Shown here: positions 1-64,000 of the stretch, piece by piece
Layout of the letters: the number at the start of each line of letters is the position of its first letter
Position numbering within the stretch: position 1 is the stretch's first letter
From: Terriglobia bacterium
GTDB taxonomy: Bacteria > Acidobacteriota > Terriglobia > Bryobacterales > Bryobacteraceae
NCBI GenBank assembly: GCA_020073345.1
Contig: JAIQFI010000002.1
Coordinates: forward strand, 186,001-250,000
Reading direction: 5' to 3'
DNA length: 64,000 nt
Notes under the pieces: model-generated
The model's input: only the letters and a program-made list of their open reading frames with translations
What the model was told of the DNA's origin: nothing
Database searches by the model: none
Translations under genes and position numbers: made by a program

Positions 1-1229
1 TCGCCTGCACCGTTCCGTTCGAACTGGAATACGTACTGATTCACCACCAGGAGATTCATCACCATCATGATGGCGCCGGCGGCCCAAGCCAGCGGCCGCC
101 AGGGGAGGGAAGCGAGCGCGACCGCCGCGAACAGAATCGGAAACGGCCACAGCAAAACCACGTGGTGGGCGGAAGCGCCGGCATCGTGGGTCAGCGCCAT
201 CAGAAGCCAAGTCACTGCCATGAAGACCAATGAAAATCGGGCTGCGCGGTGCTTCCACCACCAGGGCGCGGCCAGCAGCAAGGCTCCGAAGACGTAGTAA
301 AAACCGGTGCTCCTGTGGACGCCCAGGTGATCACTTATGTGAGCCTTGATCCACGCCGCGGCGCGACCGTCGAGAGATTGCGGAACCTTGGGATTCGGCC
401 ACCACTGTTCACCCGCCATGTAACCGAACAACGAACTGCCGTTCGCCGCTAATTCGACTTGAATCCACTTGCCGGGGACGCTGCGCGGGTCCAGGTGTGC
501 GTTCTCGGTGAGGGTGGCGCTCGCGTGCGAGAGGTTGTAGATCACCAGCGGCAGTGCGCCGCATAGAAACGCCGCAGCGGCCACCAGGACTACGCGCGGA
601 CTCAAACAGCGCTTGATTTCCGGCCAGAAGACCAGAACTCCTCCGGCTATCACCCCGCTCAAAGCCCACACGAAAATCGCCTTGTTCCAAAGGGCCAGGC
701 CCCAGCACAGGAATCCCGCCACAAGGTGCCAAATCCGGGCATCCGGAGCGACCTTGCTCCCGAAACGGTACAGGAACCAACAGCCAGTCACAAGGAATGC
801 ATGTTCCAAAGCGACCGGTCCCCAGTCAAAAGTGTTTGTCAGCAGGAAAACGGGGTCTGTAGCCAGCAGGAAGGCCCCGATAGCAGCCGCTCGAGCCCCT
901 CCGAAAACTCTTGCTAAGTGGAAGAAAATGAAGATGGTAATAGCGCCCAGGAGCACTACGGGAAGTCGTAGCGTCCAGGCGCTGGCGCCGAAAATCCGGA
1001 AGATGGGCCAGTAGGCCAGTGTTTTCAACGAGCCGACGTAGGTCATGATCATGAGGGGAACATGATGGGGCAGGCGGGGAAGCCGTAAGTCCTTGCCAAT
1101 GTGGGGGAAAAGGGGAGTGGAAAAAAGAGCCTCGTCAGCCTGAATTCCCGCGTAAGGAATTACCAGGACGCCTAGCAAGACAAAGAGGGCGGAAGCGGCC
1201 AAACCGGCTCTGCTGCGTATGGGGTGCAT
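1..1229 (-). CDS. Polytopic membrane glycosyltransferase, GT39/GT83 (PMT/ArnT-like) superfamily, 3' end outside the window
   Basis: The minus strand is open from an ATG at 1229 to the window edge, giving about 409 residues with no stop seen. The N-terminus has a membrane segment followed by QADEALF (residues 30-36). This matches the acidic DE motif that members of the PMT/ArnT superfamily carry in the first periplasmic loop. At least eight further hydrophobic segments rich in W, F, L and A follow. Such enzymes transfer a sugar from a polyprenyl-phosphate donor at the outer face of the inner membrane. Acceptor and sugar cannot be told from sequence. No clear Shine-Dalgarno precedes the ATG. 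Confidence 0.7.
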   Translation of the reverse strand, partial: MHPIRSRAGLAASALFVLLGVLVIPYAGIQADEALFSTPLFPHIGKDLRLPRLPHHVPLMIMTYVGSLKTLAYWPIFRIFGASAWTLRLPVVLLGAITIFIFFHLARVFGGARAAAIGAFLLATDPVFLLTNTFDWGPVALEHAFLVTGCWFLYRFGSKVAPDARIWHLVAGFLCWGLALWNKAIFVWALSGVIAGGVLVFWPEIKRCLSPRVVLVAAAAFLCGALPLVIYNLSHASATLTENAHLDPRSVPGKWIQVELAANGSSLFGYMAGEQWWPNPKVPQSLDGRAAAWIKAHISDHLGVHRSTGFYYVFGALLLAAPWWWKHRAARFSLVFMAVTWLLMALTHDAGASAHHVVLLWPFPILFAAVALASLPWRPLAWAAGAIMMVMNLLVVNQYVFQFERNGAG

Positions 1230-1829
1230 GGTATCATCCGACTGAATTTGGCGGCACGACTCGTTCTACGTATGAGAGTTTTTCAGGTTTACCAACACAG
1301 TATACGTCAAGCTGAATTCGAAATTCGCTGGATTAGGACTGTCCCTGGAATAACTTACAGCGTGGACGCGATAAGGAGGACAGCGGTCTCTCACGGCCAG
1401 GGTTAATGTTTTGGCCTAGGGACTCCGATAAGAAAACTCATTGGTAGCCGCACTGCTGGCCGGTTGGCCGGCCCGGAGCAGGCAGTCGCAAATGGTTGGC
1501 ATTGAGATTGCTTGCAATATGGAGTTCGATGTGGTAATGTTCTTTGAAAGCTTAGTTGCTGGAAGCTTGAGGTTGGGCACCCATGGGGTTGTCGCCGCCT
1601 CGATGGGTCTCCACGTAGTGCCACGCGCGGATTTGCCGCTTGGCATACCCAAAGTTCCTTCTAGAACGTAGATTTGGAAAGCGTGAACCTTTTTGGTTCA
1701 CGTCACGTCTAATGGCTTAGCTGAAATTGACCGAGCAGAACTTGAGACAGGACGCGATTAGTTAAAAGACGGTTAAGAACAATTAAAAAAGAAAGACCGG
1801 AAGAGACAGGAGAAGAAGAGGGCAGAACA
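1230..1829. other. Intergenic stretch without a recognisable gene
   Basis: About 600 bases lie between the divergent glycosyltransferase and dksA-like genes. Short open frames of 70-78 codons run on both strands around 1403-1671, but none resembles a known protein or has a convincing ribosome binding site. The only clear structure is a perfect 8-bp hairpin at 1682-1702 (CGTGAACC, loop TTTTT, GGTTCACG), about 130 bases upstream of the dksA-like start. Its role is unknown. Confidence 0.5.
1682..1702. repeat. Perfect hairpin upstream of the dksA-like gene
   Basis: CGTGAACC (1682-1689), a TTTTT loop and GGTTCACG (1695-1702) form an 8-bp perfect stem. No T-run follows on either strand, so a rho-independent terminator is not supported. 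An operator or leader structure is possible. Confidence 0.4.
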
Positions 1830-2213
1830 ATGACGAAGAGTGAGTTGAACAAATATAAACACGTGCTGGAGGCCAAGCAGGCAGAGCTTGTCCAACTGGT
1901 ACGGAATCGTGACGGCATCGCCATCGAGAAGAGTCCCGATGCGCTGGACGAAGTGCAGCATGCCGCAGAGCGCGAGCTGGCGATCCGCAATCTGGATCGC
2001 GAGTCCAATCTGTTGCGGAACGTCCGCGCAGCGTTGCGCCGCATCGACGAGGGCAGCTTCGGCGTGTGCCTGCATTGCGAAGAGGACATCAGTCCCAAGC
2101 GCTTGGCAGCCGTGCCGTGGACGGCCTTCTGCATCCAGTGCCAGGAAATCGCCGACCGCAACCAGGGCGACAACGCCGACAATCTCGACGAACTGCTGGT
2201 TAACGCCGCCTAA
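1830..2213 (+). CDS. DksA/TraR-type C4 zinc-finger protein
   Basis: 127 residues. An N-terminal coiled-coil hairpin (about 1-70) is followed by a four-cysteine zinc finger, C80-x2-C83 and C101-x2-C104 (CLHC, CIQC), the layout of the DksA/TraR family. These proteins enter the RNA polymerase secondary channel and adjust transcription initiation, often with ppGpp. A purine-rich stretch (AGAGGGCAGAACA) upstream of the ATG can serve as ribosome binding site. The gene stands alone, convergent with pgeF. Whether it is a true DksA or a YbiI/TraR-like paralogue cannot be decided here. Confidence 0.85.
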   Translation: MTKSELNKYKHVLEAKQAELVQLVRNRDGIAIEKSPDALDEVQHAAERELAIRNLDRESNLLRNVRAALRRIDEGSFGVCLHCEEDISPKRLAAVPWTAFCIQCQEIADRNQGDNADNLDELLVNAA

Positions 2214-2312
2214 TCGCGAGGCTCATCCGGTCTCTGGCATCCGGTCTCAATCCGAGGGCGCGGTCCGCGAGAACTATCCGCCGGCCGCGCCCTTGGTGTT
2301 TTTGGAAGAGGC

Positions 2313-2930
2313 TCAAGCTGTGACTCGGATGAAAGAAATCATCCGTCCGGCGCGATCCTGATCGCGGCGCCAGGAAAAAAATCGCGCAGGGGTGCAAAAT
2401 GTACAGTCGCCGACGACCTCGATACTGTCCGGCTTGAGTCCCGCGGCGATCAACTGCCTTCGGTTTTCCGCCGCTAGATCGAGATTCCCAGCTTCAGGCA
2501 TTCCGAACTGCCGGGCCACTTCTATTCCCACTTCGTAACAGCATGCGCCGATACCTGGTCCGATGGCAGCGAAAACATTCCGAGGGTCGGTTCCGAATTC
2601 GCTTCGCATGCGGGTAAGTGACGCCCGGACGACACCGGCGGCGGTCCCTCGCCATCCGGCATGAACCGCGGCCACGGCCCGCGTGTTCGGATCGGCCAGC
2701 AGAATCGGAAAACAGTCGGCAGTACGAACCGAGACCGCGACGCCCGGCTCGCTGGTGAGCAGCGCGTCTCCTTCTCCCGCGCAGCCGGGTCCGTGGGCCG
2801 CCAGCGATATATTGGAGTGAATCTGCTTCAGGCTCGCCATCGTGGCCTGATCGAGGTTCGCGTGACGTGTCCCGAAGCCATGCTCCAGCCAATCGAGGCG
2901 CTCCAGAAGGCTGGCAGTGAGGACGCTCAC
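2313..2930 (-). CDS. pgeF: Multicopper-polyphenol-oxidase/LACC family protein (PgeF/YfiH-like purine nucleoside phosphorylase)
   Basis: I start this at GTG 2930, just behind the zapA stop (2939), which gives 205 residues. The open frame runs further upstream but overlaps zapA and is unlike the family there. The metal ligands of the YfiH fold are present: H38 in KQIH, C73 in TADCFP and H90 in HAGWRG. The GPGIGACCYEV block is also present. The family is about 240 residues in E. coli, so this is a short version. YfiH-type enzymes cleave purine nucleosides (phosphorolysis or deamination), and E. coli PgeF also edits peptidoglycan precursors. It is last in the rpmI-rplT-zap cluster. Confidence 0.85.
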   Translation of the reverse strand: MSVLTASLLERLDWLEHGFGTRHANLDQATMASLKQIHSNISLAAHGPGCAGEGDALLTSEPGVAVSVRTADCFPILLADPNTRAVAAVHAGWRGTAAGVVRASLTRMRSEFGTDPRNVFAAIGPGIGACCYEVGIEVARQFGMPEAGNLDLAAENRRQLIAAGLKPDSIEVVGDCTFCTPARFFSWRRDQDRAGRMISFIRVTA

Positions 2931-2938
2931 AGGATCAA

Positions 2939-3235
2939 CTAGCGAATCGCCTGGTCCAGAAGGAGGGAAAACCGGCGGCTCTTTTCGCCCACCTGGCCGC
3001 GGAAATCGGATAGCTCCTGCTCCACTCCGCGCAGACGATCGGCCAAATGGAGACAGGCCAGCACGGCCACGCTGCTTCCGTCGACATTGCCGGCCTGATG
3101 GGCGATATCGCTCATGAGCTGATCGACCGAATGGGCTAGCGCCTCCACTTCGCCGGATTCGCCGCTGACGGCCAGAGTGTACGGCTGGTTGTAGATGGTG
3201 ACGCGGACGGTTTTGCGCTCGACTCCGGAATCCAT
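2939..3235 (-). CDS. zapA: Cell division protein ZapA
   Basis: 98 residues. The N-terminal globular part holds RVTIYNQPYTLAVSGE, followed by a long helix ending in LSDFRGQVGEKSRRF, as in ZapA. ZapA binds FtsZ and promotes bundling of Z-ring protofilaments. It lies between a small coiled-coil gene (36 bases upstream) and pgeF, whose GTG start follows 8 bases after this stop, so it is probably cotranscribed with both. The ATG at 3235 is preceded by the purine-rich AAAGGAGACC, a good ribosome binding site. Confidence 0.88.
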   Translation of the reverse strand: MDSGVERKTVRVTIYNQPYTLAVSGESGEVEALAHSVDQLMSDIAHQAGNVDGSSVAVLACLHLADRLRGVEQELSDFRGQVGEKSRRFSLLLDQAIR

Positions 3236-3270
3236 GCCGATGGTCTCCTTTCGGCAATCTTACAGGATAT

Positions 3271-3480
3271 TTACGACCCTCGGATCAGATCCATCTGCCC
3301 GAGCAGTTTCTCGATGCGCACGCGCGCCTGCTTGCGCTGGCTCCGCAGGTCTTCTAATTCCTGCCGGAGTTGCCGGGCGTCGGCTACGGCCGCGTCGCGC
3401 TCCGTGCGGAGTGTGGACACCAGTTCCACGGTGCGGTGAATGCGTTCTTCGAGGCTGGCAAGGGCGTCGTCATTTTCCAT
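3271..3480 (-). CDS. Small coiled-coil protein, ZapB-like
   Basis: 69 residues, almost entirely a charged heptad-repeat helix (SLEERIHRTVELVSTLRTER onward). Length, predicted coiled coil and position directly before zapA match the small protein usually called ZapB or a ZapB-like division factor. Low-complexity coiled coils are hard to assign, so the name is an inference from context. Confidence 0.65.
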   Translation of the reverse strand: MENDDALASLEERIHRTVELVSTLRTERDAAVADARQLRQELEDLRSQRKQARVRIEKLLGQMDLIRGS

Positions 3481-3518
3481 AACTTAAAACCCGACTTCTT
3501 TTCGGAACCCCGACTAGC

Positions 3519-3881
3519 TTACACCTTTTCGGCTGCCGCTTTGGCCTGGTTCACCAGCGCGGCAAACGCGGGCGCGTCATTCAAGGCCATGTCGGCCAGG
3601 ATCTTGCGATTCAGGTCGACGCCGGCTTTCTTCAGCCCGCTCATGAAGCGGCTGTAAGAGATGTCGGCCGCGCGGCAGGCGGCCCCGATGCGCACGATCC
3701 ACAGGGAACGGAAATCGCGCTTCTTGAGGCGGCGGCCGACGTAACCGTACTTGAGAGACTTTTCGACAGCCTCTTGTGCGGAGCGGTGCAGCTTGCTCTT
3801 GGTTAAGAAAAACCCCTTGGCGAGCCCCAGGGTCTTGCGCCGGTTTGCCCGGCGCTTGGTTCCACGTTTTACTCTCGGCAC
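3519..3881 (-). CDS. rplT: 50S ribosomal protein L20
   Basis: 120 residues, the family length. It has the basic N-terminus [16 protein letters not shown], the LAKGF block and the conserved [10 protein letters not shown]. It binds 23S rRNA during early 50S assembly and in many bacteria represses its own operon. rpmI lies 90 bases upstream on the same strand. The usual third member, infC, is not next to them, and pheS/pheT do not follow. Confidence 0.97.
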
Positions 3882-3971
3882 GTTTCTTCTCCTTTGTTGG
3901 ATTTGAAATACGCGGCGGATCAGGCACGTGCGGCGCGCTGTCCACTCGCGGGGGAGTCCGGAGACCCCGCC

Positions 3972-4166
3972 TTAGTACGGAATCATGCGCTTGATTTCCG
4001 GCGAGTTAGCGTCATCGGCGATGCTCGATTGACCTAGCCGGCGCTTGCGCGAGCGCGACTTCGAGGTCAGGATGTGGCGGGCAAAGGCGTGCCGGCGTTT
4101 GACTTTGCCGGTTCCCGTCTTCTTGAACCTTTTGGCCGCACCTTTATGGGTTTTCAACTTCGGCAT
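3972..4166 (-). CDS. rpmI: 50S ribosomal protein L35
   Basis: 64 residues starting at ATG 4166 ([20 protein letters not shown]). The protein is strongly basic and has the [11 protein letters not shown] region of L35. A longer open frame exists upstream but overlaps the divergent amidohydrolase gene and is not L35-like. First gene of the rpmI-rplT-zapB-like-zapA-pgeF cluster. Confidence 0.96.
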
Positions 4167-4185
4167 AGTAGGCTGTCCTGGAGAA

Positions 4186-4206
4186 TTATCGCTGAACTGG
4201 CGATAA
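4186..4206. promoter_or_regulatory. Hairpin in the divergent rpmI / amidohydrolase spacer
   Basis: TTATCGC (4186-4192) and GCGATAA (4200-4206) form a 7-bp dyad around a 7-base loop in the 64-base gap between two divergent starts (4166 and 4231). It could be an operator or part of the rpmI leader. L20 autoregulation through leader structures is known in other bacteria, but nothing here proves it. Confidence 0.3.
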
Positions 4207-4230
4207 ACTCTTTCCAGACTACCACAACGG

Positions 4231-5373
4231 ATGTACAATACCCAAATGCGTCTCAGCTTGGCCCTGAGGATCGCACTGAGCGTGTCAGGCGCGCTGTGCG
4301 GGCACGTGTGTGCGGCAGTGGTCGTCGAAAACGTAACGATCGTAGATGTTGCCGCCGGTATCCTCCGGCCGCACCTTACTGCCGTGATCGAGGGAGAGCG
4401 GATCGTTGCGGTCGGCCCGCAAGGCTCGCTCAAGCTTCCCGTGAATGCCCGCATGGTGGATGGAACCGGACGGTTTCTTTCCCCAGGCCTGTGGGATATG
4501 CGCGTGCAGCTCCGCAATCCCGACCGCCAGCTTCCCGCTTTCCTGGCATTCGGTGTGACCGGCATCCGCGACCCGGGAGGCGACTACTTGCAGGCGGCGG
4601 AAACGCGCCTGGAAATCCAGAAGGGCAAGGCGATCGGGCCGCGCATTGTCGCCAGCGGACCCGCAGTGGGCGGAAACCAGACGGCGCAAACGGCGCGCCA
4701 GGCGTTCGACCGGCTGTTCGACGACTCGGTGGACTTCATCCAGATCCTCCCGGACCTTTCCCGCGAGGCATACTTGGCGCTCGCGGAACAAGCCCGGCAC
4801 TGGCGTCTGCGGTTCGACGGCGCGGTTCCGGTGGACGTATCACCACTCGAAGCGGTCAATGCGCGGCAGGGAATCATTGAAGGGTTGTCTAACCTGGGCG
4901 CGCTGACCGAGGACACCGTGATCCATTTCTTTGAGAAATGCGCCATGATGGGGACACGTATATCACCCCTTCTAAGCCGTGAGTCTTCTACCAAGCTGTA
5001 TCAACTCACCGCGCTGGCCAAACGTTACAAAGTGGAACTGTTGGCGGGGACGGGGAGTGCCGACGCCTATAGCGCTGCGCGCGGAAGTCTGCAGAATGAG
5101 CTGGCTCAACTTGTTGCTGCGGGATTATCGCCGAGAGAAGCCTTGGAATCGGCCACGCTAGCGCCCGCGAGGCTGCTTGGCTGGGACCGCCTGATGGGAT
5201 CGGTCGAGACCGGGAAGCTCGCAGATCTGGTCCTGCTTGAGGGAAACCCGCTCGAGGACATCGGCAATACGCGCCGCGTCGCGGGGGTGCTCGCACAGGG
5301 CCGTTATTACTCGCGCCAGGACCTGGACGGGATGCTCGCTGCCGGACGGCAGATCGCGCAAGCAGTTCACTAG
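4231..5373 (+). CDS. Secreted amidohydrolase-family protein lacking its metal ligands (probable pseudoenzyme)
   Basis: 380 residues; an in-frame ATG at 4246 would leave a signal peptide directly at the N-terminus ([18 protein letters not shown]). The frame of an imidazolonepropionase-like amidohydrolase is clear: [11 protein letters not shown], then [13 protein letters not shown], then the C-terminal block [32 protein letters not shown]. The catalytic HxH after PGLxD is RxQ here (R91, Q93). The aspartate of the usual AGTD motif is glycine (AGTGS, G275), and the IEHG histidine region reads IEGLSNLG. A hydrolase that needs metal is therefore unlikely. Its stop overlaps the stop of the convergent receptor gene within CTAG. 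Confidence 0.75.
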
Positions 5374-7442
5374 AATCTGGCAGTCAGTCCCACACGCATT
5401 GTGCGCGGCGAGCCTGGTGAAATATTTGTATTGCTGTCCGCGTTCAGATAATACTTCTTGTCCAACAGATTCTCCAGATTCGCCTGCAGGCGCCATTTTT
5501 CGGTTAGCGAGGAGAACACCGCCGCATCCGCCCGCGTGTAACCCGGCAGAGTCACCGTATTGTCAACCGCGGCGAACATATCCGACCGGTGCAGGATCCC
5601 CAAGCCTGCGCCCAGCCGGCGCGCAATCTGATAGTTGTTCCACAGCGAGAAGGTACGGTGCGGAACCTGGCCGACCTGCTGCCCGGCGAGCGCAGCCGTG
5701 GTTGCGCTGCTGATGAACGCGTCTTGATATGCATAGCCTCCGGCTATGCTCCACGCGTGGGTCAAGCTTCCGTTAAGCCCGATCTCGAAGCCGTTGGTGC
5801 GCGTGCTGCCGGTCTGGATAATCCGGGTCGGATCGTTGGGATCCGTGGATCTGGTGTTTTCGCGGTTTAACCGGAATACGGCGGTGGTCAGCGAGAGCCG
5901 AGGACGAACGTCCCACTTCACGCCTACTTCGTAGTTGTTGAACTTCTCCGGCTTCACCTGCTGCGTAATCGTGGTCAGCGATGAGAACTGGTCGCCCGAG
6001 CTAGGCAGATACGAGACGCTATAGCTCCCGTAGATCGAAACCGTGCTGACCGGCTTCACCACGATTCCGGCGCGCGGCGATACCAGCTTGTCGATGCGGC
6101 CGAGGTTCTCGCCGGTGCGGTTGTTGTGATATTGCAGGTCGAAATGGTCGAAGCGGATGCCGCCGATAAGTTGGACATAGCGCGAGAGCTCGACTTGATC
6201 CTGCACGTAGGCAGCGGCGGCGTTGGTGTCGAGATGATTATCCGCGTCGGTCGCGGCCTGGCGAAATGTGACGGGCGTAGCGATGGTCGGCGCCGACAAC
6301 GGAATCAGGATAGAGGTTGCCGTGTTGTTGAAGAATGCCGTGTTGCGGAAATTGTCGGTCAACTGGTGGCCGAACTCGGCGCCGGCGAGAAGAGTGTGCT
6401 TGATCTTGCCGGTATACGCCGTATAGGTCACGTCGGTCTGGTTGAAGATGTTGAAACGCTTAGTTGCGTTGTTATAACCGGTGAGTGTGTCCTGGGTTTT
6501 GTCCGCGCTGACCGCGCCGGGCACGAAGTTCTGATAGCCGCGATCGTAGCCCCCGAAGGTCGTGCGATTGTGAATGGTCACGCGCCCCACCTGCTGCTCG
6601 ACCGCAATCGAACCCAAGTTAACGGCTGCGCGGACGTGGCTTAGGTCGGGGTTTCCGAAGAACGTGGCGCTGGGAATATCCACCGGTTTGCCTTGAAACG
6701 ACGGAATGCCGCGGTCGGCCGTGCGGTCGTCGCGGAAGCGCTCATAGCCCAGCGTGATCCTGGTGGTCTTGGTGGGCTTGAGAGTGACGGTCGGATTGAT
6801 ACCGTAGCGCGTCAGGCCAACATGATCCCGGAAGCTGTCCGAGTTCTCGTACATGCCGTTCAAGCGGACCGCGACTTTATCGCCCAGCGGCTGGTTCAAG
6901 TCGGTTGCGAAGCGTTTGTTGTTGTACATGCCTCCATCTAGCGTGATTTCTCGCAGAGGCATGAACTCCGCCTCCTTGGTAACGCGATTGATCACACCGC
7001 CGCCGCCGCCGCGTCCGAAGATCATGGCGTTGGGTCCCTTGAGCACCTCCACCCGATCCAGGTTGTACAGGTCGCGATAGTACTGAACGTCGTCGCGCAC
7101 GCCATCCACGAAGAAGTCGGCCGAAGTGCTGTTGCCGCGGATGACCACCTGGTCGCGGTTGTTCTCGCCCTGGATGGCGGTGATGCCGGGAACATAGCGC
7201 ACCACGTCGCTCACGCTCAGCATCATCTGATCGTGGATCAACTCCTGGGTGACCACCGTGATCGACTGGGGAACGTCGAGCAAGGGCGTCAGCGTCTTGG
7301 TTGCCGTAGTGCTCGCGGGCACCACATAGCGCGGACCTTCGGTCACGGTCACGGAGTAGTTCGGCACGGCGGTCTGGGCGAATCCTGGTAAGGCCAAGGA
7401 GATCAACAGGATTGCCTTTAGTTGCAAGTGAGTTGCACTCAT
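5370..7442 (-). CDS. TonB-dependent siderophore receptor (FhuA/FpvA-like)
   Basis: 690 residues with a signal peptide ending near GFAQTA. The plug domain (about 45-165) carries LDVPQSITVVTQELI, VSDVVRYVPGI and GRGGGGGVINRVTK, typical of TonB-dependent siderophore receptors. The rest is a 22-strand barrel type sequence ending in RVGLTARF, with the terminal phenylalanine expected for outer-membrane insertion. It should import a ferric siderophore, energised by TonB-ExbBD encoded elsewhere. The start region has a weak dyad GCAA-N5-TTGC at 7488-7500 that could be an iron-regulator site, though it fits the Fur box poorly. Confidence 0.92.
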   Translation of the reverse strand: MSATHLQLKAILLISLALPGFAQTAVPNYSVTVTEGPRYVVPASTTATKTLTPLLDVPQSITVVTQELIHDQMMLSVSDVVRYVPGITAIQGENNRDQVVIRGNSTSADFFVDGVRDDVQYYRDLYNLDRVEVLKGPNAMIFGRGGGGGVINRVTKEAEFMPLREITLDGGMYNNKRFATDLNQPLGDKVAVRLNGMYENSDSFRDHVGLTRYGINPTVTLKPTKTTRITLGYERFRDDRTADRGIPSFQGKPVDIPSATFFGNPDLSHVRAAVNLGSIAVEQQVGRVTIHNRTTFGGYDRGYQNFVPGAVSADKTQDTLTGYNNATKRFNIFNQTDVTYTAYTGKIKHTLLAGAEFGHQLTDNFRNTAFFNNTATSILIPLSAPTIATPVTFRQAATDADNHLDTNAAAAYVQDQVELSRYVQLIGGIRFDHFDLQYHNNRTGENLGRIDKLVSPRAGIVVKPVSTVSIYGSYSVSYLPSSGDQFSSLTTITQQVKPEKFNNYEVGVKWDVRPRLSLTTAVFRLNRENTRSTDPNDPTRIIQTGSTRTNGFEIGLNGSLTHAWSIAGGYAYQDAFISSATTAALAGQQVGQVPHRTFSLWNNYQIARRLGAGLGILHRSDMFAAVDNTVTLPGYTRADAAVFSSLTEKWRLQANLENLLDKKYYLNADSNTNISPGSPRTMRVGLTARF

Positions 7443-7556
7443 GAATCGAAAGTAGAGTAGAGTTGATTGTTACGCTAAGACTATTCAGCAAATGACTTGC
7501 AACTAGAGCTGAGAGGGGAATATAGGACTTAAATGGTCCTGGATGGTTCTGGAGCC

Positions 7557-8303
7557 TTAGAGGCGGTTCATCAGGCTGGCCGCGTAGCCGGCACCGAAGC
7601 CGTTGTCGATATTTACTACCGTCACATTACTTGCGCAACTATTCAGCATGCCAAGAAGGGCCGCCAGGCCCTGGAAACTTGCCCCGTAACCAACGCTGGT
7701 TGGTACGGCGATCACCGGCGCGGCCACCAGCCCGCCGACCACGCTCGGCAGCGCGCCTTCCATTCCCGCGCATACGATCACCACGCGGGCTTCCGACAAG
7801 CGCTCGCGATTCTGCATCACCCGATGGATGCCGGCGACGCCGATATCGTGAATGGCGACGACTTCGTTGCCCATCACTTCCGCGGTGACTTGCGCTTCCT
7901 CGGCCACCGGCAGATCGCTGGTGCCGGCGCAGACCACTGCGATCTTGCCTTTGCCGCGCAGCGTGCGGTCGCGCCAGACCCGCACGGCGCCAGAGGCGGG
8001 GAAGTATTCGGCCTGGGGATGCTCGCGCTGGATACGCTCGGCGGTGGGTTGATCGGTGCGCGTCACCAGAACGTTCTGGGCTTTGTCGAGCAGGCTCGCT
8101 ACGATGGCGCTGATCTGGTCGGGAGTCTTGCCCTTGCCGAAGACGACTTCCGGGATTCCGTGCCGCAGCGCGCGATGATGATCGATCTTGGCGAAGCCCA
8201 GGTCTTCGAAGGGCAGATGGCGCAGGCGTTCGATGGCTGCGTCGACGTCCACCGCTCCGGCGCGGACCTGTTCGAGCAAGCCGCGCAGATGATCCTGATC
8301 CAT
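7557..8303 (-). CDS. larB: Nickel-pincer cofactor biosynthesis protein LarB (P2CMN synthase)
   Basis: 248 residues. The C-terminal half (about 115-248) is a PurE/AIR-carboxylase-like domain with [16 protein letters not shown] and [13 protein letters not shown], the LarB signature. LarB carboxylates and hydrolyses nicotinic acid adenine dinucleotide, the first step to the nickel pincer nucleotide used by lactate racemase-type enzymes. LarC and LarE are not next to it, so partners must lie elsewhere or the pathway is incomplete. Confidence 0.88.
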
Positions 8304-8344
8304 ACGAATCCGAGTGTAGCGAGAAAGCGGGGGGCCGAAGGATT

Positions 8345-8971
8345 TCAGTACTTCCGAAGGACGGCGAGGACCTTGCCCTGGATCGCCACCGAAGACGCCG
8401 GGACGTAGATGGGCTGCATGGCGGCGTTTGCGGGCTGCAGGCGGACGCGGTCGCCCGCCTCTTTGTACAACCTCTTGAGCGTGGTTTCCATGCCGTTGAC
8501 CAGTGCCACGACGATCTCTCCGTCGCGGGCCGTGGCGGCGCGCTCCACCAGCACGTAATCGCCGTCGCAGATGTGATCTTCGATCATGGACTCGCCGCGC
8601 ACCTGCAAGGCGTAGGTGTTGGGGTCGGAGGTGAAGTCGGCGAAGCTGACGGTGTCATTGCCGGCCAGCGATTCTACCGGCACACCCGCGGCAATGCGGC
8701 CAAGCAGCGGAATTTCGAGCGGGGGCGGCGCTTGACGGTGCTGGCGCTGCTCGTCATAATACCGTGGGGCGATTTCAAGCGAGCGGCTCTGGTTAAAGCC
8801 CCGCTTCAAGTAATGCTTGGATTCCAGCGCCAGGATGTGCTTGTGAACGGTGGCCAGCGAGGCGAGGCTCAGCCCGTCGGCGATCTCTTCGTAGCTCGGG
8901 CAGTAGCCGTTCTTCTCCAGGAAGCCGGCCAGGAAATCCAGGAATTCCTTCTGGCGTTTGGTGAGAGCCAT
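8345..8971 (-). CDS. lexA: LexA repressor
   Basis: 208 residues. The N-terminal winged helix-turn-helix (1-70) begins [14 protein letters not shown]. The C-terminal S24 peptidase domain has the self-cleavage site A95-G96 (RIAAGVPVE), catalytic S128 (RGESMIED) and K166 (METTLKRL). It represses DNA-damage genes and cleaves itself when RecA filaments form. A good sigma-70 promoter sits directly upstream and places the transcript start at about the ATG. I found no obvious LexA box of the GAAC-N4-GTTC or GTTC-N7-GTTC type. Confidence 0.95.
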
Positions 8972-8977
8972 GGCCTC

Positions 8978-9006
8978 ATTCTAGGCGAACAAAAGGGAAA
9001 ATGCAA
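8978..9006 (-). promoter_or_regulatory. Sigma-70 type promoter of lexA
   Basis: Reading the minus strand, TTGCAT (9006-9001) and TAGAAT (8983-8978) are separated by 17 bases. The -10 box ends 6 bases before the lexA ATG at 8971, so transcription should start at or next to the start codon. This predicts a leaderless or nearly leaderless mRNA. Confidence 0.5.
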
Positions 9007-9068
9007 GCCCACAGGTAATAATATACGTGACGTACCTAGCGCTGACGGGCTACGCTAACGACTCAGGC

Positions 9069-9098
9069 GTTGGAAACTCAAGGGTTGGAAACTCAAGG
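9069..9098. repeat. 15-bp perfect tandem repeat at a gene end
   Basis: GTTGGAAACTCAAGG occurs twice head to tail (9069-9083 and 9084-9098). The second copy contains the stop codon (TGA, complement of 9093-9095) of the membrane coiled-coil gene. A small duplication at the border of the lower-GC patch. Confidence 0.75.
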
Positions 9099-10082
9099 AA
9101 GGATATATACGGGAATCCTTCGGTCCTCGCTACCTGAGGGACCGAAAAAACGCTCCTCAAAATATCGTTCTGGCTGCAATCCGACTTCAACGATAATAGC
9201 GTCGGGATCATACTCTGCGAACTGGAAGATGCGTGGGACGAAGATTGCGCCCATTTCTGGTTGCGTGCGCAATTCCTCCGCTAGATTGACTGCTGCCAGT
9301 ATTCTGACGTCGCCGTTCTCCCAGGCCTCGTTAATGCTGATGTGGACCCCGTATAACGGGATAAGATCAACATCTTTTATTTTGTGCGGGACAACCTTCC
9401 ATTGGGCGGCCGAGAAGGCCCCATTGAGTTGTTCGGCCAGTCTCTTAGGCTCCCGATCCTCCAGATATCGAAGTACTACAGAAGTCCCGGTGAATGCTTT
9501 CAATCTATCAACGAGCAGGCGTAGGTGTACGGAACGCGGTGCTACTGCGGCTTCAAGCGTCGCGCGAGCGAGAGCCTCATCTTCAGCCCTTTTGCGAAGT
9601 GTGGCTGCTTCCTTAATAGCTTTCCCGGCGCGTTCGTCGGCCTGAGCAGCTTCCTTGCGGGCCGTTCCGGCCTCTCTGTTTGCGTTCCCCGCTTTAATGA
9701 GAGCTGCCATTGTCCGTTTTTGCGAATCCGAAAGTTCCGTGTCAGCGAGGGTATCTGTTTGCTCACTGTAGGGAAGCGCTAGAAACTCCAGTCCGATTGC
9801 TAGTCCAAAGCCAACTAAAGACATTGTCCTGAGCGTGCCCTTTAGTCCCACGCTTCCGTCATATGCTGGCCAGTATGGGAGTCCAAAGACACGCTCATTC
9901 CAACTGAAACTTAACCTGCGCGCCCTCCAAGTAACTCGGCGGGTAATCTCTGCTGTGTTCTCCATGAGGTGGAGGATTACGTCACATCCCACCACTCCCA
10001 AAAACACTCTAATCGAAGACTGCTCTAAGAACAAATGGACAACTCTGGAAGTCTCCAGACTGTCCGGAGCGAGAATGTACAC
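9093..10082 (-). CDS. Uncharacterised membrane-anchored coiled-coil protein
   Basis: 329 residues from a GTG at 10082. That start is chosen because GGAGG (complement of 10089-10093) lies 6 bases upstream; the first internal ATG (9965) has no such site. One hydrophobic segment at about residues 87-104 (SLVGFGLAIGLEFLALPY) is followed by a long A/E/K/R-rich coiled coil (115-180) and a C-terminal alpha/beta-looking domain of about 145 residues. I do not recognise the family. Base composition is lower in GC than the neighbours, which suggests an acquired gene. The stop lies in a 15-bp tandem repeat. Confidence 0.7.
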   Translation of the reverse strand: MYILAPDSLETSRVVHLFLEQSSIRVFLGVVGCDVILHLMENTAEITRRVTWRARRLSFSWNERVFGLPYWPAYDGSVGLKGTLRTMSLVGFGLAIGLEFLALPYSEQTDTLADTELSDSQKRTMAALIKAGNANREAGTARKEAAQADERAGKAIKEAATLRKRAEDEALARATLEAAVAPRSVHLRLLVDRLKAFTGTSVVLRYLEDREPKRLAEQLNGAFSAAQWKVVPHKIKDVDLIPLYGVHISINEAWENGDVRILAAVNLAEELRTQPEMGAIFVPRIFQFAEYDPDAIIVEVGLQPERYFEERFFGPSGSEDRRIPVYILP

Positions 10083-10204
10083 GGACGACCTCCAAAGACT
10101 GTGCGTCTTAACGCTTATTTTGCGGATAATTCGCTATATCAAGGATATAAGGAAATGAGCGTTCCTACGTCCGTTTCTTTCGCTTTCGCTTCTTCTCTGG
10201 TGTA

Positions 10205-10378
10205 TCAGGGATCGCCTTTAGGCGGGGATTCTTCCTTTGCCGTCCGTACCAGTTCGTCCAAGCGTTCCTTCGGAACAGCAAGCACACCACGCATGACTGT
10301 CTTGAAATGCTGGAACTCTGGCTTCGAAACGCGAGCGCGTGTAGATGTCCTTACCCTATCCCAGAGGGTTGGTTTCAC
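10205..10378 (-). CDS. Small hypothetical protein, 57 residues
   Basis: A frame from GTG 10378 to TGA 10205, closed upstream by an in-frame TAA. The middle reads QHFKTVMRGVLAVPKERLDE and resembles small bacterial proteins with an aliphatic VxxVPKxEL core that are often found upstream of accessory genes or toxin modules. An internal ATG (residue 29) is an alternative start. No good ribosome binding site is seen. It precedes the membrane coiled-coil gene on the same strand by 122 bases. Confidence 0.45.
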   Translation of the reverse strand: MKPTLWDRVRTSTRARVSKPEFQHFKTVMRGVLAVPKERLDELVRTAKEESPPKGDP

Positions 10379-10430
10379 GGATTAAGCGCCATAGACGCAG
10401 GCTGCATGTCTGGCGTATAAGGGTTCAAGC

Positions 10431-11165
10431 ATGAACAACACAGGGCTCTTTTGGGGTCCGCTACTTCTGGTTCCAGCCCTGGGGCTTGCCAGCACGATCA
10501 TTGAACCCAGCCCGGTCATCAGCACTGTATGCACGGTTGCACAAGTCGCGGTGGCGTGCGGCCCCGCCTACCAACCGAAATTCTACGGAAACGAAAACGT
10601 GGCTGCGGGCGCTTCGGTCTCCATTCTCGGACTGAACACTGCGGACGGCCTGGACATTGAGGCTGGCGCGGGAGCCACCGCCGGAACGACCAGCCGGGAT
10701 GATCTGGGTGTCGGATCGAGCGCGATCGCTTTCGTCTTTCTGGATTTCTTTGGATCTACCGATGGGCCGGCTCGTCAGGGATTTGCTACCTTTGCCATCG
10801 TTTCTGACCACGATCAAGACGGCGGTGCCGTGGGCCTCGCGTCAAGTTTCATAGCGGGCCTGGGATCTTGTGAAGGAACGCTGTGCGTGACAGGAGCCAC
10901 GCTGGTTCCGTTTGAACTCGGAATGCCATTTGAGATCGGATTGTCCCTTCGCGCCGCCAGCGGTTCTGGACCTCATGTGCTCGACGGCGCCGGCACTTCC
11001 GCGGTGATTCAGCTTCGATTGTTTGAAACCTCCGGAGACCCGGTCGTCATTTTCGACCCCCCGGGCCCCAGCGTGCCAGAGCCGGGTAGCTGGGTATTAT
11101 CCGCGCTCGGGATCCTCACTTTTTTGATCTTTCGGGCGAAAACCATCTCTACACGCCAACCATAG
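10431..11165 (+). CDS. PEP-CTERM sorted secreted protein
   Basis: 244 residues. It has an N-terminal signal peptide (MNNTGLFWGPLLLVPALGLA), a Gly/Ala/Ser-rich beta-type body, and the C-terminal sorting signal VPEPGSWVLSALG from residue 215. A hydrophobic stretch and a basic tail (FRAKT) follow. PEP-CTERM proteins are cut and released to the surface by exosortase. The cargo function is unknown. The stop abuts that of the convergent rnr gene. Confidence 0.85.
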   Translation: MNNTGLFWGPLLLVPALGLASTIIEPSPVISTVCTVAQVAVACGPAYQPKFYGNENVAAGASVSILGLNTADGLDIEAGAGATAGTTSRDDLGVGSSAIAFVFLDFFGSTDGPARQGFATFAIVSDHDQDGGAVGLASSFIAGLGSCEGTLCVTGATLVPFELGMPFEIGLSLRAASGSGPHVLDGAGTSAVIQLRLFETSGDPVVIFDPPGPSVPEPGSWVLSALGILTFLIFRAKTISTRQP

Positions 11166-13412
11166 CTAGCGCTTGCGGGCGTTTCGCTGCCGCTCGCGCG
11201 GAGTTGCCGCGACTACCGAGAAGCTAAGTTTCTTCTCCACGCCATCCACGCGATCCAGGCGGACACGCACCTTGTCGCCGATCGAATATTGCCGCCGGCT
11301 GCGTTCGCCGATGATCTTGCGGACGTTCTCGTGATACGTGTAGCGATCGCCTAGAAGCGTGTCGAGCGGCACCAAGCCTTCGATGAACAGGTCCTCCAGC
11401 TCCACGAAGAATCCGAAGCGGGTGGTGGAAATGATCAGGGCCAGGAATTCGTCGCCCACTTTGTCGATCATGAACTTTACTTTTTTCCACTCGACCAGCT
11501 CGCGCTCGGCTTCGGCCGCGCGGCGCTCGGTATCGGAAGAGGATTCCGCGATGCCGCGCATGTCCGCCTCGTAGCGGCTCGCGTCGAGATAGGCCCCCAG
11601 CACGCGGTGCACGATCAGATCGGGATAACGGCGAATCGGCGAGGTGAAGTGCGTATAGCTGGGCGCGGCCAGCGCGAAATGGCCCTGGTTGCGATCGCTG
11701 TAGCGGGCTTGCTTCAGCGACCGGAGCATCAGGTAGCTCAGGATGCGCTCTTCCGGTTTGCCTTCGATCTTCTTGACCAATCTCTGATAGTTGCGCGACG
11801 TGAAGTTGACATCGTCCAGCGCGACGACAACGTGTTCCTTGAATCGTTTGACGGGCGCCGCGCCGCCCCGGAGCGAATAACCGAAGTGGGTGGCGACCTC
11901 CTCGAACTCCAGCACGCGCTTGGGATCGGGTCGCTCATGGATGCGGAAGATGGTGGGAACCTCCAAAGCCTCCAAGTGCGACGCGACGGCTTCATTCGCC
12001 GCCAGCATGAACTCCTCGATCAGCCGATGCGCGATGTTGCGTGGCGCGCGCGTAACGCCGGTCATTTCGCCAAACTCGTTGAACTCGAGCAGAGGCTCGG
12101 GCAGATCGAAATCGATGGAGCCGCGGCGGACGCGCTTTCGGTTCAGGATCAGCGCCAGTTCCTGCATCCATTTGAAACGCTGGACGAGCCGCTCGTAGCG
12201 TTCAAGCAATGCCGGATCGCCCTCGAGAACGCCGTGGACAGCGGTGTAGGTCATCCGCTCGGCGCTGCGGATGACGCCGCGGGTGAATTCCTGGGCTACT
12301 ACGTCGCCCTGGGCGTCGATTTCCAGCAGCGCGGAGAGCACCAGGCGGTCTTCGTGCGGCCGCAGCGAGCACTGATCGGTCGATAGCTCCACCGGCAGCA
12401 TGGGAACGGCGCGGTCAGGGAAATAAACGCTGGTTCCGCGCAACGCCGCTTCACGGTCAATGGGCGATCCGGGCCGCACGTAGTGGCTCACATCCGCGAT
12501 GTGTACTTGTAGCGCCCAGGTCCCATTGCTTAAAGGTTCCACCCACACTGCGTCGTCGAAATCCCGCGCGGTTTCGCCGTCGATGGTGACAATATCCAGT
12601 TCCCGAAAATCGCGGCGGCGGGCCAGTTCGGCCGGGGAGATCGGCCCGGGAATCGCCCTCGCTTGTTCCAAAACTTCATCAGGAAAGTGATGCGGAATGT
12701 GATGCGAGCGGATGAGAATTTCGACGTCGATGCCGAAGTCGTCGGGCAGACCGAGGATTTCGATGATGCGGCCCACGGGACGGCCGCCGTCTTCGCCGAA
12801 GTCCATGATTTCCGCGGTGACGACCATGCCGTCCAGGTCTTCGACGGTGCTCACGGTGATGGCCGAAGCGCCTACGCGGTCCACCGTCACCTGGCGGGCG
12901 GGCAGCGCCATATCTTCGGGAATCTCGATCCACTGGCGAATACGGTCGTCATGGGGAACCACGAAATTGCCAGTGCGCCGGATGCGGAACTCGCCGACCA
13001 CGGTCGGATGGGCGCGGCGCAACACGCGCACGATCTCGCCGTCGGCCTTCCCGTCGCGCTCGATTCGGGCGATGCGTGCGACTACGCGGTCCCCGTGCAT
13101 GGCGCGGGCCGCCGACTCCTTAGGGATATACACGTCGCCGCGCAGGCCGGGAACGGGGACTTCGGGAATCACGAAGCCGTAGCCGTCGCGGTGGACGTTG
13201 AGTCGTCCCACGGCGAATTCGCGGCTGACGCCGGTAGCGGTGTAGTGCCCGGATCGCGTTTCGACGATGTCCCCGCGCTGGGCCAGGCGGGTCAGCTCGG
13301 CTTCCAGCTGCGGCCGTGTGATCCCGTGACGCGCTTGCTCCCGCAGCAACTGCTTGAGAGTCGCCCGGCCGTGCGGAAGCTTGCGGATGTGCTCGATGAG
13401 GGGCTGCGCCAC
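11166..13412 (-). CDS. rnr: Ribonuclease R
   Basis: 748 residues. A short N-terminal winged helix (EHIRKLPHGRATLKQLL) and cold-shock-type domains (about 70-230) come first. The RNB catalytic domain follows (about 255-585), with ETARDFDDAVWVE supplying the acidic residues, then a C-terminal S1 domain (about 640-725, FFVELEDLFIEGLVPL). RNase R is a 3'-5' exonuclease that degrades structured RNA and defective rRNA. Its start at 13412 lies 21 bases from the divergent DUF355 gene. Confidence 0.95.
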   Translation of the reverse strand: MAQPLIEHIRKLPHGRATLKQLLREQARHGITRPQLEAELTRLAQRGDIVETRSGHYTATGVSREFAVGRLNVHRDGYGFVIPEVPVPGLRGDVYIPKESAARAMHGDRVVARIARIERDGKADGEIVRVLRRAHPTVVGEFRIRRTGNFVVPHDDRIRQWIEIPEDMALPARQVTVDRVGASAITVSTVEDLDGMVVTAEIMDFGEDGGRPVGRIIEILGLPDDFGIDVEILIRSHHIPHHFPDEVLEQARAIPGPISPAELARRRDFRELDIVTIDGETARDFDDAVWVEPLSNGTWALQVHIADVSHYVRPGSPIDREAALRGTSVYFPDRAVPMLPVELSTDQCSLRPHEDRLVLSALLEIDAQGDVVAQEFTRGVIRSAERMTYTAVHGVLEGDPALLERYERLVQRFKWMQELALILNRKRVRRGSIDFDLPEPLLEFNEFGEMTGVTRAPRNIAHRLIEEFMLAANEAVASHLEALEVPTIFRIHERPDPKRVLEFEEVATHFGYSLRGGAAPVKRFKEHVVVALDDVNFTSRNYQRLVKKIEGKPEERILSYLMLRSLKQARYSDRNQGHFALAAPSYTHFTSPIRRYPDLIVHRVLGAYLDASRYEADMRGIAESSSDTERRAAEAERELVEWKKVKFMIDKVGDEFLALIISTTRFGFFVELEDLFIEGLVPLDTLLGDRYTYHENVRKIIGERSRRQYSIGDKVRVRLDRVDGVEKKLSFSVVAATPRERQRNARKR

Positions 13413-13432
13413 GATCCATTATATTGGTGGAG

Positions 13433-13915
13433 ATGGAATTGAAGGTCGTTCGCCTCGACATTCCCGAAAACGGCAACATCATCGTCGGGCAGAGCCATTT
13501 CATCAAGACCGTCGAGGATCTCTATGAGGCCATGGTGAACACCGTGCCCGGGATCAAGTTCGGCATCGCCTTCAATGAGGCTTCGGGCGACTGCCTGACG
13601 CGCGTGGAGGGCAATGACGACGCGTTGAAGGCGAACGCCACCAAGAATGCCCAGTCGATCGCCGCCGGGCACGTGTTCGTGGTCGCACTGCGCGACGGGT
13701 ATCCGATCAACGTGCTCGGGCGGATCCGGGAGATTCCCGAAGTGTGCTCCATCTTTTGCGCCACGGCGAATCCGGTAGAAATGATCCTGGCCGAGACCGG
13801 GCAGGGGCGCGGAGTACTGGGCGTGGTCGACGGCAGCTCGCCCAAGGGCGTGGAAGACGCCGCGGGGGTCGAGTGGCGGCACGGATTCCTTCGCAAGATT
13901 GGATATAAGCGTTAA
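13433..13915 (+). CDS. DUF355 / adenosine-specific kinase family protein
   Basis: 160 residues from ATG 13433 (MELKVVRLDIPENGNIIVGQ). In-frame TTG (13424) and GTG (13427) are possible earlier starts. The conserved FGIAFNEASGDCLTRVEGND and GHVFVVALRDGYPINVL blocks mark PF04008, a family known from archaea and scattered bacteria and annotated adenosine-specific kinase on structural grounds. The biological role is not established. Confidence 0.8.
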   Translation: MELKVVRLDIPENGNIIVGQSHFIKTVEDLYEAMVNTVPGIKFGIAFNEASGDCLTRVEGNDDALKANATKNAQSIAAGHVFVVALRDGYPINVLGRIREIPEVCSIFCATANPVEMILAETGQGRGVLGVVDGSSPKGVEDAAGVEWRHGFLRKIGYKR

Positions 13916-13916
13916 T

Positions 13917-14514
13917 ATGCGAATCTTTCTTGCGGGATTGCTTGCGGCGGCCTACGCATTCGCCCAGCAGTCTGTGCCGATCTATGAAGATGCTCGGGTT
14001 CGGATCTTTAATGTGCCGATCGCGCCGCATGGCGACTACATCCGGGTTCCGTTAGCCGGTAATAATATCCGATTCTCTCGCGGCGGAGTCCAGACGCAAG
14101 GTGAGATCACAATCGAGCTGTTGCAGAAGCAGACGAAATCCCCATAACGTCTGCGGCGAGGTGCTGCAGGGGGAATACCTGCACTGCCGCGAACCTGGAG
14201 CGGATTGGCTCGGCGCGAATCTGCAGATTCATTTCGAGACGGATCAGGCGCATTTCGGCATCCTGCAAATCGCCCCGAATGCCACGCTGGCAATTCCTCC
14301 GGCGGACGTGCCGCCCTTGCTGATTGCGCTTGAAGGCACGGAAGCGGAGGCGGTCAGCCGGGCGAACGGAGCCCCGGCTGGCAGCGGTTCCCGGCGCAAC
14401 CTGAGAGCTGCTAATGTGTTGCGCTCACCTGCCGATCAAGTTACTGAGGTCCGGAATACGGGAAAAGCCCCGGCGCGATTCCTGGTGGTGGAATTCGGCG
14501 GACCCGGCGAGTAA
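13917..14514 (+). pseudogene. Secreted cupin-like protein gene broken by a +1 frameshift
   Basis: Frame 1 starts at ATG 13917 with a signal peptide (MRIFLAGLLAAAYAFAQQ) and runs to TAA 14145-14147. The continuation lies one base further on, from about 14140 to TGA-type end 14514, and ends in RFLVVEFGGPGE, a typical cupin-type ending. Joined, they give about 199 residues. The likely slip point is the AAATCCCC run near 14136-14143, where one extra base explains everything. This is either a real inactivating mutation or a sequencing error in a homopolymer. It starts next to the DUF355 stop. Confidence 0.65.
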
Positions 14515-14532
14515 CGCACTTTAGTAACGCCC

Positions 14533-16128
14533 ATGGAACTTCCCGCCACGATCGGAAAATACGAGCTGCTCGAATTTCTGGGCGGTGGCATGTCGCACGT
14601 CTATCGGGCCCGCGATACAGTGATCGACCGCGCCGTGGTGGTGAAGATTCTGACCGACAACTCCTGTCAGGATGCCGAAGCCAAGGCCCGGTTCCTGCAG
14701 GAAGCAAAACTGGCCGGAAGCTTCCAGCACGAAAACATCGTCAGTGTTTTCGATTACGGCGAATACGACGGCAAGCCTTACATCGTGATGGAGTATCTCA
14801 AGGGCGAGGATCTGCGCGAGGCCATCCGCGGGAGCCGGCTGGGCGGAATGAATGACCGGCTGCGTATCGCGCTGCATATCGCCGACGCGCTGGATTACGT
14901 GCATGGCCGCGCCATCGTGCATCGCGATATCAAGCCGGAGAACATCCACATCGATCCCCACGGCCGCGTGAAGCTGATGGACTTCGGCATCGCCAAGACG
15001 GCGGATCTTTCGCTCACGCGCACGGGAATGGCCATGGGTACGCCGTACTACATGTCGCCGGAGCAGATTTCCGGGAGTGAGACATCCCATCTGGTCGATA
15101 TCTACGCGTACGGGCTCCTGCTCTACGAGTTGTTGACAGGTGTGCGAGGTGTCCGCGGCGAGACCATGGAGCAGGTGTTTTTCCAGATCCTGAACCAGAC
15201 CGTGGATGTCGCCGCAATGGAAAACGCCGGTGTTCCTCCGGCGGTGCGCGATCTTGTGATGCGCTGCACGGCCAAGAAGGCGGAAGAGCGCCCACAAACA
15301 TTCCGGGCGATCTCGGAGGAACTCCGCGGCATCCTGGCCGGTGACGCCAAATCGGCCACGCAGACGGTTCCCAAAGACGTTGCCCCGAAAAAGAGCGTCG
15401 CTCCCGAAAGTGCAACGCCGTCCCGGACGCCGCTGTGGCTGGGCATCGCGGCGGTGTTGGTGATTGCGGCCGGAATTGCCGCCTGGTTGCTGCGTCCCGC
15501 ATCCGCGCCCGTCGTCCCGGGCATGGTTTACGTGTCTGCCGGAACATTCCTTTCGGGCGAAGACAAGAAACCCACGACCCTCAAAGCCTTCTTCATCGAC
15601 GAAACCGAAGTCTCCAATGCCGAATTTTGCAAAGCCCTGGGATGCAGTGTGGCGCCGGGGCAGGAGAACCTTCCCAAGGTCGGTCTCACGGTCGCCGAGG
15701 CCCGCGCGTACGCCAAGCAAGCCGGCAAGCGGCTGCCCACGTCGCTCGAATGGGAGCGCGCGCTGCGTGGAACCCAGGGCGCGTCGTTCCCCTGGGGCGA
15801 TCAGAAGGATTCCGCTAAGGCCAATGTCAGCGACAATCCTGCCGCTTCGCACGAACTGATGCCGGTGCGATCGTTTGCCGGGCCGCCCTTTAACATGATT
15901 GGGAACGTTTGGGAGATGGTCGAGGGCCCGGTCACGCCCAGCGCGAATGCCATCGCCATGTTCGCCACGGTGATGACGCCGCCTGCGACGGCCCAGGAGC
16001 CCTGGATAAGCATGCGCGGGGGTGCATATGACCGCGCGCTCGATCCGGGCTTCGCCTACGACGCGGTCAGCGTTCCAGAACGCTTTTCCGCGCGTAACGT
16101 CGGATTCCGCTGCGCGAAAGATCCGTAG
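14533..16128 (+). CDS. Membrane Ser/Thr protein kinase fused to an extracytoplasmic FGE/SUMF1-type domain
   Basis: 531 residues. The kinase domain (1-275) has the glycine loop (LGGGMSHVY), K38, HRDIKPEN (130-137), DFG (150-152) and GTPYYMSPEQ. A single membrane helix (about 301-320) leads to a C-terminal formylglycine-generating-enzyme/sulfatase-modifying-factor fold (about 333-531: MVYVSAGTF, LPTSLEWERALRG, NMIGNVWEMVEG, VGFRCAKD). The kinase should face the cytoplasm and the FGE-like domain the periplasm. The latter is more likely a ligand-binding sensor than an enzyme, as in other bacterial kinases with this fold. Confidence 0.88.
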   Translation: MELPATIGKYELLEFLGGGMSHVYRARDTVIDRAVVVKILTDNSCQDAEAKARFLQEAKLAGSFQHENIVSVFDYGEYDGKPYIVMEYLKGEDLREAIRGSRLGGMNDRLRIALHIADALDYVHGRAIVHRDIKPENIHIDPHGRVKLMDFGIAKTADLSLTRTGMAMGTPYYMSPEQISGSETSHLVDIYAYGLLLYELLTGVRGVRGETMEQVFFQILNQTVDVAAMENAGVPPAVRDLVMRCTAKKAEERPQTFRAISEELRGILAGDAKSATQTVPKDVAPKKSVAPESATPSRTPLWLGIAAVLVIAAGIAAWLLRPASAPVVPGMVYVSAGTFLSGEDKKPTTLKAFFIDETEVSNAEFCKALGCSVAPGQENLPKVGLTVAEARAYAKQAGKRLPTSLEWERALRGTQGASFPWGDQKDSAKANVSDNPAASHELMPVRSFAGPPFNMIGNVWEMVEGPVTPSANAIAMFATVMTPPATAQEPWISMRGGAYDRALDPGFAYDAVSVPERFSARNVGFRCAKDP

Positions 16129-16137
16129 CCTTTTGAA

Positions 16138-16662
16138 CTAGACGTCGTAGGTCGGCGGTACGATTCCCTTGTTGCGCAGGTACATTTCCCCGTAGCCGCG
16201 CGTGTGCGCCGTGTGGATCATCGCCTGGTACAGCAGCTCCAGGCCGGTCGCGGCTTGCTTGCCTTGGCCGAAAGTCTTGGTCAGATCCGCCGACGTCAGC
16301 TGTCCCACCACGCCGATCGCCCAGTCGAAGGAAGCCGTCAGATATGCAACTGTGGCGGCCTTGGTGATGTCATTCCGCGGAGCCGCGGGAGCCGCGCCCT
16401 TGCCCAGCCGTCCCAGGTAGAAGCCTTCCGCCTGTCCCAGGTGCTGCTGCTCCGCGCCGAACGCGCGGGCCTCGGGGAACGGCTTGTAATCATAGTTCTC
16501 TGCCGGCATGGCCTCGGCCGTCTTCAAGGTCAAGTCTTTCGACTTCTTCCAGTGGCCCACTAAAATCTCGATTTCCGTATCGGCGGCTCTCGCCACGCGT
16601 ACTGTCGCGGCTGTGCCCGCCGCTGCTACCACCATGGATCCAATTGCCTTGCGTCGGTTCAT
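16138..16662 (-). CDS. Exported DinB-like protein
   Basis: 174 residues. An N-terminal signal with a twin-arginine (MNRRKAIGSMVVAAAG) is followed by a four-helix DinB/YfiT-type domain. The window has a second, related gene at 45404-45943. Both share AMPAENY or KMPAENY near the start of the domain and end in YLRxKGIVPPT. DinB-fold proteins often bind a metal through three histidines and include thiol-dependent transferases. No substrate can be assigned to exported versions. Confidence 0.8.
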   Translation of the reverse strand: MNRRKAIGSMVVAAAGTAATVRVARAADTEIEILVGHWKKSKDLTLKTAEAMPAENYDYKPFPEARAFGAEQQHLGQAEGFYLGRLGKGAAPAAPRNDITKAATVAYLTASFDWAIGVVGQLTSADLTKTFGQGKQAATGLELLYQAMIHTAHTRGYGEMYLRNKGIVPPTYDV

Positions 16663-16720
16663 TCGATCCTCCTCGGACCATTCTACATGTCTACATGAAG
16701 CCGCATGCTAGGCTCAAAGT

Positions 16721-18154
16721 ATGGGGCTATCGCCGTCCTTCTTTGCCGCAAAATTCGGGATCACCGAGCGCGATCTGGAGTCCTACCTGAGCGAAGCGCT
16801 CTCGGCGGGAGGGGAATACGCGGATCTGTATTTCGAATACCTCTCCACCAGCTCGATCGGTATCGACGAAGGCATCGTTAAGAGCGCCAGCGAGAGCGTG
16901 ACGCTGGGCGTAGGCATTCGCGTGATCGCGGGCGAACGGACAGGTTACGCCTACAGCGACGATCTCAGTCCTGAGAAGATTCGCAAGGCGGCCCGTGTTG
17001 CTGCGCTGATCGCGCGCGGTCCGGCGAGCGTGATGAAAACCGGCTTCCAGGAGGCCCGCAAACACAATCTGTATTCCATGGTGACCTCTCCACACGAAGC
17101 CAGCCTGGCGGAGCGCGTGGACCTGGTCAAGCGCGCCGATACGGCCGCTCGTGCCTACGACAGCCGCGTGTTTCAGGTGATCGCGAACTACGCGGATAGC
17201 GTGCGGGAAGTTCTCGTTGCTTCGAGCGATGGCCGCCTCAGTTTTGACCGCCAGCCGATGGCGCGCATGGGCGTCGCTGCGCTAGCTCGCGAGACCGACG
17301 GCGTTCCGCAGCAGGGATACTCCGGTGGCGGCGGACGCGTGACGCTCGATTTCTTCCTGAATGAGAAAACTCCTGAGCATTTCGCGCGCGAAGCCGCGCG
17401 TCAGGCAATCGTTCAGCTCTCCGCCGTGGACGCGCCGGCGGGTGAATCGGTCGTCGTCCTGGGACCCGGATGGCCCGGTATCCTGCTGCACGAAGCCGTC
17501 GGACACGGCCTGGAAGCCGATTTCAACCGTAAGGGTGTTTCCGCTTTCAGCGGCCGCATCGGCCAGCAGGTCGCCAGTCCTCTGTGCACGGTTATTGACG
17601 ATGGAACGATTGGCAGCCGCCGCGGATCGCTGAACGTGGACGACGAAGGCGTTCCTACGCAGAAAAACGTCCTGATCGAAAACGGCATCCTGCGCGGATA
17701 TCTGCAGGACACGCTTTCGGCGCGATTACTGAAGTCTGCTTCCACCGGCAGCGGCCGGCGCGAAAGTTACCAGCACATCCCCATGCCGCGTATGACCAAC
17801 ACCTACATGCTGGCCGGACAGAGCGACCCGGACGATATCATCCGCAGCGTCCCCAAAGGAATCTATTGCGCGACGTTTGGCGGAGGACAGGTCGATATCA
17901 CCAGCGGCAACTTCGTCTTCCAGGCCACCGAAAGCTACCTGATCGAAAACGGCAAGCTGACCCAGCCTGTGAAGGGCGCGACTCTGATCGGCAACGGTCC
18001 CGAGGCGCTGAAATACGTCAGCATGGTGGGCCACGACCTCCAGCTCGATGAAGGCATCGGCGTCTGCGGCAAGGAAGGGCAGAGCGTCCCGGTGGGCGTC
18101 GGTATCCCGACCGTGAAGATCGACAAGATGACCGTCGGAGGCACGGCAGCGTGA
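16721..18154 (+). CDS. tldD: Metalloprotease TldD
   Basis: 477 residues. The zinc motif HEAVGH (H257, E258, H262) with the following GLEAD is the TldD signature, and the ending GVGIPTVKIDKMTVGG is also typical. TldD and TldE/PmbA form a heterodimeric protease that trims unfolded peptides. Known roles include microcin B17 maturation and CcdA degradation. The pmbA-like partner starts at 18151, overlapping this stop by four bases, so the two are translationally coupled. Confidence 0.95.
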   Translation: MGLSPSFFAAKFGITERDLESYLSEALSAGGEYADLYFEYLSTSSIGIDEGIVKSASESVTLGVGIRVIAGERTGYAYSDDLSPEKIRKAARVAALIARGPASVMKTGFQEARKHNLYSMVTSPHEASLAERVDLVKRADTAARAYDSRVFQVIANYADSVREVLVASSDGRLSFDRQPMARMGVAALARETDGVPQQGYSGGGGRVTLDFFLNEKTPEHFAREAARQAIVQLSAVDAPAGESVVVLGPGWPGILLHEAVGHGLEADFNRKGVSAFSGRIGQQVASPLCTVIDDGTIGSRRGSLNVDDEGVPTQKNVLIENGILRGYLQDTLSARLLKSASTGSGRRESYQHIPMPRMTNTYMLAGQSDPDDIIRSVPKGIYCATFGGGQVDITSGNFVFQATESYLIENGKLTQPVKGATLIGNGPEALKYVSMVGHDLQLDEGIGVCGKEGQSVPVGVGIPTVKIDKMTVGGTAA

Positions 18155-19500
18155 GCGACAATCTTCTGGATATTGCCGCGGGGGCAACTAAGAGAGCCCT
18201 GGAACTCGGTGCGAGCGGCGCCGAGTGCACCATCTCCGAAGGCGAAGAATTCTCCGCCAGCGTGCGCATGCGCGAGGTCGAAAACCTCAAGCAAGCCGGC
18301 TCGCGGGGCGCTGGAATCCGCGTGCTGGTGGGTAATCTGACCGGTTCATCCAAGACATCCGATTTATCTCCGCAAGGTATTGAAACCATGGTCCGTGGAG
18401 CTCTGGATCTGGCCCGGATCACCACCCCGGATCCGCACGCGGGATTGCCCGACCCGGCCGATCTGGGGCGCTTCCAGGGCGACCTAAAACTCTACGATGA
18501 TGCGGTTTCACGCATCGAAACCGAGTGGAAAATCGCGCAAGCGACGAAGGCCGAAGAAGTCGCTCTGGCGGCCGACGCGCGCATCACGAATTCGGAAGGC
18601 GCCTCGTTCGATTCCTATCTCGGTTCGCGCGTGTTCGCCAATTCGCTGGGGTTCGCCGGCGAGTATCGGACGTCGAGCTGCGGTCTGAGCGTCGTCCCGG
18701 TGGCCAAACAGAACGGCTCCATGGAACGTGATTACTGGCACACATCGGCGCGCGAGGTATCGCGTCTCGAAAGCCCGGAGGAAGTAGGCAGGCGTGCGGC
18801 GGAACGGGCTCTGCGCCGCCTGAATCCTCGCAAAGTGCCGACGCAGAAGGTGCCGGTGATTTTCGAGCCTCGCACTGCCCGCATGCTCTTGGGCGATCTC
18901 TTCGACGCGGTCAACGGCGGAGCGATTTACCGCCACGCCTCGTTCCTGGCCGGCAAACTCGGAGAGAAGATCGCGTCCGAGGCGCTGACGATCATCGACG
19001 ACGCGACCATGCCAGGCTTGTTCGGCAGCTCGCCCTTCGACGATGAAGGCGTGACCTCGCGGCGGACGGTGGTCATCGAGCGTGGGGTGCTCAAGAGTTA
19101 TCTCTTGAATACCTACACGGCCCTGAAGCTTGGGCTGAAGACCACCGGCAACGCGTCGCGGGGGCTCGCCGGGAGCGCCGGCGTGGGCCCGGGCAACTTC
19201 TACATCGAAGCGGGAGAACGTTCCGAAGGGGATTTGATTGCGGGCGTCCGCCAGGGACTCTATGTTACGGAGCTGATCGGCGCTTCCGCCAATACTGTGA
19301 CCGGAGACTATTCCTCGGGCGCCGCCGGTCTGTGGATCGAGAACGGTGAACTGGCGTATCCTGTTTCGGAGATCACCATCGCCGGAAACCTGAAGCAGAT
19401 GCTGATGAACCTGGAGCAGGTGGGAGCGAATCTCGAGTTCCGCAGCTCGATCGCTTCCCCAGCGCTGTTGATCGGGGAGATGACTATCAGTGGCCAGTAA
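18151..19500 (+). CDS. pmbA: TldE/PmbA, non-catalytic partner of TldD
   Basis: 449 residues, U62/PmbA family. It lacks the HExxxH motif, as expected for the TldE subunit. The conserved KVPVIFEPRTARMLLGDLFD and ASRGLAGSAGVGPGNFYIEAG blocks are present. The GTG start overlaps the tldD stop, and its own stop overlaps the next gene's GTG start by 11 bases. It builds the closed chamber that feeds peptides to TldD. Confidence 0.93.
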   Translation: MSDNLLDIAAGATKRALELGASGAECTISEGEEFSASVRMREVENLKQAGSRGAGIRVLVGNLTGSSKTSDLSPQGIETMVRGALDLARITTPDPHAGLPDPADLGRFQGDLKLYDDAVSRIETEWKIAQATKAEEVALAADARITNSEGASFDSYLGSRVFANSLGFAGEYRTSSCGLSVVPVAKQNGSMERDYWHTSAREVSRLESPEEVGRRAAERALRRLNPRKVPTQKVPVIFEPRTARMLLGDLFDAVNGGAIYRHASFLAGKLGEKIASEALTIIDDATMPGLFGSSPFDDEGVTSRRTVVIERGVLKSYLLNTYTALKLGLKTTGNASRGLAGSAGVGPGNFYIEAGERSEGDLIAGVRQGLYVTELIGASANTVTGDYSSGAAGLWIENGELAYPVSEITIAGNLKQMLMNLEQVGANLEFRSSIASPALLIGEMTISGQ

Positions 19501-19978
19501 TTATCCACTCTCGGCCGCCGCGCCGCCCAAGCGCCAGGGGTTCGGGGTTCCCCACATCGTGTTGATCGCGCTGGTACTCGCCGGAGCTGGAGTGGTTGCT
19601 TATCTGGAGCTTGCCCCGCAGAAACCGGCGGCCGAAGCGCCGCTCACTCCGGAGGCGCGCGCCTACGTCGGCAATCTCAGGCTAGGCGACGTCAGCATGA
19701 AGGCCGCCAAGAATTATTTCGGTCAGATGGTGGTGGAAATTGCAGGAAACATCACTAATGCCGGTGATCGCAATCTGGATACGGTGGAACTCTACTGCGT
19801 GTTCCAGGATTACTACGGCAAAATTACTCTGCGGCAGCGCGTGCCGATCGTCAGTCCCAAAATGGGTGGCTTGAAGCCTGGAGCAACCAAGAGCTTCCGC
19901 CTGCCTTTCGATAACTTGCCGGAAAGCTGGAATCAGGCGATGCCGCAACTGGTCATTGCCAGCGTGAAATTCGACTAA
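19490..19978 (+). CDS. Membrane-anchored protein with an extracytoplasmic immunoglobulin-like domain
   Basis: 162 residues from GTG 19490, which lies inside the end of pmbA. A short proline-rich cytoplasmic part is followed by one membrane helix (about 22-41). A beta-rich domain then reads VVEIAGNITNAGDRNLDTVE and resembles FxLYD/DUF2393-type folds (NxGDxxLxxVxLxCxFxD). Function unknown. Overlap places it in the tldD-pmbA transcription unit. Confidence 0.7.
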   Translation: MASNYPLSAAAPPKRQGFGVPHIVLIALVLAGAGVVAYLELAPQKPAAEAPLTPEARAYVGNLRLGDVSMKAAKNYFGQMVVEIAGNITNAGDRNLDTVELYCVFQDYYGKITLRQRVPIVSPKMGGLKPGATKSFRLPFDNLPESWNQAMPQLVIASVKFD

Positions 19979-19991
19979 GCTGGATCGAACC

Positions 19992-20354
19992 ATGGCGCGT
20001 GTTCTACTCGTGGACGACGACCCTGGCGGCCTCGAGATCCGCAAAATGCTGCTGGAGCGCGACGGTCATCGAGTGTCCACTGCTACCAATGTCACATCAG
20101 CCAGGAACCGGTTTCGCGAGATTACGCCGGAATGTGTGATTCTGGATCTCCGCTTACCTTCCCCCGAAGATGGCCTTGCGCTGGTCCGTGAGTTTCGTCA
20201 GACAGCGCCGGACGTGCGGATCGTGGTGCTGGCGGGCTGGGGTGCGGACCTGGATGGCCGCCCCGAGCAGAAGCTGGTCGACGAGGTTCTCGCCAAACCG
20301 GTCCGCTCGGAGCGGCTCATAAATGCGGTCGCTGCTGTCAAGAAGCGCGCCTAA
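19992..20354 (+). CDS. Single-domain response regulator (CheY-like)
   Basis: 120 residues, receiver domain only. The acidic pocket D8/D9, phosphoacceptor D52 (VILDLRLP) and K102 (LAKPVR) are present. The usual Thr/Ser of the switch is alanine (A81 in VVLAGWG), so signalling through the standard Y-T coupling may be altered. No output domain and no kinase gene next to it. Last gene of the tldD unit, 13 bases after the previous stop. Confidence 0.88.
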   Translation: MARVLLVDDDPGGLEIRKMLLERDGHRVSTATNVTSARNRFREITPECVILDLRLPSPEDGLALVREFRQTAPDVRIVVLAGWGADLDGRPEQKLVDEVLAKPVRSERLINAVAAVKKRA

Positions 20355-20363
20355 CGCCCGGCC

Positions 20364-21368
20364 TTAACGCCCCACAATCAAAATGTGGAAGCTGTCGGGC
20401 ACGATCGTCCCGCGACCCTTCCCACCCGCGGGAGGCGGACCCTGTTCCGCCGCCGGGAGGTACAGCTTGTGCGTCTTGGGATCAGCGCCGATGGTTCGCG
20501 CGGTTCGCGCGGTCTGTACCGTCTCGACTACTTCGAATTTACCCGGCGACGTTTCCTGAACCACGGTCATCGTTCCGTCGCCGCCATTCGAGCTGAAGGC
20601 GAAGCCGTTGTCGAAAGCCGCGCCATCGGCGCCTGGGCCGATGTCCACCGAACCGATCACCTTGCCGCCATCCGGATCCACCATGACCATCTTGCGATTG
20701 CTGCACACGGCGAACAGCCGCCGCTTCTGCCGGTCGATCGCTAGACCTGAGGGCTCTTCGCAAGGCGCCAGCGGAATACGCTTCGTGATGGCGGCTTTGG
20801 CAGCGTCCAGCTCCGCGATTTCACTCGTGTTCTCGACATTGAAATAGACTTTGCCTTTGCCATCGTATTGAGCGAACTCCGGCTTCCCGCCGACGGGCAA
20901 GGTCGAGATCACCGTGCCGGTCTTGGCGTCGATCACCGTCGCGTCGTTGCCGCGCCCGTTGAAGGTGAACAACCGATGCGAGCCCGGTTCGTACAGGATC
21001 GCGTCCGGATTCATGCCGGTGGCAATTGTGCCGGTGGCCATCAGCGTCTTCAGATCGAAGATGGTTACGTTGTTGGCGCGGCCGTTGCTGGTAAATCCCT
21101 TGCCGAGATCACTCGCCACGGCGATTCCGTGCACTCCGGTCGTGTCTGGAATCGTGCCCACCAGTTTGTTCGTGACCGTGTCGATTACTTCGGTCTGATT
21201 GGTGTGCGACACGTAAACCCGGTTGGCATCGCTATCGACATAGACGTAGTCCCAGCCGCCCGCGCCGCCAATCTTGATTTTGTCGATTACTTTGTAACCG
21301 GGCGCGGCGGCCAGGGCCACTAACGCTGTAAGCACGATTAAAGCCGGTCTTTTCATTGCCTGTTTCAT
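20364..21368 (-). CDS. Secreted YncE-type beta-propeller protein
   Basis: 334 residues with a signal peptide (MKQAMKRPALIVLTALVALAAAPG). Repeats such as VYVSHTNQTEVIDTVTNKLV, RLFTFNGRGNDATVIDAKTG and KVIGSVDIGPGADGAAF are blades of a seven-bladed YVTN/YncE propeller. Such proteins are periplasmic and bind ligands or partner proteins. Catalysis is not expected. Its ATG overlaps the stop of the upstream HpcH-like gene by four bases. Confidence 0.82.
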   Translation of the reverse strand: MKQAMKRPALIVLTALVALAAAPGYKVIDKIKIGGAGGWDYVYVDSDANRVYVSHTNQTEVIDTVTNKLVGTIPDTTGVHGIAVASDLGKGFTSNGRANNVTIFDLKTLMATGTIATGMNPDAILYEPGSHRLFTFNGRGNDATVIDAKTGTVISTLPVGGKPEFAQYDGKGKVYFNVENTSEIAELDAAKAAITKRIPLAPCEEPSGLAIDRQKRRLFAVCSNRKMVMVDPDGGKVIGSVDIGPGADGAAFDNGFAFSSNGGDGTMTVVQETSPGKFEVVETVQTARTARTIGADPKTHKLYLPAAEQGPPPAGGKGRGTIVPDSFHILIVGR

Positions 21369-22516
21369 GGTTGAACGCTCCTTCTGGCAGCCAGAATTCT
21401 ATCAAAAGACGAACCTAATTCCTCCACAGTTACTCCCGTCAGGCCTGGAATATCTTTTTTATCGACGGCGCCGCAATGGACGGCCCGTTCGAAATAGTTG
21501 AGCAGCCCCCGGCCGGTGGCCGCATCGTCAAAGACCGCTCCTACCCGCGTGGCCTGCGCGGCTCGATCCATGAAATTGCGCAACCGGGCCGAGGCTTCCT
21601 CCAGACCCTCCAGGAAAAACGTGTGCACCGCCACCAGCCGGGCCGGAATCTGGGCAGGGTGCAGATCCCAGCCTTGATAAAAGCCATTGTAGAGAGAATG
21701 GCGAATGTTGTCGTAATGCAACTTCCAGGCCTGATGGACTGCGGGTGGAATTGGTATGAGATTCGTCGCACCGTCCACCAGCCAAACACCGGTCCCAGCG
21801 AGAGACGCCAGCATCATCGATCGGCCAAAGTCACACGCTGGATGATGCAAATCCTGATTAGCGGCGGTGATGCCGAGGCTCGCCGTATAGTCGTAGGCCC
21901 CGAAATGCGCAGCGAGACATTTACCTCGGGCTGCTTCCAGCAGCCGCGGCAGCATAAATATCGACTCCGGCGTTTCGACCATAATCTCGATGCGCACCTG
22001 GGGATAAGCCCGAAGCGCATCCACCAACCCGGCGACCTGTTCGTGCGCGGTGATCTTGGGCAGCGTGACCACGAAGTTCTCCGGCAGAGTCGCCCGCGAA
22101 AGAAAACGATTCAGCGTCCGCAGCGCACGCGCTTTCGTTTTCTCCGAGGAAAACGATTTTATGCGGATGCCAAACAGCCCCGGCAGCGAGCCCGCCTGAA
22201 CGGCCTCGGTGACCTCGCGAGCGGCGTTGTCGGTCGCGGCATCCTCCTCGTCATCCGGGCGATATCCGAATCCGTCCTCGAAATCGATCCGAAAATCTTC
22301 CACGGGCTCGCGCCGGAGCTTCTCAGCCACACGCGCGTGGACCGTTTCAGTCAAGGCTTCGGGGATCCCGAAAACCTGTGCCAGGGTGCCGGCATTCGGG
22401 GCGTGTTCCACGAACGCTCGCTCGGCTAGCGCGCCCAGCTTGCCGCAAGTGGTTGATTTGAATAAGTGTGCGCCGCCATAGACGGTGTGGATGGGCTGAT
22501 GAAGTGAAGAGGTCAC
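21365..22516 (-). CDS. HpcH/HpaI aldolase-like protein (DUF6986 type)
   Basis: 383 residues. The sequence fits the citrate-lyase/HpcH TIM-barrel superfamily: VEDFRIDFEDGFGYRPDDEED near 75-95 supplies the acidic metal site, RIEIMVETPESIF follows, and GAYDYTASLGI ends the core. The closest described group is DUF6986, often labelled phosphoenolpyruvate kinase without proof. The reaction is unknown; C-C bond cleavage of a 2-oxo or malyl-type substrate is the family's usual chemistry. It is translationally coupled to the beta-propeller gene. Confidence 0.7.
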   Translation of the reverse strand: MTSSLHQPIHTVYGGAHLFKSTTCGKLGALAERAFVEHAPNAGTLAQVFGIPEALTETVHARVAEKLRREPVEDFRIDFEDGFGYRPDDEEDAATDNAAREVTEAVQAGSLPGLFGIRIKSFSSEKTKARALRTLNRFLSRATLPENFVVTLPKITAHEQVAGLVDALRAYPQVRIEIMVETPESIFMLPRLLEAARGKCLAAHFGAYDYTASLGITAANQDLHHPACDFGRSMMLASLAGTGVWLVDGATNLIPIPPAVHQAWKLHYDNIRHSLYNGFYQGWDLHPAQIPARLVAVHTFFLEGLEEASARLRNFMDRAAQATRVGAVFDDAATGRGLLNYFERAVHCGAVDKKDIPGLTGVTVEELGSSFDRILAARRSVQP

Positions 22517-22573
22517 AAAAGCTCCATTCTACGCGCTAAACTAGAGGTGTACTAATCGTTGTCCCTTAACCCA

Positions 22574-23467
22574 ATGCAAACCCCCTGGCTGCACCGTTAC
22601 GCGACCCTGGTCGCCGTGTGCACTTTATTCCTGGTGATCGCCGGAGCCTCCGTCACCAGCAAGGAAGCCGGGCTCTCGGTTCCCGATTGGCCGTTGTCCT
22701 ACGGGCAGGTCATCCCGCAAATGACCGGCGGCGTACTCTTCGAAACCGGTCACCGCATGATCGCGACCGCGGTCGGGACGCTGACCATCATCCTGGCCAT
22801 CTGGATCGCACGCGTGGATAAACGTAGATGGATGCGCCGTCTCGGCTGGCTCGCGTTGGGTGGAGTGGTCGCGCAGGGTCTGCTGGGAGGCGCCACCGTG
22901 CTCCTGCTGCAGCCGGCTCCGATCAGCATCGCGCATGCGTGTCTCGCGCAACTTTTCTTTTCGGTCACGGTGGCCATCGCCGTTTTCACGTCGCCAAACT
23001 GGCAGCAGGGACCGGAGCCGGTGGAAGATTACGGCTGGCCGTCTTTGCGATCGCTGGCAATTTTGACGCCGCTTTTGGTGCTGGTCCAGATCGGGCTCGG
23101 CGCAGGCTTTCGCCACCGCGCATTCGGGCTCCTGCCGCATGTGATCGGCGCGATGATCGTGCCGCTGGTGATCCTGCTGGTCGGTATGTTCGTACAGCAC
23201 CAGTTTCCCAAGCACCGGGCACTACGACCCGCTGCGACCGGCCTCCTGGCGATCACAATGATGCAGGTATTCCTGGGCATCGTCGCCTACGTCGCACGTA
23301 TCAATGCCGCCGAATATCCGCTCGCGATGGTGCTTACCACCGTGGCCCATGTTGCCACTGGCGGCCTGACCCTGGCCGCGAGCGTAGTGCTGGCGATCCA
23401 GATCCGGCGGAATGTTCGGGCGGCCACGTCCGAAACTGCGGAAACACACCAGGTGGTCACTTCATGA
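22574..23467 (+). CDS. ctaA: Heme A synthase, CtaA/COX15
   Basis: 297 residues from ATG 22574. An in-frame TTG at 22559 has a better-placed purine stretch (AGAGGTG) and would add five residues. There are eight membrane segments, with the heme-ligating histidines in GHRM, SIAHACLAQ, LLPHVIG and TVAHVATG, and the early loop KEAGLSVPDWPLSYGQ. It oxidises the C8 methyl of heme O to the formyl group of heme A for cytochrome oxidase. The stop overlaps the ctaB start (ATGA). Confidence 0.93.
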   Translation: MQTPWLHRYATLVAVCTLFLVIAGASVTSKEAGLSVPDWPLSYGQVIPQMTGGVLFETGHRMIATAVGTLTIILAIWIARVDKRRWMRRLGWLALGGVVAQGLLGGATVLLLQPAPISIAHACLAQLFFSVTVAIAVFTSPNWQQGPEPVEDYGWPSLRSLAILTPLLVLVQIGLGAGFRHRAFGLLPHVIGAMIVPLVILLVGMFVQHQFPKHRALRPAATGLLAITMMQVFLGIVAYVARINAAEYPLAMVLTTVAHVATGGLTLAASVVLAIQIRRNVRAATSETAETHQVVTS

Positions 23468-24312
23468 ACCGTTATCTGGAGCTCACCAAGCCGCGCATCA
23501 CTCTGTTCATCCTGATGAGCACCGGCGTCGGGTTCCTGTTCGGCACACACCTCGGCCAGCCTTGGACCTGGATGGAGCTGTTCCACACCCTGCTGGGGAC
23601 CATGCTCATCGCCGGTGGCACTGCAGCGCTCAACCAGTGGTACGAGCGCGAAGGTGACGGCCTCATGAACCGGACCAAAGCGCGTCCGATTCCATCCGGC
23701 CGGATTACTGCGGATCGGGCGCTGGTCTTCGGCTCGATTCTGTCCGCGGTAGGTTTCACGGAACTATGGATCGGCGTGAATCTGCTGACGGCGTTACTCG
23801 CGCTGTTCACGCTGGCCAGTTACCTGTTCGTATATACGCCTCTGAAGCGCCGCTCGCCGATATCCACCACCATCGGCGCAATTCCCGGGGCGATGCCGCC
23901 GCTGATCGGCTACGCCGCCGCCAGCGGCCATTTGAATTACGAGGCCGGGATTCTCTACGCAATCCTGTTCCTGTGGCAGTTCCCGCACTTCTACGCGATC
24001 GCTTGGATGTATCGTGAGGATTATGCCCGGGCCGGCATCCGCATGCTGCCGGTTGTGGAGCCGACGATCGATTCCACCGCCCGCCGCATCGTCTGGTTTT
24101 CGATGGCCCTGATTCCCATGAGCCTCGCGCCCAAGTTCTTCGATATGGCCGGTAACTTCTATCTGTTCGGAGCGTCCGTCCTGGGCACCATCCTGCTCTA
24201 CGCTGGATTCCAGGCCAATTCGACTCAGACCCGTCTCCAGGCCCGCCGCGTGCTGCTCGCTAGCGTGCTTTACCTTCCCCTGCTGTATGGTCTCCTGGCG
24301 CTCGATAGCTAG
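23464..24312 (+). CDS. ctaB: Protoheme IX farnesyltransferase (heme O synthase)
   Basis: 282 residues from ATG 23464, overlapping the ctaA stop by four bases. It is a UbiA-family prenyltransferase with NQWYEREGDGLMNRTKARPI as the first diphosphate-binding motif, YTPLKRRSPISTTIGAIPGA and QFPHFYAIAWMYREDYARAG. It attaches a farnesyl group to protoheme to give heme O, the substrate of CtaA. Confidence 0.95.
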   Translation: MNRYLELTKPRITLFILMSTGVGFLFGTHLGQPWTWMELFHTLLGTMLIAGGTAALNQWYEREGDGLMNRTKARPIPSGRITADRALVFGSILSAVGFTELWIGVNLLTALLALFTLASYLFVYTPLKRRSPISTTIGAIPGAMPPLIGYAAASGHLNYEAGILYAILFLWQFPHFYAIAWMYREDYARAGIRMLPVVEPTIDSTARRIVWFSMALIPMSLAPKFFDMAGNFYLFGASVLGTILLYAGFQANSTQTRLQARRVLLASVLYLPLLYGLLALDS

Positions 24313-24862
24313 TCTTGCGACGCTTCTTCTGGCCGGCTGCTCCCATCCGCCGCCGGAAACTGGCTCATGGATCCCTCAGTTTACACTCACGGATCAATCT
24401 GGGGACGCTTTTAATAGCGATTCTCTCTGGAGTCATGTCTGGGTCGCGAATTTCATGTTCACCAACTGCCCTGGTCCCTGTCCGCGCATGAGCTCGCAGA
24501 TGCATGAAGTGCAGACCGCTCTGGCCGGGCAGGACGTGAAGCTGGTCTCGATGACCGTGGATCCCGACCGCGACACCCCCGAGAAACTCGCAAAGTACGC
24601 CGCATTCTACAGCGCCACGCCCGGTGTCTGGTATTTCCTGACCGGCCCGCGCGAGACTCTGAATCATCTTTCACAGGACGTGTTCAAACTCGGGCCGGTC
24701 GACGGTAGTTTCGACCATTCCACGCGCTTCGTGCTGGTCGATCGGAAATCGCAGATCCGCGGATACTACCTGACGTCAGAACCCGATGCGATCTCGCGCC
24801 TCATCGCCGATGCTCGCATGCTTCTTAAGGAAGCCAAGAGTCATGGCTATCGACGTCCATAG
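24287..24862 (+). CDS. SCO1/SenC copper chaperone lipoprotein
   Basis: 191 residues with a lipobox (LLLAGC, C18), so probably a lipoprotein facing the periplasm. The thioredoxin fold carries the copper site C61-x3-C65 (NCPGPC) and H144 (SFDHSTRF). Sco proteins deliver copper to the CuA centre of cytochrome c oxidase. The gene overlaps ctaB by 26 bases and the DUF420 gene by 20. Confidence 0.92.
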   Translation: MVSWRSIASLATLLLAGCSHPPPETGSWIPQFTLTDQSGDAFNSDSLWSHVWVANFMFTNCPGPCPRMSSQMHEVQTALAGQDVKLVSMTVDPDRDTPEKLAKYAAFYSATPGVWYFLTGPRETLNHLSQDVFKLGPVDGSFDHSTRFVLVDRKSQIRGYYLTSEPDAISRLIADARMLLKEAKSHGYRRP

Positions 24863-25289
24863 CCTACCTGCCGTCAACGCGATCCTCAACGGCACCGCCG
24901 CCATTCTGCTCGTGCGCGGCTACTTCCTGATCCGCGCGGGCAAACGGGAGCAGCACAAGAAGACCATGATCGCGGCCTTCTGCGTCTCGACCGTGTTCCT
25001 GATCTTCTATCTCGTCTATCATGCCAACGTCGGCGCCGTTTATTTCCAGAAAACCGGATTCATTCGATACGCGTACCTCACCATCCTGTTCACGCACACG
25101 GTCCTGGCCGCTGCAGTACCGGTACTGGCGATCATCACGCTGCGCCGCGCCCTAAAGGCTGAGAAAGCGACGGCCGAGAAAGCCGGGAACTTCGACCGTC
25201 ACCGGCGCATCGCCCGCTGGACGCTCCCCATCTGGCTGTACGTGAGCGTCACCGGCGTGGTGGTTTACGTCATGCTGTATTGGCTGTAA
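24843..25289 (+). CDS. DUF420 membrane protein (YozB/CtaM type)
   Basis: 148 residues from ATG 24843 (MAIDVHSLPAVNAILNGTAA), with four membrane helices and conserved histidines (HKKTM, YHAN, THTV, DRHRRIARWTLPIWLYVSVTG). The DUF420 family is regularly found beside heme A synthesis and Sco genes. In Firmicutes a member (CtaM) is needed for heme-copper oxidase maturation. Context supports the same role here. Confidence 0.85.
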   Translation: MAIDVHSLPAVNAILNGTAAILLVRGYFLIRAGKREQHKKTMIAAFCVSTVFLIFYLVYHANVGAVYFQKTGFIRYAYLTILFTHTVLAAAVPVLAIITLRRALKAEKATAEKAGNFDRHRRIARWTLPIWLYVSVTGVVVYVMLYWL

Positions 25290-25338
25290 ACGCCGGCTCT
25301 TCCAAAAGCGTCTACAATACAGGCAGGAGGCGACTCCC

Positions 25339-26055
25339 ATGAGATCCATACCGGCTGTATTGTTCCTGGCCTTCTCGGTTTCGATCGGGTGGGCTCAGCG
25401 CGCTGCCGATCCCACCGGTTTCGGCCGAATCTCCAACCCTGGAGCAGTCGCCGGCTCCACCGGCGGGGCTGGATTCGGCAGGATGATTTATCCCGGTACC
25501 GGAGCGCCTGTGGCGGTACGGAATCCTCGCCTTCCGGGCTCACCACTGGTTGCCGCGCCTGTTCCTCAGGTCGCTCATCGGTCGCATGGAGTCGCGGTAG
25601 CCGTACCGTACCCGGTCTTCTATGGCGGCGGCTTTTACGACTATGAAGCGCCCTCCGCGCCCGTCGCGCCTTATTCGCCTGAGGCCTATCAGGTGCCGGG
25701 CTATGAGCAGATGACGCAGCCTCCCGTGGTGATCATCAACCAGTACTTCAAGCCGGACACCGCCAGTCCGGTGTTGCGCGATTACTCGAACACACCCCTG
25801 CCTCCGCCTGCATCGCAGCAACAAAATATCGATCAGACGGCTAACGCGGGCGATCAACAACAGATCATGTTCCTGATCGCTTTGAAGGACCACACGATTT
25901 TCCCGGCAATCGCCTATTGGGTGGAAGGCGACACCCTCAACTACATCACCGTGCAGGGCAGCAAGAACACCGTCTCGCTCGGTCTGGTGGATCGCGAGTT
26001 CAGCAAGCAGATCAACCAGGAACGCAAGGTGGAGTTCGGCCTGCCATCCAAATAG
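25339..26055 (+). CDS. Secreted hypothetical protein, Gly/Pro-rich
   Basis: 238 residues. It has a signal peptide (MRSIPAVLFLAFSVSIGWAQ), a Gly/Pro/Ala-rich middle with aromatic clusters (FYGGGFYDYE), and a C-terminal domain (about 165-230). The latter reads IMFLIALKDHTIFPAIAYWV and SKNTVSLGLVDREFSKQINQ. Similar proteins are common in Acidobacteriota as far as I know. No function is recognised. AGGAGG lies 8 bases upstream of the ATG. Confidence 0.65.
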   Translation: MRSIPAVLFLAFSVSIGWAQRAADPTGFGRISNPGAVAGSTGGAGFGRMIYPGTGAPVAVRNPRLPGSPLVAAPVPQVAHRSHGVAVAVPYPVFYGGGFYDYEAPSAPVAPYSPEAYQVPGYEQMTQPPVVIINQYFKPDTASPVLRDYSNTPLPPPASQQQNIDQTANAGDQQQIMFLIALKDHTIFPAIAYWVEGDTLNYITVQGSKNTVSLGLVDREFSKQINQERKVEFGLPSK

Positions 26056-26099
26056 CGCCGCCGTCATTGGTAGGATAGGTCCTGGACGGAGTTCGAGCC

Positions 26100-28037
26100 A
26101 TGGCCAAATCCAAGAAAGAGTTAGGCAGGCGCCGGTTCCTGGGAACCGCAACCGCGGGCGCTGCAGGTCTCGTCGCCGGCGCTAACCTTGCACCTGCCCA
26201 ACAACCGCAAGCTGGCACTCCGCGCGTCACCGCGCCCAACGCCGTGGCTCGCGAGGCTGAAACAGGAACGCCGGCCAACGTCGAAGTTCTCACCAACGAA
26301 CGCCCCGGTTCGGACTTCATGGTCGACGTCCTCAAATCGCTGGGCATCGAGTACATCTGCTCCAATCCGGGCTCCAGCTTTCGCGCGCTGCACGAATCGG
26401 TGATCAACTACGGAGGCAACCGCAATCCCGAGTTCCTCACCTGCTGCCATGAGGAATCGGCCGTGGGAATGGCTCACGGCTACGCCAAGATCGAAGGCAA
26501 GCCGCTGGCCGTTTTCGCGCATGGCACGGTTGGCCTGCAGCACGCGGCCATGGCGATCTACAACGCCTACTGCGATCGCGTGCCGGTATATGTGATCTTT
26601 GGCAATATCGCTAACGCTACGAATCGACGGCCTGGCGTCGAATGGGCCCACAGCGTTCAGGACGGCGCGTCGCTGGTGCGCGATTTCACGAAATGGGACG
26701 ACGCCCCGGCGTCTCTCACGCACTTCGCTGAATCTGCCGTGCGCGCCTACAAGATCGCGATGACGCCGCCCATGTCGCCTATCGTGCTGGTGGCCGATGG
26801 CGATCTTCAAGAGGACCCGATCGCGGCCGATGCCCGTTTGAGCATCCCCAAGCTCACACTTGCCGCGCCGCCGCAAGGCGAATCGGGCGCCGTGGCTGAA
26901 GCAGCGCGACTGCTCTGGGCAGCTGAAAACCCGGTGATCATCGCCGACCGCGCCGCTCGCACGCCTGCCGGAATGGCGCTACTGGTGGAACTGGCGGAGG
27001 TGTTGCAAGCCCCCGTGATCGATCAAGCTGGGCGGATGAACTTTCCCACCCGCCACCCGCTGAATCAGACCGAGCGCAGCCGTGCGCTGGTCGGCTCCGC
27101 CGATGTGATCCTCGGGCTCGAGCTCACCGACTTCTGGGGGACAGTGCATTCCTATCGCGATCAACTCCAGAGGACCTCCCAGTCGATCACCAAGCCGGGC
27201 GCCAAGCTGATCAGCATCACCGCGGGCGATCTGTTCCTGCGCAGCAACTATCAGGACTTCGAGCGTTATCCCGAAGTCGATCTGGCGATCGCGGCCGACG
27301 CCGAAGCGACGCTGCCGTCTTTGATCGAAGCCGTGAAGCGCCTGATTACGCCCGATCGCAAACGTGCGCTCGATGATCGCGGTGCGAAACTTGCCGCCGC
27401 CGGACGCGACGCCCTGGAGCGCACGCGGACCGAGGCAACCTATGCCTGGGACGCGCGCCCCATCAGCACCGCTCGCCTGTCAGCCGAGCTATGGGCGCAG
27501 ATCAAGAACGACGACTGGTCGCTGGTGTCGGACGTTCCGTTCGTCAGCCGCTGGCCGCTGCGCCTATGGAACTTCGATAAGCATTACCAGTACATCGGTG
27601 GATCGGGCGGCGCGGGTGTCGGCTACGGCGCGCCGGCTGCCGTGGGCGCTGCTTTGGCGAATCGAAAGCGCGGTCGCTTGAGCGTCAGCATCCAGAATGA
27701 TGGCGACCTGATGTACGCCCCCGCCGTTCTGTGGACCGCGGCGCACCACAAGATCCCGTTGCTGAGCGTGATGCACAACAATCGCGCCTATCATCAGGAA
27801 GTCATGCATGTGCAGCGCATGGCGAACCGTCACAACCGGGGGATTGATCGCGCGGGCATCGGCACCACTCTGGAAGATCCCAATATCGACTATTCGAAAA
27901 TCGCGCAGGGATTGGGAGTACATGCCGAGGGGCCGATCACCGATCCCAAGGATCTGGGCCCGGCTCTAAAGCGGGCGGTTGAAATTGTCCGGCGCGGCGA
28001 GCCCGCGCTGGTAGACGTCGTTACACAGCCACGATAG
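26100..28037 (+). CDS. Tat-exported thiamine-diphosphate-dependent enzyme (acetolactate synthase / benzoylformate decarboxylase-like)
   Basis: 645 residues. The N-terminus carries a twin-arginine signal (GRRRFLGTATAGAAG, then alanines to about residue 37). It has the three-domain layout of the POX/ALS family: the PYR domain with the activating glutamate in HEESAVGMAHGYAKIEGKP, a central domain, and the PP domain with NDGDLMYAPAVLW followed by NN (usually GDG-N25-NN, so the first Gly is Asn). It should act on a 2-oxo acid, but the substrate is unknown. Export of a TPP enzyme as a folded holoprotein fits the Tat signal. A secreted alpha/beta-hydrolase-domain gene follows after 11 bases. Confidence 0.85.
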   Translation: MAKSKKELGRRRFLGTATAGAAGLVAGANLAPAQQPQAGTPRVTAPNAVAREAETGTPANVEVLTNERPGSDFMVDVLKSLGIEYICSNPGSSFRALHESVINYGGNRNPEFLTCCHEESAVGMAHGYAKIEGKPLAVFAHGTVGLQHAAMAIYNAYCDRVPVYVIFGNIANATNRRPGVEWAHSVQDGASLVRDFTKWDDAPASLTHFAESAVRAYKIAMTPPMSPIVLVADGDLQEDPIAADARLSIPKLTLAAPPQGESGAVAEAARLLWAAENPVIIADRAARTPAGMALLVELAEVLQAPVIDQAGRMNFPTRHPLNQTERSRALVGSADVILGLELTDFWGTVHSYRDQLQRTSQSITKPGAKLISITAGDLFLRSNYQDFERYPEVDLAIAADAEATLPSLIEAVKRLITPDRKRALDDRGAKLAAAGRDALERTRTEATYAWDARPISTARLSAELWAQIKNDDWSLVSDVPFVSRWPLRLWNFDKHYQYIGGSGGAGVGYGAPAAVGAALANRKRGRLSVSIQNDGDLMYAPAVLWTAAHHKIPLLSVMHNNRAYHQEVMHVQRMANRHNRGIDRAGIGTTLEDPNIDYSKIAQGLGVHAEGPITDPKDLGPALKRAVEIVRRGEPALVDVVTQPR

Positions 28038-28048
28038 GGGAGATCAAC

Positions 28049-29509
28049 ATGAAACAGACCGTTCTAATGACGATTCTGGCTGCCGCGTTCGCCGCAGGGC
28101 AGGGCACACCCGTTCCGAAATTCACCGGGCCCATTCCCGTCACCGCGGATTCTTATCCTTTCCTGGACGCCGCTCACAGCCTCGTTCCGTACGATCTCTC
28201 CAAGTACGGTTACGTGGAACAGGAGTTCATCGTCAGCGGCAACGCGAACGTGTACGACTGGGCCGCGGATGGTTCTCTCACAGTGAAAACCGAGAAAGCT
28301 CCCTACGCGGCTCGGATACTGGTCCGCCGGCCCGCCACTGCCTCGAAGTTCAGCGGAGCCGTGGTCGTCGAGCCCATGGGCGCGGTGCGCCGGTTCGATT
28401 GGGCGATCATGTACGGCTATCTGAACGAGCATATGATGGAGCGCGGCGACGCCTGGGTCGGGATCACCATGCCAGCCTCTGCCGACGGCCTCAAGAAGTT
28501 CAACCCCACCCGTTACGCTGCCGTGAATTTCGCGAATCCGAATCCCGGCGAATCTTGTCCGGGCGCCAAAGGCGGTCCATCGCCGATGGAAGAGGGTCTG
28601 CGCTTTGACTTGATCAGCCAGGTGGGCGCTTTGCTCAAGGCCGCTCCCGCGAGCAGCCCCTTCGCGGGATTCCGCGTGGAAGCTCTGTACATGACCAGCC
28701 AGTTCCCCGATGTCGTGACCTACCTCGACGCGATCCATTCGCATGCGCGCCTCGCCAACGGCAAGCCCGTATACGACGGCTATATGCTTCGGAACCCGGG
28801 TGCCCCCGGCCGTCTCAGCAATTGCGGCGCGGCTCCTGCAGCCAACGATCCTCGCAGGATCGTCGCGAAAGTGGACGCTGCCGTGATGGAGGTAGTGGCA
28901 CAGGGTGAAGTGCCGGACTCGCTGGCACAGCGCCGTCCTGACAGCGACGAACCGGGCAATCGCTTCCGCCGCTACGAGTTCGCTGGCACCGCCCACATCG
29001 ACCGTTGGGCGTATGACCGCGGTTTCCCAACCTTCGCGGATCAGGCCGCAACCGGCGGCAACCCTCAGGGAACTCCGGAATTTCCGCTCAACGCCAAGTG
29101 CGATCCCCCATTCACGTTCAGCACGGATACCAGGCTGAAATACGCGTATGATGCTGCTCTGCTGAATCTGGATCAGTGGGCCCGCAAAGGGAAACCCGCC
29201 CCGCGTGCCAATCCCATCGAAATCAAGGATGGCGCTGTGGTATTGGATGAGGCCGGCAACGGTGTCGGCGGCGTTCGGAGCCCGTGGGTGGACGTTCCCG
29301 TGGCGACGTATTTCCCTGGCACCACGCCCGCAGCCTGCCGCGAGTTCGGCCACACCGTCGAGTTCGACAAGGCTCGCATGGACTCGCTCTACGGCAACGA
29401 CAAGAACTACCAGACTAAATTCGCGAAATCCGTCGATGAGCTGGTAAAGGCCGGATGGTTCACCGAATCGGACGGGAGGAAGATGAAGGCGGAAGCCGCC
29501 CGCAGGTAG
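28049..29509 (+). CDS. Secreted alpha/beta-hydrolase-domain protein (PF20091 type)
   Basis: 486 residues with a signal peptide (MKQTVLMTILAAAFAAGQG). The blocks EQEFIVSGNANVYDW, ARILVRRPATASKFSGAVVV, WVGITMPASADGLKKFNP and YRRYEFAGTAHID-like text match the large exported family annotated alpha/beta hydrolase domain-containing protein. The substrate is unknown. GGGGAG precedes the ATG closely. It probably forms one unit with the TPP enzyme. Confidence 0.75.
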   Translation: MKQTVLMTILAAAFAAGQGTPVPKFTGPIPVTADSYPFLDAAHSLVPYDLSKYGYVEQEFIVSGNANVYDWAADGSLTVKTEKAPYAARILVRRPATASKFSGAVVVEPMGAVRRFDWAIMYGYLNEHMMERGDAWVGITMPASADGLKKFNPTRYAAVNFANPNPGESCPGAKGGPSPMEEGLRFDLISQVGALLKAAPASSPFAGFRVEALYMTSQFPDVVTYLDAIHSHARLANGKPVYDGYMLRNPGAPGRLSNCGAAPAANDPRRIVAKVDAAVMEVVAQGEVPDSLAQRRPDSDEPGNRFRRYEFAGTAHIDRWAYDRGFPTFADQAATGGNPQGTPEFPLNAKCDPPFTFSTDTRLKYAYDAALLNLDQWARKGKPAPRANPIEIKDGAVVLDEAGNGVGGVRSPWVDVPVATYFPGTTPAACREFGHTVEFDKARMDSLYGNDKNYQTKFAKSVDELVKAGWFTESDGRKMKAEAARR

Positions 29510-29511
29510 TG

Positions 29512-29532
29512 GCACAGGCCTTCAGCCTGTGC
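29512..29532. repeat. REP-like hairpin between convergent genes
   Basis: GCACAGGC, loop CTTCA, GCCTGTGC form an 8-bp perfect stem right after the hydrolase-domain gene. It belongs to the same style of short palindromes as the larger arrays at 58.5 and 61.7 kb and may also end transcription from both sides. Confidence 0.55.
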
Positions 29533-29535
29533 TCC

Positions 29536-30726
29536 CTAATGGTGCCCGGCCGCGCGGATGACCGTCGAGGTCTTCGGTACTTCGACCTTCGGCCGCCGCG
29601 GCATGCATAGCTCGGTCAATCGTTCGCGACGTTCCGCCTTGTCCCGCGCGCATTTCTGGTCGCGATCCTTGAACTCCGGCAGAACCTCTCTGCTGAACAG
29701 CTCGATCGACGAGCTCAGCATGTCGTGCGAGATGTTGGCGGCCTGCGACAAGCAGATTACCTGGTCGATCCCTGCATCCTCGAAGTCGCGTAGCCTCTGG
29801 CGGATCTGCTCCGGCGTCCCGACGCAGTCCAGCGGGCGTCCTTCCGGCAGGGCGAATTCTTTGGGATGATTCTTGAACTCGTCCCAGATATCGGTTTTCG
29901 CCGGCTCGTGCTCGCCGAAGAAGCTGTAGTGCCCCAGCGCGTAAATGAAGAAGCCGTAGCTCTCGGCCCCGATTTGCGCAAGCCTCTCTTCACTTTTGTC
30001 GCACAGGAACGGGCAGGCGATCGCGACATTCGGATTCACGGCGTATCCCAGTGGCTCGCACTCCTTTTCGAACGTCTCGTGGTAATCGGCGACCCACTGC
30101 CGCGCCTGGCCGGGATCGATGAAGGAGAATGTCAGGGCGCCCAAACCCAGCCGCGCGGCTTGCAGAATCGACGGCCGGTTCGAACACGCCAGCCACATCG
30201 GCGGATGCGGCTTCTGCAAGGGCTTGGGAACCACGTTGCGTGCCGGCATCTTCACATACTTTCCGTCGATCCCTGGGAAAGGTTCCTGCGTGAGCATTTC
30301 GACCACGGCCCGCGCGCCTTCCAGCATCATGTCTTTCTTGACGGCCTGCGGCACGTTGTATCCGCCCAGTTCGGCTTCCGAGGCCCCCGCGCCGATCCCG
30401 TACTCGACACGCCCGTCGCTGAGAAGATCGAGCGTCGCGATGCGCTCGGCTACCCGCGCCGGATGGTTGATGTACGGAGGCATCTGCACGATGCCATGCC
30501 CGATGCGAACGTTCTTGGTGCGCTGGCTGCACGCGGCCAGGAACACTTCGGGAGCTGACGAGTGCGCGTATTCCTCTAAGAAGTGATGCTCCGTCGCCCA
30601 GATGTAGTCGAATCCGCTGCGGTCGGAAAGCTCGACCTGATCGAGAGCGTTCTTGAGCAGCGTATGTTCAGAGTCCCTTCTCCACGGCCGGGGAAGCTGA
30701 TGTTCGTAGAACCCGCCAAATTTCAT
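29536..30726 (-). CDS. LLM-class flavin-dependent oxidoreductase (bacterial luciferase-like)
   Basis: 396 residues. It is an F420/FMN TIM barrel of the luciferase family: WATEHHFLEEYAHSSAPEVF, RIGHGIVQMPPYINHPARVAERIATLDLLSDGRVEYGIGAGASEAE and, near the C-terminus, CVGTPEQIRQRLRDFEDAGIDQ. The family oxidises organic substrates with FMNH2 and oxygen or uses F420. The substrate is open. It stands alone on the minus strand. Confidence 0.88.
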   Translation of the reverse strand: MKFGGFYEHQLPRPWRRDSEHTLLKNALDQVELSDRSGFDYIWATEHHFLEEYAHSSAPEVFLAACSQRTKNVRIGHGIVQMPPYINHPARVAERIATLDLLSDGRVEYGIGAGASEAELGGYNVPQAVKKDMMLEGARAVVEMLTQEPFPGIDGKYVKMPARNVVPKPLQKPHPPMWLACSNRPSILQAARLGLGALTFSFIDPGQARQWVADYHETFEKECEPLGYAVNPNVAIACPFLCDKSEERLAQIGAESYGFFIYALGHYSFFGEHEPAKTDIWDEFKNHPKEFALPEGRPLDCVGTPEQIRQRLRDFEDAGIDQVICLSQAANISHDMLSSSIELFSREVLPEFKDRDQKCARDKAERRERLTELCMPRRPKVEVPKTSTVIRAAGHH

Positions 30727-30748
30727 TTCTTCAAGTTTAACAGCCGCT

Positions 30749-31027
30749 TCAGAGTGAGCTTAGGAATCGCTTAACCTCGTCATGATTGCCCTGGAAAACA
30801 AAGATGGCCTCGTCTTTGTCCAGACGGAAGAGCGCCCGCAGAGACAATCCCGCCCGCACCTCCCAATAGCCCGCGGGATGCAGCTTTCGTAAGCCAAGGC
30901 CGGTGTGTTCTTGTGGATTCGAGAGAGCGTTCTCCAGGTCCAGGATTAGCTTCAGGATAGCTGCGCGATCTTGCGAAGAAGCAGCCCGGCATTGGCGCCT
31001 GAATCTATCCAGAAAGGAGAGTTTCAA
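30749..31027 (-). CDS. RelE/HigB-type toxin of a toxin-antitoxin pair
   Basis: 92 residues from TTG 31027, which overlaps the antitoxin stop (TTGA). The sequence GLGLRKLHPAGYWEVRAGLSLRALFRLDKDEAIFVF is the core of the RelE-like fold. Such toxins are ribosome-dependent or free mRNA endonucleases. The unusual TTG start with stop-start overlap suggests that toxin is made only by translational coupling, keeping it below antitoxin levels. Confidence 0.8.
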   Translation of the reverse strand: MKLSFLDRFRRQCRAASSQDRAAILKLILDLENALSNPQEHTGLGLRKLHPAGYWEVRAGLSLRALFRLDKDEAIFVFQGNHDEVKRFLSSL

Positions 31028-31296
31028 CGTTTTCCCGACATATCCTTCTTGAGGAAGCGCGCGGCGGCGGCGGCTGACCGAAAGGTCTTACGGGGTTCCG
31101 ATTCGGTGATCTCGAGTAAGCGTCTGGCTTGGCGATCCGTCATCGTCGTCGCTAGCTCAAGATCGGAAGCGTCGATTGGGCGTAACGCCGCCACGGGGCG
31201 AGAGTCCTTGATGATCACAACCTCCTCGCCTTTGCGCGCTTGCTCAATGAGCTCGCTGAGCTTCCGGCGAGTCTCCGATACCGATGCCGTAATCAT
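31024..31296 (-). CDS. Phd/YefM-type antitoxin
   Basis: 90 residues. The N-terminus MITASVSETRRKLSELIEQARKGEEVVIIKDSRPVAAL is the DNA-binding Phd/YefM fold, and the C-terminal tail (RFLKKDMSGKR) would wrap the toxin. It sits upstream of and overlaps the toxin gene. Repeats overlapping the start codon are a likely autoregulatory operator. Confidence 0.88.
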   Translation of the reverse strand: MITASVSETRRKLSELIEQARKGEEVVIIKDSRPVAALRPIDASDLELATTMTDRQARRLLEITESEPRKTFRSAAAAARFLKKDMSGKR

Positions 31297-31318
31297 AACG
31301 TTACTTTAACATAACATT
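31294..31318. promoter_or_regulatory. Probable operator of the Phd/RelE-type module
   Basis: CATAACGTT (31294-31302) and CATAACATT (31310-31318) are direct half-sites 16 bases apart. The first covers the antitoxin start codon. Binding of the antitoxin here would block transcription or translation initiation, as in other Phd/YefM systems. Confidence 0.45.
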
Positions 31319-31351
31319 AAGTGAGCCAACAATTTACTTGACGCACTAGAC

Positions 31352-31594
31352 CTAGGAAGCGGGCTTGCGCTCGATCAGTTCGAAAGAGTCTTCAGCGGCT
31401 TCATAGTGGATCAGTCGCAGTTTGATTTGGTTGGAATTGATCAAGACGCCAGTCTTCAGATAAGACCAGTGCTCCCGCGAATACTCTGGCGTGTATTCAT
31501 CATCGTCAATAGACGCGACCACAGTTCCGTAGCAGCCATCCCAAAGCTTTAACCGGTCCCTCACCATCAGCTTTGTTCCGTCAGGATAGTTCAC
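31352..31594 (-). CDS. Small conserved hypothetical protein, 80 residues
   Basis: The pattern YPDGTKLMVRDRLKLWDGCY, then VVASIDDDEYTPEY, then EHWSYLKTGVLI and ending FELIERKP matches a family of small soluble proteins seen in scattered bacteria, sometimes near toxin or immunity genes. I know no established function. It follows the toxin-antitoxin pair on the same strand but is read separately. Confidence 0.6.
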   Translation of the reverse strand: MNYPDGTKLMVRDRLKLWDGCYGTVVASIDDDEYTPEYSREHWSYLKTGVLINSNQIKLRLIHYEAAEDSFELIERKPAS

Positions 31595-31707
31595 TGAGGA
31601 TCGCCCTACAGTGCCAGTTTACGACGCCGATCCGACCACTCGCTCCGGCCCTTCGCTTTGGTAGTCAGCAGATCTGGATCGTGAGAGGCTCACGATAGTG
31701 AATTGGC

Positions 31708-33153
31708 TTAGTACTTCGGAACCTTCGGGTCGACCTTATCGCTCCACGCCAGGATGCCGCCCTTCATGTTCTTGACCTTCTTGAACCCGGACTGCTTCAG
31801 AAAATCGACGGCCTTGGCGCTGCGGACGCCGCTCTTGCAGTGCGCCACGATCTCGGTCGCCGTGTCGAGCTCATTCACGCGTTTCGGCAGATCGCCCAGC
31901 GGGATCAACTTGGACGTCGGGATGCTACAGATCAGATACTCGTGCGGCTCGCGCACATCCAGCAGCATGAAGGTGGATCCACGATCCATCATTTCCTTTA
32001 CTTCCACCGGATCGATCTCGCCGTCCTTGACACCCGGCGCGGGAGGTGGCTCGTGGTGCGGAATGCCGCAGAATTCCTGATAGTCGATCAGTTTCGTGAT
32101 GGTCGGGTGATCGCCGCACATCGGGCATTCTGGATTCCGGCGAAGCTTCAACTCACGGAAGCGCATCGCCAGCGCGTCATACAGCACCAGGCGCCCAACC
32201 AGCGGCTCACCCACGCCCAGGATCAGCTTTACTGCTTCGGTCGCTTGGATCAGCCCGATCGTTCCCGGCAAAATGCCCAGCACGCCGCCTTCGGCGCAGC
32301 TCGGGACGAGTCCCGGAGGCGGCGGCTCGGGATACAGGCACCGGTAGCAAGGCCCGCCCGGATATGCGAATACCGTCGCCTGACCCTCGAATCGAAAAAT
32401 CGAGCCATACACATTCGGTTTCTTCAGCAGCACGCAGGCGTCGTTTACCAGGTAGCGCGTCGGGAAATTATCCGTGCCGTCAATGATCAGGTCGTAGTTC
32501 TTGCAGATCTCCAGCGCGTTCTCGCTCGACAGCATCGTGTCATAGCGCTCGATCTTAACATTCGGATTGATGTCGGAAATCGTGTCGGCGGCCGAATCGA
32601 GCTTCTTGCGTCCCACGTCTTTGGTGCCGTGGATGATCTGGCGATGCAGATTGGTGAAGTCGACGACGTCGAAATCGACCAGGCCGATCCGGCCAATGCC
32701 CGCAGCCGCGAGATACATGCCCAGCGGCGCGCCCAGTCCCCCGGTCCCCACCAGCAGGACGCTCGCGTTCTTCAGCCGAAGCTGCCCCTCCATGCCGACC
32801 TCCGGCATGATCAGGTGGCGCGAATACCGCAGAATCTCGTCGTTGGAAAGCGACGCCAGCGGAGGCGGCGCGACTCCAGCAGATCCGCCTGCGATGCTCG
32901 GCACGATCGATAACGTGTCGCTTGCGGCTACCGGCGTCGCGTCCTTTTTCAGATAGCGGATGTCCTCGTCGTTCAGGTACACGTTGACGAAGCTGCGCAG
33001 CTTGCCCTCATCGTTGAAGAGCTGCTTGCGCAGATCGGGGAACTTGGTGGTCAGAGCGCCCAGCACCTCGCCCACGGTCGTTCCAGTGAGCTCCACGGAG
33101 TCGCGTTTCTCCGAGTATTGGCGCAGGGGCGTAGGAATCAGGACTTTGGCCAT
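31708..33153 (-). CDS. Fusion of a ThiS/MoaD-like sulfur carrier, an E1-like MoeB/ThiF activator and a rhodanese
   Basis: 481 residues in three domains. Residues 1-90 are a beta-grasp carrier ending in SIVPSIAGG, with the Gly-Gly at 89-90 internal and followed by SAGVAPPP. Residues about 100-345 are the adenylating enzyme (GTGGLG at 136-141, zinc cysteines CYRC 269/272 and CPMC 343/346, candidate catalytic C286 in PSCAEGG). Residues about 380-481 are a rhodanese with C439 (HCKSGVRS). The order E1-rhodanese is that of MoeZ. The carrier at the front would need cutting after Gly-Gly to act, and a JAMM peptidase is encoded immediately upstream with a 16-base overlap. With cysM next in line this points to CysO-dependent cysteine synthesis. 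Confidence 0.9.
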   Translation of the reverse strand: MAKVLIPTPLRQYSEKRDSVELTGTTVGEVLGALTTKFPDLRKQLFNDEGKLRSFVNVYLNDEDIRYLKKDATPVAASDTLSIVPSIAGGSAGVAPPPLASLSNDEILRYSRHLIMPEVGMEGQLRLKNASVLLVGTGGLGAPLGMYLAAAGIGRIGLVDFDVVDFTNLHRQIIHGTKDVGRKKLDSAADTISDINPNVKIERYDTMLSSENALEICKNYDLIIDGTDNFPTRYLVNDACVLLKKPNVYGSIFRFEGQATVFAYPGGPCYRCLYPEPPPPGLVPSCAEGGVLGILPGTIGLIQATEAVKLILGVGEPLVGRLVLYDALAMRFRELKLRRNPECPMCGDHPTITKLIDYQEFCGIPHHEPPPAPGVKDGEIDPVEVKEMMDRGSTFMLLDVREPHEYLICSIPTSKLIPLGDLPKRVNELDTATEIVAHCKSGVRSAKAVDFLKQSGFKKVKNMKGGILAWSDKVDPKVPKY

Positions 33154-33563
33154 ATCAAATCTTCTTTCTCCGCGGCGGTTTGGTCGGCGTTCGGCAGGAA
33201 GCTGGCCGCATGGTCGAACTTACCGCTCTTCACTGATAGTACGACGAATGAATACCACGGGCAGGAGTTCTCCAGATCGGTTTTGGAGAAGTACGCATCG
33301 CAGTCCGGATGCGAATGGAAAATTCCGATCAGATCCAGTCCCGCTGCCCGAGCACGCTTATCCGCTTCCATCAAATCTTCGGGACGCAGCTCATAGCGAG
33401 CACCCTGCGCGCCAGCATAGGCGTTCTCCATCGGCTCGGCGCCGGTCACGTGCTTTTGGTCGCCGTCGATCTTACCGATCATGGCCCCACAGCACTCATT
33501 CGGAAATTTGGCTTCCGCGTGGGCCACCATCACGGCCCAGGCTTTCGAATCGACCTTAATCAT
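33138..33563 (-). CDS. JAMM/MPN+ metallopeptidase (Mec-like)
   Basis: 141 residues. The zinc site is complete: E23 (PNECCG), H83 and H85 (HSHP), S93 and D96 (YFSKTD). In Mycobacterium the homologue Mec releases cysteine from the CysO-cysteine adduct. Here it could do that and also cut the carrier domain from the downstream fusion protein. It overlaps cysM by 8 bases and the fusion gene by 16, so the three are surely cotranscribed. Confidence 0.9.
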   Translation of the reverse strand: MIKVDSKAWAVMVAHAEAKFPNECCGAMIGKIDGDQKHVTGAEPMENAYAGAQGARYELRPEDLMEADKRARAAGLDLIGIFHSHPDCDAYFSKTDLENSCPWYSFVVLSVKSGKFDHAASFLPNADQTAAEKEDLIWPKS

Positions 33564-34506
33564 TCCAAAATGGTTCGCTCAAGTACTTGGTCGCGCCGTC
33601 AGCAACGATCGTGACGATCACCCCGCCGCGGCCTTCTTTAGCCAGCCTTTTAGCGACCTCGCGCGCGGCATGCAGATTTGCGCCCGAGCTCATGCCCGCC
33701 AGCAGTCCCTCGTTGCGGCCCAGCCACCGCGTCATGGTGTAAGCGTCCTCGGTTTCGATCCACAGGTTGTCGTCGGCCAGCGTCTCGTCGTAAATGCCGG
33801 GCACGATGTTCGTCGGCATGTGCTTCAGCCCTTCCAAACCATGGAATCCCGAGGAAGGCTGCGCCGAAATGCACTGCACGTGCGGCAGGTCTCGCTTGAA
33901 CCGGCGGGTGTTTCCCATGAACGTACCGCTGGTGCCCATGCAGGCCACAAAATGCGTGATCGCGCCCTTGGTCTGCTCCATGATTTCGATCGCCGTGCCC
34001 TCGAAATGCGCTTTCCAGTTGGCCGGATTATTGTACTGGTCCGGATAAAAATAGGCGTCCGGATCGGCTTCGTAGATCTTCTTGCAAAGCCGGATCGCTC
34101 CGTCCGAGCCTTCGCCCGGGTCCGAGAAGACCATCTCGGCCCCGTAGTTCGTCATGATCTGCTTGCGCTCATGCGAAGCGTTCTCGGGCAGGCACAGCTT
34201 CACCCGATAGCCCTTGATCGCCGAGATCATGGCGTAGGCGATGCCGGTATTACCGCTGGTTGCGTCGAGCAAAATCCGGTCTTTGGTGAGGCGGCCGGTA
34301 CGCTCACCGTCCAGAATCATGTTCAGCCCGGCGCGATCCTTGACCGACCCGCCCGGGTTGAAAAACTCGGCTTTAGCGTAGATTTCAACGCCCGGAAACT
34401 CCGCGTCCAGCTTCGCCAGCCGTAGTAGCGGCGTATTGCCGATTTGTTCGAGCAGGGACGAGGCAGGCCGTATGGCCGTGCTGGGCTTGGGGAAGGCAAG
34501 TGGCAT
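33556..34506 (-). CDS. cysM: PLP-dependent cysteine synthase, CysM type
   Basis: 316 residues of the OASS family: PLP lysine in NPGGSVKDRAG, the SGNTG phosphate/substrate loop, and MGTSGTFMGNTRR. Adjacent JAMM and carrier-E1 genes favour the CysM branch that uses O-phosphoserine or O-acetylserine with a protein thiocarboxylate as sulfur donor. A strong promoter lies just upstream. First gene of the operon. Confidence 0.92.
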   Translation of the reverse strand: MPLAFPKPSTAIRPASSLLEQIGNTPLLRLAKLDAEFPGVEIYAKAEFFNPGGSVKDRAGLNMILDGERTGRLTKDRILLDATSGNTGIAYAMISAIKGYRVKLCLPENASHERKQIMTNYGAEMVFSDPGEGSDGAIRLCKKIYEADPDAYFYPDQYNNPANWKAHFEGTAIEIMEQTKGAITHFVACMGTSGTFMGNTRRFKRDLPHVQCISAQPSSGFHGLEGLKHMPTNIVPGIYDETLADDNLWIETEDAYTMTRWLGRNEGLLAGMSSGANLHAAREVAKRLAKEGRGGVIVTIVADGATKYLSEPFWND

Positions 34507-34524
34507 GAAATGAACTACTCCGAT

Positions 34525-34553
34525 TGTATATTAATCTCCCTAATCCCTGTCAA
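34525..34553 (-). promoter_or_regulatory. Sigma-70 promoter of the cysM operon
   Basis: On the minus strand a perfect TTGACA (34553-34548) and TATACA (34530-34525) are 17 bases apart. The -10 ends 18 bases before the cysM ATG, giving a short leader of about 12 bases that contains GGAG. Confidence 0.65.
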
Positions 34554-34657
34554 CATTGGGGGAGATGCGACATCCCCGGCTTGTTAGATGCACGACCCGT
34601 CTTCAAGTCGCAGGATTAATTGCCGCAAACGCAGTCTGTTAGACTGATCGAATCGTC

Positions 34658-35155
34658 ATGCAGCATGAGATGTTTCGCAAGCTCGCCGGCCACTGGCTCA
34701 CGGGGGTTTCCGTGGTGACCACCCTGGACCAAGACGGCAAACCGGTTGGTATGACCATGAGCGCCGTAACGTCCCTATCCCTGACTCCGCCGCAGTTTCT
34801 AATTTGCGTCGATAATCGCGCCCGGACCCTGGCTGCGATCGTCGCCAGCGGCCACTTCTGCATCAACTACCTGCGCCAGGATCAGGAGAACCTCGCTAGC
34901 GCCTTCGCCCGCCGCGGCGAGGATCGATTCGCGGCTTTAGCCCACCGCGTCGAGCATACGGGATCCCCCGTGCTTGAAGGAGCCATCGCCTTCATCGAAT
35001 GCAAGGTGAACTGCGTCCACGCCGGCGGCGATCACACCATCATCGTGGGCGACGCGGTGAACGGGGATGCGCCCGGCGGCGAGCCCCTTGCATATTTTCG
35101 AGGCAGCTATCGGCGTCTGGAATCGATCACCGATCCGCAGCAGGTTTGGTGGTGA
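34658..35155 (+). CDS. Flavin reductase-like FMN-binding protein
   Basis: 165 residues, flavin reductase domain: HWLTGVSVVTTLDQDGKPVGMTMSAVTSLSL, PPQFLICVDNRARTL and FCINYLRQDQENLASAFA are the FMN-binding blocks. It reduces free FMN or supplies reduced flavin to a two-component monooxygenase. It ends TDPQQVWW. Its last 28 bases overlap, on the opposite strand, a stump of another gene (35126-35217). A diverged copy of this 3' end recurs at 37261-37335. Confidence 0.88.
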   Translation: MQHEMFRKLAGHWLTGVSVVTTLDQDGKPVGMTMSAVTSLSLTPPQFLICVDNRARTLAAIVASGHFCINYLRQDQENLASAFARRGEDRFAALAHRVEHTGSPVLEGAIAFIECKVNCVHAGGDHTIIVGDAVNGDAPGGEPLAYFRGSYRRLESITDPQQVWW

Positions 35156-35217
35156 TCAAGTGCTTCACGTCCCGATTGTTTTCTTCGCAGGAGTACTCGA
35201 TCAATTGGGATAATCCC
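35126..35217 (-). pseudogene. 3' stump of a secreted-family gene (paralogue of 37309-38085)
   Basis: The minus strand reads QLIEYSCEENNRD then KHLITTKPAADR and a stop, almost the same as the end of the complete gene at 37309. DNA differences are mostly synonymous. The rest of the gene is missing. The stop lies inside the flavin reductase coding region, so the two genes overlapped tail to tail before the loss. Confidence 0.75.
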
Positions 35218-35671
35218 TGAGCGGTCGTGGGCAGCTAAGCTACTGCTCCTGAGCCTTCGACTTCGTCTCGAACTCTGATCGGTAGTAGTTCAAGATTGGG
35301 GTCGGAGCATAGACCAAACGGTCGATCCATACGACGACGTTGTAGAAATATCTCTCACTGGTGTATCTTGCAAGAAGTTCACCAATCCCGCGTTGTCGAG
35401 TCTCTCACCCCGAATCTCCATTCCTACAGCTGGCGGAGACACAGTCGAAGCCTGTATCAGACTCCCATTGCCGGCATGAATTCCGGAATTCGCCATGGAC
35501 AGGCTGCATAACGTCGGACGGAGTTTTTGCGGAGCACAGCCCGGCTTAGTCCTAAACGCGAAGCCGCAAAAGCATCGCATTACCGGCGTTATTTAACCCT
35601 CTGGTTCCACTTCAGCCCGATGCTCATCCCCGGCCAAGTCGAGCGGACAGCTCGGCCCGGCTCGCTCATCA
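35156..35671. other. Gene-poor disturbed segment
   Basis: About 500 bases with the secreted-family stump, a possible C-terminal remnant (35240-35404) and nothing else recognisable. It is the left part of the block between the two copies of the convergent gene ends. Confidence 0.5.
35240..35404 (-). pseudogene. Possible C-terminal remnant of an unknown gene
   Basis: A 54-residue open frame without start codon, bounded upstream by TGA (35405-35407). It is rich in Tyr and Arg (LLARYTSERYFYNVVVWIDR, then LVYAPTPILNYYRSEFETKS) and looks like real protein rather than random frame. I cannot name the family. It lies in the disturbed segment between the two stumps. Confidence 0.35.
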
Positions 35672-36334
35672 CTACGGCGCGGAATTGTTAGCCAGCGCGC
35701 AGCCTGCGAAAACAAAGAGATTCGTTAAACGGTTCTGATTCGCAGTGTTGTTTGCCACGCTGCTGGGGCATTCGATAAACATGCCGAAGCCGCCATTATA
35801 GTTGGCCATGTTTCCGATCACAGTGACAGTCAGAACGGAGATGCCGGAGTTCCCGTTGGATTCGGCTATGCTGTCGGCTATCCTGCCGCGCTCCACACTA
35901 ATCCCGAAACCGCCATTGGAGCTGACCTGCAATTTCTCTACCGAGCCACCGCTTATTCTTACTCCCAGGTCCCCCATCCCATGGATGATCCCGTTGACCA
36001 CGGTGATTCCACTCTGGGAGCGAGCGTCAATACCAAATCCGCTACCGGTGGGGCTGCAAGAAGTCACCGGGATACCCGTGCAGACGGTCGGACCGAGGAT
36101 ACTAAAGCCATTCAAGTCGATCGTGACGTTGTCAGCGTGTACCAAAATGGCAGTGGTGTTCGCGTTCGGCACCGTAAGGTTTCCTGCCAGGCGGTAGCTC
36201 CCCGGCTGCGTGATTGTATACGGAAATCCCCCTGCCGCCACCACAGTGGACTGATTGACCAACACGATGCCATCCACACCGAAGGCGCTGAATGGGACCG
36301 CCATTGCCAGTACAGCGAGCACAGTCACCTTCAT
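35672..36334 (-). CDS. Secreted right-handed parallel beta-helix protein
   Basis: 220 residues. A signal peptide (MKVTVLAVLAMAVPFSAFG) is followed by short repeating rungs (VTIDLNGFSILG, GITVVNGIIHGMG, VEKLQVSSNGGFGISVERG, GISVLTVTVIGN), the pattern of PbH1 repeats found in pectate-lyase-like folds. No catalytic residues can be assigned. It overlaps the PEP-CTERM gene by four bases (ATGA), so both are coupled. Confidence 0.75.
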   Translation of the reverse strand: MKVTVLAVLAMAVPFSAFGVDGIVLVNQSTVVAAGGFPYTITQPGSYRLAGNLTVPNANTTAILVHADNVTIDLNGFSILGPTVCTGIPVTSCSPTGSGFGIDARSQSGITVVNGIIHGMGDLGVRISGGSVEKLQVSSNGGFGISVERGRIADSIAESNGNSGISVLTVTVIGNMANYNGGFGMFIECPSSVANNTANQNRLTNLFVFAGCALANNSAP

Positions 36335-36963
36335 ACATTCTTCTCCTTTTTCATTTGCATGCGATTCACCGCGACCAGACCTGCCAAAGCGCAGCCCAAC
36401 AGGAGCGCCGACGAAGGTTCAGGAACCGTGCTCACAGCGCCGGCATATGAATAGGTGTCTACTGTTCCCTGGATGTCGGTCACCCCGTCGTCCTCCAGAA
36501 GATCCAGGGGTGTCAATGCGGGGATGGATTGCGCCGCAACGTTCTGGGAGTTCAGCATTGCAGTAGGGATCTTGAAATTCACCGCTAGTTGGTTTCCTAC
36601 CAGGCAACCACTGCCGGTAGTCACGCAACCCAAAAGGCTGAAGTCGAAGAAACTTCCGTCGGCCGAGACCGTCAAGCTGACGGCGCCAAAACTGTTTTCA
36701 TTTACCGAAGCGGTGGAATCCAGGAATGCGAGAGTCGCACCGGCAAGCGGGTTAAAGGCTCCTGAACCGGTGATTGAGGTCGGGAAGCCGAGCGTTACGA
36801 TATAGCTGTCGCCATCCGCGACGTTGTTCAACGCCGGATTATTCGCAGCGGGGCCAGTACCATCGGAGATCGATTGAGAGATTTTGCCGCCAAAGCTTAT
36901 CGTATCCGCTGTGGAGATTTTTGCAACACTGAGAATCGCGAGTCCGAGAACAAGCGCGCGCAT
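36331..36963 (-). CDS. PEP-CTERM sorted secreted protein
   Basis: 210 residues. A signal peptide (MRALVLGLAILSVAKISTA) leads to a beta-rich body (DTISFGGKISQSI onward), ending in VPEPSSALLLGCALAGLVAV plus a basic tail (MQMKKEKN), the exosortase sorting signal. Paired with a beta-helix protein downstream. A promoter with a palindrome lies upstream. Confidence 0.85.
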   Translation of the reverse strand: MRALVLGLAILSVAKISTADTISFGGKISQSISDGTGPAANNPALNNVADGDSYIVTLGFPTSITGSGAFNPLAGATLAFLDSTASVNENSFGAVSLTVSADGSFFDFSLLGCVTTGSGCLVGNQLAVNFKIPTAMLNSQNVAAQSIPALTPLDLLEDDGVTDIQGTVDTYSYAGAVSTVPEPSSALLLGCALAGLVAVNRMQMKKEKNV

Positions 36964-37308
36964 ATGCAGCCCTCAGGAATGAGACTCAGTGTACTATACA
37001 CCCGTCTACCCTGATGGCACAAGCACCAAAATGGAATTCCCAGTACTAGTACGATTACGATTGATCGGCGCCAGGTTTGTCTTTGAGGGCGGCTTGGGCG
37101 ACGATGCAGCAGCGGCGTGACCTTCCCCCCGAATCCGTTCATCTGAGCATACGACAACTCTCCTCGATTACAATCCCGGCTTGAGCGGGGATGGGGGTGT
37201 TGGGCAAGGGGTCGGCGTTTGAGATCCCTTGCCCCGCCCCAGCACTGAATTGACCCGCAGCGCGACTGCTGGCCTACTTTCGAGGCAGTTACCGTCGCCT
37301 GGAAGGAC
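36964..37308. other. Intergenic stretch with promoter and a gene stump
   Basis: It holds the promoter of the PEP-CTERM gene at its left end and the flavin-reductase 3' stump at its right end. The roughly 230 bases between show no recognisable gene. Confidence 0.5.
36989..37022 (-). promoter_or_regulatory. Promoter with palindromic operator upstream of the PEP-CTERM gene
   Basis: On the minus strand TTGTGC (37022-37017), 18 bases, TATAGT (36998-36993). The -10 lies inside the perfect dyad GTGTA-N3-TACAC (36989-37001), which could be a repressor site. The -10 box is about 30 bases before the ATG at 36963. Confidence 0.4.
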
Positions 37309-37335
37309 TTACCGATCCGCAGCAGGTTTGGTGGT
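37261..37335 (+). pseudogene. 3' stump of a second flavin reductase gene
   Basis: The plus strand reads LLAYFRGSYRRLEG then LTDPQQVWW and a stop, matching the end of the gene at 34658-35155 with mostly synonymous base changes. Nothing of the upstream part remains. It overlaps the 3' end of the opposite-strand secreted-family gene (stop at 37309). Confidence 0.75.
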
Positions 37336-38085
37336 GATCAGGTGCTTTATGTCCCGATTGTTTTCTTCGCAGGAGTACTCGATCAATTGGGGTAATCCGT
37401 GGGCGGCCGGCCGCGAAGGCCGTATGATTCGTTCCTGCTTCCAGGGCTTTGCGTACATCTTCGGATCATCGATAGTATATTCCAGATTGATCGTCGTCGG
37501 AGTGCGCACGAAGCGTTCGGTCAGGTGTATTTCATCGGTGTGCTGATGCCCGGCTGTATCGAGCCAGCTTCGATCGTTGATCCCAATGGTGTCGACCACA
37601 AACGTATCGCCTTCCCATTTGCCGACCGAGTCTCCCATGAACGACGGAGGGAGATTCTCCGGATGCTTCCGCCCGTCCGTAGGAATCGCACGCCACTGCC
37701 GCATGTATTCGAACAAGATCGTCACGTATTCTTGTGTTTGTATGATCTGGATCGGATACGGAGATTGCATGATGCGAGGCATTCCAGGATACAGGCAGAG
37801 TGATGTCGGATCGTCCTTTGCGTCGTGATTCTTGAACGCCGCCCGCCCGGCATCCGTATAGGGGATAGCGGCTTCGCCGTCCTTCGCGGCCATGTTCGGC
37901 GTGTATGGCAGGTCCCAATAGCCGACGAAGCTCGGCTTGCCATCGGGCATGCGCGGGATCACGGGATCAGCAGGAGCCTGCGCCGCGGCGGTCGCCGCCA
38001 GGATGACCGCTGCGCTAAGCCCAGCGAGTCGAAATCTTGCGGATTCTGCTAAGAGCTTCTTGAATATTGTCGAGCGAATTTGCAT
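37309..38085 (-). CDS. Secreted conserved protein of an expanded acidobacterial family
   Basis: 258 residues from ATG 38085, which gives a signal peptide (AGLSAAVILAATAAAQAPAD). The start lies inside the end of the aminotransferase gene. Family landmarks: MPDGKPSFVGYWD, CLYPGMPRIMQSPYPIQI, GKWEGDTFVVDTIGINDRSW, LTERFVRT and TIDDPKMYAKPW. Relatives in this window: 40138-40962, 42426-43265, 55355-56164, the broken copy 48124-48586 and the stump at 35126. Function unknown; export and paired copies suggest a periplasmic binding or sensing role. Confidence 0.8.
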   Translation of the reverse strand: MQIRSTIFKKLLAESARFRLAGLSAAVILAATAAAQAPADPVIPRMPDGKPSFVGYWDLPYTPNMAAKDGEAAIPYTDAGRAAFKNHDAKDDPTSLCLYPGMPRIMQSPYPIQIIQTQEYVTILFEYMRQWRAIPTDGRKHPENLPPSFMGDSVGKWEGDTFVVDTIGINDRSWLDTAGHQHTDEIHLTERFVRTPTTINLEYTIDDPKMYAKPWKQERIIRPSRPAAHGLPQLIEYSCEENNRDIKHLITTKPAADR

Positions 38086-39181
38086 AGCTAAACCGTAGAA
38101 ACCCGTTCCCGTGCGTTCCGAAGCAGCCGCCATCCAGGCACGCGACCCCGGCGTCATTCAGCAGCATATCGGCTAGCTGTTTCGAAGGCAACCCGGTTCC
38201 GGTTACATTCGGGAACGCGTAGAACGCGCCCGCCGGCTCCGGGCAGCGAATCCCCGGAATCTCGTTTAATCCCTTCACGATCACGTCACGACGCCTGCGG
38301 AACTCGGCCACCATCTTGTCCACGTCGTCCTGCGGACCGTCCAGCGCCGCGATGCCCGCCCTCTGCGTGAAACTCGCCGTGCACGAGTTCGAGTTGACCA
38401 TCAGCTTGACCACCGCGTCGGCCAGCCATTCCGGCATCACGCCGTAGCCCAGCCGCCAGCCGGTCATTGAATAGGTCTTCGAGAAGCCGTCGAGGATAAT
38501 GGTCTTCTCCAGCATCCCCGGGAAACTGGCGATCGAAACCGGCTCGCCCGTGTAGACGATGCGCGAGTAGATCTCGTCGCTCAAAACCATGATGTCCCGG
38601 CCTCGCAGAATATCCGCCAGCCGCTGGACATCCTCCCGAGGCATGATCCCGCCAGTCGGATTCGCCGGCGAATTCAGGATCACCAGCTTGGTCTTCTTTG
38701 TCAGGCTGCGCTCGAGCAGATCCAGGTCGAAAGAAAATCCGCGGCTCTCCACCAGCGGGATTGGAACCGGCTTGGCTCCCTGGAACCTGATCATCGATTC
38801 GTAGATGGGGAAGCCCGGGTTGGGATGGATCGCCTCATCCCCCGCTTCGAGCAGCGCGACCATTGCGAAATACATCACCGGTTTCCCGCCGGGCACAACG
38901 CACACGTGCTGCGGGCCGACTTTTACGCCTCGCGTGCGCGAAATATACGCGGCGATGGATTCGCGCAGCTCGGGGAGCCCCTGCGTCGGCCCGTACTTGG
39001 TCCAGCCCTCGTCCAGCGCGCGTTTACCGGCCTCCACCACGTGCTTCGGGGTAGGGAAGTCAGGCTCGCCTATCTCCAGGTGGATGACGCTCTTCCCCTG
39101 CTTTTCGAGCGCCCTGGCTCTGACCAGGACCTCGAAGGCAGACTCCACCCCTATGCGGGACATTGCTTCGACAAGTTGCAT
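38015..39181 (-). CDS. PLP-dependent class I/II aminotransferase
   Basis: 388 residues, fold type I. HLEIGEPDFPTPKHV and YGPTQGLPELRESIAAY come first. NSPANPTGG (PLP/substrate), LSDEIYSRIVY and the Schiff-base lysine in DGFSKTYSMTGWRLGY follow. It is closest to aspartate/alanine-type aminotransferases of the AspC group; the amino donor is not decided by sequence. It sits in the minus-strand unit after the HpcH aldolase (28 bases), and its 3' end contains the start of the secreted-family gene. Confidence 0.9.
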   Translation of the reverse strand: MQLVEAMSRIGVESAFEVLVRARALEKQGKSVIHLEIGEPDFPTPKHVVEAGKRALDEGWTKYGPTQGLPELRESIAAYISRTRGVKVGPQHVCVVPGGKPVMYFAMVALLEAGDEAIHPNPGFPIYESMIRFQGAKPVPIPLVESRGFSFDLDLLERSLTKKTKLVILNSPANPTGGIMPREDVQRLADILRGRDIMVLSDEIYSRIVYTGEPVSIASFPGMLEKTIILDGFSKTYSMTGWRLGYGVMPEWLADAVVKLMVNSNSCTASFTQRAGIAALDGPQDDVDKMVAEFRRRRDVIVKGLNEIPGIRCPEPAGAFYAFPNVTGTGLPSKQLADMLLNDAGVACLDGGCFGTHGNGFLRFSYANSLDNIQEALSRIRKISTRWA

Positions 39182-39209
39182 GTTTGAAAAAACTGTCCGG
39201 ATTCCGGCG

Positions 39210-40052
39210 CTACATCAGGGCGGTGGTCCGGCGGGTCCAGGGTGCGCCTTTGTCCTTGGAGACGGCCTCCACGTCTTTCACATAGGCGGTGGTCTGCGTC
39301 AGAATGTGGTGCAGATCGTTGCCCAGGCTGATGAACGGGAACCCTTTGTCCAGAAACTCGCCCACCCGCGCGGTTCCGAACAGGAACAGCCCCAGGATGA
39401 CGTTGTTCTTCTTGGCAGCGGCGCGAAGTTTGTCGGTCGCGGCGGCCAGCTCGGGCGAAGTGTACATATCCGGGAACTTGTACTTCTCAAACAGGCCCAT
39501 CGACATGCACAAATCGTTTTGACCCAGGAACAGAATATCGACGCCCGGCACCGCCGCGATCTCGTCCATGTTCTTGATGCAGTCGGCCGTTTCCACCTGC
39601 AGCGCCACGATGGTATTTTCGTTGGCAGCGCCGGCGTAACCCAGCAGTCCGGCTTTGTTCATGCTGCGCTGCGGAAAATACACCGATCGGGTTCCCGCTG
39701 TGGGATAGCGCGTGCAGCTTACCGCCTGCCGGGCCTCGTCGGCGTTGTTGATGTAGGGAATCAGTACGCCGTCGGCTCCCATGTCGAGCGTCTGCTGGAT
39801 GCCGGCCCGGTCCGAGTACCCCGATACGCGCACCAAAGACTTCGCTCCGCCCGAAGCGATGCCCGCGAGCATCGCGGAAAGGGTTTCATACCCCATGGGT
39901 CCGTGTTGTGTGTCGACCAGCAGCCAGTCGTAGCCGCTGTGCGCCAGTTGTTCGGCGACCGTAGGGCTATGCGAGTTCACGAAAAGGCCTAACTTGGGCT
40001 TTCCCGCGCGCAATTGCTTCTTAAACTCAGCTCCACTGAGAACTTCGCTCAT
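39210..40052 (-). CDS. HpcH/HpaI-family aldolase
   Basis: 280 residues. TIM-barrel class II aldolase with GLFVNSHSPTVAEQLAHSGY, DWLLVDTQHGP (general-base His), MGADGVLIPYINNADEA, ALQVETADCIKNMDEI (metal Glu) and VDILFLGQNDLCMSMG (metal Asp). It cleaves or forms 4-hydroxy-2-oxo acids such as 2-keto-3-deoxyglucarate or 4-hydroxy-2-oxovalerate analogues. Together with the next aminotransferase it could process 2-oxo acids. No further pathway genes are adjacent. Confidence 0.85.
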   Translation of the reverse strand: MSEVLSGAEFKKQLRAGKPKLGLFVNSHSPTVAEQLAHSGYDWLLVDTQHGPMGYETLSAMLAGIASGGAKSLVRVSGYSDRAGIQQTLDMGADGVLIPYINNADEARQAVSCTRYPTAGTRSVYFPQRSMNKAGLLGYAGAANENTIVALQVETADCIKNMDEIAAVPGVDILFLGQNDLCMSMGLFEKYKFPDMYTSPELAAATDKLRAAAKKNNVILGLFLFGTARVGEFLDKGFPFISLGNDLHHILTQTTAYVKDVEAVSKDKGAPWTRRTTALM

Positions 40053-40137
40053 TCGATTTTTCTCCTGGTTTCAGACAGACCCCCGGCGGCGTCGAGCTGC
40101 CTCATGGTCTCAAAAGAGTATACAACGGTTCTGGAGG

Positions 40138-40962
40138 CTATCTGGCCGAGCACGCCTCGGGCTTCCACGGCGCGTTATCCGGCAGCTTCTTGAAGTGCGT
40201 GCTGGTAATAAACGGCTCTGTCAGATACTGCGGATCTTTCACCTCGGTGCTGACCACCAGCCAGATATCGCCGTTCGCGGCGGTATGGCGGTCGTACCAC
40301 TCCGTGACGATTGCGTTTTCGCTGTAGGGGATCCCGTTTTTGCGAAGATATCCGGGCCGCAACCTGGTCGTGACCACTTTCAGGTCGCCGTTCGGCGGCT
40401 CGCCCGCGCCTACCGCGGCTTTCTCCCACTCGGCGACCGAATAACCCTGCCACGATGCAGCACTATTCTGCTGCGCCACGTTTTGTACCGCGCTCACGGC
40501 TGCCTCTCCGCCGAAATGAAACAGGCGCGTCTGCGTGCCTGCTTCCGTCTCCACCTTCAGAGTCGTGTCATTGTCCCAGGTGATGTGCAGCCTTCCCGGC
40601 ACGCGCATGAGCACAGCGGCGCCGTACGATTTGCACTGTTCCCCTGCGGCCTCGTCCTTCGCCGGATCCCACCCATTGGCTACCTGGCGAGCCGCGCCGT
40701 TCAGTGGAACGCCCAGGAATTGGCCCTTGGGCGGCGTCACCATGCGAAACATCCAATCTTCTGTTACGACCGACACCCAGTAGCCGGTCATATCGATGGC
40801 CGCGCTGGCTCGGGGAGTCTGAGCAGCGCCGCCACGTCCGCCGCGCCCGCCTGCGCCTCGGCCACCACCGCCGCGTCCCTGCGAAAAGGCAGGCGAGGAA
40901 AGCAGGCAAACTGCGGTGGCAAACACGGCCAATCGCGTCATTATTCGCGTCTTCTTACTCAA
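40138..40962 (-). CDS. Secreted conserved protein, diverged member of the expanded family
   Basis: 274 residues with a signal peptide and a Gly/Arg-rich linker after it (GRGGGGRGAGGRGGRGGAAQ). Landmarks shared with the copy at 42426: LKVVTT-type strand, then GYLRKNGIPYSE, WYDRH and KDPQYLTEPF. It lies downstream of a DUF6152 gene and overlaps it by 8 bases, a pairing I regard as typical for this family. Function unknown. Confidence 0.72.
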   Translation of the reverse strand: MSKKTRIMTRLAVFATAVCLLSSPAFSQGRGGGGRGAGGRGGRGGAAQTPRASAAIDMTGYWVSVVTEDWMFRMVTPPKGQFLGVPLNGAARQVANGWDPAKDEAAGEQCKSYGAAVLMRVPGRLHITWDNDTTLKVETEAGTQTRLFHFGGEAAVSAVQNVAQQNSAASWQGYSVAEWEKAAVGAGEPPNGDLKVVTTRLRPGYLRKNGIPYSENAIVTEWYDRHTAANGDIWLVVSTEVKDPQYLTEPFITSTHFKKLPDNAPWKPEACSAR

Positions 40963-41350
40963 TGGTCTCGCCCGGCCTGGTGCCCCAGCCGAAACCGTCC
41001 GACGTGCGATGCAGGGTCTTCAGCGCGCCGCGGTTGTCGCCTTTCGTGCGCGACGGATTAGCCGTGATGACCACATCGTCCCCGGCTTTCAGAGTGTCGC
41101 GCTTGATGCCCGCCTGCCCGAGTTGGCCCGAGCTGCGCCATTCCAGCGACCAGCGCTGCATGGTCCCGTCTTTGTCCGGTACATCTATCTGAAGGAATGA
41201 ATGCGGGTTTCGCAGCAAAAGCTGGACGATCTTTCCCTCCAGCTTCACCTCTTTATCGCCCTCATAGGTCGCCCCCAGAGAGTGATGCGCGTAGGCCGCG
41301 ACGCCGAACACGAGAAAGCTGGCCAGCCCTAGAAGCGTCTTCGTTTTCAT
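40955..41350 (-). CDS. Secreted DUF6152 family protein
   Basis: 131 residues. A signal peptide (MKTKTLLGLASFLVFGVAAY) ends before AHHSLGATYEGDKEVKLEGKI, followed by RNPHSFLQIDVPDKDG and AGDDVVITANPSRTKGDNRG. The AHHS start and NPH motif mark DUF6152, a small exported OB-like family common in soil bacteria. It is translationally linked to the secreted-family gene after it. Confidence 0.82.
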   Translation of the reverse strand: MKTKTLLGLASFLVFGVAAYAHHSLGATYEGDKEVKLEGKIVQLLLRNPHSFLQIDVPDKDGTMQRWSLEWRSSGQLGQAGIKRDTLKAGDDVVITANPSRTKGDNRGALKTLHRTSDGFGWGTRPGETIE

Positions 41351-41376
41351 TCAACTCTCCTAAACAAACATTGTAC

Positions 41377-42429
41377 CTAGCGCTTTGGACTCAAGCTCTT
41401 ATACACCGCCTCGACGAACATATCGGTGGTCCACGCCCCCGTAGTCGCGCCGTAGAGCCCATCGTACTCCAGTGTGGGCTTGGAAGCCTTCACCTGCTGT
41501 AACGTCATCCCTTTTTTAATTGAGTCCGCGACGCGATCTTTGATGATCGCTACCATGTTCCGATAGTTGGCCACGTCTCCGGTGTCGCACAGCCGACCGT
41601 GGCCCGGGATCACCAGCGTCCCGCCCTGCGAGCGGAACTCGGGAATCGCGATATCCAGAATATGGTTGAGTCCGTCGAGCGCCCCTTGTATAGTCCCGCC
41701 CTTGGCCAGATCGATCACCGGATAACTGGTGGTGGAAAGAATATCGCCCGCGGCGATCACATCCGAGTACCGGAAATACACCATGCTGTCGCCGTCAGTG
41801 TGCGCCGCTGGATCGTGAAAGAGCTGCACGCCTTCGCCGTTGAAAAATTCGCTGAGCTTGTAGGAACTGCCGCGATAGGTGTCCGTGGGCCACAACCCCG
41901 AGGCGACCGCGGGCTTGCCCTTGGTCTCCGCGCTCATCCGGCCCAGCACGTTTTCGTGCGCGATCACCGTCGCGGTCGGCGCGACTCCCACCGGCGGAAA
42001 CGTCACGCCCAGGATCTTCGAATCGGCCGGCAGAGCGGAAAGCGCCTCATTGCCGCCGGTGTGATCCGGGTCCATGCTCGTATTGATGATGTAGCGAATC
42101 GGCTTCGGCGGCCCCGGTGATGCGATCAGGGCATTCAACGATGGACTAGACCATCGATACGGGCTATCGGGGCAGTGCAGGCCGACGCAACGATTGGGAC
42201 CCGGCGATGCGGCCACCGCGGTGACCAGTTGCAGAACCGTCGAGAGCACCTTGGGACTCATCTGGCTGGTTCCCGCATCCACCAGCAGGATTCCATCCCG
42301 CCCAATCGACGCGGCGATATTGCCGCCCGCTCCCACCAGCATGTAGATATTGCCCTGCACCGGCAGAACGTGGATGTCCTGCCCGAACGCGGCCGCCGCG
42401 ATCAGGAAAAGGAAAATCAAGCGCTTCAT
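41377..42429 (-). CDS. Secreted metallo-beta-lactamase-fold protein with an altered metal site
   Basis: 350 residues from ATG 42429, whose ATGA overlaps the previous stop. A signal peptide (MKRLIFLFLIAAAAFG) leads into an MBL fold: NIYMLVGAGGNIAASIGRDGILLVDAG, RYIINTSMDPDHTGGNEAL, AHTDGDSMVYFRYSDVIAAGDI and VIPGHGRLCD. The usual HxHxDH reads SxDxDH, so two of three zinc-1 ligands are lost while the later His and Asp remain. It may bind one metal or none. Substrate unknown. Confidence 0.82.
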   Translation of the reverse strand: MKRLIFLFLIAAAAFGQDIHVLPVQGNIYMLVGAGGNIAASIGRDGILLVDAGTSQMSPKVLSTVLQLVTAVAASPGPNRCVGLHCPDSPYRWSSPSLNALIASPGPPKPIRYIINTSMDPDHTGGNEALSALPADSKILGVTFPPVGVAPTATVIAHENVLGRMSAETKGKPAVASGLWPTDTYRGSSYKLSEFFNGEGVQLFHDPAAHTDGDSMVYFRYSDVIAAGDILSTTSYPVIDLAKGGTIQGALDGLNHILDIAIPEFRSQGGTLVIPGHGRLCDTGDVANYRNMVAIIKDRVADSIKKGMTLQQVKASKPTLEYDGLYGATTGAWTTDMFVEAVYKSLSPKR

Positions 42430-43265
42430 GGTTTGGCCGCCTGCTTCAGCTTCTCGCGGTAATCCGGATAGGTACTCTCGGCGCCGCCCCGGGCGGCTAT
42501 GGGAGGAATCCAGCCGGCGGCGTCCTTCAAATGTTCGGTGGTTCCCGGCAGGAAGTGCGGGACCGCCGTCGAAATGTTCTCCTCGCTCACCGTGCACGGA
42601 TAGTAGGTCAGGGCAGTATGCGTGTCCAGCGCATAGTTGGTGGTCTGGATGAACGGCTCCTCCAGCCAAACCGGATCCGTCAGGATCATCGTGATGGTCA
42701 GATAGTCGCCGTGCCGGTCGATGAATTCCTGCATCGTAGCTTTATCGCTGAAGCTCGCCCCATTACGCCGCAGGTAGCTGGCCTTGATATGGTCGGTCGT
42801 TACCACCAGTGTGTTGCCTACCCACTTGCCGGTCGAGAATCCGGACCAGCTGTAAGGAGCATACTCGGGCGGATGCGGGCGCCCGTCCATGTAGATCACC
42901 CGATCGAGCGATCGCAGATACTCGACATGAATCGCGCGCAAATCCCTCCCAATGGGATCCACTTCATTCCAGAACCTTACGCTGCCCAGCGCGCGCCACT
43001 GGTAAGGAGCCGAATGAGGGCGGCACTGAAACTCGGGCAGGCTCCACTCCGAGTGGTCGTGGCTATCGGCCTTCCTGCGGCCGGCGTCGTTGAGCGGAAT
43101 CCCCTGATAGTCGCCCAGTGGCGGGCCGCCGGATCGCTCGTAGCTATCTTCATGAACACGCTCGGCCCACACGCCGGAAAAGTCGGTCAGCTCCAGGACC
43201 GGAGCACCCTGGGGGAAGGCCGGAACGCACGCCGCCAACAGGAGCAAAGGAGGAAGGAAACGCAT
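42426..43265 (-). CDS. Secreted conserved protein, diverged member of the expanded family
   Basis: 279 residues from ATG 43265, which begins the signal peptide MRFLPPLLLLAACVPAFPQ; an upstream extension exists but is not signal-like. It has DGRPHPPEYAPYSWSGFS, GKWVGNTLVVTTDHIKASYL and DPVWLEEPF. It heads the minus-strand unit running down to 37309 (secreted copy, MBL, DUF6152, secreted copy, aldolase, aminotransferase, secreted copy). Confidence 0.75.
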   Translation of the reverse strand: MRFLPPLLLLAACVPAFPQGAPVLELTDFSGVWAERVHEDSYERSGGPPLGDYQGIPLNDAGRRKADSHDHSEWSLPEFQCRPHSAPYQWRALGSVRFWNEVDPIGRDLRAIHVEYLRSLDRVIYMDGRPHPPEYAPYSWSGFSTGKWVGNTLVVTTDHIKASYLRRNGASFSDKATMQEFIDRHGDYLTITMILTDPVWLEEPFIQTTNYALDTHTALTYYPCTVSEENISTAVPHFLPGTTEHLKDAAGWIPPIAARGGAESTYPDYREKLKQAAKP

Positions 43266-43312
43266 GGCATCCCCTAATCTACAACATCTTTGTTGCCTGC
43301 GAATCGCCTGAT

Positions 43313-44122
43313 TTATATGAGCGAACACTCAACGCTGTTAACTTGAGTCGCGAACACATCGAGCAGGTGTTGGTTCCCGATCAATTCGGCTACTTGCGCC
43401 GGGAAATCCTCCGCCACCAGCTGCCGGTGACAGCCGCAAGTGCCGAAACCGATGTGCTCCGCCACGATGCAGCCCATCTGGACCGCGTCCGTCAGCATAC
43501 TGCCCGCGTTGGGACAGTGATGCAGGGCGGCGGCGTCCTGCAGGGCTTCAGGCAGTCCCCAGGCTTGCAGGATGAGCCCCGCTAATTCGGCGTGGTCGGT
43601 TCCATACATTGCGCGCTCGTTCTCCTGCAGGTCCAGACCGCTTGAAACCGATTCGTTCACCAGCCGGACGTACTCTTGCCCGCCGTGCTCAAGCAGTGCC
43701 AGTTGTCCGACTCCGTGGAGCAGCCCGGCCGTATAGGCATGGTCGATCGGCATGACCGCGGTATGCTCGCCGATCAGCGCCGTCGCCACGCTGTGCCGCC
43801 ACCAGGCTTTCACAAACGGGGACGTGCGATGGGGAACGCCTCGCCATAATGCCGCGGTCACGGCCATTTGGGTCAGCCGGTCTAGCCCCACCATGGCGAT
43901 CGCGTGCAACACGGAGTGAACCTCCTGCCGGCGCGCGTACAATCCCGAATTGGCCATCCGCAGAGTCCTGCCAGACAACGCGGGGTCGAGGGCAATCAGC
44001 TTCGCAACTTCTTTAAAAGAAACGTTTTCGTCGGCTACCAGAGACATCAGCTTAACCGCGATAGGAGAAAAGGCCGGAAGGCGCTTCAGGAACTGGCTGA
44101 TGGCCCTGGCCGGAGTCCTCAT
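43313..44122 (-). CDS. HDOD-domain signalling protein
   Basis: About 269 residues from ATG 44122; a GTG at 44140 is an alternative. The HDOD core reads LPAFSPIAVKLMSLVADENVSF then IALDPALSGRTLRMANSGLYARR, with VHSVLHAIAMVGLDRLTQMA and HAYTAGLLHGVGQLAL. HDOD proteins are HD-like but usually without catalysis and act in signalling, motility or stress control. No partner domain is present. Confidence 0.85.
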   Translation of the reverse strand: MRTPARAISQFLKRLPAFSPIAVKLMSLVADENVSFKEVAKLIALDPALSGRTLRMANSGLYARRQEVHSVLHAIAMVGLDRLTQMAVTAALWRGVPHRTSPFVKAWWRHSVATALIGEHTAVMPIDHAYTAGLLHGVGQLALLEHGGQEYVRLVNESVSSGLDLQENERAMYGTDHAELAGLILQAWGLPEALQDAAALHHCPNAGSMLTDAVQMGCIVAEHIGFGTCGCHRQLVAEDFPAQVAELIGNQHLLDVFATQVNSVECSLI

Positions 44123-44187
44123 GGTAGACACGGATCCCACCTAGGTCTTATCGCCAAACCCGGCTGGGATTCTAGGGTTTTTCTTCT

Positions 44188-45354
44188 TCAGCTTCGGCCG
44201 ATCCTTCTGAAGGCCAGTTTTAAGAAAGGCGGGGCCACCAGGGTCGTGGCGACCGACATGAAGACAACGACGGCGCAAATGTTCTGTCCTATCAGCCCCA
44301 GCGAAAGACCGAGTTGGGCGACCACCATCCCGACCTCGCCGCGAGGAATCATTCCCACACCAACCCGCCGGGCGTCCGGCCACCCTAGCTTGTAGGCTCC
44401 CAAAGCACACCCCGCGAATTTGGAGACGATCGCCGCCGCCAGGACCGCCAACGCCAGCCACAGCGTCGGCGCGCTCGCAAACGCGGCAACGTCGAGATTC
44501 AGGCCGATGCCGACCAGGAAGAACGGAACCAGCAGCTCGGTAACGCCCTGGGTCAGGTCGTGAACGCGATGTGTGACGTTTTCCGACAGGGCCATCCCGG
44601 CCATGAACGCTCCGATGATCGCAGCAACGCCCGCATAGACCGAAAGCACGGCCAGCGAAAACAGCAGCAGCATGGCCAGCGTGAACTGCACTTCGGAGCC
44701 CTTCAGCGTTCGGAGCAGAGGCGGAATCACCAGGTTTACGGCTCTCGTGCCCCATGTGGCGACAATCGCCGTAAATCCGATCGCCAGCACCGCTGTGATC
44801 GTCAGCTCTAGAACACGCACTTGGCCTTTGGCGAGGCTGCTGATCAGAGCCAGGATCAGGAGTCCCAGAACGTCGTCGATCACCGCCGCGCCTAGAATGA
44901 TCTTGCTGGCCCGGTGTTGCAGAAGGCCCTTGGCCGCCAGCACTTGCGCCGTAATGCCGACGCTGGTGGCGACCATCGCAGCGCCCGTGAATGCCGCCTC
45001 AATCGGAGCGTGTCCCCACAACAGAAGAAGTCCCCAGCCCAGTCCAAAGGGCGCCGCGACTCCCAGCACGGCGACCAAAGAGGCGGTGCCTCCGGTATTC
45101 ATCAGCTCCGAGGACTTGATCTCCAGGCCGACGCGAAAGAGCAGGAACATCACGCCCAGTTCGGCCAGCGCGGAGAGAAATTCATTCGGCGCGATCCAGC
45201 CTAAGACGCCGGGACCCACCATAACGCCGGCTAGAATCTGACCGACGATGCCGGGCTGGCCCAGCCGCTCAAACAGCTCGTCGAGCAGCTTGGCCGAGCC
45301 GAAGACCACCAGCATCGACAGAGGTAGCTGCACAGCGTTCGCGTCGAGCGCCAC
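44188..45354 (-). CDS. Monovalent cation:proton antiporter, CPA2 family
   Basis: 388 residues from GTG 45354, about 12 membrane helices. ELFERLGQPGIVGQILAGVM, GPGVLGWIAPNEFLSALAELGVMFLLFRVGLE and AAVIDDVLGLLILALIS (the two acidic residues in the ion site) mark the Kef/NapA-like CPA2 transporters. The regulatory RCK/TrkA-N domain of Kef channels is absent. It exchanges Na+ or K+ for protons across the inner membrane. Confidence 0.92.
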   Translation of the reverse strand: MALDANAVQLPLSMLVVFGSAKLLDELFERLGQPGIVGQILAGVMVGPGVLGWIAPNEFLSALAELGVMFLLFRVGLEIKSSELMNTGGTASLVAVLGVAAPFGLGWGLLLLWGHAPIEAAFTGAAMVATSVGITAQVLAAKGLLQHRASKIILGAAVIDDVLGLLILALISSLAKGQVRVLELTITAVLAIGFTAIVATWGTRAVNLVIPPLLRTLKGSEVQFTLAMLLLFSLAVLSVYAGVAAIIGAFMAGMALSENVTHRVHDLTQGVTELLVPFFLVGIGLNLDVAAFASAPTLWLALAVLAAAIVSKFAGCALGAYKLGWPDARRVGVGMIPRGEVGMVVAQLGLSLGLIGQNICAVVVFMSVATTLVAPPFLKLAFRRIGRS

Positions 45355-45403
45355 GTAACCAGCATCTCACGGCGATGTGAGAGTGAGACAATGATTCCAT
45401 TCC

Positions 45404-45943
45404 ATGAATCGCTATTCTCGAATCGCGCTTGGTGCAGTCCTTGGTGGCGCGTTTACGCTGCAAGGGCAAACTCCGAACCCCCTTAGTACGGAAGTGAAGT
45501 GGTCCTACGGCGTCATCAAGAACAATCTGCTGAAGTTAGCCGAAAAGATGCCCGCCGAGAATTACACCTTCCGCCCTACTCCGGACGTAGAAACGTTTGG
45601 CCGGCGCGTGGCCCACATCGCGGACGCGAATATGAGTGTCTGCACCGGGCTCAATGGCGAGCGCAAGTCTCTGGACGCCGCGTCCAAGACGTCTAAGGCG
45701 GAGCTGGTCGCTGCCCTGAAGGAGTCTTTCGCGGCTTGCGATGGCGTCTTCGACGCACTTACCGATGTGACCGCCAGGGAGATGGTCAGTTCGCGCCTCG
45801 GAGGACCGTTCCCGCCGGATCCAAACCGTTCCAGGCTCGCGACGCTCTACAACCTGGTGCGGCATTCCAATGAGATGTACGGCTACATGGCCGTTTATCT
45901 GCGCCTCAAAGGCATCGTTCCACCGACCAGCGCGCCCGAGTAA
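45404..45943 (+). CDS. Exported DinB-like protein
   Basis: 179 residues with a signal peptide (MNRYSRIALGAVLGGAFTLQ), then a DinB four-helix domain with KMPAENYTFRPTPDVETFGRRVAHIADANM and HSNEMYGYMAVYLRLKGIVPPT. Candidate metal histidines sit in VAHIAD and VRHSNE. It is a paralogue of the gene at 16138-16662. Function unknown. Confidence 0.8.
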   Translation: MNRYSRIALGAVLGGAFTLQGQTPNPLSTEVKWSYGVIKNNLLKLAEKMPAENYTFRPTPDVETFGRRVAHIADANMSVCTGLNGERKSLDAASKTSKAELVAALKESFAACDGVFDALTDVTAREMVSSRLGGPFPPDPNRSRLATLYNLVRHSNEMYGYMAVYLRLKGIVPPTSAPE

Positions 45944-45948
45944 CGCTA

Positions 45949-47142
45949 TCAGGGCGCTGGTTCGATTTTGAGAAGTGCGCCCGGATCTTCGTCCGTCAGC
46001 AGATACAGCAGCCCGTCCGGGCCCTGGCGAACCTCGCGGATCCGCTGATGCAAGTCGCTCAGCATGATTTCACGGCGCAGCTCTTCGGTCTTGTCGTTGA
46101 ACACGATCCGTTCCAGGTGTCCGGTGCCGGGAATTTCCCCCATTCGCATGCTGCCCACGAAGGCATTGTTTTTCCAGGCCGGGAAGCGGTCGCCTGTGTA
46201 GATCGCCATGCCCGCCACCGCGATCGACGGCACCCAGAACACGATAGGCTGTTCGATGCCTTCGCGCCATGGAACGTCCGATACCCGGGGTCCTTCATAG
46301 GTCCGGCCGTAACTGGCCACCGGCCAGCCGTAATTCCTACCCGGCAGGATGATGTTGATCTCATCCCCGCCGTTGGGACCGTTTTCGTTATTCCACAGTG
46401 CGCCCGTCACAGGATGGACGATCAGCCCCAGCGTGTTGCGATGCCCCATCGAATATATCTCCGGCTTGTACCCGGCGCGGCCGGCGAAGGGATTGTCCGG
46501 CGGCACCGTGCCGTCATCGCGCAGCCGCATAATCTTTCCGCGGTGACTCTTGGGATCTTGGGAAGCGTCGCTATTCGAAGCCCCGTTCGAAACGTAGATC
46601 ATGCCGTCCCGCCCAAAGACGATGCGCGAATTGTAGCCGTTTGCGCTTTCCGGCAGCCAATCGGCCACGAAGATGTCCTTGACGTCCGTCAGGGCGCCGC
46701 CCTCCAGCCGTCCACGCGCCAGCGCCGTGGCGACCTGTTTGTTTGCGCCGGGCTTGTTGTAGGTCAGATAGACCAGCTTGTTCTCGGCGAATTTGGGATG
46801 CAGCGCGACATCCATCAGCCCCGAGTTCCCGATCAGGAGCACGGCGGGTACGCCGCTGATCGGTTTCGGGTCGAGCTTGCCGCCGCGGATGACCCGGAGC
46901 CGCCCGGGGCGCTCGGTGACCAGCATGCTTCCATCAGGAAGAAAAACCAGGCTCCACGGGTGCGACAAACCCTTGGTGACCACCGAAACCCGGATCTTGT
47001 GCTGCTCGGCCGTGTCGAAGACGAACGGCCCGTCTCCCATGGGAGGCACCGGCACGCCGATCGGCTGCTGGGCGATCGCCGCGACTACCAGGAGAGTCGC
47101 CAGCAAACCTGCGTAGCAATGTTTCAGTAGCGTGTGCTGCAT
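45949..47142 (-). CDS. Periplasmic PQQ-dependent sugar dehydrogenase (soluble GDH / Asd family)
   Basis: 397 residues with a signal peptide (LLATLLVVAAIAQQ). A six-bladed propeller of the glucose/sorbosone dehydrogenase family: SHPWSLVFLPDGSMLVTERPGRLRVI, GLMDVALHPKFAENKLVYLTY, GHRNTLGLIVHPVTGALWNNENGPNGGDEIN. It oxidises aldose sugars with PQQ. A secreted mono-heme cytochrome c gene lies upstream on the same strand and could take the electrons, an inference from proximity only. Confidence 0.9.
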   Translation of the reverse strand: MQHTLLKHCYAGLLATLLVVAAIAQQPIGVPVPPMGDGPFVFDTAEQHKIRVSVVTKGLSHPWSLVFLPDGSMLVTERPGRLRVIRGGKLDPKPISGVPAVLLIGNSGLMDVALHPKFAENKLVYLTYNKPGANKQVATALARGRLEGGALTDVKDIFVADWLPESANGYNSRIVFGRDGMIYVSNGASNSDASQDPKSHRGKIMRLRDDGTVPPDNPFAGRAGYKPEIYSMGHRNTLGLIVHPVTGALWNNENGPNGGDEINIILPGRNYGWPVASYGRTYEGPRVSDVPWREGIEQPIVFWVPSIAVAGMAIYTGDRFPAWKNNAFVGSMRMGEIPGTGHLERIVFNDKTEELRREIMLSDLHQRIREVRQGPDGLLYLLTDEDPGALLKIEPAP

Positions 47143-47285
47143 ATCAACAGCTCGAAAGTATCACTCACCTCGCCCTCGCGCAAGCGATGACCTTCAGTGT
47201 TCCCGCAGGGGTTGGTAGCCGGCGCCTGGTGGATCGTAGGCTTGCGTGCCCACGACCCACTCGAGCGGGAATTAGATTTCGCGCC

Positions 47286-48008
47286 TCATTTGCAGGTGTT
47301 GTAAACGTTAGCCAAAATACCCGGAGTATTGGGCACGTGTGCAACGCAGGGAATCGCGCTCAAGTATTCGTAGATGGCTTCCAGGTCGTTATCCGACATG
47401 TTGGCAAAAGCCGGCCACGGCATGATCTGGAGAAGATTTCCGTCGCCCACAAATGGCTGGACGCAGCCGTCCGGGCCGACCGTCGGGCAGGGTGGATGGA
47501 TGTGGTCAAAGTCCTTGCCCGTCCTTATGATCGTCATAAACTCTTGTAGCGAGCCGCCGCCTATGGGGCGGCCGGTTTTGTCGGGTGTCAGATTGCGGCT
47601 CTGAATCACCGCACCGTTCGGAAATGTAGCGAACGTCGTGCCGCCACCCAGGTAGGATGCCGGATTCACGACCGGAGGGTGCTGGTTAAAAAATGGGTTT
47701 CCGCCGGACAGATATTCGGGACCGATGTCGGGGCTCTGGTGGCAACCGTTGCAGTCGCCCTGCGTGTTGACGATATAGCTGCCTACTCCCACCCGGGCGT
47801 GGTTCCGTCCCTTCATATTGAGCTTGACAGGCGCGACCTTGAAACCAATTTGAACGCGTGAATCCGAATTGTCAGAGTCGTGATTGTCAAAGTCGTGATT
47901 GTCAGAGTCGGCGTGCACGCGAGTGGACGTCATCCATATCCCTGCCAGGCCGAGCAGCGCTACTGCTGCTACGGCTCCGGCGGGCTTGACGAATTGCAAG
48001 GCTCTCAT
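47286..48008 (-). CDS. Secreted mono-heme cytochrome c
   Basis: 240 residues from ATG 48008, chosen because GGAGGAACATAGA stands directly upstream. After the signal comes an acidic repeat region (DSDNHDFDNHDSDNSDS) coded by an 18-base imperfect tandem repeat, then a cytochrome domain with the heme site CNGCH and candidate Met ligands near QIMPWPAF. The region ends in NDLEAIYEYLSAIPC, typical of class I cytochromes. Electron carrier in the periplasm; partner uncertain. Confidence 0.85.
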   Translation of the reverse strand: MRALQFVKPAGAVAAVALLGLAGIWMTSTRVHADSDNHDFDNHDSDNSDSRVQIGFKVAPVKLNMKGRNHARVGVGSYIVNTQGDCNGCHQSPDIGPEYLSGGNPFFNQHPPVVNPASYLGGGTTFATFPNGAVIQSRNLTPDKTGRPIGGGSLQEFMTIIRTGKDFDHIHPPCPTVGPDGCVQPFVGDGNLLQIMPWPAFANMSDNDLEAIYEYLSAIPCVAHVPNTPGILANVYNTCK

Positions 48009-48123
48009 TCTATGTTCCTCCATTGGACGTGAATTACTTCTAGAGCGCCAAGTATATAGCAATTCGATCGCGCTGGCACCCGGGTCTCCGGTCCGGTAGC
48101 CTGGCAGATGCTGCTGGTTGCGC

Positions 48124-48586
48124 CTATTTCCCCACCAGGTGGGGGAAATCTTTTTCGTTTTCCAGGCAGATGAAATCCATCAGCTCGGAATTGAGCACGA
48201 TCGACTGGCTGATCTGAATGGTCCACGGCTTGGTATACGCCTTGGGATCTTGCACGGTGAGCTCGATCTCCAGCACGCCATAGTTCACGCGACGGAACTT
48301 CTCTGTCATCGTGGCCTTGCCGGTTAGCGGACTGCCGAAGCGGTCCAGCCACTGCCCGTCAAGGAATCCGTTGGTCTCGACCACGAGCGTGTCCCCGTCC
48401 CAGCGCCCCGTGGAGTAGCCATTCCGCGACGGAAAGATCCGGCTTCCCCTCGGGCGTCCTCGGCGAGGGCGCGTTCAGATTCGGAGCTCCCGCGGCTGTC
48501 TTCGGAATTCCCGGTGTCGGATAATTCAGCTACTGGCCGAAGGTGGGGATGACGGTCAGCAGGGGGGCCGCCACGGCGCGAACCAT
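48124..48586 (-). pseudogene. Broken member of the secreted protein family
   Basis: A start with a strong GGAGGTG site at ATG 48586 and the first 18 codons of a signal peptide are followed by an in-frame TAG (48530-48532). The frame goes on with TPGIPKTAAGAPNLNAP and TPEGKPDLS, then jumps near 48430 into another frame (GYSTGRWDGDTLVVETNGF). It continues to the normal family end (DFICLENEKDFPHLVGK). About 100 codons of the middle are missing compared with relatives. Stop codon plus deletion make it a pseudogene. It lies just outside the left end of the mobile element. Confidence 0.8.
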
Positions 48587-48669
48587 CGTTCACCTCCAGT
48601 CGCCTTTTGGTTTCCGGGCGGACGTAGTCTATCAAATTGATGGGAGGGGTGGACCTGACTGGGCGGGCA

Positions 48670-48683
48670 AAACGATTGGTGCG
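48670..48683. repeat. Left 14-bp direct repeat (target duplication)
   Basis: AAACGATTGGTGCG, identical to 55180-55193. It lies outside the left inverted repeat and matches the complement of the tRNA-Leu 3' end with its flank. Confidence 0.8.
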
Positions 48684-48719
48684 GGGGAGAGCTATACGAG
48701 CGGGAAAAGTGCTACACCC
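48684..48719 (+). repeat. Left terminal inverted repeat, 36 bp
   Basis: It begins GGGGAGAGCTATACGAGC and ends GCTACACCC, and matches the complement of 55144-55179 except for one base (G48700). It can also be read in frame as ELYEREKCYT at both ends with only a synonymous change, so a duplicated coding fragment remains an alternative. Confidence 0.8.
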
Positions 48720-48973
48720 TAGCTTTGGGGCTACAAGTGCACGGGTTCGTTGCGTGCGAGGATGCGGGTAGTCGGTCTCGCGCATCTGTTCTTTATGTCG
48801 TTTCTCGTGGGGCAGGAAACGTCGTAGATGCTTTAGAAAGGGAAGTCGGGATCGACCGGATCAAGTTCGCAGTTGGCGACCACGACTTGTCGGGAGTAAT
48901 CGGCTCTCGCGTGGGCAGGCGGTTGGGACCAGATGGAAGGGTTCCCTTTCTTCTTTGGCGGCGTGACGGATAT

Positions 48974-49414
48974 CTATGCAGGGTACGGGGGAAGAATTAC
49001 GAGAGTAAACCGTACGCTGCATCTATCCGGTGCGTGCTGAATAAACTCTACGGTACCTTGACCAAAACGGCAATGGGGCAATCGGTGGCTACTGGACTCG
49101 TAACGAAAGGAATGGAGAGCTCCCTTCATGCGTTCGTAAAAATCTTCCATACGTTTGATGTCAGCACCACTCACGTTCGTGCAGTCAATCAGATATTGAT
49201 CGGCCCCAGTTTGCTTAAGCGTAATTATCCCCGATACCGGCAAAGGAAAAACGTCTAGCTTTTCCAAATCATCCGATGTGTACTGCTGCACCTCATCCGG
49301 CATTCCGTTTCTCCTTAGAAACATTCTATCCCAGTCTTGTAGTAACGCTATGCGTTGGGCCAACGGGTCTTTTTCATCCGATAGAATCCTGATCAGTCTG
49401 GGGCGAAATGGCAC
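48974..49414 (-). CDS. Hypothetical protein within the mobile element
   Basis: 146 residues from GTG 49414 (PFRPRLIRILSDEKDPLAQR). Charged and apparently soluble, with no signal or membrane segment and no family that I recognise. An overlapping plus-strand frame exists but has a less protein-like composition. First gene inside the left end. Confidence 0.5.
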   Translation of the reverse strand: MPFRPRLIRILSDEKDPLAQRIALLQDWDRMFLRRNGMPDEVQQYTSDDLEKLDVFPLPVSGIITLKQTGADQYLIDCTNVSGADIKRMEDFYERMKGALHSFRYESSSHRLPHCRFGQGTVEFIQHAPDRCSVRFTLVILPPYPA

Positions 49415-49589
49415 ATCTGAAATAGCTCCGCTGTCCGTTATGGACCTGGAAAAGTCCCGTGAAAAACGCCGTTCACGTTAGCTCTGTTGGTGTGGTCCTC
49501 CAAAATGCAGCACGAGCAAGGGTCTGAGGTGCCTCGCTACCGATTCGTACGTGCGCGCCGTGCCGCACTCGTCACGTTATGATGTATGA

Positions 49590-50447
49590 GTGGCGAACGA
49601 GTCACAACTGGCGGTCTTGAAACGCGACGGTGTAGAGGCCTGGAACTCTTGGCGGGTTGGGCATCCCGATGAGTTGCCCGACGTCCAACGTGCAGATTTA
49701 GGTCGATCGGATCTCCGTGGCGTGAACCTACGTCTCGCAAATCTCCGCGGGGCAAACTTGCGTGCCACCAACCTACGTGGAGCAGACCTCAGCGGAGCAA
49801 ATTTACAGGGAGCCGATCTCATCCAGGCGAATCTCATAGATGCATCCCTCGCTGACTCTGACCTTATCGAGGCAAACCTCAGCGGTGCGACCGTCGGAGG
49901 GGCCAATTTTAGCTCAGCAAAAATGGGTGGGACGCGTCTGCAAGACCTAGACCTGAGTGAGGCTATCGGTCTCGAAACCGTTTCGCACGCTGGTGCTTCG
50001 ACAACTGGCGCGTCGACAATAAATCGTTCAGGGAGTCAGGTCCCTGAAAGCTTCCTGCGAGGTAGCGGGTATGTTCCTGACCCAATTGTGGCTCATCCTG
50101 CCCGGCGAGTAGTTGTTGCCGGAGCTGCCATGGTACCCGATCTCCTTCGGGATGACGTCACGCGCTTCCCCAAAGTCTACTTCTTGATGGATCTCGTGGG
50201 CCACCAGGTCGTCATTCTTGCTGTGGCCCTCTCAGTGCGCCTATTTCATCTAGCGATTTCGTGGCTCGAAGTGCACCTTCCCCTTCATAACCTGCCAGAG
50301 GAGTTGAGACCGTACTCATCGATATCCCTAACCCGCTCTATAGTTACTGTAATGGATACCGTCGCTGTCCTGATGGCGGTCCTTGTCGCCATTGGTGATT
50401 TGTGGAAGCTCTGCCGAGAGACTTGGAGGAGTGTACTGAATGACTAG
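49590..50447 (+). CDS. Pentapeptide-repeat protein with C-terminal membrane segments
   Basis: 285 residues from GTG 49590. Residues about 30-115 are A(D/N)LxG-type pentapeptide repeats (LRGVNLRLANLRGANLRATN), a right-handed quadrilateral helix. Then comes VPESFLRGSGYVPDPIV, which resembles the FLRGCGxPD linker that in other bacteria joins pentapeptide repeats to a TIR domain. Here no TIR follows; instead there are two membrane helices (about 205-225 and 255-275). The 3' end overlaps the next gene by 8 bases. A membrane-linked defence or effector part is possible but unproven. Confidence 0.7.
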   Translation: MANESQLAVLKRDGVEAWNSWRVGHPDELPDVQRADLGRSDLRGVNLRLANLRGANLRATNLRGADLSGANLQGADLIQANLIDASLADSDLIEANLSGATVGGANFSSAKMGGTRLQDLDLSEAIGLETVSHAGASTTGASTINRSGSQVPESFLRGSGYVPDPIVAHPARRVVVAGAAMVPDLLRDDVTRFPKVYFLMDLVGHQVVILAVALSVRLFHLAISWLEVHLPLHNLPEELRPYSSISLTRSIVTVMDTVAVLMAVLVAIGDLWKLCRETWRSVLND

Positions 50448-50787
50448 AGTCAACCTCATTTTCAAAGACGCTGGCTGGATTGTTGCTGAGTTGTTTCTCG
50501 GCACTCTGATCTGCTCAATTCCTGCTGCCCTAGTGGGAGAGGTAAGCGATACCACGGTCAGAATTGGTCTCGTGTTGACTGCGACAGTTCTTGTTCCCGC
50601 CGAAGTCATCAGACACATGGGCCCTAATCGCGTTCGTCAAGTTCTTCAAGATTTGACGATATCATCGCTCCAGTCCCTCGAGTCCTCGGAGAACGAGGGT
50701 GGTGTCGCCAGGGTGCCAGACACCTATCGGTACGGAAAAGAGCGGTCGCAAAGCGTGGCGGATCGAGGTGTGGAGAGGCCCCGGTAG
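50440..50787 (+). CDS. Small membrane protein, unknown
   Basis: 115 residues with one or two N-terminal membrane helices (AELFLGTLICSIPAALVG, VRIGLVLTATVLVPAEVI) and a polar C-terminal tail. It overlaps the pentapeptide gene, so the two are likely made together. No family recognised. Confidence 0.55.
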   Translation: MTRVNLIFKDAGWIVAELFLGTLICSIPAALVGEVSDTTVRIGLVLTATVLVPAEVIRHMGPNRVRQVLQDLTISSLQSLESSENEGGVARVPDTYRYGKERSQSVADRGVERPR

Positions 50788-51225
50788 TAACTTCACTCTA
50801 ATGATCGGGCAAGTGGCAAGACCAGATCACTCCGTGAAGTCGGCTTCAGGATAACGAGCATGTCCTAGATGTGACAGCCATTGGGTTTCGGCTCGGTTGG
50901 TTGTTTCCTTCGGGGCCCCCCTTGAGGGATTGGCATGTACTGGGCGTGTGGTGATTCATGCAGGGAACCTCGCAGTGGTTACACATGCCGTTGGTCCTTG
51001 GGCTCACCGGTGCTTGCGGAATGGTGAATATATCGGAACCACGATCAGCTCTCGGCCGAGGGTAGGGTCTATTCGATACCGGCACACTTTCGTCAAAGGA
51101 TTCGGAAAGGCCGCTAGCACCCATTGCCGTGAACTCAGCCCTGATAGTCCCTGGTATCGTTAAAAATCGCGATCACGAGGTGGGTACGGCGTGGATGGCG
51201 AACTCAACGTGCCCGCTGAACCTCT
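50788..51225. other. Non-coding stretch inside the mobile element
   Basis: About 440 bases without a recognisable gene. At 50834-50848 lies GTGAAGTCGGCTTCA, whose inverted counterpart is at 53107-53121 behind the polymerase gene. Confidence 0.45.
50834..50848 (+). repeat. Internal inverted repeat, left copy
   Basis: The sequence at 50835-50848 is the exact reverse complement of 14 bases at 53108-53121. The pair frames the truncated PIN-like and PolB genes. Each copy is itself nearly palindromic, so chance or a regulatory site is possible. Confidence 0.4.
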
Positions 51226-51579
51226 TCACGTAATCTTCTCGAACGCGAGGAAGGCCTTCAACGGAACAGCGGGAATGCCAAGCAAACCAGCAGCTGTTCT
51301 TAGTGACATTTTCCGGGCAAACTCCCTGGTTTCTTCGGTCACGATTCGTGCATCAACACCCTCCGACCGCAGACGTGCCGCCACTGCGAGTATGTATGGA
51401 TCCGCCTCCTCGGCCCCGGTATCTTTGTCGGGATCTAAAACCGCAGGAACACTCGCGAGAACTTTTCTGATTTCTTCAAAAGAGGGAGCACGCTCACAAG
51501 CTTTGGCTGCGTGTTTCTTAGCCCACTCATGCTGAGCGTCTGGAGACTTGGGCTCAGCAACTCTTCCAAGCTCATCCAC
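51226..51579 (-). pseudogene. C-terminal part of a DUF4411 / PIN-like protein gene
   Basis: 117 residues from GTG 51579; the frame stays open a few codons further (GAVYPKQVV) before a stop. EADPYILAVAARLRSEGVDARIVTEE and LLGIPAVPLKAFLAFE match the C-terminal half of the PIN-like DUF4411 family. The N-terminal half with the first catalytic Asp is missing. The break lies at the same place as the missing 5' end of the divergent PolB gene. Confidence 0.65.
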
Positions 51580-51587
51580 AACCTGTT

Positions 51588-53105
51588 TTGGATAAACCGC
51601 CCCGCATTCTTAGAGCAATTCGGATGGTGCCGCATGGAATCCAATCGGAGCTACGATCAACGAGCCTCCGTGGAATGGTCGAAATCGATCCCCGGAAGCA
51701 TGATTGTTTTCGCCACGCAGTCGAGCAGCGAAAGAGTAAGAAAACAAACCCCGCCACCTCGCGGTTTTTGAAGATTTTCGCCAACTCTGGAAGCTACGGA
51801 TTGTTTGTGGAGGTCACGCCAGAAAAACTGCCCAAGCCAGCCACAATTGGTGTATTTTCCGGGCAGCAGGTTTTCGAACAGCGAACAGCGGTTATCGAAC
51901 GCCAGGGTCGGTGGTATTTTCCGCCGATCGCCGCTCTCATCACCGCTGGGGGTCGGCTACTGTTAGCCATGCTCGAAAAATGCGTCACAGATGCAGGGGG
52001 ATCGTATCTCTTCTGTGATACAGATTCGCTTTGTATCGTGGCCTCTCAACGTGGAGGAGCCGTCAAATGTGAGACGGCCAACGGTAGTTCCTTGAAAGCC
52101 CTCTCCTGGAAACAGGTCGAAAAGATTGCGCACCGATTCCGATCCCTCAATCCCTACAGTCCTGACAGCATCCAGGATCTACTAAAAATCGAGGATCTAA
52201 ACTTCGATTCGCAAGGGGACCAGCGAAAAATATATGGCTATGCAATATCCGCCAAGCGGTATGCGCTCTACGAGCAAGCCGGTAAGGAGTTGACGATTGT
52301 CGACCCGAAAGCCCACGGGCTTGGGTATTTATATCCTCCTACCAGAAGAAACGGGAAGGAACCAGATTGGACATCGGAGGCCTGGGACTGGTTCTTGCGT
52401 CAGGAGCTTGGGTTAAGAGCCAAAACACCGAAATGGTTGAATGTGCCAGCAATGATGCGGGTTGTACTGAACACGCCCCAGGTCTTGGATCGTCTAAATC
52501 GCGAAACACGTCCATACAATTTCCTATTGTGCCCAGTGATCGATACCGTCGGTGGGTTACCAGCTGGCATTGACCCGACGAAGTTTATACTGATAACGCC
52601 GTTCCAGAACAAATCTGAGCGGTGGTTCGATGCGGAGTACATCAATATTCACGACGGGCGAATCTACCAGCTTGCGTTACGTCAGACGACCAAATTGGAC
52701 AAGGTCGTTCCCCAGACTTTCAGCTACGTTCTACGCCTCTATCCGTGCCACCCGGAATCGAAATCTCTCGCCCCTGACGGCTCAAATTGTTCCGCGACAA
52801 CACGCGGCCTGTTACAGCGGGCCTCGGTCATCGCTGGTAAGCAGCGATACGTTGGTAAGGAAACGGATCGGCGCTGGGAGCACGGTGAAGATCTCAGTCT
52901 ACTGGCGTTTAAGCCTTTGGAATACGAGCCATCCGGGCGTAGGGTGATTGCTGACCTGAAGCTCCGAGACGAGATCTCCAAGCACGGGCTTCGCAAAACG
53001 ATGCGCACGACAGGATTGAGCCAGCACACCCTTGAGAAGATCTGCCGTGGCCAGCCCGTGCGTCAAGCCACACTCCAACGGGTACTAACCGCGATGGGCC
53101 GCTGA
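51588..53105 (+). pseudogene. 5'-truncated family B DNA polymerase with C-terminal HTH-like region
   Basis: 505 codons from a weak TTG; family resemblance starts near residue 17. Polymerase motif B is FLKIFANSGSYG (60-71) and motif C is FCDTDSL (142-148). Motif A and the whole N-terminal exonuclease part are missing, so polymerase activity is not expected. The C-terminus (GLRKTMRTTGLSQHTLEKIC) looks like a helix-turn-helix. The full family is roughly 900-1000 residues, so about half is gone. Lower GC than the chromosome. PolB is the replicase of casposons and of pipolins. Confidence 0.75.
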
Positions 53106-53106
53106 C

Positions 53107-53121
53107 GTGAAGCCGACTTCA
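53107..53121 (-). repeat. Internal inverted repeat, right copy
   Basis: GTGAAGCCGACTTCA, inverted relative to 50834-50848, directly after the polymerase stop. Confidence 0.4.
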
Positions 53122-53228
53122 TCGCACGTTGCGCATGACGCCTGCGATGCAAGCCGGGATTACTGACTGCGTTTGGGATATCTCCGAACTACTCACAAAG
53201 TGATATGATCGCTTGCGAGTACGCATAC

Positions 53229-53609
53229 ATGCTCAAAATAAACATATTGGCAGGCGTTCTACTCGTTGCTCTCAGTGGAACGGCTCGTGCTGACTACAAA
53301 GTGAAGCAGTATCGCCAGATCATGGCATCGAACGATGAAACCACGATCGCGCTGTTCAAATCGTACTTGGTCGGTGTCGGTAAGGGGTTGGCGTGGGCAA
53401 ATACGGGCTTTAGGCTAAACGGCAGTTCCCAGCTCTTCTGTGTGCCCGCTAAGATGGCGCTCTTGCCGGAAAACATCCTCGATATTCTAGCCCGTCAAAT
53501 CAAAGAGGCATCGACCACAATGACCGAGGCAGAACTGAGCGAGGAGTGGGTTGAGCCGCTGATGCTAGTCGGCTTGGAAAACGCATTCCCCTGCCCCACG
53601 AAGAAGTAA
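53229..53609 (+). CDS. Secreted Rap1a/Tai-immunity-like protein
   Basis: 126 residues from ATG 53229, giving a signal peptide (MLKINILAGVLLVALSGTARA); an earlier ATG at 53205 is possible. FKSYLVGVGKGLAWANTGFR, LFCVPAKMALLP and MLVGLENAFPC, with the two conserved cysteines, match the Rap1a/Tai immunity fold. Members protect against type VI effectors or are orphan periplasmic proteins. No effector is seen nearby. Confidence 0.65.
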   Translation: MLKINILAGVLLVALSGTARADYKVKQYRQIMASNDETTIALFKSYLVGVGKGLAWANTGFRLNGSSQLFCVPAKMALLPENILDILARQIKEASTTMTEAELSEEWVEPLMLVGLENAFPCPTKK

Positions 53610-53694
53610 ACGCAGTTTTAGGACACTACCCAGTTGCGAATCCCCAGTTGCTTGGTTGTTCGATACAATAAACTTGCCCAGACAGGAGGCCCAC

Positions 53695-54450
53695 ATGGGT
53701 GCGCAACAAAGTCAGTTTGTCTTCGAAATTCGTTATAAGCCGAATGCAAAACTCTTAGATTGCCGAGGCAAATCGGCAGAATCAATCGCCGCGCATCTTG
53801 GGCTACCTCATTGGCTCATCGTGGAAAACCGTCTCGACGTCTTCGATGCCGAACAGACCACGAGGCTCTTTGTCAGCTTTAGAAACGCCGGTTACGTCCA
53901 GGAAAATCCGCCCACGAATCATTTCTTCAGCGACAACTGCGTAAAAGCATTTAAATTCATCAGTACCGTTGATGGATTCGAGTCGCCCCTCAGCGTGGAG
54001 CGGCTCGGCATTCGTCTTAGAGCGCTCACCCCCTTCCTCGGCAGCATGACGGAGCTAGTGAACCGGTACAAGGCCAGATATTACGGTTTCAAGTCTGAGG
54101 CGGAAACGGCCTTGGACGGCGAACTGGTGGATATCGGCGGCGCGTTGAACTTCAAAGGAAAGTTTGGAAACTTCAACACAAATGGCGGACCGATGCCAGC
54201 CGAGCAGGCTAAATCATATTTCCCGAAGGCTCTCGAACTACCAGATGTGGGCTTGTTCATGGATATCGACTACTGGACAAAGCCCAATAAAGCGATGACC
54301 ACGGACGAGATCACTAAAACAATCCGTCAGTTCTCAACGGAGTGCATTCAGAAACACGCAAGAGTAGCTGATTTGATTCTGGGAGATCCTCCGCATGGCG
54401 AACAGTGGATCGCGGGCGCAACGCAAGTTGGAACGCGCCCGAACGCTTAA
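53695..54450 (+). CDS. Hypothetical protein within the mobile element
   Basis: 251 residues from ATG 53695, chosen because AGGAGG lies 5 bases upstream; a frame start at 53656 is less likely. The sequence (FVFEIRYKPNAKLLDCRGKS, then ALNFKGKFGNFNTNG) resembles the general plan of the TIGR04255 group of element-borne proteins, but I would not name it. Soluble. The next gene starts inside its last 56 bases. Confidence 0.6.
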   Translation: MGAQQSQFVFEIRYKPNAKLLDCRGKSAESIAAHLGLPHWLIVENRLDVFDAEQTTRLFVSFRNAGYVQENPPTNHFFSDNCVKAFKFISTVDGFESPLSVERLGIRLRALTPFLGSMTELVNRYKARYYGFKSEAETALDGELVDIGGALNFKGKFGNFNTNGGPMPAEQAKSYFPKALELPDVGLFMDIDYWTKPNKAMTTDEITKTIRQFSTECIQKHARVADLILGDPPHGEQWIAGATQVGTRPNA

Positions 54451-54910
54451 ATCCGGAAGCCCTGACAGTCGCCAATCTCAAGCCGCGAACGATGGTGCGG
54501 AGGTTGGAATCCGACCGGCTGGCTCAGAAGCCGAACCGGTTGGTTCCACCGGTACACCAGATCTTCCCAATAGGACCGAAGCTCCTGGCTCGGAACTTAG
54601 GATCTACCATCTATCTGATTACTGGGATGCGACAGTTGCGCCCGAAGTGGGAGTGCCAGAGGAGACGCAAGGAGAATTTGTTGAAAGCGTTCCCGGCCTT
54701 CTGGACAAGTATCTATTCAGCCAGTTAAAAACCCAACACCTGATTTTGATGATCCCTCTCGTGCCGATGGTGTGGATTTTTGTGCAGGACAACGGGGCGG
54801 GGCGTTTAGAAACTATTCAAGGTGTCCTCTGGTGGTTGGCCAAGTCTGGTATCGCACTTTTGGTTTGCGCGGTGTTTCTCTTGTTCGCAGCCTTACTCAA
54901 ACGCCGATAG
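54395..54910 (+). CDS. Hypothetical membrane protein coupled to the preceding gene
   Basis: 171 residues. A long polar, Ser/Pro/Glu-rich N-terminus (1-105) is followed by two C-terminal membrane helices (HLILMIPLVPMVWIFV, SGIALLVCAVFLLFAALL) ending in KRR. It overlaps the upstream gene by 56 bases in another frame. A soluble protein with a two-helix membrane partner is a layout seen in several defence modules, but nothing specific is recognised. Confidence 0.6.
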   Translation: MANSGSRAQRKLERARTLKSGSPDSRQSQAANDGAEVGIRPAGSEAEPVGSTGTPDLPNRTEAPGSELRIYHLSDYWDATVAPEVGVPEETQGEFVESVPGLLDKYLFSQLKTQHLILMIPLVPMVWIFVQDNGAGRLETIQGVLWWLAKSGIALLVCAVFLLFAALLKRR

Positions 54911-54945
54911 TTCGACGGATCAAAATTCGGGGCATGAAGGTCAGG

Positions 54946-54955
54946 CCCCCCCCCC
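54946..54955. repeat. C10 homopolymer run
   Basis: Ten cytosines in a non-coding part of the element. Prone to slippage; length may vary or be misread. Confidence 0.6.
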
Positions 54956-55143
54956 GAACGAAAGCGTCCAGGGGTCAGTGGGCGAGCTATCTATATTCCG
55001 GCTTCACGCAGCCAGTCGAGTACGACTCCCGGCGCGCCCGTCATCAGGCGCTGCTCCGCGACGTCGTAAGATCAGCAGTCCGTCGCCGGACCGCAGAATG
55101 GCCGTCAATTCGGCGGGAGGATCGTACCCAAGTCCGTACGTCC

Positions 55144-55179
55144 GGGTGTAGCACTTTTCCCGTTCGTATAGCTCTCCCC
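55144..55179 (-). repeat. Right terminal inverted repeat, 36 bp
   Basis: Reverse complement of 48684-48719 with one mismatch (T55163). Directly followed by the right 14-bp direct repeat. Confidence 0.8.
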
Positions 55180-55193
55180 AAACGATTGGTGCG
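55180..55193. repeat. Right 14-bp direct repeat, overlapping the tRNA-Leu 3' end
   Basis: AAACGATTGGTGCG, the same as 48670-48683. Bases 55187-55193 are the end of the tRNA, including CCA, so the tRNA stays intact after insertion. Confidence 0.8.
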
Positions 55194-55273
55194 GATAAGA
55201 GGACTTGAACCTCCACTCCCTTGCGAGAACTAGAACCTGAATCTAGCGCGTCTGCCAATTCCGCCATATCCGC
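55187..55273 (-). tRNA. tRNA-Leu (anticodon CAG)
   Basis: 87 bases with encoded CCA. The acceptor stem GCGGATA pairs with TATCCGC. The anticodon arm CTAGA-TTCAGGT-TCTAG gives anticodon CAG (reads CUG). A long variable arm (around CTCGCAAGGGAG) and the T-arm GGTTCAAGTCC are present, as in class II tRNA-Leu. Its 3' end is the integration site of the element to its left. Confidence 0.95.
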
Positions 55274-55354
55274 ACAGATAGGTGGCAACTCCATTCTCCG
55301 GGACGCGAGGCGCTCTGTCAAACTCGACCTCAACCGCCTCTCCGCCGCGCGCTG

Positions 55355-56164
55355 CTACAATCGCTCTTTGGTCATGTGCACCGAGTCCTTTTCGTTCTCG
55401 TTGCAGATGAACTCCATCAGCTGAAATCCGGGACGCCAGTTTACAGTGTTGCTGGTGGTCCATGGTTTTGAATACGCTCCCGGATCGTCGATGGTGACTT
55501 CGTATTTGAGCGTGAGCGAATCGGTGCGAGTGTACCGCTCGGTCAGACGCGCCTGCGTAGTCTGCGGATGCCCCGCCTGATCGAGCCAGGCCTTTCCGTT
55601 GAAACCGACGACGTCCACCACCAGAGCGTCTTTCTCATAGTGCCCGGCCGCGTCGCCCATCCACGTTGGACTCACATCCTTCGGATGATCGCTGCGAAGA
55701 GGGACCGTGCGCCACAAGTAGTTGTCGCCCTCGAACAGAAACATGACCTGCTTCGGAGTCTGGACCATCTCGAAGGCGTACGGATCGAACATGTAGCGCG
55801 GAACGCCCACCGGAAGGCACTGCGCTTCAGGATCGTCCTTGGAGTTGCTGGTAACGCGCTGGTTGAACAGCTCGAGCGCCGCGGGAAGAAACGGCACATC
55901 CACTTTTACATCGGCGCTCTTCACGCCCTTCCACTTCGTCTCCGCGATGTTTCCGGAGAAACCCGGAAACCACGCGCCGTTGCCGCCAAAATCTGGTCTT
56001 CCGTCAGGAAGGTGTTGCGCCGGGCCTGCTTTGGCGCGCGGGCCTTGCTTGGTCGCGCCGGTGCCTTGCGTCGCGCCGATATCGAACGCACCCGGATCGG
56101 GAGCAGTCTGCTGACCCAGCAGCGTGGTCAGTAGTATCGGGACGCTAATCGCGAGTGACCGCAT
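55355..56164 (-). CDS. Secreted conserved protein of the expanded family
   Basis: 269 residues from ATG 56164 (MRSLAISVPILLTTLLGQQT, signal peptide); the frame extends upstream into the methyltransferase gene. Landmarks: HLPDGRPDFGGNGAW, CLPVGVPRYMFDPYAFEMVQ, VVDVVGFNGKAWLDQAGHPQ, LTERYTRTDSLTLKYEVTID and MEFICNENEKD. Function unknown. The ATG overlaps the methyltransferase end by 20 bases. Confidence 0.8.
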   Translation of the reverse strand: MRSLAISVPILLTTLLGQQTAPDPGAFDIGATQGTGATKQGPRAKAGPAQHLPDGRPDFGGNGAWFPGFSGNIAETKWKGVKSADVKVDVPFLPAALELFNQRVTSNSKDDPEAQCLPVGVPRYMFDPYAFEMVQTPKQVMFLFEGDNYLWRTVPLRSDHPKDVSPTWMGDAAGHYEKDALVVDVVGFNGKAWLDQAGHPQTTQARLTERYTRTDSLTLKYEVTIDDPGAYSKPWTTSNTVNWRPGFQLMEFICNENEKDSVHMTKERL

Positions 56165-56846
56165 AGCACAAGCTATGATATCCCGGAATCGAGTCGTCAT
56201 CCTGCTGAACTCTGAGGACCCGGCCGCCGCCGCGCTCTAGCAATCCGACAACCTGCTTGCGATTCATGCCATTCATGTACATCGGCCGCGGCCTGGACAA
56301 GAGCGCTGTCCATCTCCCGAGGCGATACCGGAGACGTATCGGCTTGCTCGGATACTGGAACAACAGCAGCCCGCCAGGGGCCAGCACGCGCAGGAACTCG
56401 CTGATACAGCGCTGTGCGTCACGAGGCCGCACGTGCTGCAGCGTGATCCACGAATAGATCATGTCGATCGAGCCATCCGCGAAATGACTCAAGTCGCCGG
56501 CCGGATTGCACAGGTACTCGCAGCGCGCGCCTTTACGATTGTGCTGGCGCGCCAGCTCGATCATCCTCGGTGAAATATCGACGCCGTAGACCTGATCGAA
56601 GTGATCCGCCAGCGCCTGGCTCAGCCGGCCGATGCCGCATCCGAAGTCGAGCGCCGTGCGGCGCGATGCCGGTACCCGCAACGCCTTGGCTTGCTCCATG
56701 AAGGCGCCCACCTCGCGAACCCCGGTGGCGAAGAACTCGTCCGCGTCCCAACGGCCACTGGCTTTAGCCGGGTCGGTAAGGATAGCCCACATGGGATCGG
56801 AATGGGCCTGACGATCCCAATACTGCTGTACGGTGCTTAACCGCAT
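56145..56846 (-). CDS. Class I SAM-dependent methyltransferase
   Basis: 233 residues. SAM motif I LDFGCGIGRLSQALADHF, motif II VYGVDISPRMIELARQH and YSWITLQHVRPRDAQRCISEFLRVLAPGG place it in the Methyltransf_11 group. Substrate unknown; such genes often act on sugars, lipids or quinone precursors. Confidence 0.88.
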   Translation of the reverse strand: MRLSTVQQYWDRQAHSDPMWAILTDPAKASGRWDADEFFATGVREVGAFMEQAKALRVPASRRTALDFGCGIGRLSQALADHFDQVYGVDISPRMIELARQHNRKGARCEYLCNPAGDLSHFADGSIDMIYSWITLQHVRPRDAQRCISEFLRVLAPGGLLLFQYPSKPIRLRYRLGRWTALLSRPRPMYMNGMNRKQVVGLLERGGGRVLRVQQDDDSIPGYHSLCYAVTRD

Positions 56847-56867
56847 GGGCTGAGCCTCATTCAGAGT

Positions 56868-57707
56868 CTATTGCGGCCCGTGGTACGTCTGTTCCCCGGC
56901 CGTCACCGCCAGTGGCAGCCGGTTCTGCGGTGTGGGCAGAGGGCAAGTCGCGTAGTCGGTGAACATGCACGGCGGATTCTCGGCCTTGTTGAAGTCCATC
57001 TCGACGAAACCGTCCTTGGGGAACGGCGTGTACAGAAACCGCGAGGCTCCGTAGGTAGTCTTCCCGCTGGTCTGATCGCGAAACACGAACCAGAGGTCGT
57101 CGTCTTCCTTCACCGGCTCCATCTTGTACTCCCGGCCGCCGCGAGTGAACGTCACGAATCCCGGCGAGTCGTCCTTTTCTTTCGTGCCCACCTCGGTGTC
57201 AAAGGTGACCTGATGCGGCGAAGGAATAAACTTCGCCTTGATCTTCCACGACGGGTCCACGGGATACCAGCGCAGTCCGGCGAACTTCTTGCGCGTTTCA
57301 CTGTCGTTATCTTTCACGCGCACTCCGAACCGGTTCTCGCGCTCAATCACGAAGAACTTCACGCGCCCGAGCGCCAGCCGGTCATACTGGGGTGTGACGT
57401 CGGTTTTCAGGTCCATTTCCTTGAGCTGAACGCCGCCGGCCGGCTTGAAGTGAGCTTTGCCCTGAGAAAGCGTGATTGTCCCGACCCGCGCGGGCAAAGT
57501 CGCGGGCAACGGCGCGTCCGCCTTCGGATCGGATCCCACCGTGTTCACGCCTTCGTGCAGCCAGTGCAGCCCGACCACGGTCAGCCATCCGTCATCCGCC
57601 TTGAGTTTGGCTTCGCGCTGCGCGCGCCACTGGGTGACTTCCTGCTGGTACGCGGAATCGGCGGCGAAAACCGTCATCGCCGCAAAGGCCAGGCAAGCTT
57701 TGCGCAT
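56868..57707 (-). CDS. Secreted DUF1684 family protein
   Basis: 279 residues with a short signal peptide (MRKACLAFAAMTVFAADS). WRAQREAKLKADDGWLTVVGLHWL and GKTTYGASRFLYTPFPKDG then MDFNKAENPPCMFTDYATCPLPTPQNRLP are the DUF1684 signatures. The fold is a beta sandwich with an all-conserved NPPCxF...CPxPxxxN end, and the function is unknown. Confidence 0.88.
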   Translation of the reverse strand: MRKACLAFAAMTVFAADSAYQQEVTQWRAQREAKLKADDGWLTVVGLHWLHEGVNTVGSDPKADAPLPATLPARVGTITLSQGKAHFKPAGGVQLKEMDLKTDVTPQYDRLALGRVKFFVIERENRFGVRVKDNDSETRKKFAGLRWYPVDPSWKIKAKFIPSPHQVTFDTEVGTKEKDDSPGFVTFTRGGREYKMEPVKEDDDLWFVFRDQTSGKTTYGASRFLYTPFPKDGFVEMDFNKAENPPCMFTDYATCPLPTPQNRLPLAVTAGEQTYHGPQ

Positions 57708-57737
57708 AATTCTATCCTGTGCGCTATCTTAACAGGC

Positions 57738-58532
57738 ATGCACGCCCTCCCACGCCGAGGATTCTTGTTCGCTGGCGCTGCCGCTCTGGCTACGCGGATA
57801 GCGGCCCAGACGCCGCGTGAGAGTCCGAGCCGCGATGCTTTGATCGACGACGTGGTGACCGCGAACCACATCCTGGCCGCGCAGGAGATCGTCGACGCCT
57901 TCGGCCATGTCAGCGTCCGCACGGCACCTGGGGCCGGCCGATACCTGATCTCGCGATCGGTCGCACCGGCGCAAGTGACGGCTGCCGACGTCATGGAACT
58001 GGATCTCGATAGCAAGCCGGCGGCGGGGGAGAAGCGGACTTCTTATCGCGAGCGCTTCATCCACGGCGAGATCTACCGCGTCCGCCCTGACGTCATGTCC
58101 ATCGTGCATTGCCATGCGCCCGCGCTGATCCCGTTCGGCATCACCAGAATTCCGCTGCGTCCGGTGTACCACAACAGTTCTTTTGTCGGCGAGGGCGTGC
58201 CGGTATTCGAAATCCGCGAAGGCGGCGGCGATACCAACATGCTGGTCGAGACCGCCGAGCTGGGCCGGGCATTGGCCAAGGCGCTGGGAAACAAGCCTGC
58301 CGTGCTCATGCGGGGCCACGGAGCCGTGATCGTCGGCAAAAGCATCATCGAATCGGTGGCCCGCAGCGTGTATCTCGAAGTGAACGCGCGGGTGCAGGCG
58401 CAAGCCATGGCGATGGGCCAGCGCATCAGCTACCTCGACGAGGGCGAGGTGAAGAAGCGCGCCGAGGATCCCGATCCTTACGGCCGCGCGTGGGATCTGT
58501 GGAAGCGCCAGGTCATGCAAGGCGCTCGATAA
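57738..58532 (+). CDS. Tat-exported class II aldolase/adducin family protein
   Basis: 264 residues from ATG 57738. The twin-arginine signal LPRRGFLFAGAAALATRIAAQ is clear. The class II aldolase fold has the zinc ligands HCH (IVHCHAPAL) and H in MRGHGAVIVGKS, and FGHVSVR in place of the more usual GNxSxR. The family includes fuculose-phosphate aldolase and decarboxylase-like members. An exported version is unlikely to act on phosphorylated sugars. It is followed by a hairpin array. Confidence 0.82.
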   Translation: MHALPRRGFLFAGAAALATRIAAQTPRESPSRDALIDDVVTANHILAAQEIVDAFGHVSVRTAPGAGRYLISRSVAPAQVTAADVMELDLDSKPAAGEKRTSYRERFIHGEIYRVRPDVMSIVHCHAPALIPFGITRIPLRPVYHNSSFVGEGVPVFEIREGGGDTNMLVETAELGRALAKALGNKPAVLMRGHGAVIVGKSIIESVARSVYLEVNARVQAQAMAMGQRISYLDEGEVKKRAEDPDPYGRAWDLWKRQVMQGAR

Positions 58533-58535
58533 ACC

Positions 58536-58627
58536 GTGGGGCGGGCGTCCACGCCCGCGCGGGACTTTTAGTCCCGCTTAGCACAGGCGGGCTGAAAGCC
58601 CGCCGCAGGTCTGGAGACCTGCCCCAC
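58536..58627. repeat. REP-like array of four hairpins
   Basis: Four perfect or near-perfect hairpins in a row: GCGGGCGT/ACGCCCGC, GCGGGACT/AGTCCCGC, GGCGGGCT/AGCCCGCC and GGCAGGTCT/AGACCTGCC, each with a short loop. The outer ends GTGGGGC...GCCCCAC also pair. It shares the last hairpin and its flank exactly with 61719-61811. Confidence 0.8.
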
Positions 58628-58668
58628 TAGTAGCCGTACCACCTGTCAGCCGACTTTGCGCGGCCGCA

Positions 58669-58875
58669 TCAGACGGTCACTTCGACCTCATGCGTGGTGA
58701 CAGCTAATGGAAGGCCCATTTCGGCGCGTACGGCAAGGCACTCCCGGATCGCGTCCGCGATGTTGGACTTGGCTTCCCGTTCGGACGCTCCCTGGCTCAC
58801 GCAGCCCGGGATAGAGGGACATTCGGCAATGTACATTCCGTCTTCGTCCTGATAGATGTTGACGCGGACTTTCAT
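58669..58875 (-). CDS. HicB-family protein (orphan antitoxin-like)
   Basis: 68 residues. MKVRVNIYQDEDGMYIAECPSIPGC, then GASEREAKSNIADAIRECL is the degraded-RNaseH fold of HicB. No hicA toxin is adjacent and no C-terminal DNA-binding domain is present, so it may be a stand-alone HicB-like protein rather than part of a working toxin-antitoxin pair. Confidence 0.8.
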   Translation of the reverse strand: MKVRVNIYQDEDGMYIAECPSIPGCVSQGASEREAKSNIADAIRECLAVRAEMGLPLAVTTHEVEVTV

Positions 58876-58912
58876 CGCTCTTTCCCTATTCTACCCGCTT
58901 GCCGTAAGCTAA

Positions 58913-60208
<1,296 letters not shown>

Positions 60209-60216
60209 ATCCTAAA

Positions 60217-61716
60217 ATGGCTGGCCGCCCGCTGGTGCTGACCATCCTCGACGGCTGGGGCTTCTCGTCCGCGACGGAAGGCAACGCGATCGCGGCCGCG
60301 CGCAAGCCCAACTACGATGCTCTGATTCGCGATTATCCGAATACCCTGGTTCACACCTCGGGGCCCTTTGTCGGACTACCCGACGGCCAGATGGGAAACA
60401 GCGAGGTGGGACATCTGAACATCGGTGCGGGCCGCATCATCCATATGGATGTCACCCGCCTGGATCTGATGATCGCCTCAGGCGACTTCTTCCGTGACCC
60501 GACGCTGCTTGCAGCCATGCACCATGCCCGCGGGCGGCGGCTTCACTTGATGGGCCTGCTCAGCGACGGTGGCGTGCACTCCATGAACACGCACCTGTAC
60601 GCGCTGCTGGAAATGGCCAAGCGCGAAGGCGTCGCCGATGTGGCGATTCACTGCTTCATGGACGGCCGCGATACGCCGCCCGAGAGTGGCGCTGGATTCC
60701 TCGAAGCACTCCAGCGCGAGATCCGCCGCATCGGTGTGGGCCGCATCGCCACCGTCGTCGGCCGGTATTATGCGATGGATCGTGATAAACGCTGGGAGCG
60801 GATCGAGCGCGCCAAAGGCGCGATGGTCAGCGGCTTGGGCGAGAAAGCGACCAACCCGGCTGCGGCGGCAAAGCGATCTTACGAGCACGGGGTCACGGAC
60901 GAGTTCATCGAGCCCGTCACGATCGTCGACACCCGCAATGAACCTGTCGGGTTGATCCGCGAAGGCGATGCGTGTGTGTTCTTCAACTACCGCGCCGACC
61001 GCGGACGTGAGATGACCCAGGCACTGGTCGAATCGAGCCTGAAGTTGCATTTCACAACCATGACGCGGTACGACAAGGCTCTCCCGGTGCCGTTCGTGCT
61101 GGCGCGCGAGCATCCCAATAACATCCTGGCCAACGTCATGGCAGCCGAGCATTGGAAAAACCTGCGCGTCGCGGAGACCGAGAAGTACGCGCACGTCACT
61201 TACTTCTTCAACGGCGGGAACGAAAAACCCTATCCTGGTGAGGAGCGGGAGCTGGTTCCTTCTCCCAAGGTCGCGACGTACGATCTAAAGCCCGAGATGA
61301 GCGCCGAAGGCATCACGGAAGTGGTGATCAAGGCGATCGAAGGCAAGGGATTCGACATCATCGTGATGAATTTCGCCAATGCCGATATGGTGGGGCACTC
61401 GGGAAAGATGGAGCCGACGGTGCGCGCCGTCGAGGTCGTGGACACCTGCCTCGGGCGAATCTACTCGGCTCTTCGCCGCGCCGGAGGCCGCTGGATCATC
61501 ACCGCCGATCACGGCAACGCCGAAACCATGATCGATCCGGTCACCAAGGGTCCGCACACCTATCACACTACGAACCCGGTCCCGTTCATCGTGGTGGATG
61601 AAGAGAAGCGTCCGCTTCGCTCCGACGGAGCGTTGCAGGATATCGCGCCGACGGTTCTGGGAATGCTGCACGTCGCGCAGCCCAAAGAGATGACGGGTCG
61701 CGATCTGCGGGGCTGA
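60217..61716 (+). CDS. gpmI: 2,3-bisphosphoglycerate-independent phosphoglycerate mutase
   Basis: 499 residues from ATG 60217; a GTG at 60205 overlapping the eno stop would add four. Alkaline-phosphatase superfamily with [26 protein letters not shown] (catalytic Ser), [42 protein letters not shown] and [10 protein letters not shown] (manganese ligands). It converts 3- to 2-phosphoglycerate, the step before enolase. Confidence 0.97.
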
Positions 61717-61718
61717 AA

Positions 61719-61811
61719 GTGGGGCAGACGTCCACGTCTGCGCCGGACCTCTAGGTCCGGCTCGATATGGCGGGCGTGGACGCCCGCCGCAGGTCTGGAG
61801 ACCTGCCCCAC
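61719..61811. repeat. REP-like array of four hairpins
   Basis: Same design as 58536-58627: GGCAGACGT/ACGTCTGC, GCCGGACCT/AGGTCCGGC, GGCGGGCGT/ACGCCCGCC and GGCAGGTCT/AGACCTGCC, framed by GTGGGGC and GCCCCAC. It lies between the convergent gpmI and M28 genes and may serve as a bidirectional terminator. Confidence 0.8.
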
Positions 61812-61817
61812 AAAGAT

Positions 61818-62678
61818 TTACTGCCTCTCGAGCTTCTGGATCACGTCCAGCACCACGGTCCCCACGATCTCCAGGCTCTGCGCGCTGAGCTTGTCCATGG
61901 TGTCCTCGTCGGTGTGCCACGGATCATAGTCGAAATCGATCAGATCCAGGGCCGGGATGCCCGCCTTGAGGAACGGGATGTGATCGTCTTCGATCGTGAT
62001 GTCCTGATCCCAGAAGTAGGCCTTGTAGCCCAGCTCCGACGCACTACGCCACACCAGCTGACGCAGCTTCGCGTTCGAATTCTGCTCCTGCTTTAGGTTC
62101 AGATGCTTGTCGCCGATCATGTCGACGTTGATCAGTCCTTTGATCTTCGCGGCGGTGCCGTCCTTGGACCAGCGTTCGGCCAGGTGCCGGCTGCCGTAGA
62201 GATTGTCCTCGCCCGCCCACTCAGTACGTACCGCCTCTTCGCCGTCCAGCCAGACCAGGTAGACGTCGTCGGTGCGCGGTTGGCCGGCCAACACGCGGGC
62301 CAGCTCCAACAGCAGTCCCGCGGACGATCCGCCGTCGCTTGCGCCCACGAACTTCCGGCCCGGAAACAGCTTGGTATCGTAATGCCCGGTGATGACGACG
62401 GCCTTCCCGCTTTTGCCGGCGAACTTGGCGAGGATGTTCTTCATCGCGATGGGACCTTTGGGAGTCTGCGGGGTGAACGCATCTTCGGTCACCTGGCACT
62501 TGCACGTCTTGAGCTGCGTCAAGATGTAAGCCTGCAACTGGTGAATCGCCTCCGAGCCCGACGGGCGCGGGCCGAAGGCCACGGCATGACGGGTGAACTC
62601 GAGCGCTGAACTGCCGGAAACGCCGGCGGCGGAAACCAAGGTGGGCAACAAAATCAGGAAGGCTTGCGCGCGGAACAT
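61818..62678 (-). CDS. Secreted M28 metallopeptidase, glutaminyl-cyclase-like
   Basis: 286 residues from ATG 62678 with a signal peptide (MFRAQAFLILLPTLVSAAG). Zinc ligands are visible as GHYDTK (H), VGASDGGSSAG (D), WLDGEEA (E), NVDMIGDK (D) and DPWHTDEDTMDKLSAQSLEIVG (H). The DPWHTxxDTxDxLxxxSL ending is that of glutaminyl-peptide cyclotransferases within family M28. It either trims peptides or cyclises N-terminal glutamine outside the cytoplasm. The start overlaps the preceding methyltransferase end by 25 bases. Confidence 0.88.
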   Translation of the reverse strand: MFRAQAFLILLPTLVSAAGVSGSSALEFTRHAVAFGPRPSGSEAIHQLQAYILTQLKTCKCQVTEDAFTPQTPKGPIAMKNILAKFAGKSGKAVVITGHYDTKLFPGRKFVGASDGGSSAGLLLELARVLAGQPRTDDVYLVWLDGEEAVRTEWAGEDNLYGSRHLAERWSKDGTAAKIKGLINVDMIGDKHLNLKQEQNSNAKLRQLVWRSASELGYKAYFWDQDITIEDDHIPFLKAGIPALDLIDFDYDPWHTDEDTMDKLSAQSLEIVGTVVLDVIQKLERQ

Positions 62679-63343
62679 ATATATCCCAGTGTAAAAGACC
62701 TGTCCCGGTCCAGGGGGTCGAGCAGCGGCAGGACCAATGCCGGGGGCGCGAAGAATACCGCCGCCACCAACATCAGCGGCCCGGGAAAGAATTGTAAGGC
62801 GTTCAGCAGCCGCCGCGAGATCAGCCGGAAAATGCCGCCCACGGGCTGGATCGAAATTTCTGTAAACCCGGCCTGCCGCAGCAGGTGATCGAGCGCAAAG
62901 CGCGTGAATCGTCCGTAGTCGTGGGGTTGCTGGTGCTCCTCCCACTGCAAGGGCGCGACCAGCAGGAATCGTCCGCCGGGAGCCAGCACGCGGCCGAGCT
63001 CGCAGATTACACGCTCCGGGTGCAGCACGTGTTCCAGCGTGACGATGTTGATGGCCGCGTCGAAGGTTCGGTCGGGGAAGGGAAGAGTCTCCAGATTGCC
63101 CAGCACATCGAGCTGCGAGTAGTCCCAATCCTGATCGCCGATGCCCAGATCCAGCCCGCAGTATCGCTGAGCGCTGAAGTAATGCTTGTGGGCGGTCTCG
63201 CCGGCCCCCGCGTCCAGTACGCGGGCTCCGCGCGGCAATGCTTTCGCGAACTTCGACACCGCGTCCTCGATGGCCGCCTCGAAATGCATCACGTAGCGGG
63301 CAAGGAAGCCGGGCAGCAGGGATCGCAGGCTATCGTAGATCAC
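62654..63343 (-). CDS. Class I SAM-dependent methyltransferase with C-terminal hydrophobic segment
   Basis: 229 residues. RVLDAGAGETAHKHYF (motif I), YCGLDLGIGD, LPFPDRTFDAAINIVTLEHVLHPERVICELGRVLAPGG. A hydrophobic stretch near 190-210 (GPLMLVAAVFFAPPALVLPL) suggests membrane association. Found next to another methyltransferase, a pattern common in polysaccharide or glycolipid gene sets. Confidence 0.85.
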   Translation of the reverse strand: MIYDSLRSLLPGFLARYVMHFEAAIEDAVSKFAKALPRGARVLDAGAGETAHKHYFSAQRYCGLDLGIGDQDWDYSQLDVLGNLETLPFPDRTFDAAINIVTLEHVLHPERVICELGRVLAPGGRFLLVAPLQWEEHQQPHDYGRFTRFALDHLLRQAGFTEISIQPVGGIFRLISRRLLNALQFFPGPLMLVAAVFFAPPALVLPLLDPLDRDRSFTLGYICSARKPS

Positions 63344-63358
63344 GATTTTTTGCGTGCT

Positions 63359-64000
63359 TCACGTTTTTTTACGGGCCTCGATCATGATGGTCGATCCGGC
63401 GCGGCATACTGCCTCAAGCAGCGTGAACGGAACTGACGCAGCCACCATCGCGGTGTACAGCAGGTCCTTCCACAGCCGTTTCCGGGGCGTTTCGGCGATC
63501 CGCCGGATTCGCCGGGCCATCGGATCGAGCTGAGGCGCGAGGCTGGTGGCCAATCCCGCCGGATTGTCACGCAGGGAAAAATGCTTGTGCCGCAGAACCT
63601 CGAACCCGCAGCTCTCCAGCAGCCGGTCCAGATCGGAGGCGCGGAAATCGGTGAGATGACGAGGGACGTCGACACCGCTCCAGCGCTCGCCCAGCAGCAG
63701 GAATTGCCAGCAGGCGGCGTTGGGCACCTGCACGATCAAGCGTCCATCGGGCACCAGCAATTCGTGAGCCGCACGCAGGTAGCTGCCCGGATCGTAGAGG
63801 TGTTCCAGGACGTGAAACATGGTGACGGCGGCGCAACTGCCGGGAGCGAAGGGCGCCTGCGAAAGCGTTCCGCACACCGCCGGAACTCCCGCCCGCCACC
63901 AGGCCGCGTGGGCCGCATCGATGGAAAAGTCGAGGCCCGCCACGGGACCCGTGCGCTCGACGACGCCGCGCTCCGCCAGCATTTGCAGAAAAAGCCCGCC
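63359..64000 (-). CDS. Class I SAM-dependent methyltransferase, 5' end outside the window
   Basis: The frame is open to the window edge; 213 residues are seen. The visible start GGLFLQMLAERG is the end of SAM motif I, followed by VAGLDFSIDAAHAA (motif II), VTMFHVLEHLYDPGSYLRAAHELLVPDGRL and a C-terminal hydrophobic segment (MVAASVPFTLLEAV). This is the Methyltransf_23 type with the HVLEH motif. It precedes the other methyltransferase by 15 bases, so they form one unit. Confidence 0.85.
   Translation of the reverse strand, partial: GGLFLQMLAERGVVERTGPVAGLDFSIDAAHAAWWRAGVPAVCGTLSQAPFAPGSCAAVTMFHVLEHLYDPGSYLRAAHELLVPDGRLIVQVPNAACWQFLLLGERWSGVDVPRHLTDFRASDLDRLLESCGFEVLRHKHFSLRDNPAGLATSLAPQLDPMARRIRRIAETPRKRLWKDLLYTAMVAASVPFTLLEAVCRAGSTIMIEARKKT

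Follow-up and report, generated by a model that had tools for sequence, protein, structure and literature searches.

Pipolins are polB-bearing elements found at tRNA-Leu that carry a tyrosine recombinase and att sites. Casposons, a rare kind of mobile DNA, encode an enzyme related to the one that inserts CRISPR spacers, and to our knowledge few bacterial ones have been described. Members of casposon families 2 and 3 combine genes for Cas1, polB and HTH-like and HNH-like proteins with inverted repeats, and the parts of the original survey used here give a median target site duplication of 15 bp, five euryarchaeal casposons whose duplication covers the last 4 to 7 bases of a tRNA gene and, for the Cas1 of AceAut-C1, a C-terminal extension with CxxC..CxxC (Krupovic et al. 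2014, PMC4046053). A later account, in the part used here, gives an intergenic location for families 3 and 4 (PMC6614799). For MetMaz-C1 of Methanosarcina mazei, the excerpted text reports 14-bp sites at tLEU1 (CGCATCAAATTTCT) and tLEU2 (CGCAcTtAttTTtT) (PMC10359463).

The element described here lies in a 64-kb window, the whole stretch of DNA that was analysed, and belongs with relatives that share the gene set of families 2 and 3, the CxxC..CxxC extension at the Cas1 C-terminus and the inverted repeats; its duplication overlaps a tRNA 3' end like the five euryarchaeal cases. It differs in that the window copy lacks Cas1 and retains only half a polymerase, and its host group is absent from the bacteria named in the parts of the survey used (PMC4046053). 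Relatives of the window element target promoter -35 boxes, in contrast to the intergenic location given for families 3 and 4 in the part of that account used (PMC6614799). Its site, CGCACCAATCGTTT, resembles the 14-bp MetMaz-C1 sites at or like tRNA-Leu, though MetMaz-C1 is archaeal and complete and its movement is demonstrated in the excerpted text (PMC10359463); this likeness is expected of any tRNA-Leu 3' end and is no evidence of descent. The literature searched contained no description of casposons that target promoters, nor of any casposon in Acidobacteria.

Ends, target site and cargo of the window element

The element spans 6,496 bp (48684-55179) and is bounded by terminal inverted repeats of 36 nt each at 48684-48719 (left, plus strand) and 55144-55179 (right, minus strand) that are complementary at 35/36 positions and spaced by 6,424 nt. 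The runner-up inverted pairs in the same 9-kb stretch have 21 to 25 nt at 72-81%, and one perfect pair has 14 nt. Directly outside the ends, repeat comparison located the direct repeat AAACGATTGGTGCG at 48670-48683 and 55180-55193 (14/14 identical). An intact tRNA-Leu(CAG) gene occupies 55187-55273 on the minus strand, so that 7 of the 14 duplicated bases (55187-55193) are the 3' end of the tRNA. These are traits of casposons, namely a duplication of around 14-15 bp, a target gene left intact with its last 7 bases covered, and terminal inverted repeats, which here also match those of a complete casposon at 30/36 positions. Within the 6.23-Mb host genome, a 77-base query (E<=0.001) and a pattern allowing up to 3 mismatches found the element end at just the two sites in the window, and the 36-bp repeat is therefore not a dispersed repeat. 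Searches with left-flank DNA recovered no two-sided empty site for this insertion in the six relatives examined; the gene neighbouring the left flank is present in them, and the search did not find the stretch adjoining the element next to the tRNA. The flanks in the window contain members of one gene family.

Inside, the C-terminal half of a B-family DNA polymerase is encoded on the plus strand at 51588-53105, with homology starting at around 51546, ahead of the open reading frame. By itself, this fragment matches phrog_1907 (DNA polymerase, E=1.3e-4) and none of the Pfam families; its nearest BLAST relative is a 962-aa protein at locus L141 (59% identity over 504 aa), and its alignment to longer relatives gives 32-58% identity. 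It retains what we take to be motif B (ANSGSYG) and motif C (CDTDS) of such polymerases and lacks the presumed exonuclease motif and motif A. The plus-strand cargo comprises a pentapeptide-repeat protein (49590-50447; PF00805, E=6e-23) whose C-terminal half appears hydrophobic by eye, a short protein of no family that is likewise hydrophobic by eye (50440-50787), and three open reading frames at 53205-53609 (signal-peptide-like start by eye, no firm family, with a Rap1a match at E=0.029 that is below cut-off), 53656-54450 (no family) and 54395-54910 (C-terminal membrane segments by eye, no family). Immediately upstream of the polymerase fragment, the minus strand encodes the C-terminal part of a DUF4411 protein (51226-51579; profile positions 51-156 of 159), a match that at E=1.8e-4 falls under Pfam's cut-off. 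PADLOC found no match in this cargo.

A reading of this DNA made from its sequence alone had described 36-bp inverted repeats with a single mismatch, a 14-bp direct repeat including the final 7 bases of tRNA-Leu(CAG), a family B polymerase fragment between them and no Cas1 gene, and all four observations hold. We detected no Cas1 in the 64-kb window by tblastn at E<=1e-3 with sibling proteins as queries, among them 14 Cas1-cluster proteins, some of them partial. The host genome likewise gave no casposase match at E<=1e-30, and its sole Cas1, located between Cas2 and Cas4 genes, is a CRISPR Cas1; 24 of 399 genomes of the class match the casposase of the relatives, some with just fragments, and the host is not among them. 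Since the window copy has no Cas1, we class it as a casposon derivative and not as a complete casposon. It follows from the same absence that no Cas1 within the element identifies its own integrase, which is a point against the casposon reading. The host has a second polymerase (G000:C36, L014), a 641-aa fragment adjoining an IS66 transposase, with a phage-type integrase (PF00589, E=1e-22) 4.1 kb away; neither a Cas1 match nor terminal ends were found in the loci of this polymerase.

Cas1-bearing relatives and the origin of the element

The closest complete relative, at L141, encodes the 962-aa polymerase together with a Cas1 of 523 aa (NCBIfam cas1, 103 bits against a cut-off of 72), is flanked by a 14/14 duplication and has ends that are 30/36 like those in the window; the ends of G460 are 31-32/36 identical to the window's left end. 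Across the 13 relatives with both ends, a Cas1-cluster gene is present in 12, at 507-545 aa in eight of them, and seven combine a Cas1 of this length with an unbroken polymerase of 962-1037 aa. A profile of 17 casposases found 6OPM, which we take to be the M. mazei casposase, as the best solved structure (E=3e-31), followed by 4N06 (E=3e-30), both labelled just as Cas1 in the structure-matching output. These 17 proteins form a single clade (support 100/99) separate from other Cas1s of their phylum in a tree that included one known casposase (6OPM, in part) on a long branch, with 4N06 placed beside it.

These relatives bear on whether the window element might instead be an ordinary DDE transposon, or a composite element, with long inverted repeats and a polymerase fragment picked up by chance. 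No transposase remains by which to judge this (none of DDE type was found in the nine open reading frames scanned), and the flanks do contain members of one gene family. However, of the eight loci that were picked by their inverted repeats without requiring a duplication, seven have flanking direct repeats of 14-17 bp, the eighth (L009) having an inverted-repeat pair without shared duplication at an assembly gap, and both polB and the ends are common to Cas1-bearing elements, which makes such an origin extremely improbable. A strict scan gave no end pair in 25 of 40 loci, partly since contigs stop; loci of this kind include L012, L014, L056, L057, L058, L139, L145 and L148-L156.

Pipolins are likewise polB-bearing elements at tRNA-Leu, and a direct repeat over the 3' end of this gene is a pipolin trait as well, so that the 14-bp repeat could be read as the att core of a Xer-like integrase. 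Two tyrosine recombinases at L146 and the integrase 4.1 kb away from the second polymerase fragment of the host would fit this view. Yet pipolins have a tyrosine recombinase and att sites in place of Cas1 and inverted repeats, and their set is absent from the window, where 36-bp inverted repeats sit directly inside the duplication and none of the nine open reading frames scanned in the element is an integrase. Among 129 open reading frames of at least 100 aa from the two-ended relatives, a Pfam scan matched an integrase only twice, both read as the L146 pair (placed there by motif and by eye), which lies beside a full Cas1, whereas 12 of 13 relatives have a Cas1-cluster gene. Searches of 72,556 plasmids with Cas1 (E<=1e-20) and the polymerase (1e-5), and of 50,697 phages with the polymerase (1e-5), were also negative. 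We consider a pipolin or other tyrosine-recombinase element very unlikely. Viral contigs gave no match to the window polymerase and one to the casposase alignment, a 9.5-kb contig (L187) in which a scan found no ends. A related polymerase at an Actinocorallia locus (L008) is accompanied by neither Cas1 nor paired ends within 21 kb, and G060 has a polymerase fragment alone.

Given the observed ends and duplication, a kin polymerase in a complete Cas1 element and a host without casposase match, the window element is very probably a stranded, non-autonomous casposon derivative. The earlier suggestion of a decayed or trans-mobilised bacterial casposon is the best-supported reading. Two of the three outcomes named as speaking against it, a tyrosine recombinase instead of Cas1 and an ordinary dispersed repeat, were not seen; the third concerns an empty site that does not match a clean duplication, and no two-sided site for the window insertion was recovered in the relatives examined. 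A Cas1-type casposase would have linked the element's two 3' ends, at positions staggered by 14 nt, to the 3' end of tRNA-Leu(CAG), and gap filling would have produced the 14-bp duplication while keeping the tRNA intact. We infer this strand-transfer chemistry, as well as a supply of Cas1 in trans or before its loss, the source being presumably a complete copy absent from the host's assembled genome. The window copy carries unrelated cargo and lacks the front half of its polymerase as well as cas1 and the genes of HTH and HNH-like type, lost in an order that can be conjectured.

Probable promoter targeting in relatives

The sequence-only reading saw the tRNA-end site of the window copy; the targeting of -35 boxes by its relatives is invisible from the window alone. 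In all 13 two-ended relatives, a five-base -35 box closes the 14-bp duplication, always with TTG, as exact TTGAC in ten and as the single-base variants TTGAG, TTGCG and TTGTC in three. A -10-like TAnnnT follows at a spacing of 16-18 bp in 10 of 13 (at 81 other offsets the mean is 0.23 and the highest count 2 of 13) and on the opposite side in none. This promoter count rests on the 13 relatives with both ends, because a larger set of 18 sites contained 5 that were included once the box was already known. Target genes include valS, thrS, tRNA-Gln and tRNA-Ala. Targeting of the -35 box is supported by an empty site of a sibling insertion in G396, which has the duplicated bases in one copy (13/14 identical), and by four tandem junctions at which a single 14-bp repeat lies between casposon ends. 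The lineage's machinery would normally insert such that the duplication ends exactly in the -35 box.

Conceivably, the match is not to be read as a promoter, and the casposase senses another feature of upstream regions with the promoter as a bystander. The other nine duplication bases vary, three of 13 sites are one base off, the remnant end at L154 departs from the rule and the L146 insertion may fall within a reading frame, all of which would suit this explanation. We nonetheless find it unlikely given the fixed phase, with the box forming the last five duplication bases in 13/13 (10 exact), and the TAnnnT located 16-18 bp further on in 10/13.

It is instead likely that the class of the window's host harbours a casposon lineage that integrates at -35 boxes, including those of tRNA and aminoacyl-tRNA synthetase promoters, and because the duplication ends in TTGAC, the gene would keep its promoter. 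Repeat insertions would build promoter-anchored arrays of units of 5-17 kb split by 14-bp repeats, and promoter DNA or bound RNA polymerase would be what the casposase or its HTH/HNH-like partners recognise. By analogy only, this is reminiscent of CRISPR arrays, where a Cas1-type enzyme adds units at a fixed flank with a duplicated repeat between them, though casposon arrays involve no Cas2 and no crRNA, and the promoter reads away from the array. The window insertion is an exception among its relatives: it lies at a tRNA 3' end and breaks the -35 rule, a departure that also counts against the casposon reading, while the near-identical ends of G460 obey it. With the window copy at a tRNA end and its relatives at -35 boxes, sites of both kinds may be used within a single lineage.

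The favoured model for the origin of the CRISPR spacer-inserting enzyme derives it from casposons. If true, a lineage targeting -35 boxes would offer a simple, testable rule of site choice for Cas1 outside CRISPR, for which intact copies exist, and a natural parallel to an array that grows next to a promoter.

Ends, insertion site and polymerase of the tRNA-Leu element

The casposon-like element covers positions 48684-55179 of the window (6,496 bp) and is bounded by 36-bp inverted repeats matching at 35 of 36 positions, with the identical 14 bases on either side forming a direct duplication whose right copy covers the final 7 bases of an intact tRNA-Leu(CAG); the repeats and the duplication agree with the sequence-only reading. 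A query of 77 bases containing the end matches at just these two places in the host genome, whose assembly has 6,230,231 bases in 98 contigs and is 97.5% complete. Searched as a pattern with up to three mismatches, this type of end occurs in two of 241 genomes, the host and genome G460, while the reversed control pattern gave 0 matches in the same set. The G460 ends agree with those of the window at 32/36 and 31/36 positions and lie on two contigs, and neither polymerase nor Cas1 was found in the examined parts of that genome.

A search for an empty site with both flanks of the window insertion found none; such tests are hampered by the patchwork nature of the region. No casposon end lies within 60 bases beyond tRNA-Leu at any of 13 comparable loci in other genomes of the genus (a fourteenth locus of the same kind runs off its contig), and the bases past tRNA-Leu in genome G020, AAAACGA, are nearly the same as the AAACGAT of the window duplication. 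The element is flanked on each side (48124-48384 and 55355-56200) by members of what, judged by eye, is one gene family, and one of these genes is apparently truncated.

The open reading frame at 51588-53105 (505 codons) represents the C-terminal half of a B-family DNA polymerase, in line with the polymerase fragment of the sequence-only reading. Alone it is weakly recognized (phrog_1907 at E=1.3e-4, one PDB chain at E=0.009, no Pfam family), and its alignment with longer relatives shows that motif B and motif C (CDTDS) are kept, whereas the FDTET exonuclease motif of those relatives and their motif A, DFxSxYP, fall in the missing part. A passage of Kazlauskas et al. (PMC7544198) refers to a polymerase group, PolB_CDTDS, that includes a casposon sequence, and the shared CDTDS letters might offer a lead, but only a lead, to a link with the window polymerase. 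The host carries a second casposon-type polymerase fragment (G000:C36, locus L014; 641 aa, 47-48% identity to that of the window), which adjoins an IS66 transposase and lies 4.1 kb from a phage-type integrase (region features at L014 11950-13875, 10255-11814 and 18014-18976); neither ends nor Cas1 were found there.

Relatives with a Cas1-type integrase

Polymerase relatives are present in three of 61 genomes, counting the host's own two copies, and a contig of the same genus (G021:C386) encodes a polymerase of 988 aa next to a Cas1 of 505 aa (PF01867, E=1e-39). In G021, a 227-bp inverted duplication (L012 140-366 and 8705-8931) surrounds the cas1-polB block, and an ORF across its right copy has a DUF4268 domain. 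Across the phylum, ten casposase matches at E<1e-70 are spread over 8 of 396 genomes, separated by a clear gap from the next match at 9e-16, and polymerase matches occur in 7 of the 396. Within the class, casposase matches at E<=1e-30 occur in 24 of 399 genomes, although several are to fragments; the same search gave none in the host. A related polymerase on an Actinocorallia contig (L008 9311-11851) has neither Cas1 nor paired ends within 21 kb; the 2014 casposon paper (PMC4046053) includes an actinobacterium among the hosts.

A scan of 40 loci for matching ends with a 13-15 bp duplication recovered 15 two-ended elements, the window among them, and leaves 13 two-ended relatives once L060 and L061, the same insertion in two genomes, are merged. 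When inverted repeats were found first, without asking for a duplication, a direct repeat of 14-17 bp flanked them in seven of eight loci. The proposed casposon affiliation is supported by a Cas1-cluster gene in 12 of the 13 relatives (the exception being L063), full-length in eight; seven have full Cas1 together with an unbroken polymerase. Their usual gene order is cas1 (on the opposite strand), an HTH-like gene (in 10 of 15 loci), an HNH-like gene called by eye (NCBIfam HlpB at E=0.016 for one) and polB. The best match to the window among polymerase carriers is L141 in genome G661, with 59% identity over 504 aa and ends agreeing at 30/36 positions; for L007, from a record labeled Acidobacteriaceae and with a Cas1 split in two frames, the values are 52% and 25/36.

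Seventeen aligned casposases (555 columns) share invariant E253, H273, D285 and E288 (L141 numbering), for which we assume the catalytic roles of their counterparts in CRISPR Cas1. All four cysteines of a CxxC..CxxC motif near the C-terminus are likewise invariant. Against the PDB, their profile best matches 6OPM (E=3e-31), presumably the M. mazei casposase, and then 4N06 (E=3e-30), both annotated just as Cas1 endonucleases. The 17 form a single clade (support 100/99) that joins 6OPM and 4N06 at 99/99, separate from 8D3L and from 12 further Cas1 rows belonging to that phylum, some of which are long, partial or fused; of their neighborhoods, that of the host's own Cas1 was checked, and it sits between Cas2 and Cas4.

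The 129 ORFs of at least 100 aa in the 13 relatives were scanned with protein family profiles. Among the matches listed, at least 11 were to Cas1 and at least two to phage integrases (PF00589), and an IS66 transposase was found in L063. Both integrases, placed by motifs and reading, are adjacent in L146 (6231-7199 and 7196-8590), and since this element also holds full Cas1 and polymerase, the pair is probably a nested insertion; tyrosine recombinases in place of Cas1, which would have spoken against the casposon reading, were not seen among the matches listed for these relatives. Casposon cargo often looks like defense: six of ten large cargo ORFs have restriction- or defense-type matches and the other four do not. 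The matches of these defense-like ORFs (L142 3906-5840 and 5914-9480, L060 2968-7636, L055 13682-15991, L147 7237-9144) are of GmrSD-like type IV and type IIG-like kinds, a type III pair, an HATPase with a restriction match and a Schlafen-type helicase.

Probable insertion of the relatives at promoters

On one side of the relatives' elements, in the direction leading away from the element, the duplication ends in TTGAC and is followed by a -10-like hexamer. This -35-like box forms the last five bases of the duplication in all 13 two-ended relatives, exact in ten and one base off in three (L055 TTGAG, L142 TTGCG, L146 TTGTC); the seven with intact Cas1 and polymerase divide into four exact and three one base off. 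In a random 14-mer, at the same place and in either orientation, TTGAC is expected by chance in 0.2% and TTG in 3.7% of cases. With the promoter side of each element chosen by presence of the box, TAnnnT follows at a spacing of 16-18 in 10 of 13, compared with a mean of 0.23 and a maximum of 2 at 81 other offsets and with 0 of 13 on the opposite side. Adding five sites with their promoter side present (L028, L029, L057, L064, L151), included once the box had already been seen, gives exact TTGAC in 15 of 18, TTG in 18 of 18 and TAnnnT in 14 of 18 (control maximum 2), though the sites are not all independent because three are tRNA-Gln and three valS promoters from different genomes. The -10 box of L029 is unconvincing, and the L146 insertion may lie inside an open frame. 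TTGAC also marks five further ends (L012, L056, L148, L147 at 18805, and G460), with a remnant end (L154) and the window insertion as exceptions.

Neighboring genes include tRNA-Gln and tRNA-Ala (ARAGORN) and, by Pfam, valS in L054 and L028, thrS in L141 and in L140 a class I synthetase with the same start as valS; the remaining neighbors were named by eye only. The valS starts of L007/L028 and L054 are nearly identical, which, with G145 belonging to the class of the window, suggests that the host is an acidobacterium. The tRNA-Gln promoter in genus g30 was hit in several genomes and thus constitutes a hotspot (L059, L060, L061, L151, L160), and in G164, G648 and G770 the two flanks of this site lie 4 to 28 kb apart.

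For the insertion common to G155 and G224, genome G396 has the undisturbed site, with 91% identity straight over the junction and the duplicated bases present just once, matching at 13/14 positions. At a tRNA-Gln promoter in G216:C1 (near 243148-243290, L160), a 143-bp remnant with one recognizable end lies between two perfect 14-bp repeats. At four junctions (L058, L140, L143, L150), two casposon ends are exactly 14 bp apart; these are neighboring elements separated by one repeat.

Proposed integration model and the probably stranded window copy

By analogy to the A. boonei and M. mazei enzymes (as described in parts of PMC6614799 and PMC10359463), the casposase would link each 3' end of the element to one of the two target strands, at positions staggered by 14 bases, and repair of the gaps would then yield the 14-bp duplication. 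In A. boonei, the flank beside the duplication is reported to matter in site choice; in the relatives, the spacer of the promoter together with its -10 box would take the place of this flank. The casposase may read the DNA sequence itself, the melting of the promoter or RNA polymerase bound there.

Our searches of the open literature, exclusive of bioRxiv preprints and subscription papers, found no account of casposons in Acidobacteria, the sole co-mention being a reference title, and none of promoter targeting by casposons, including in portions of the review PMC9939771; an intergenic location is given for family 3 and 4 casposons in part of PMC6614799.

Where the relatives hit tRNA genes, they sit at the promoter ahead of the gene instead of at its 3' end, whereas the window insertion occupies a tRNA 3' end, a kind of site known from euryarchaea; it may have gone off target, or a different casposase may have placed it there. 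Since it lacks Cas1 and half of its polymerase, and since a search of the host genome revealed no helper, the window copy should not be able to move at present.
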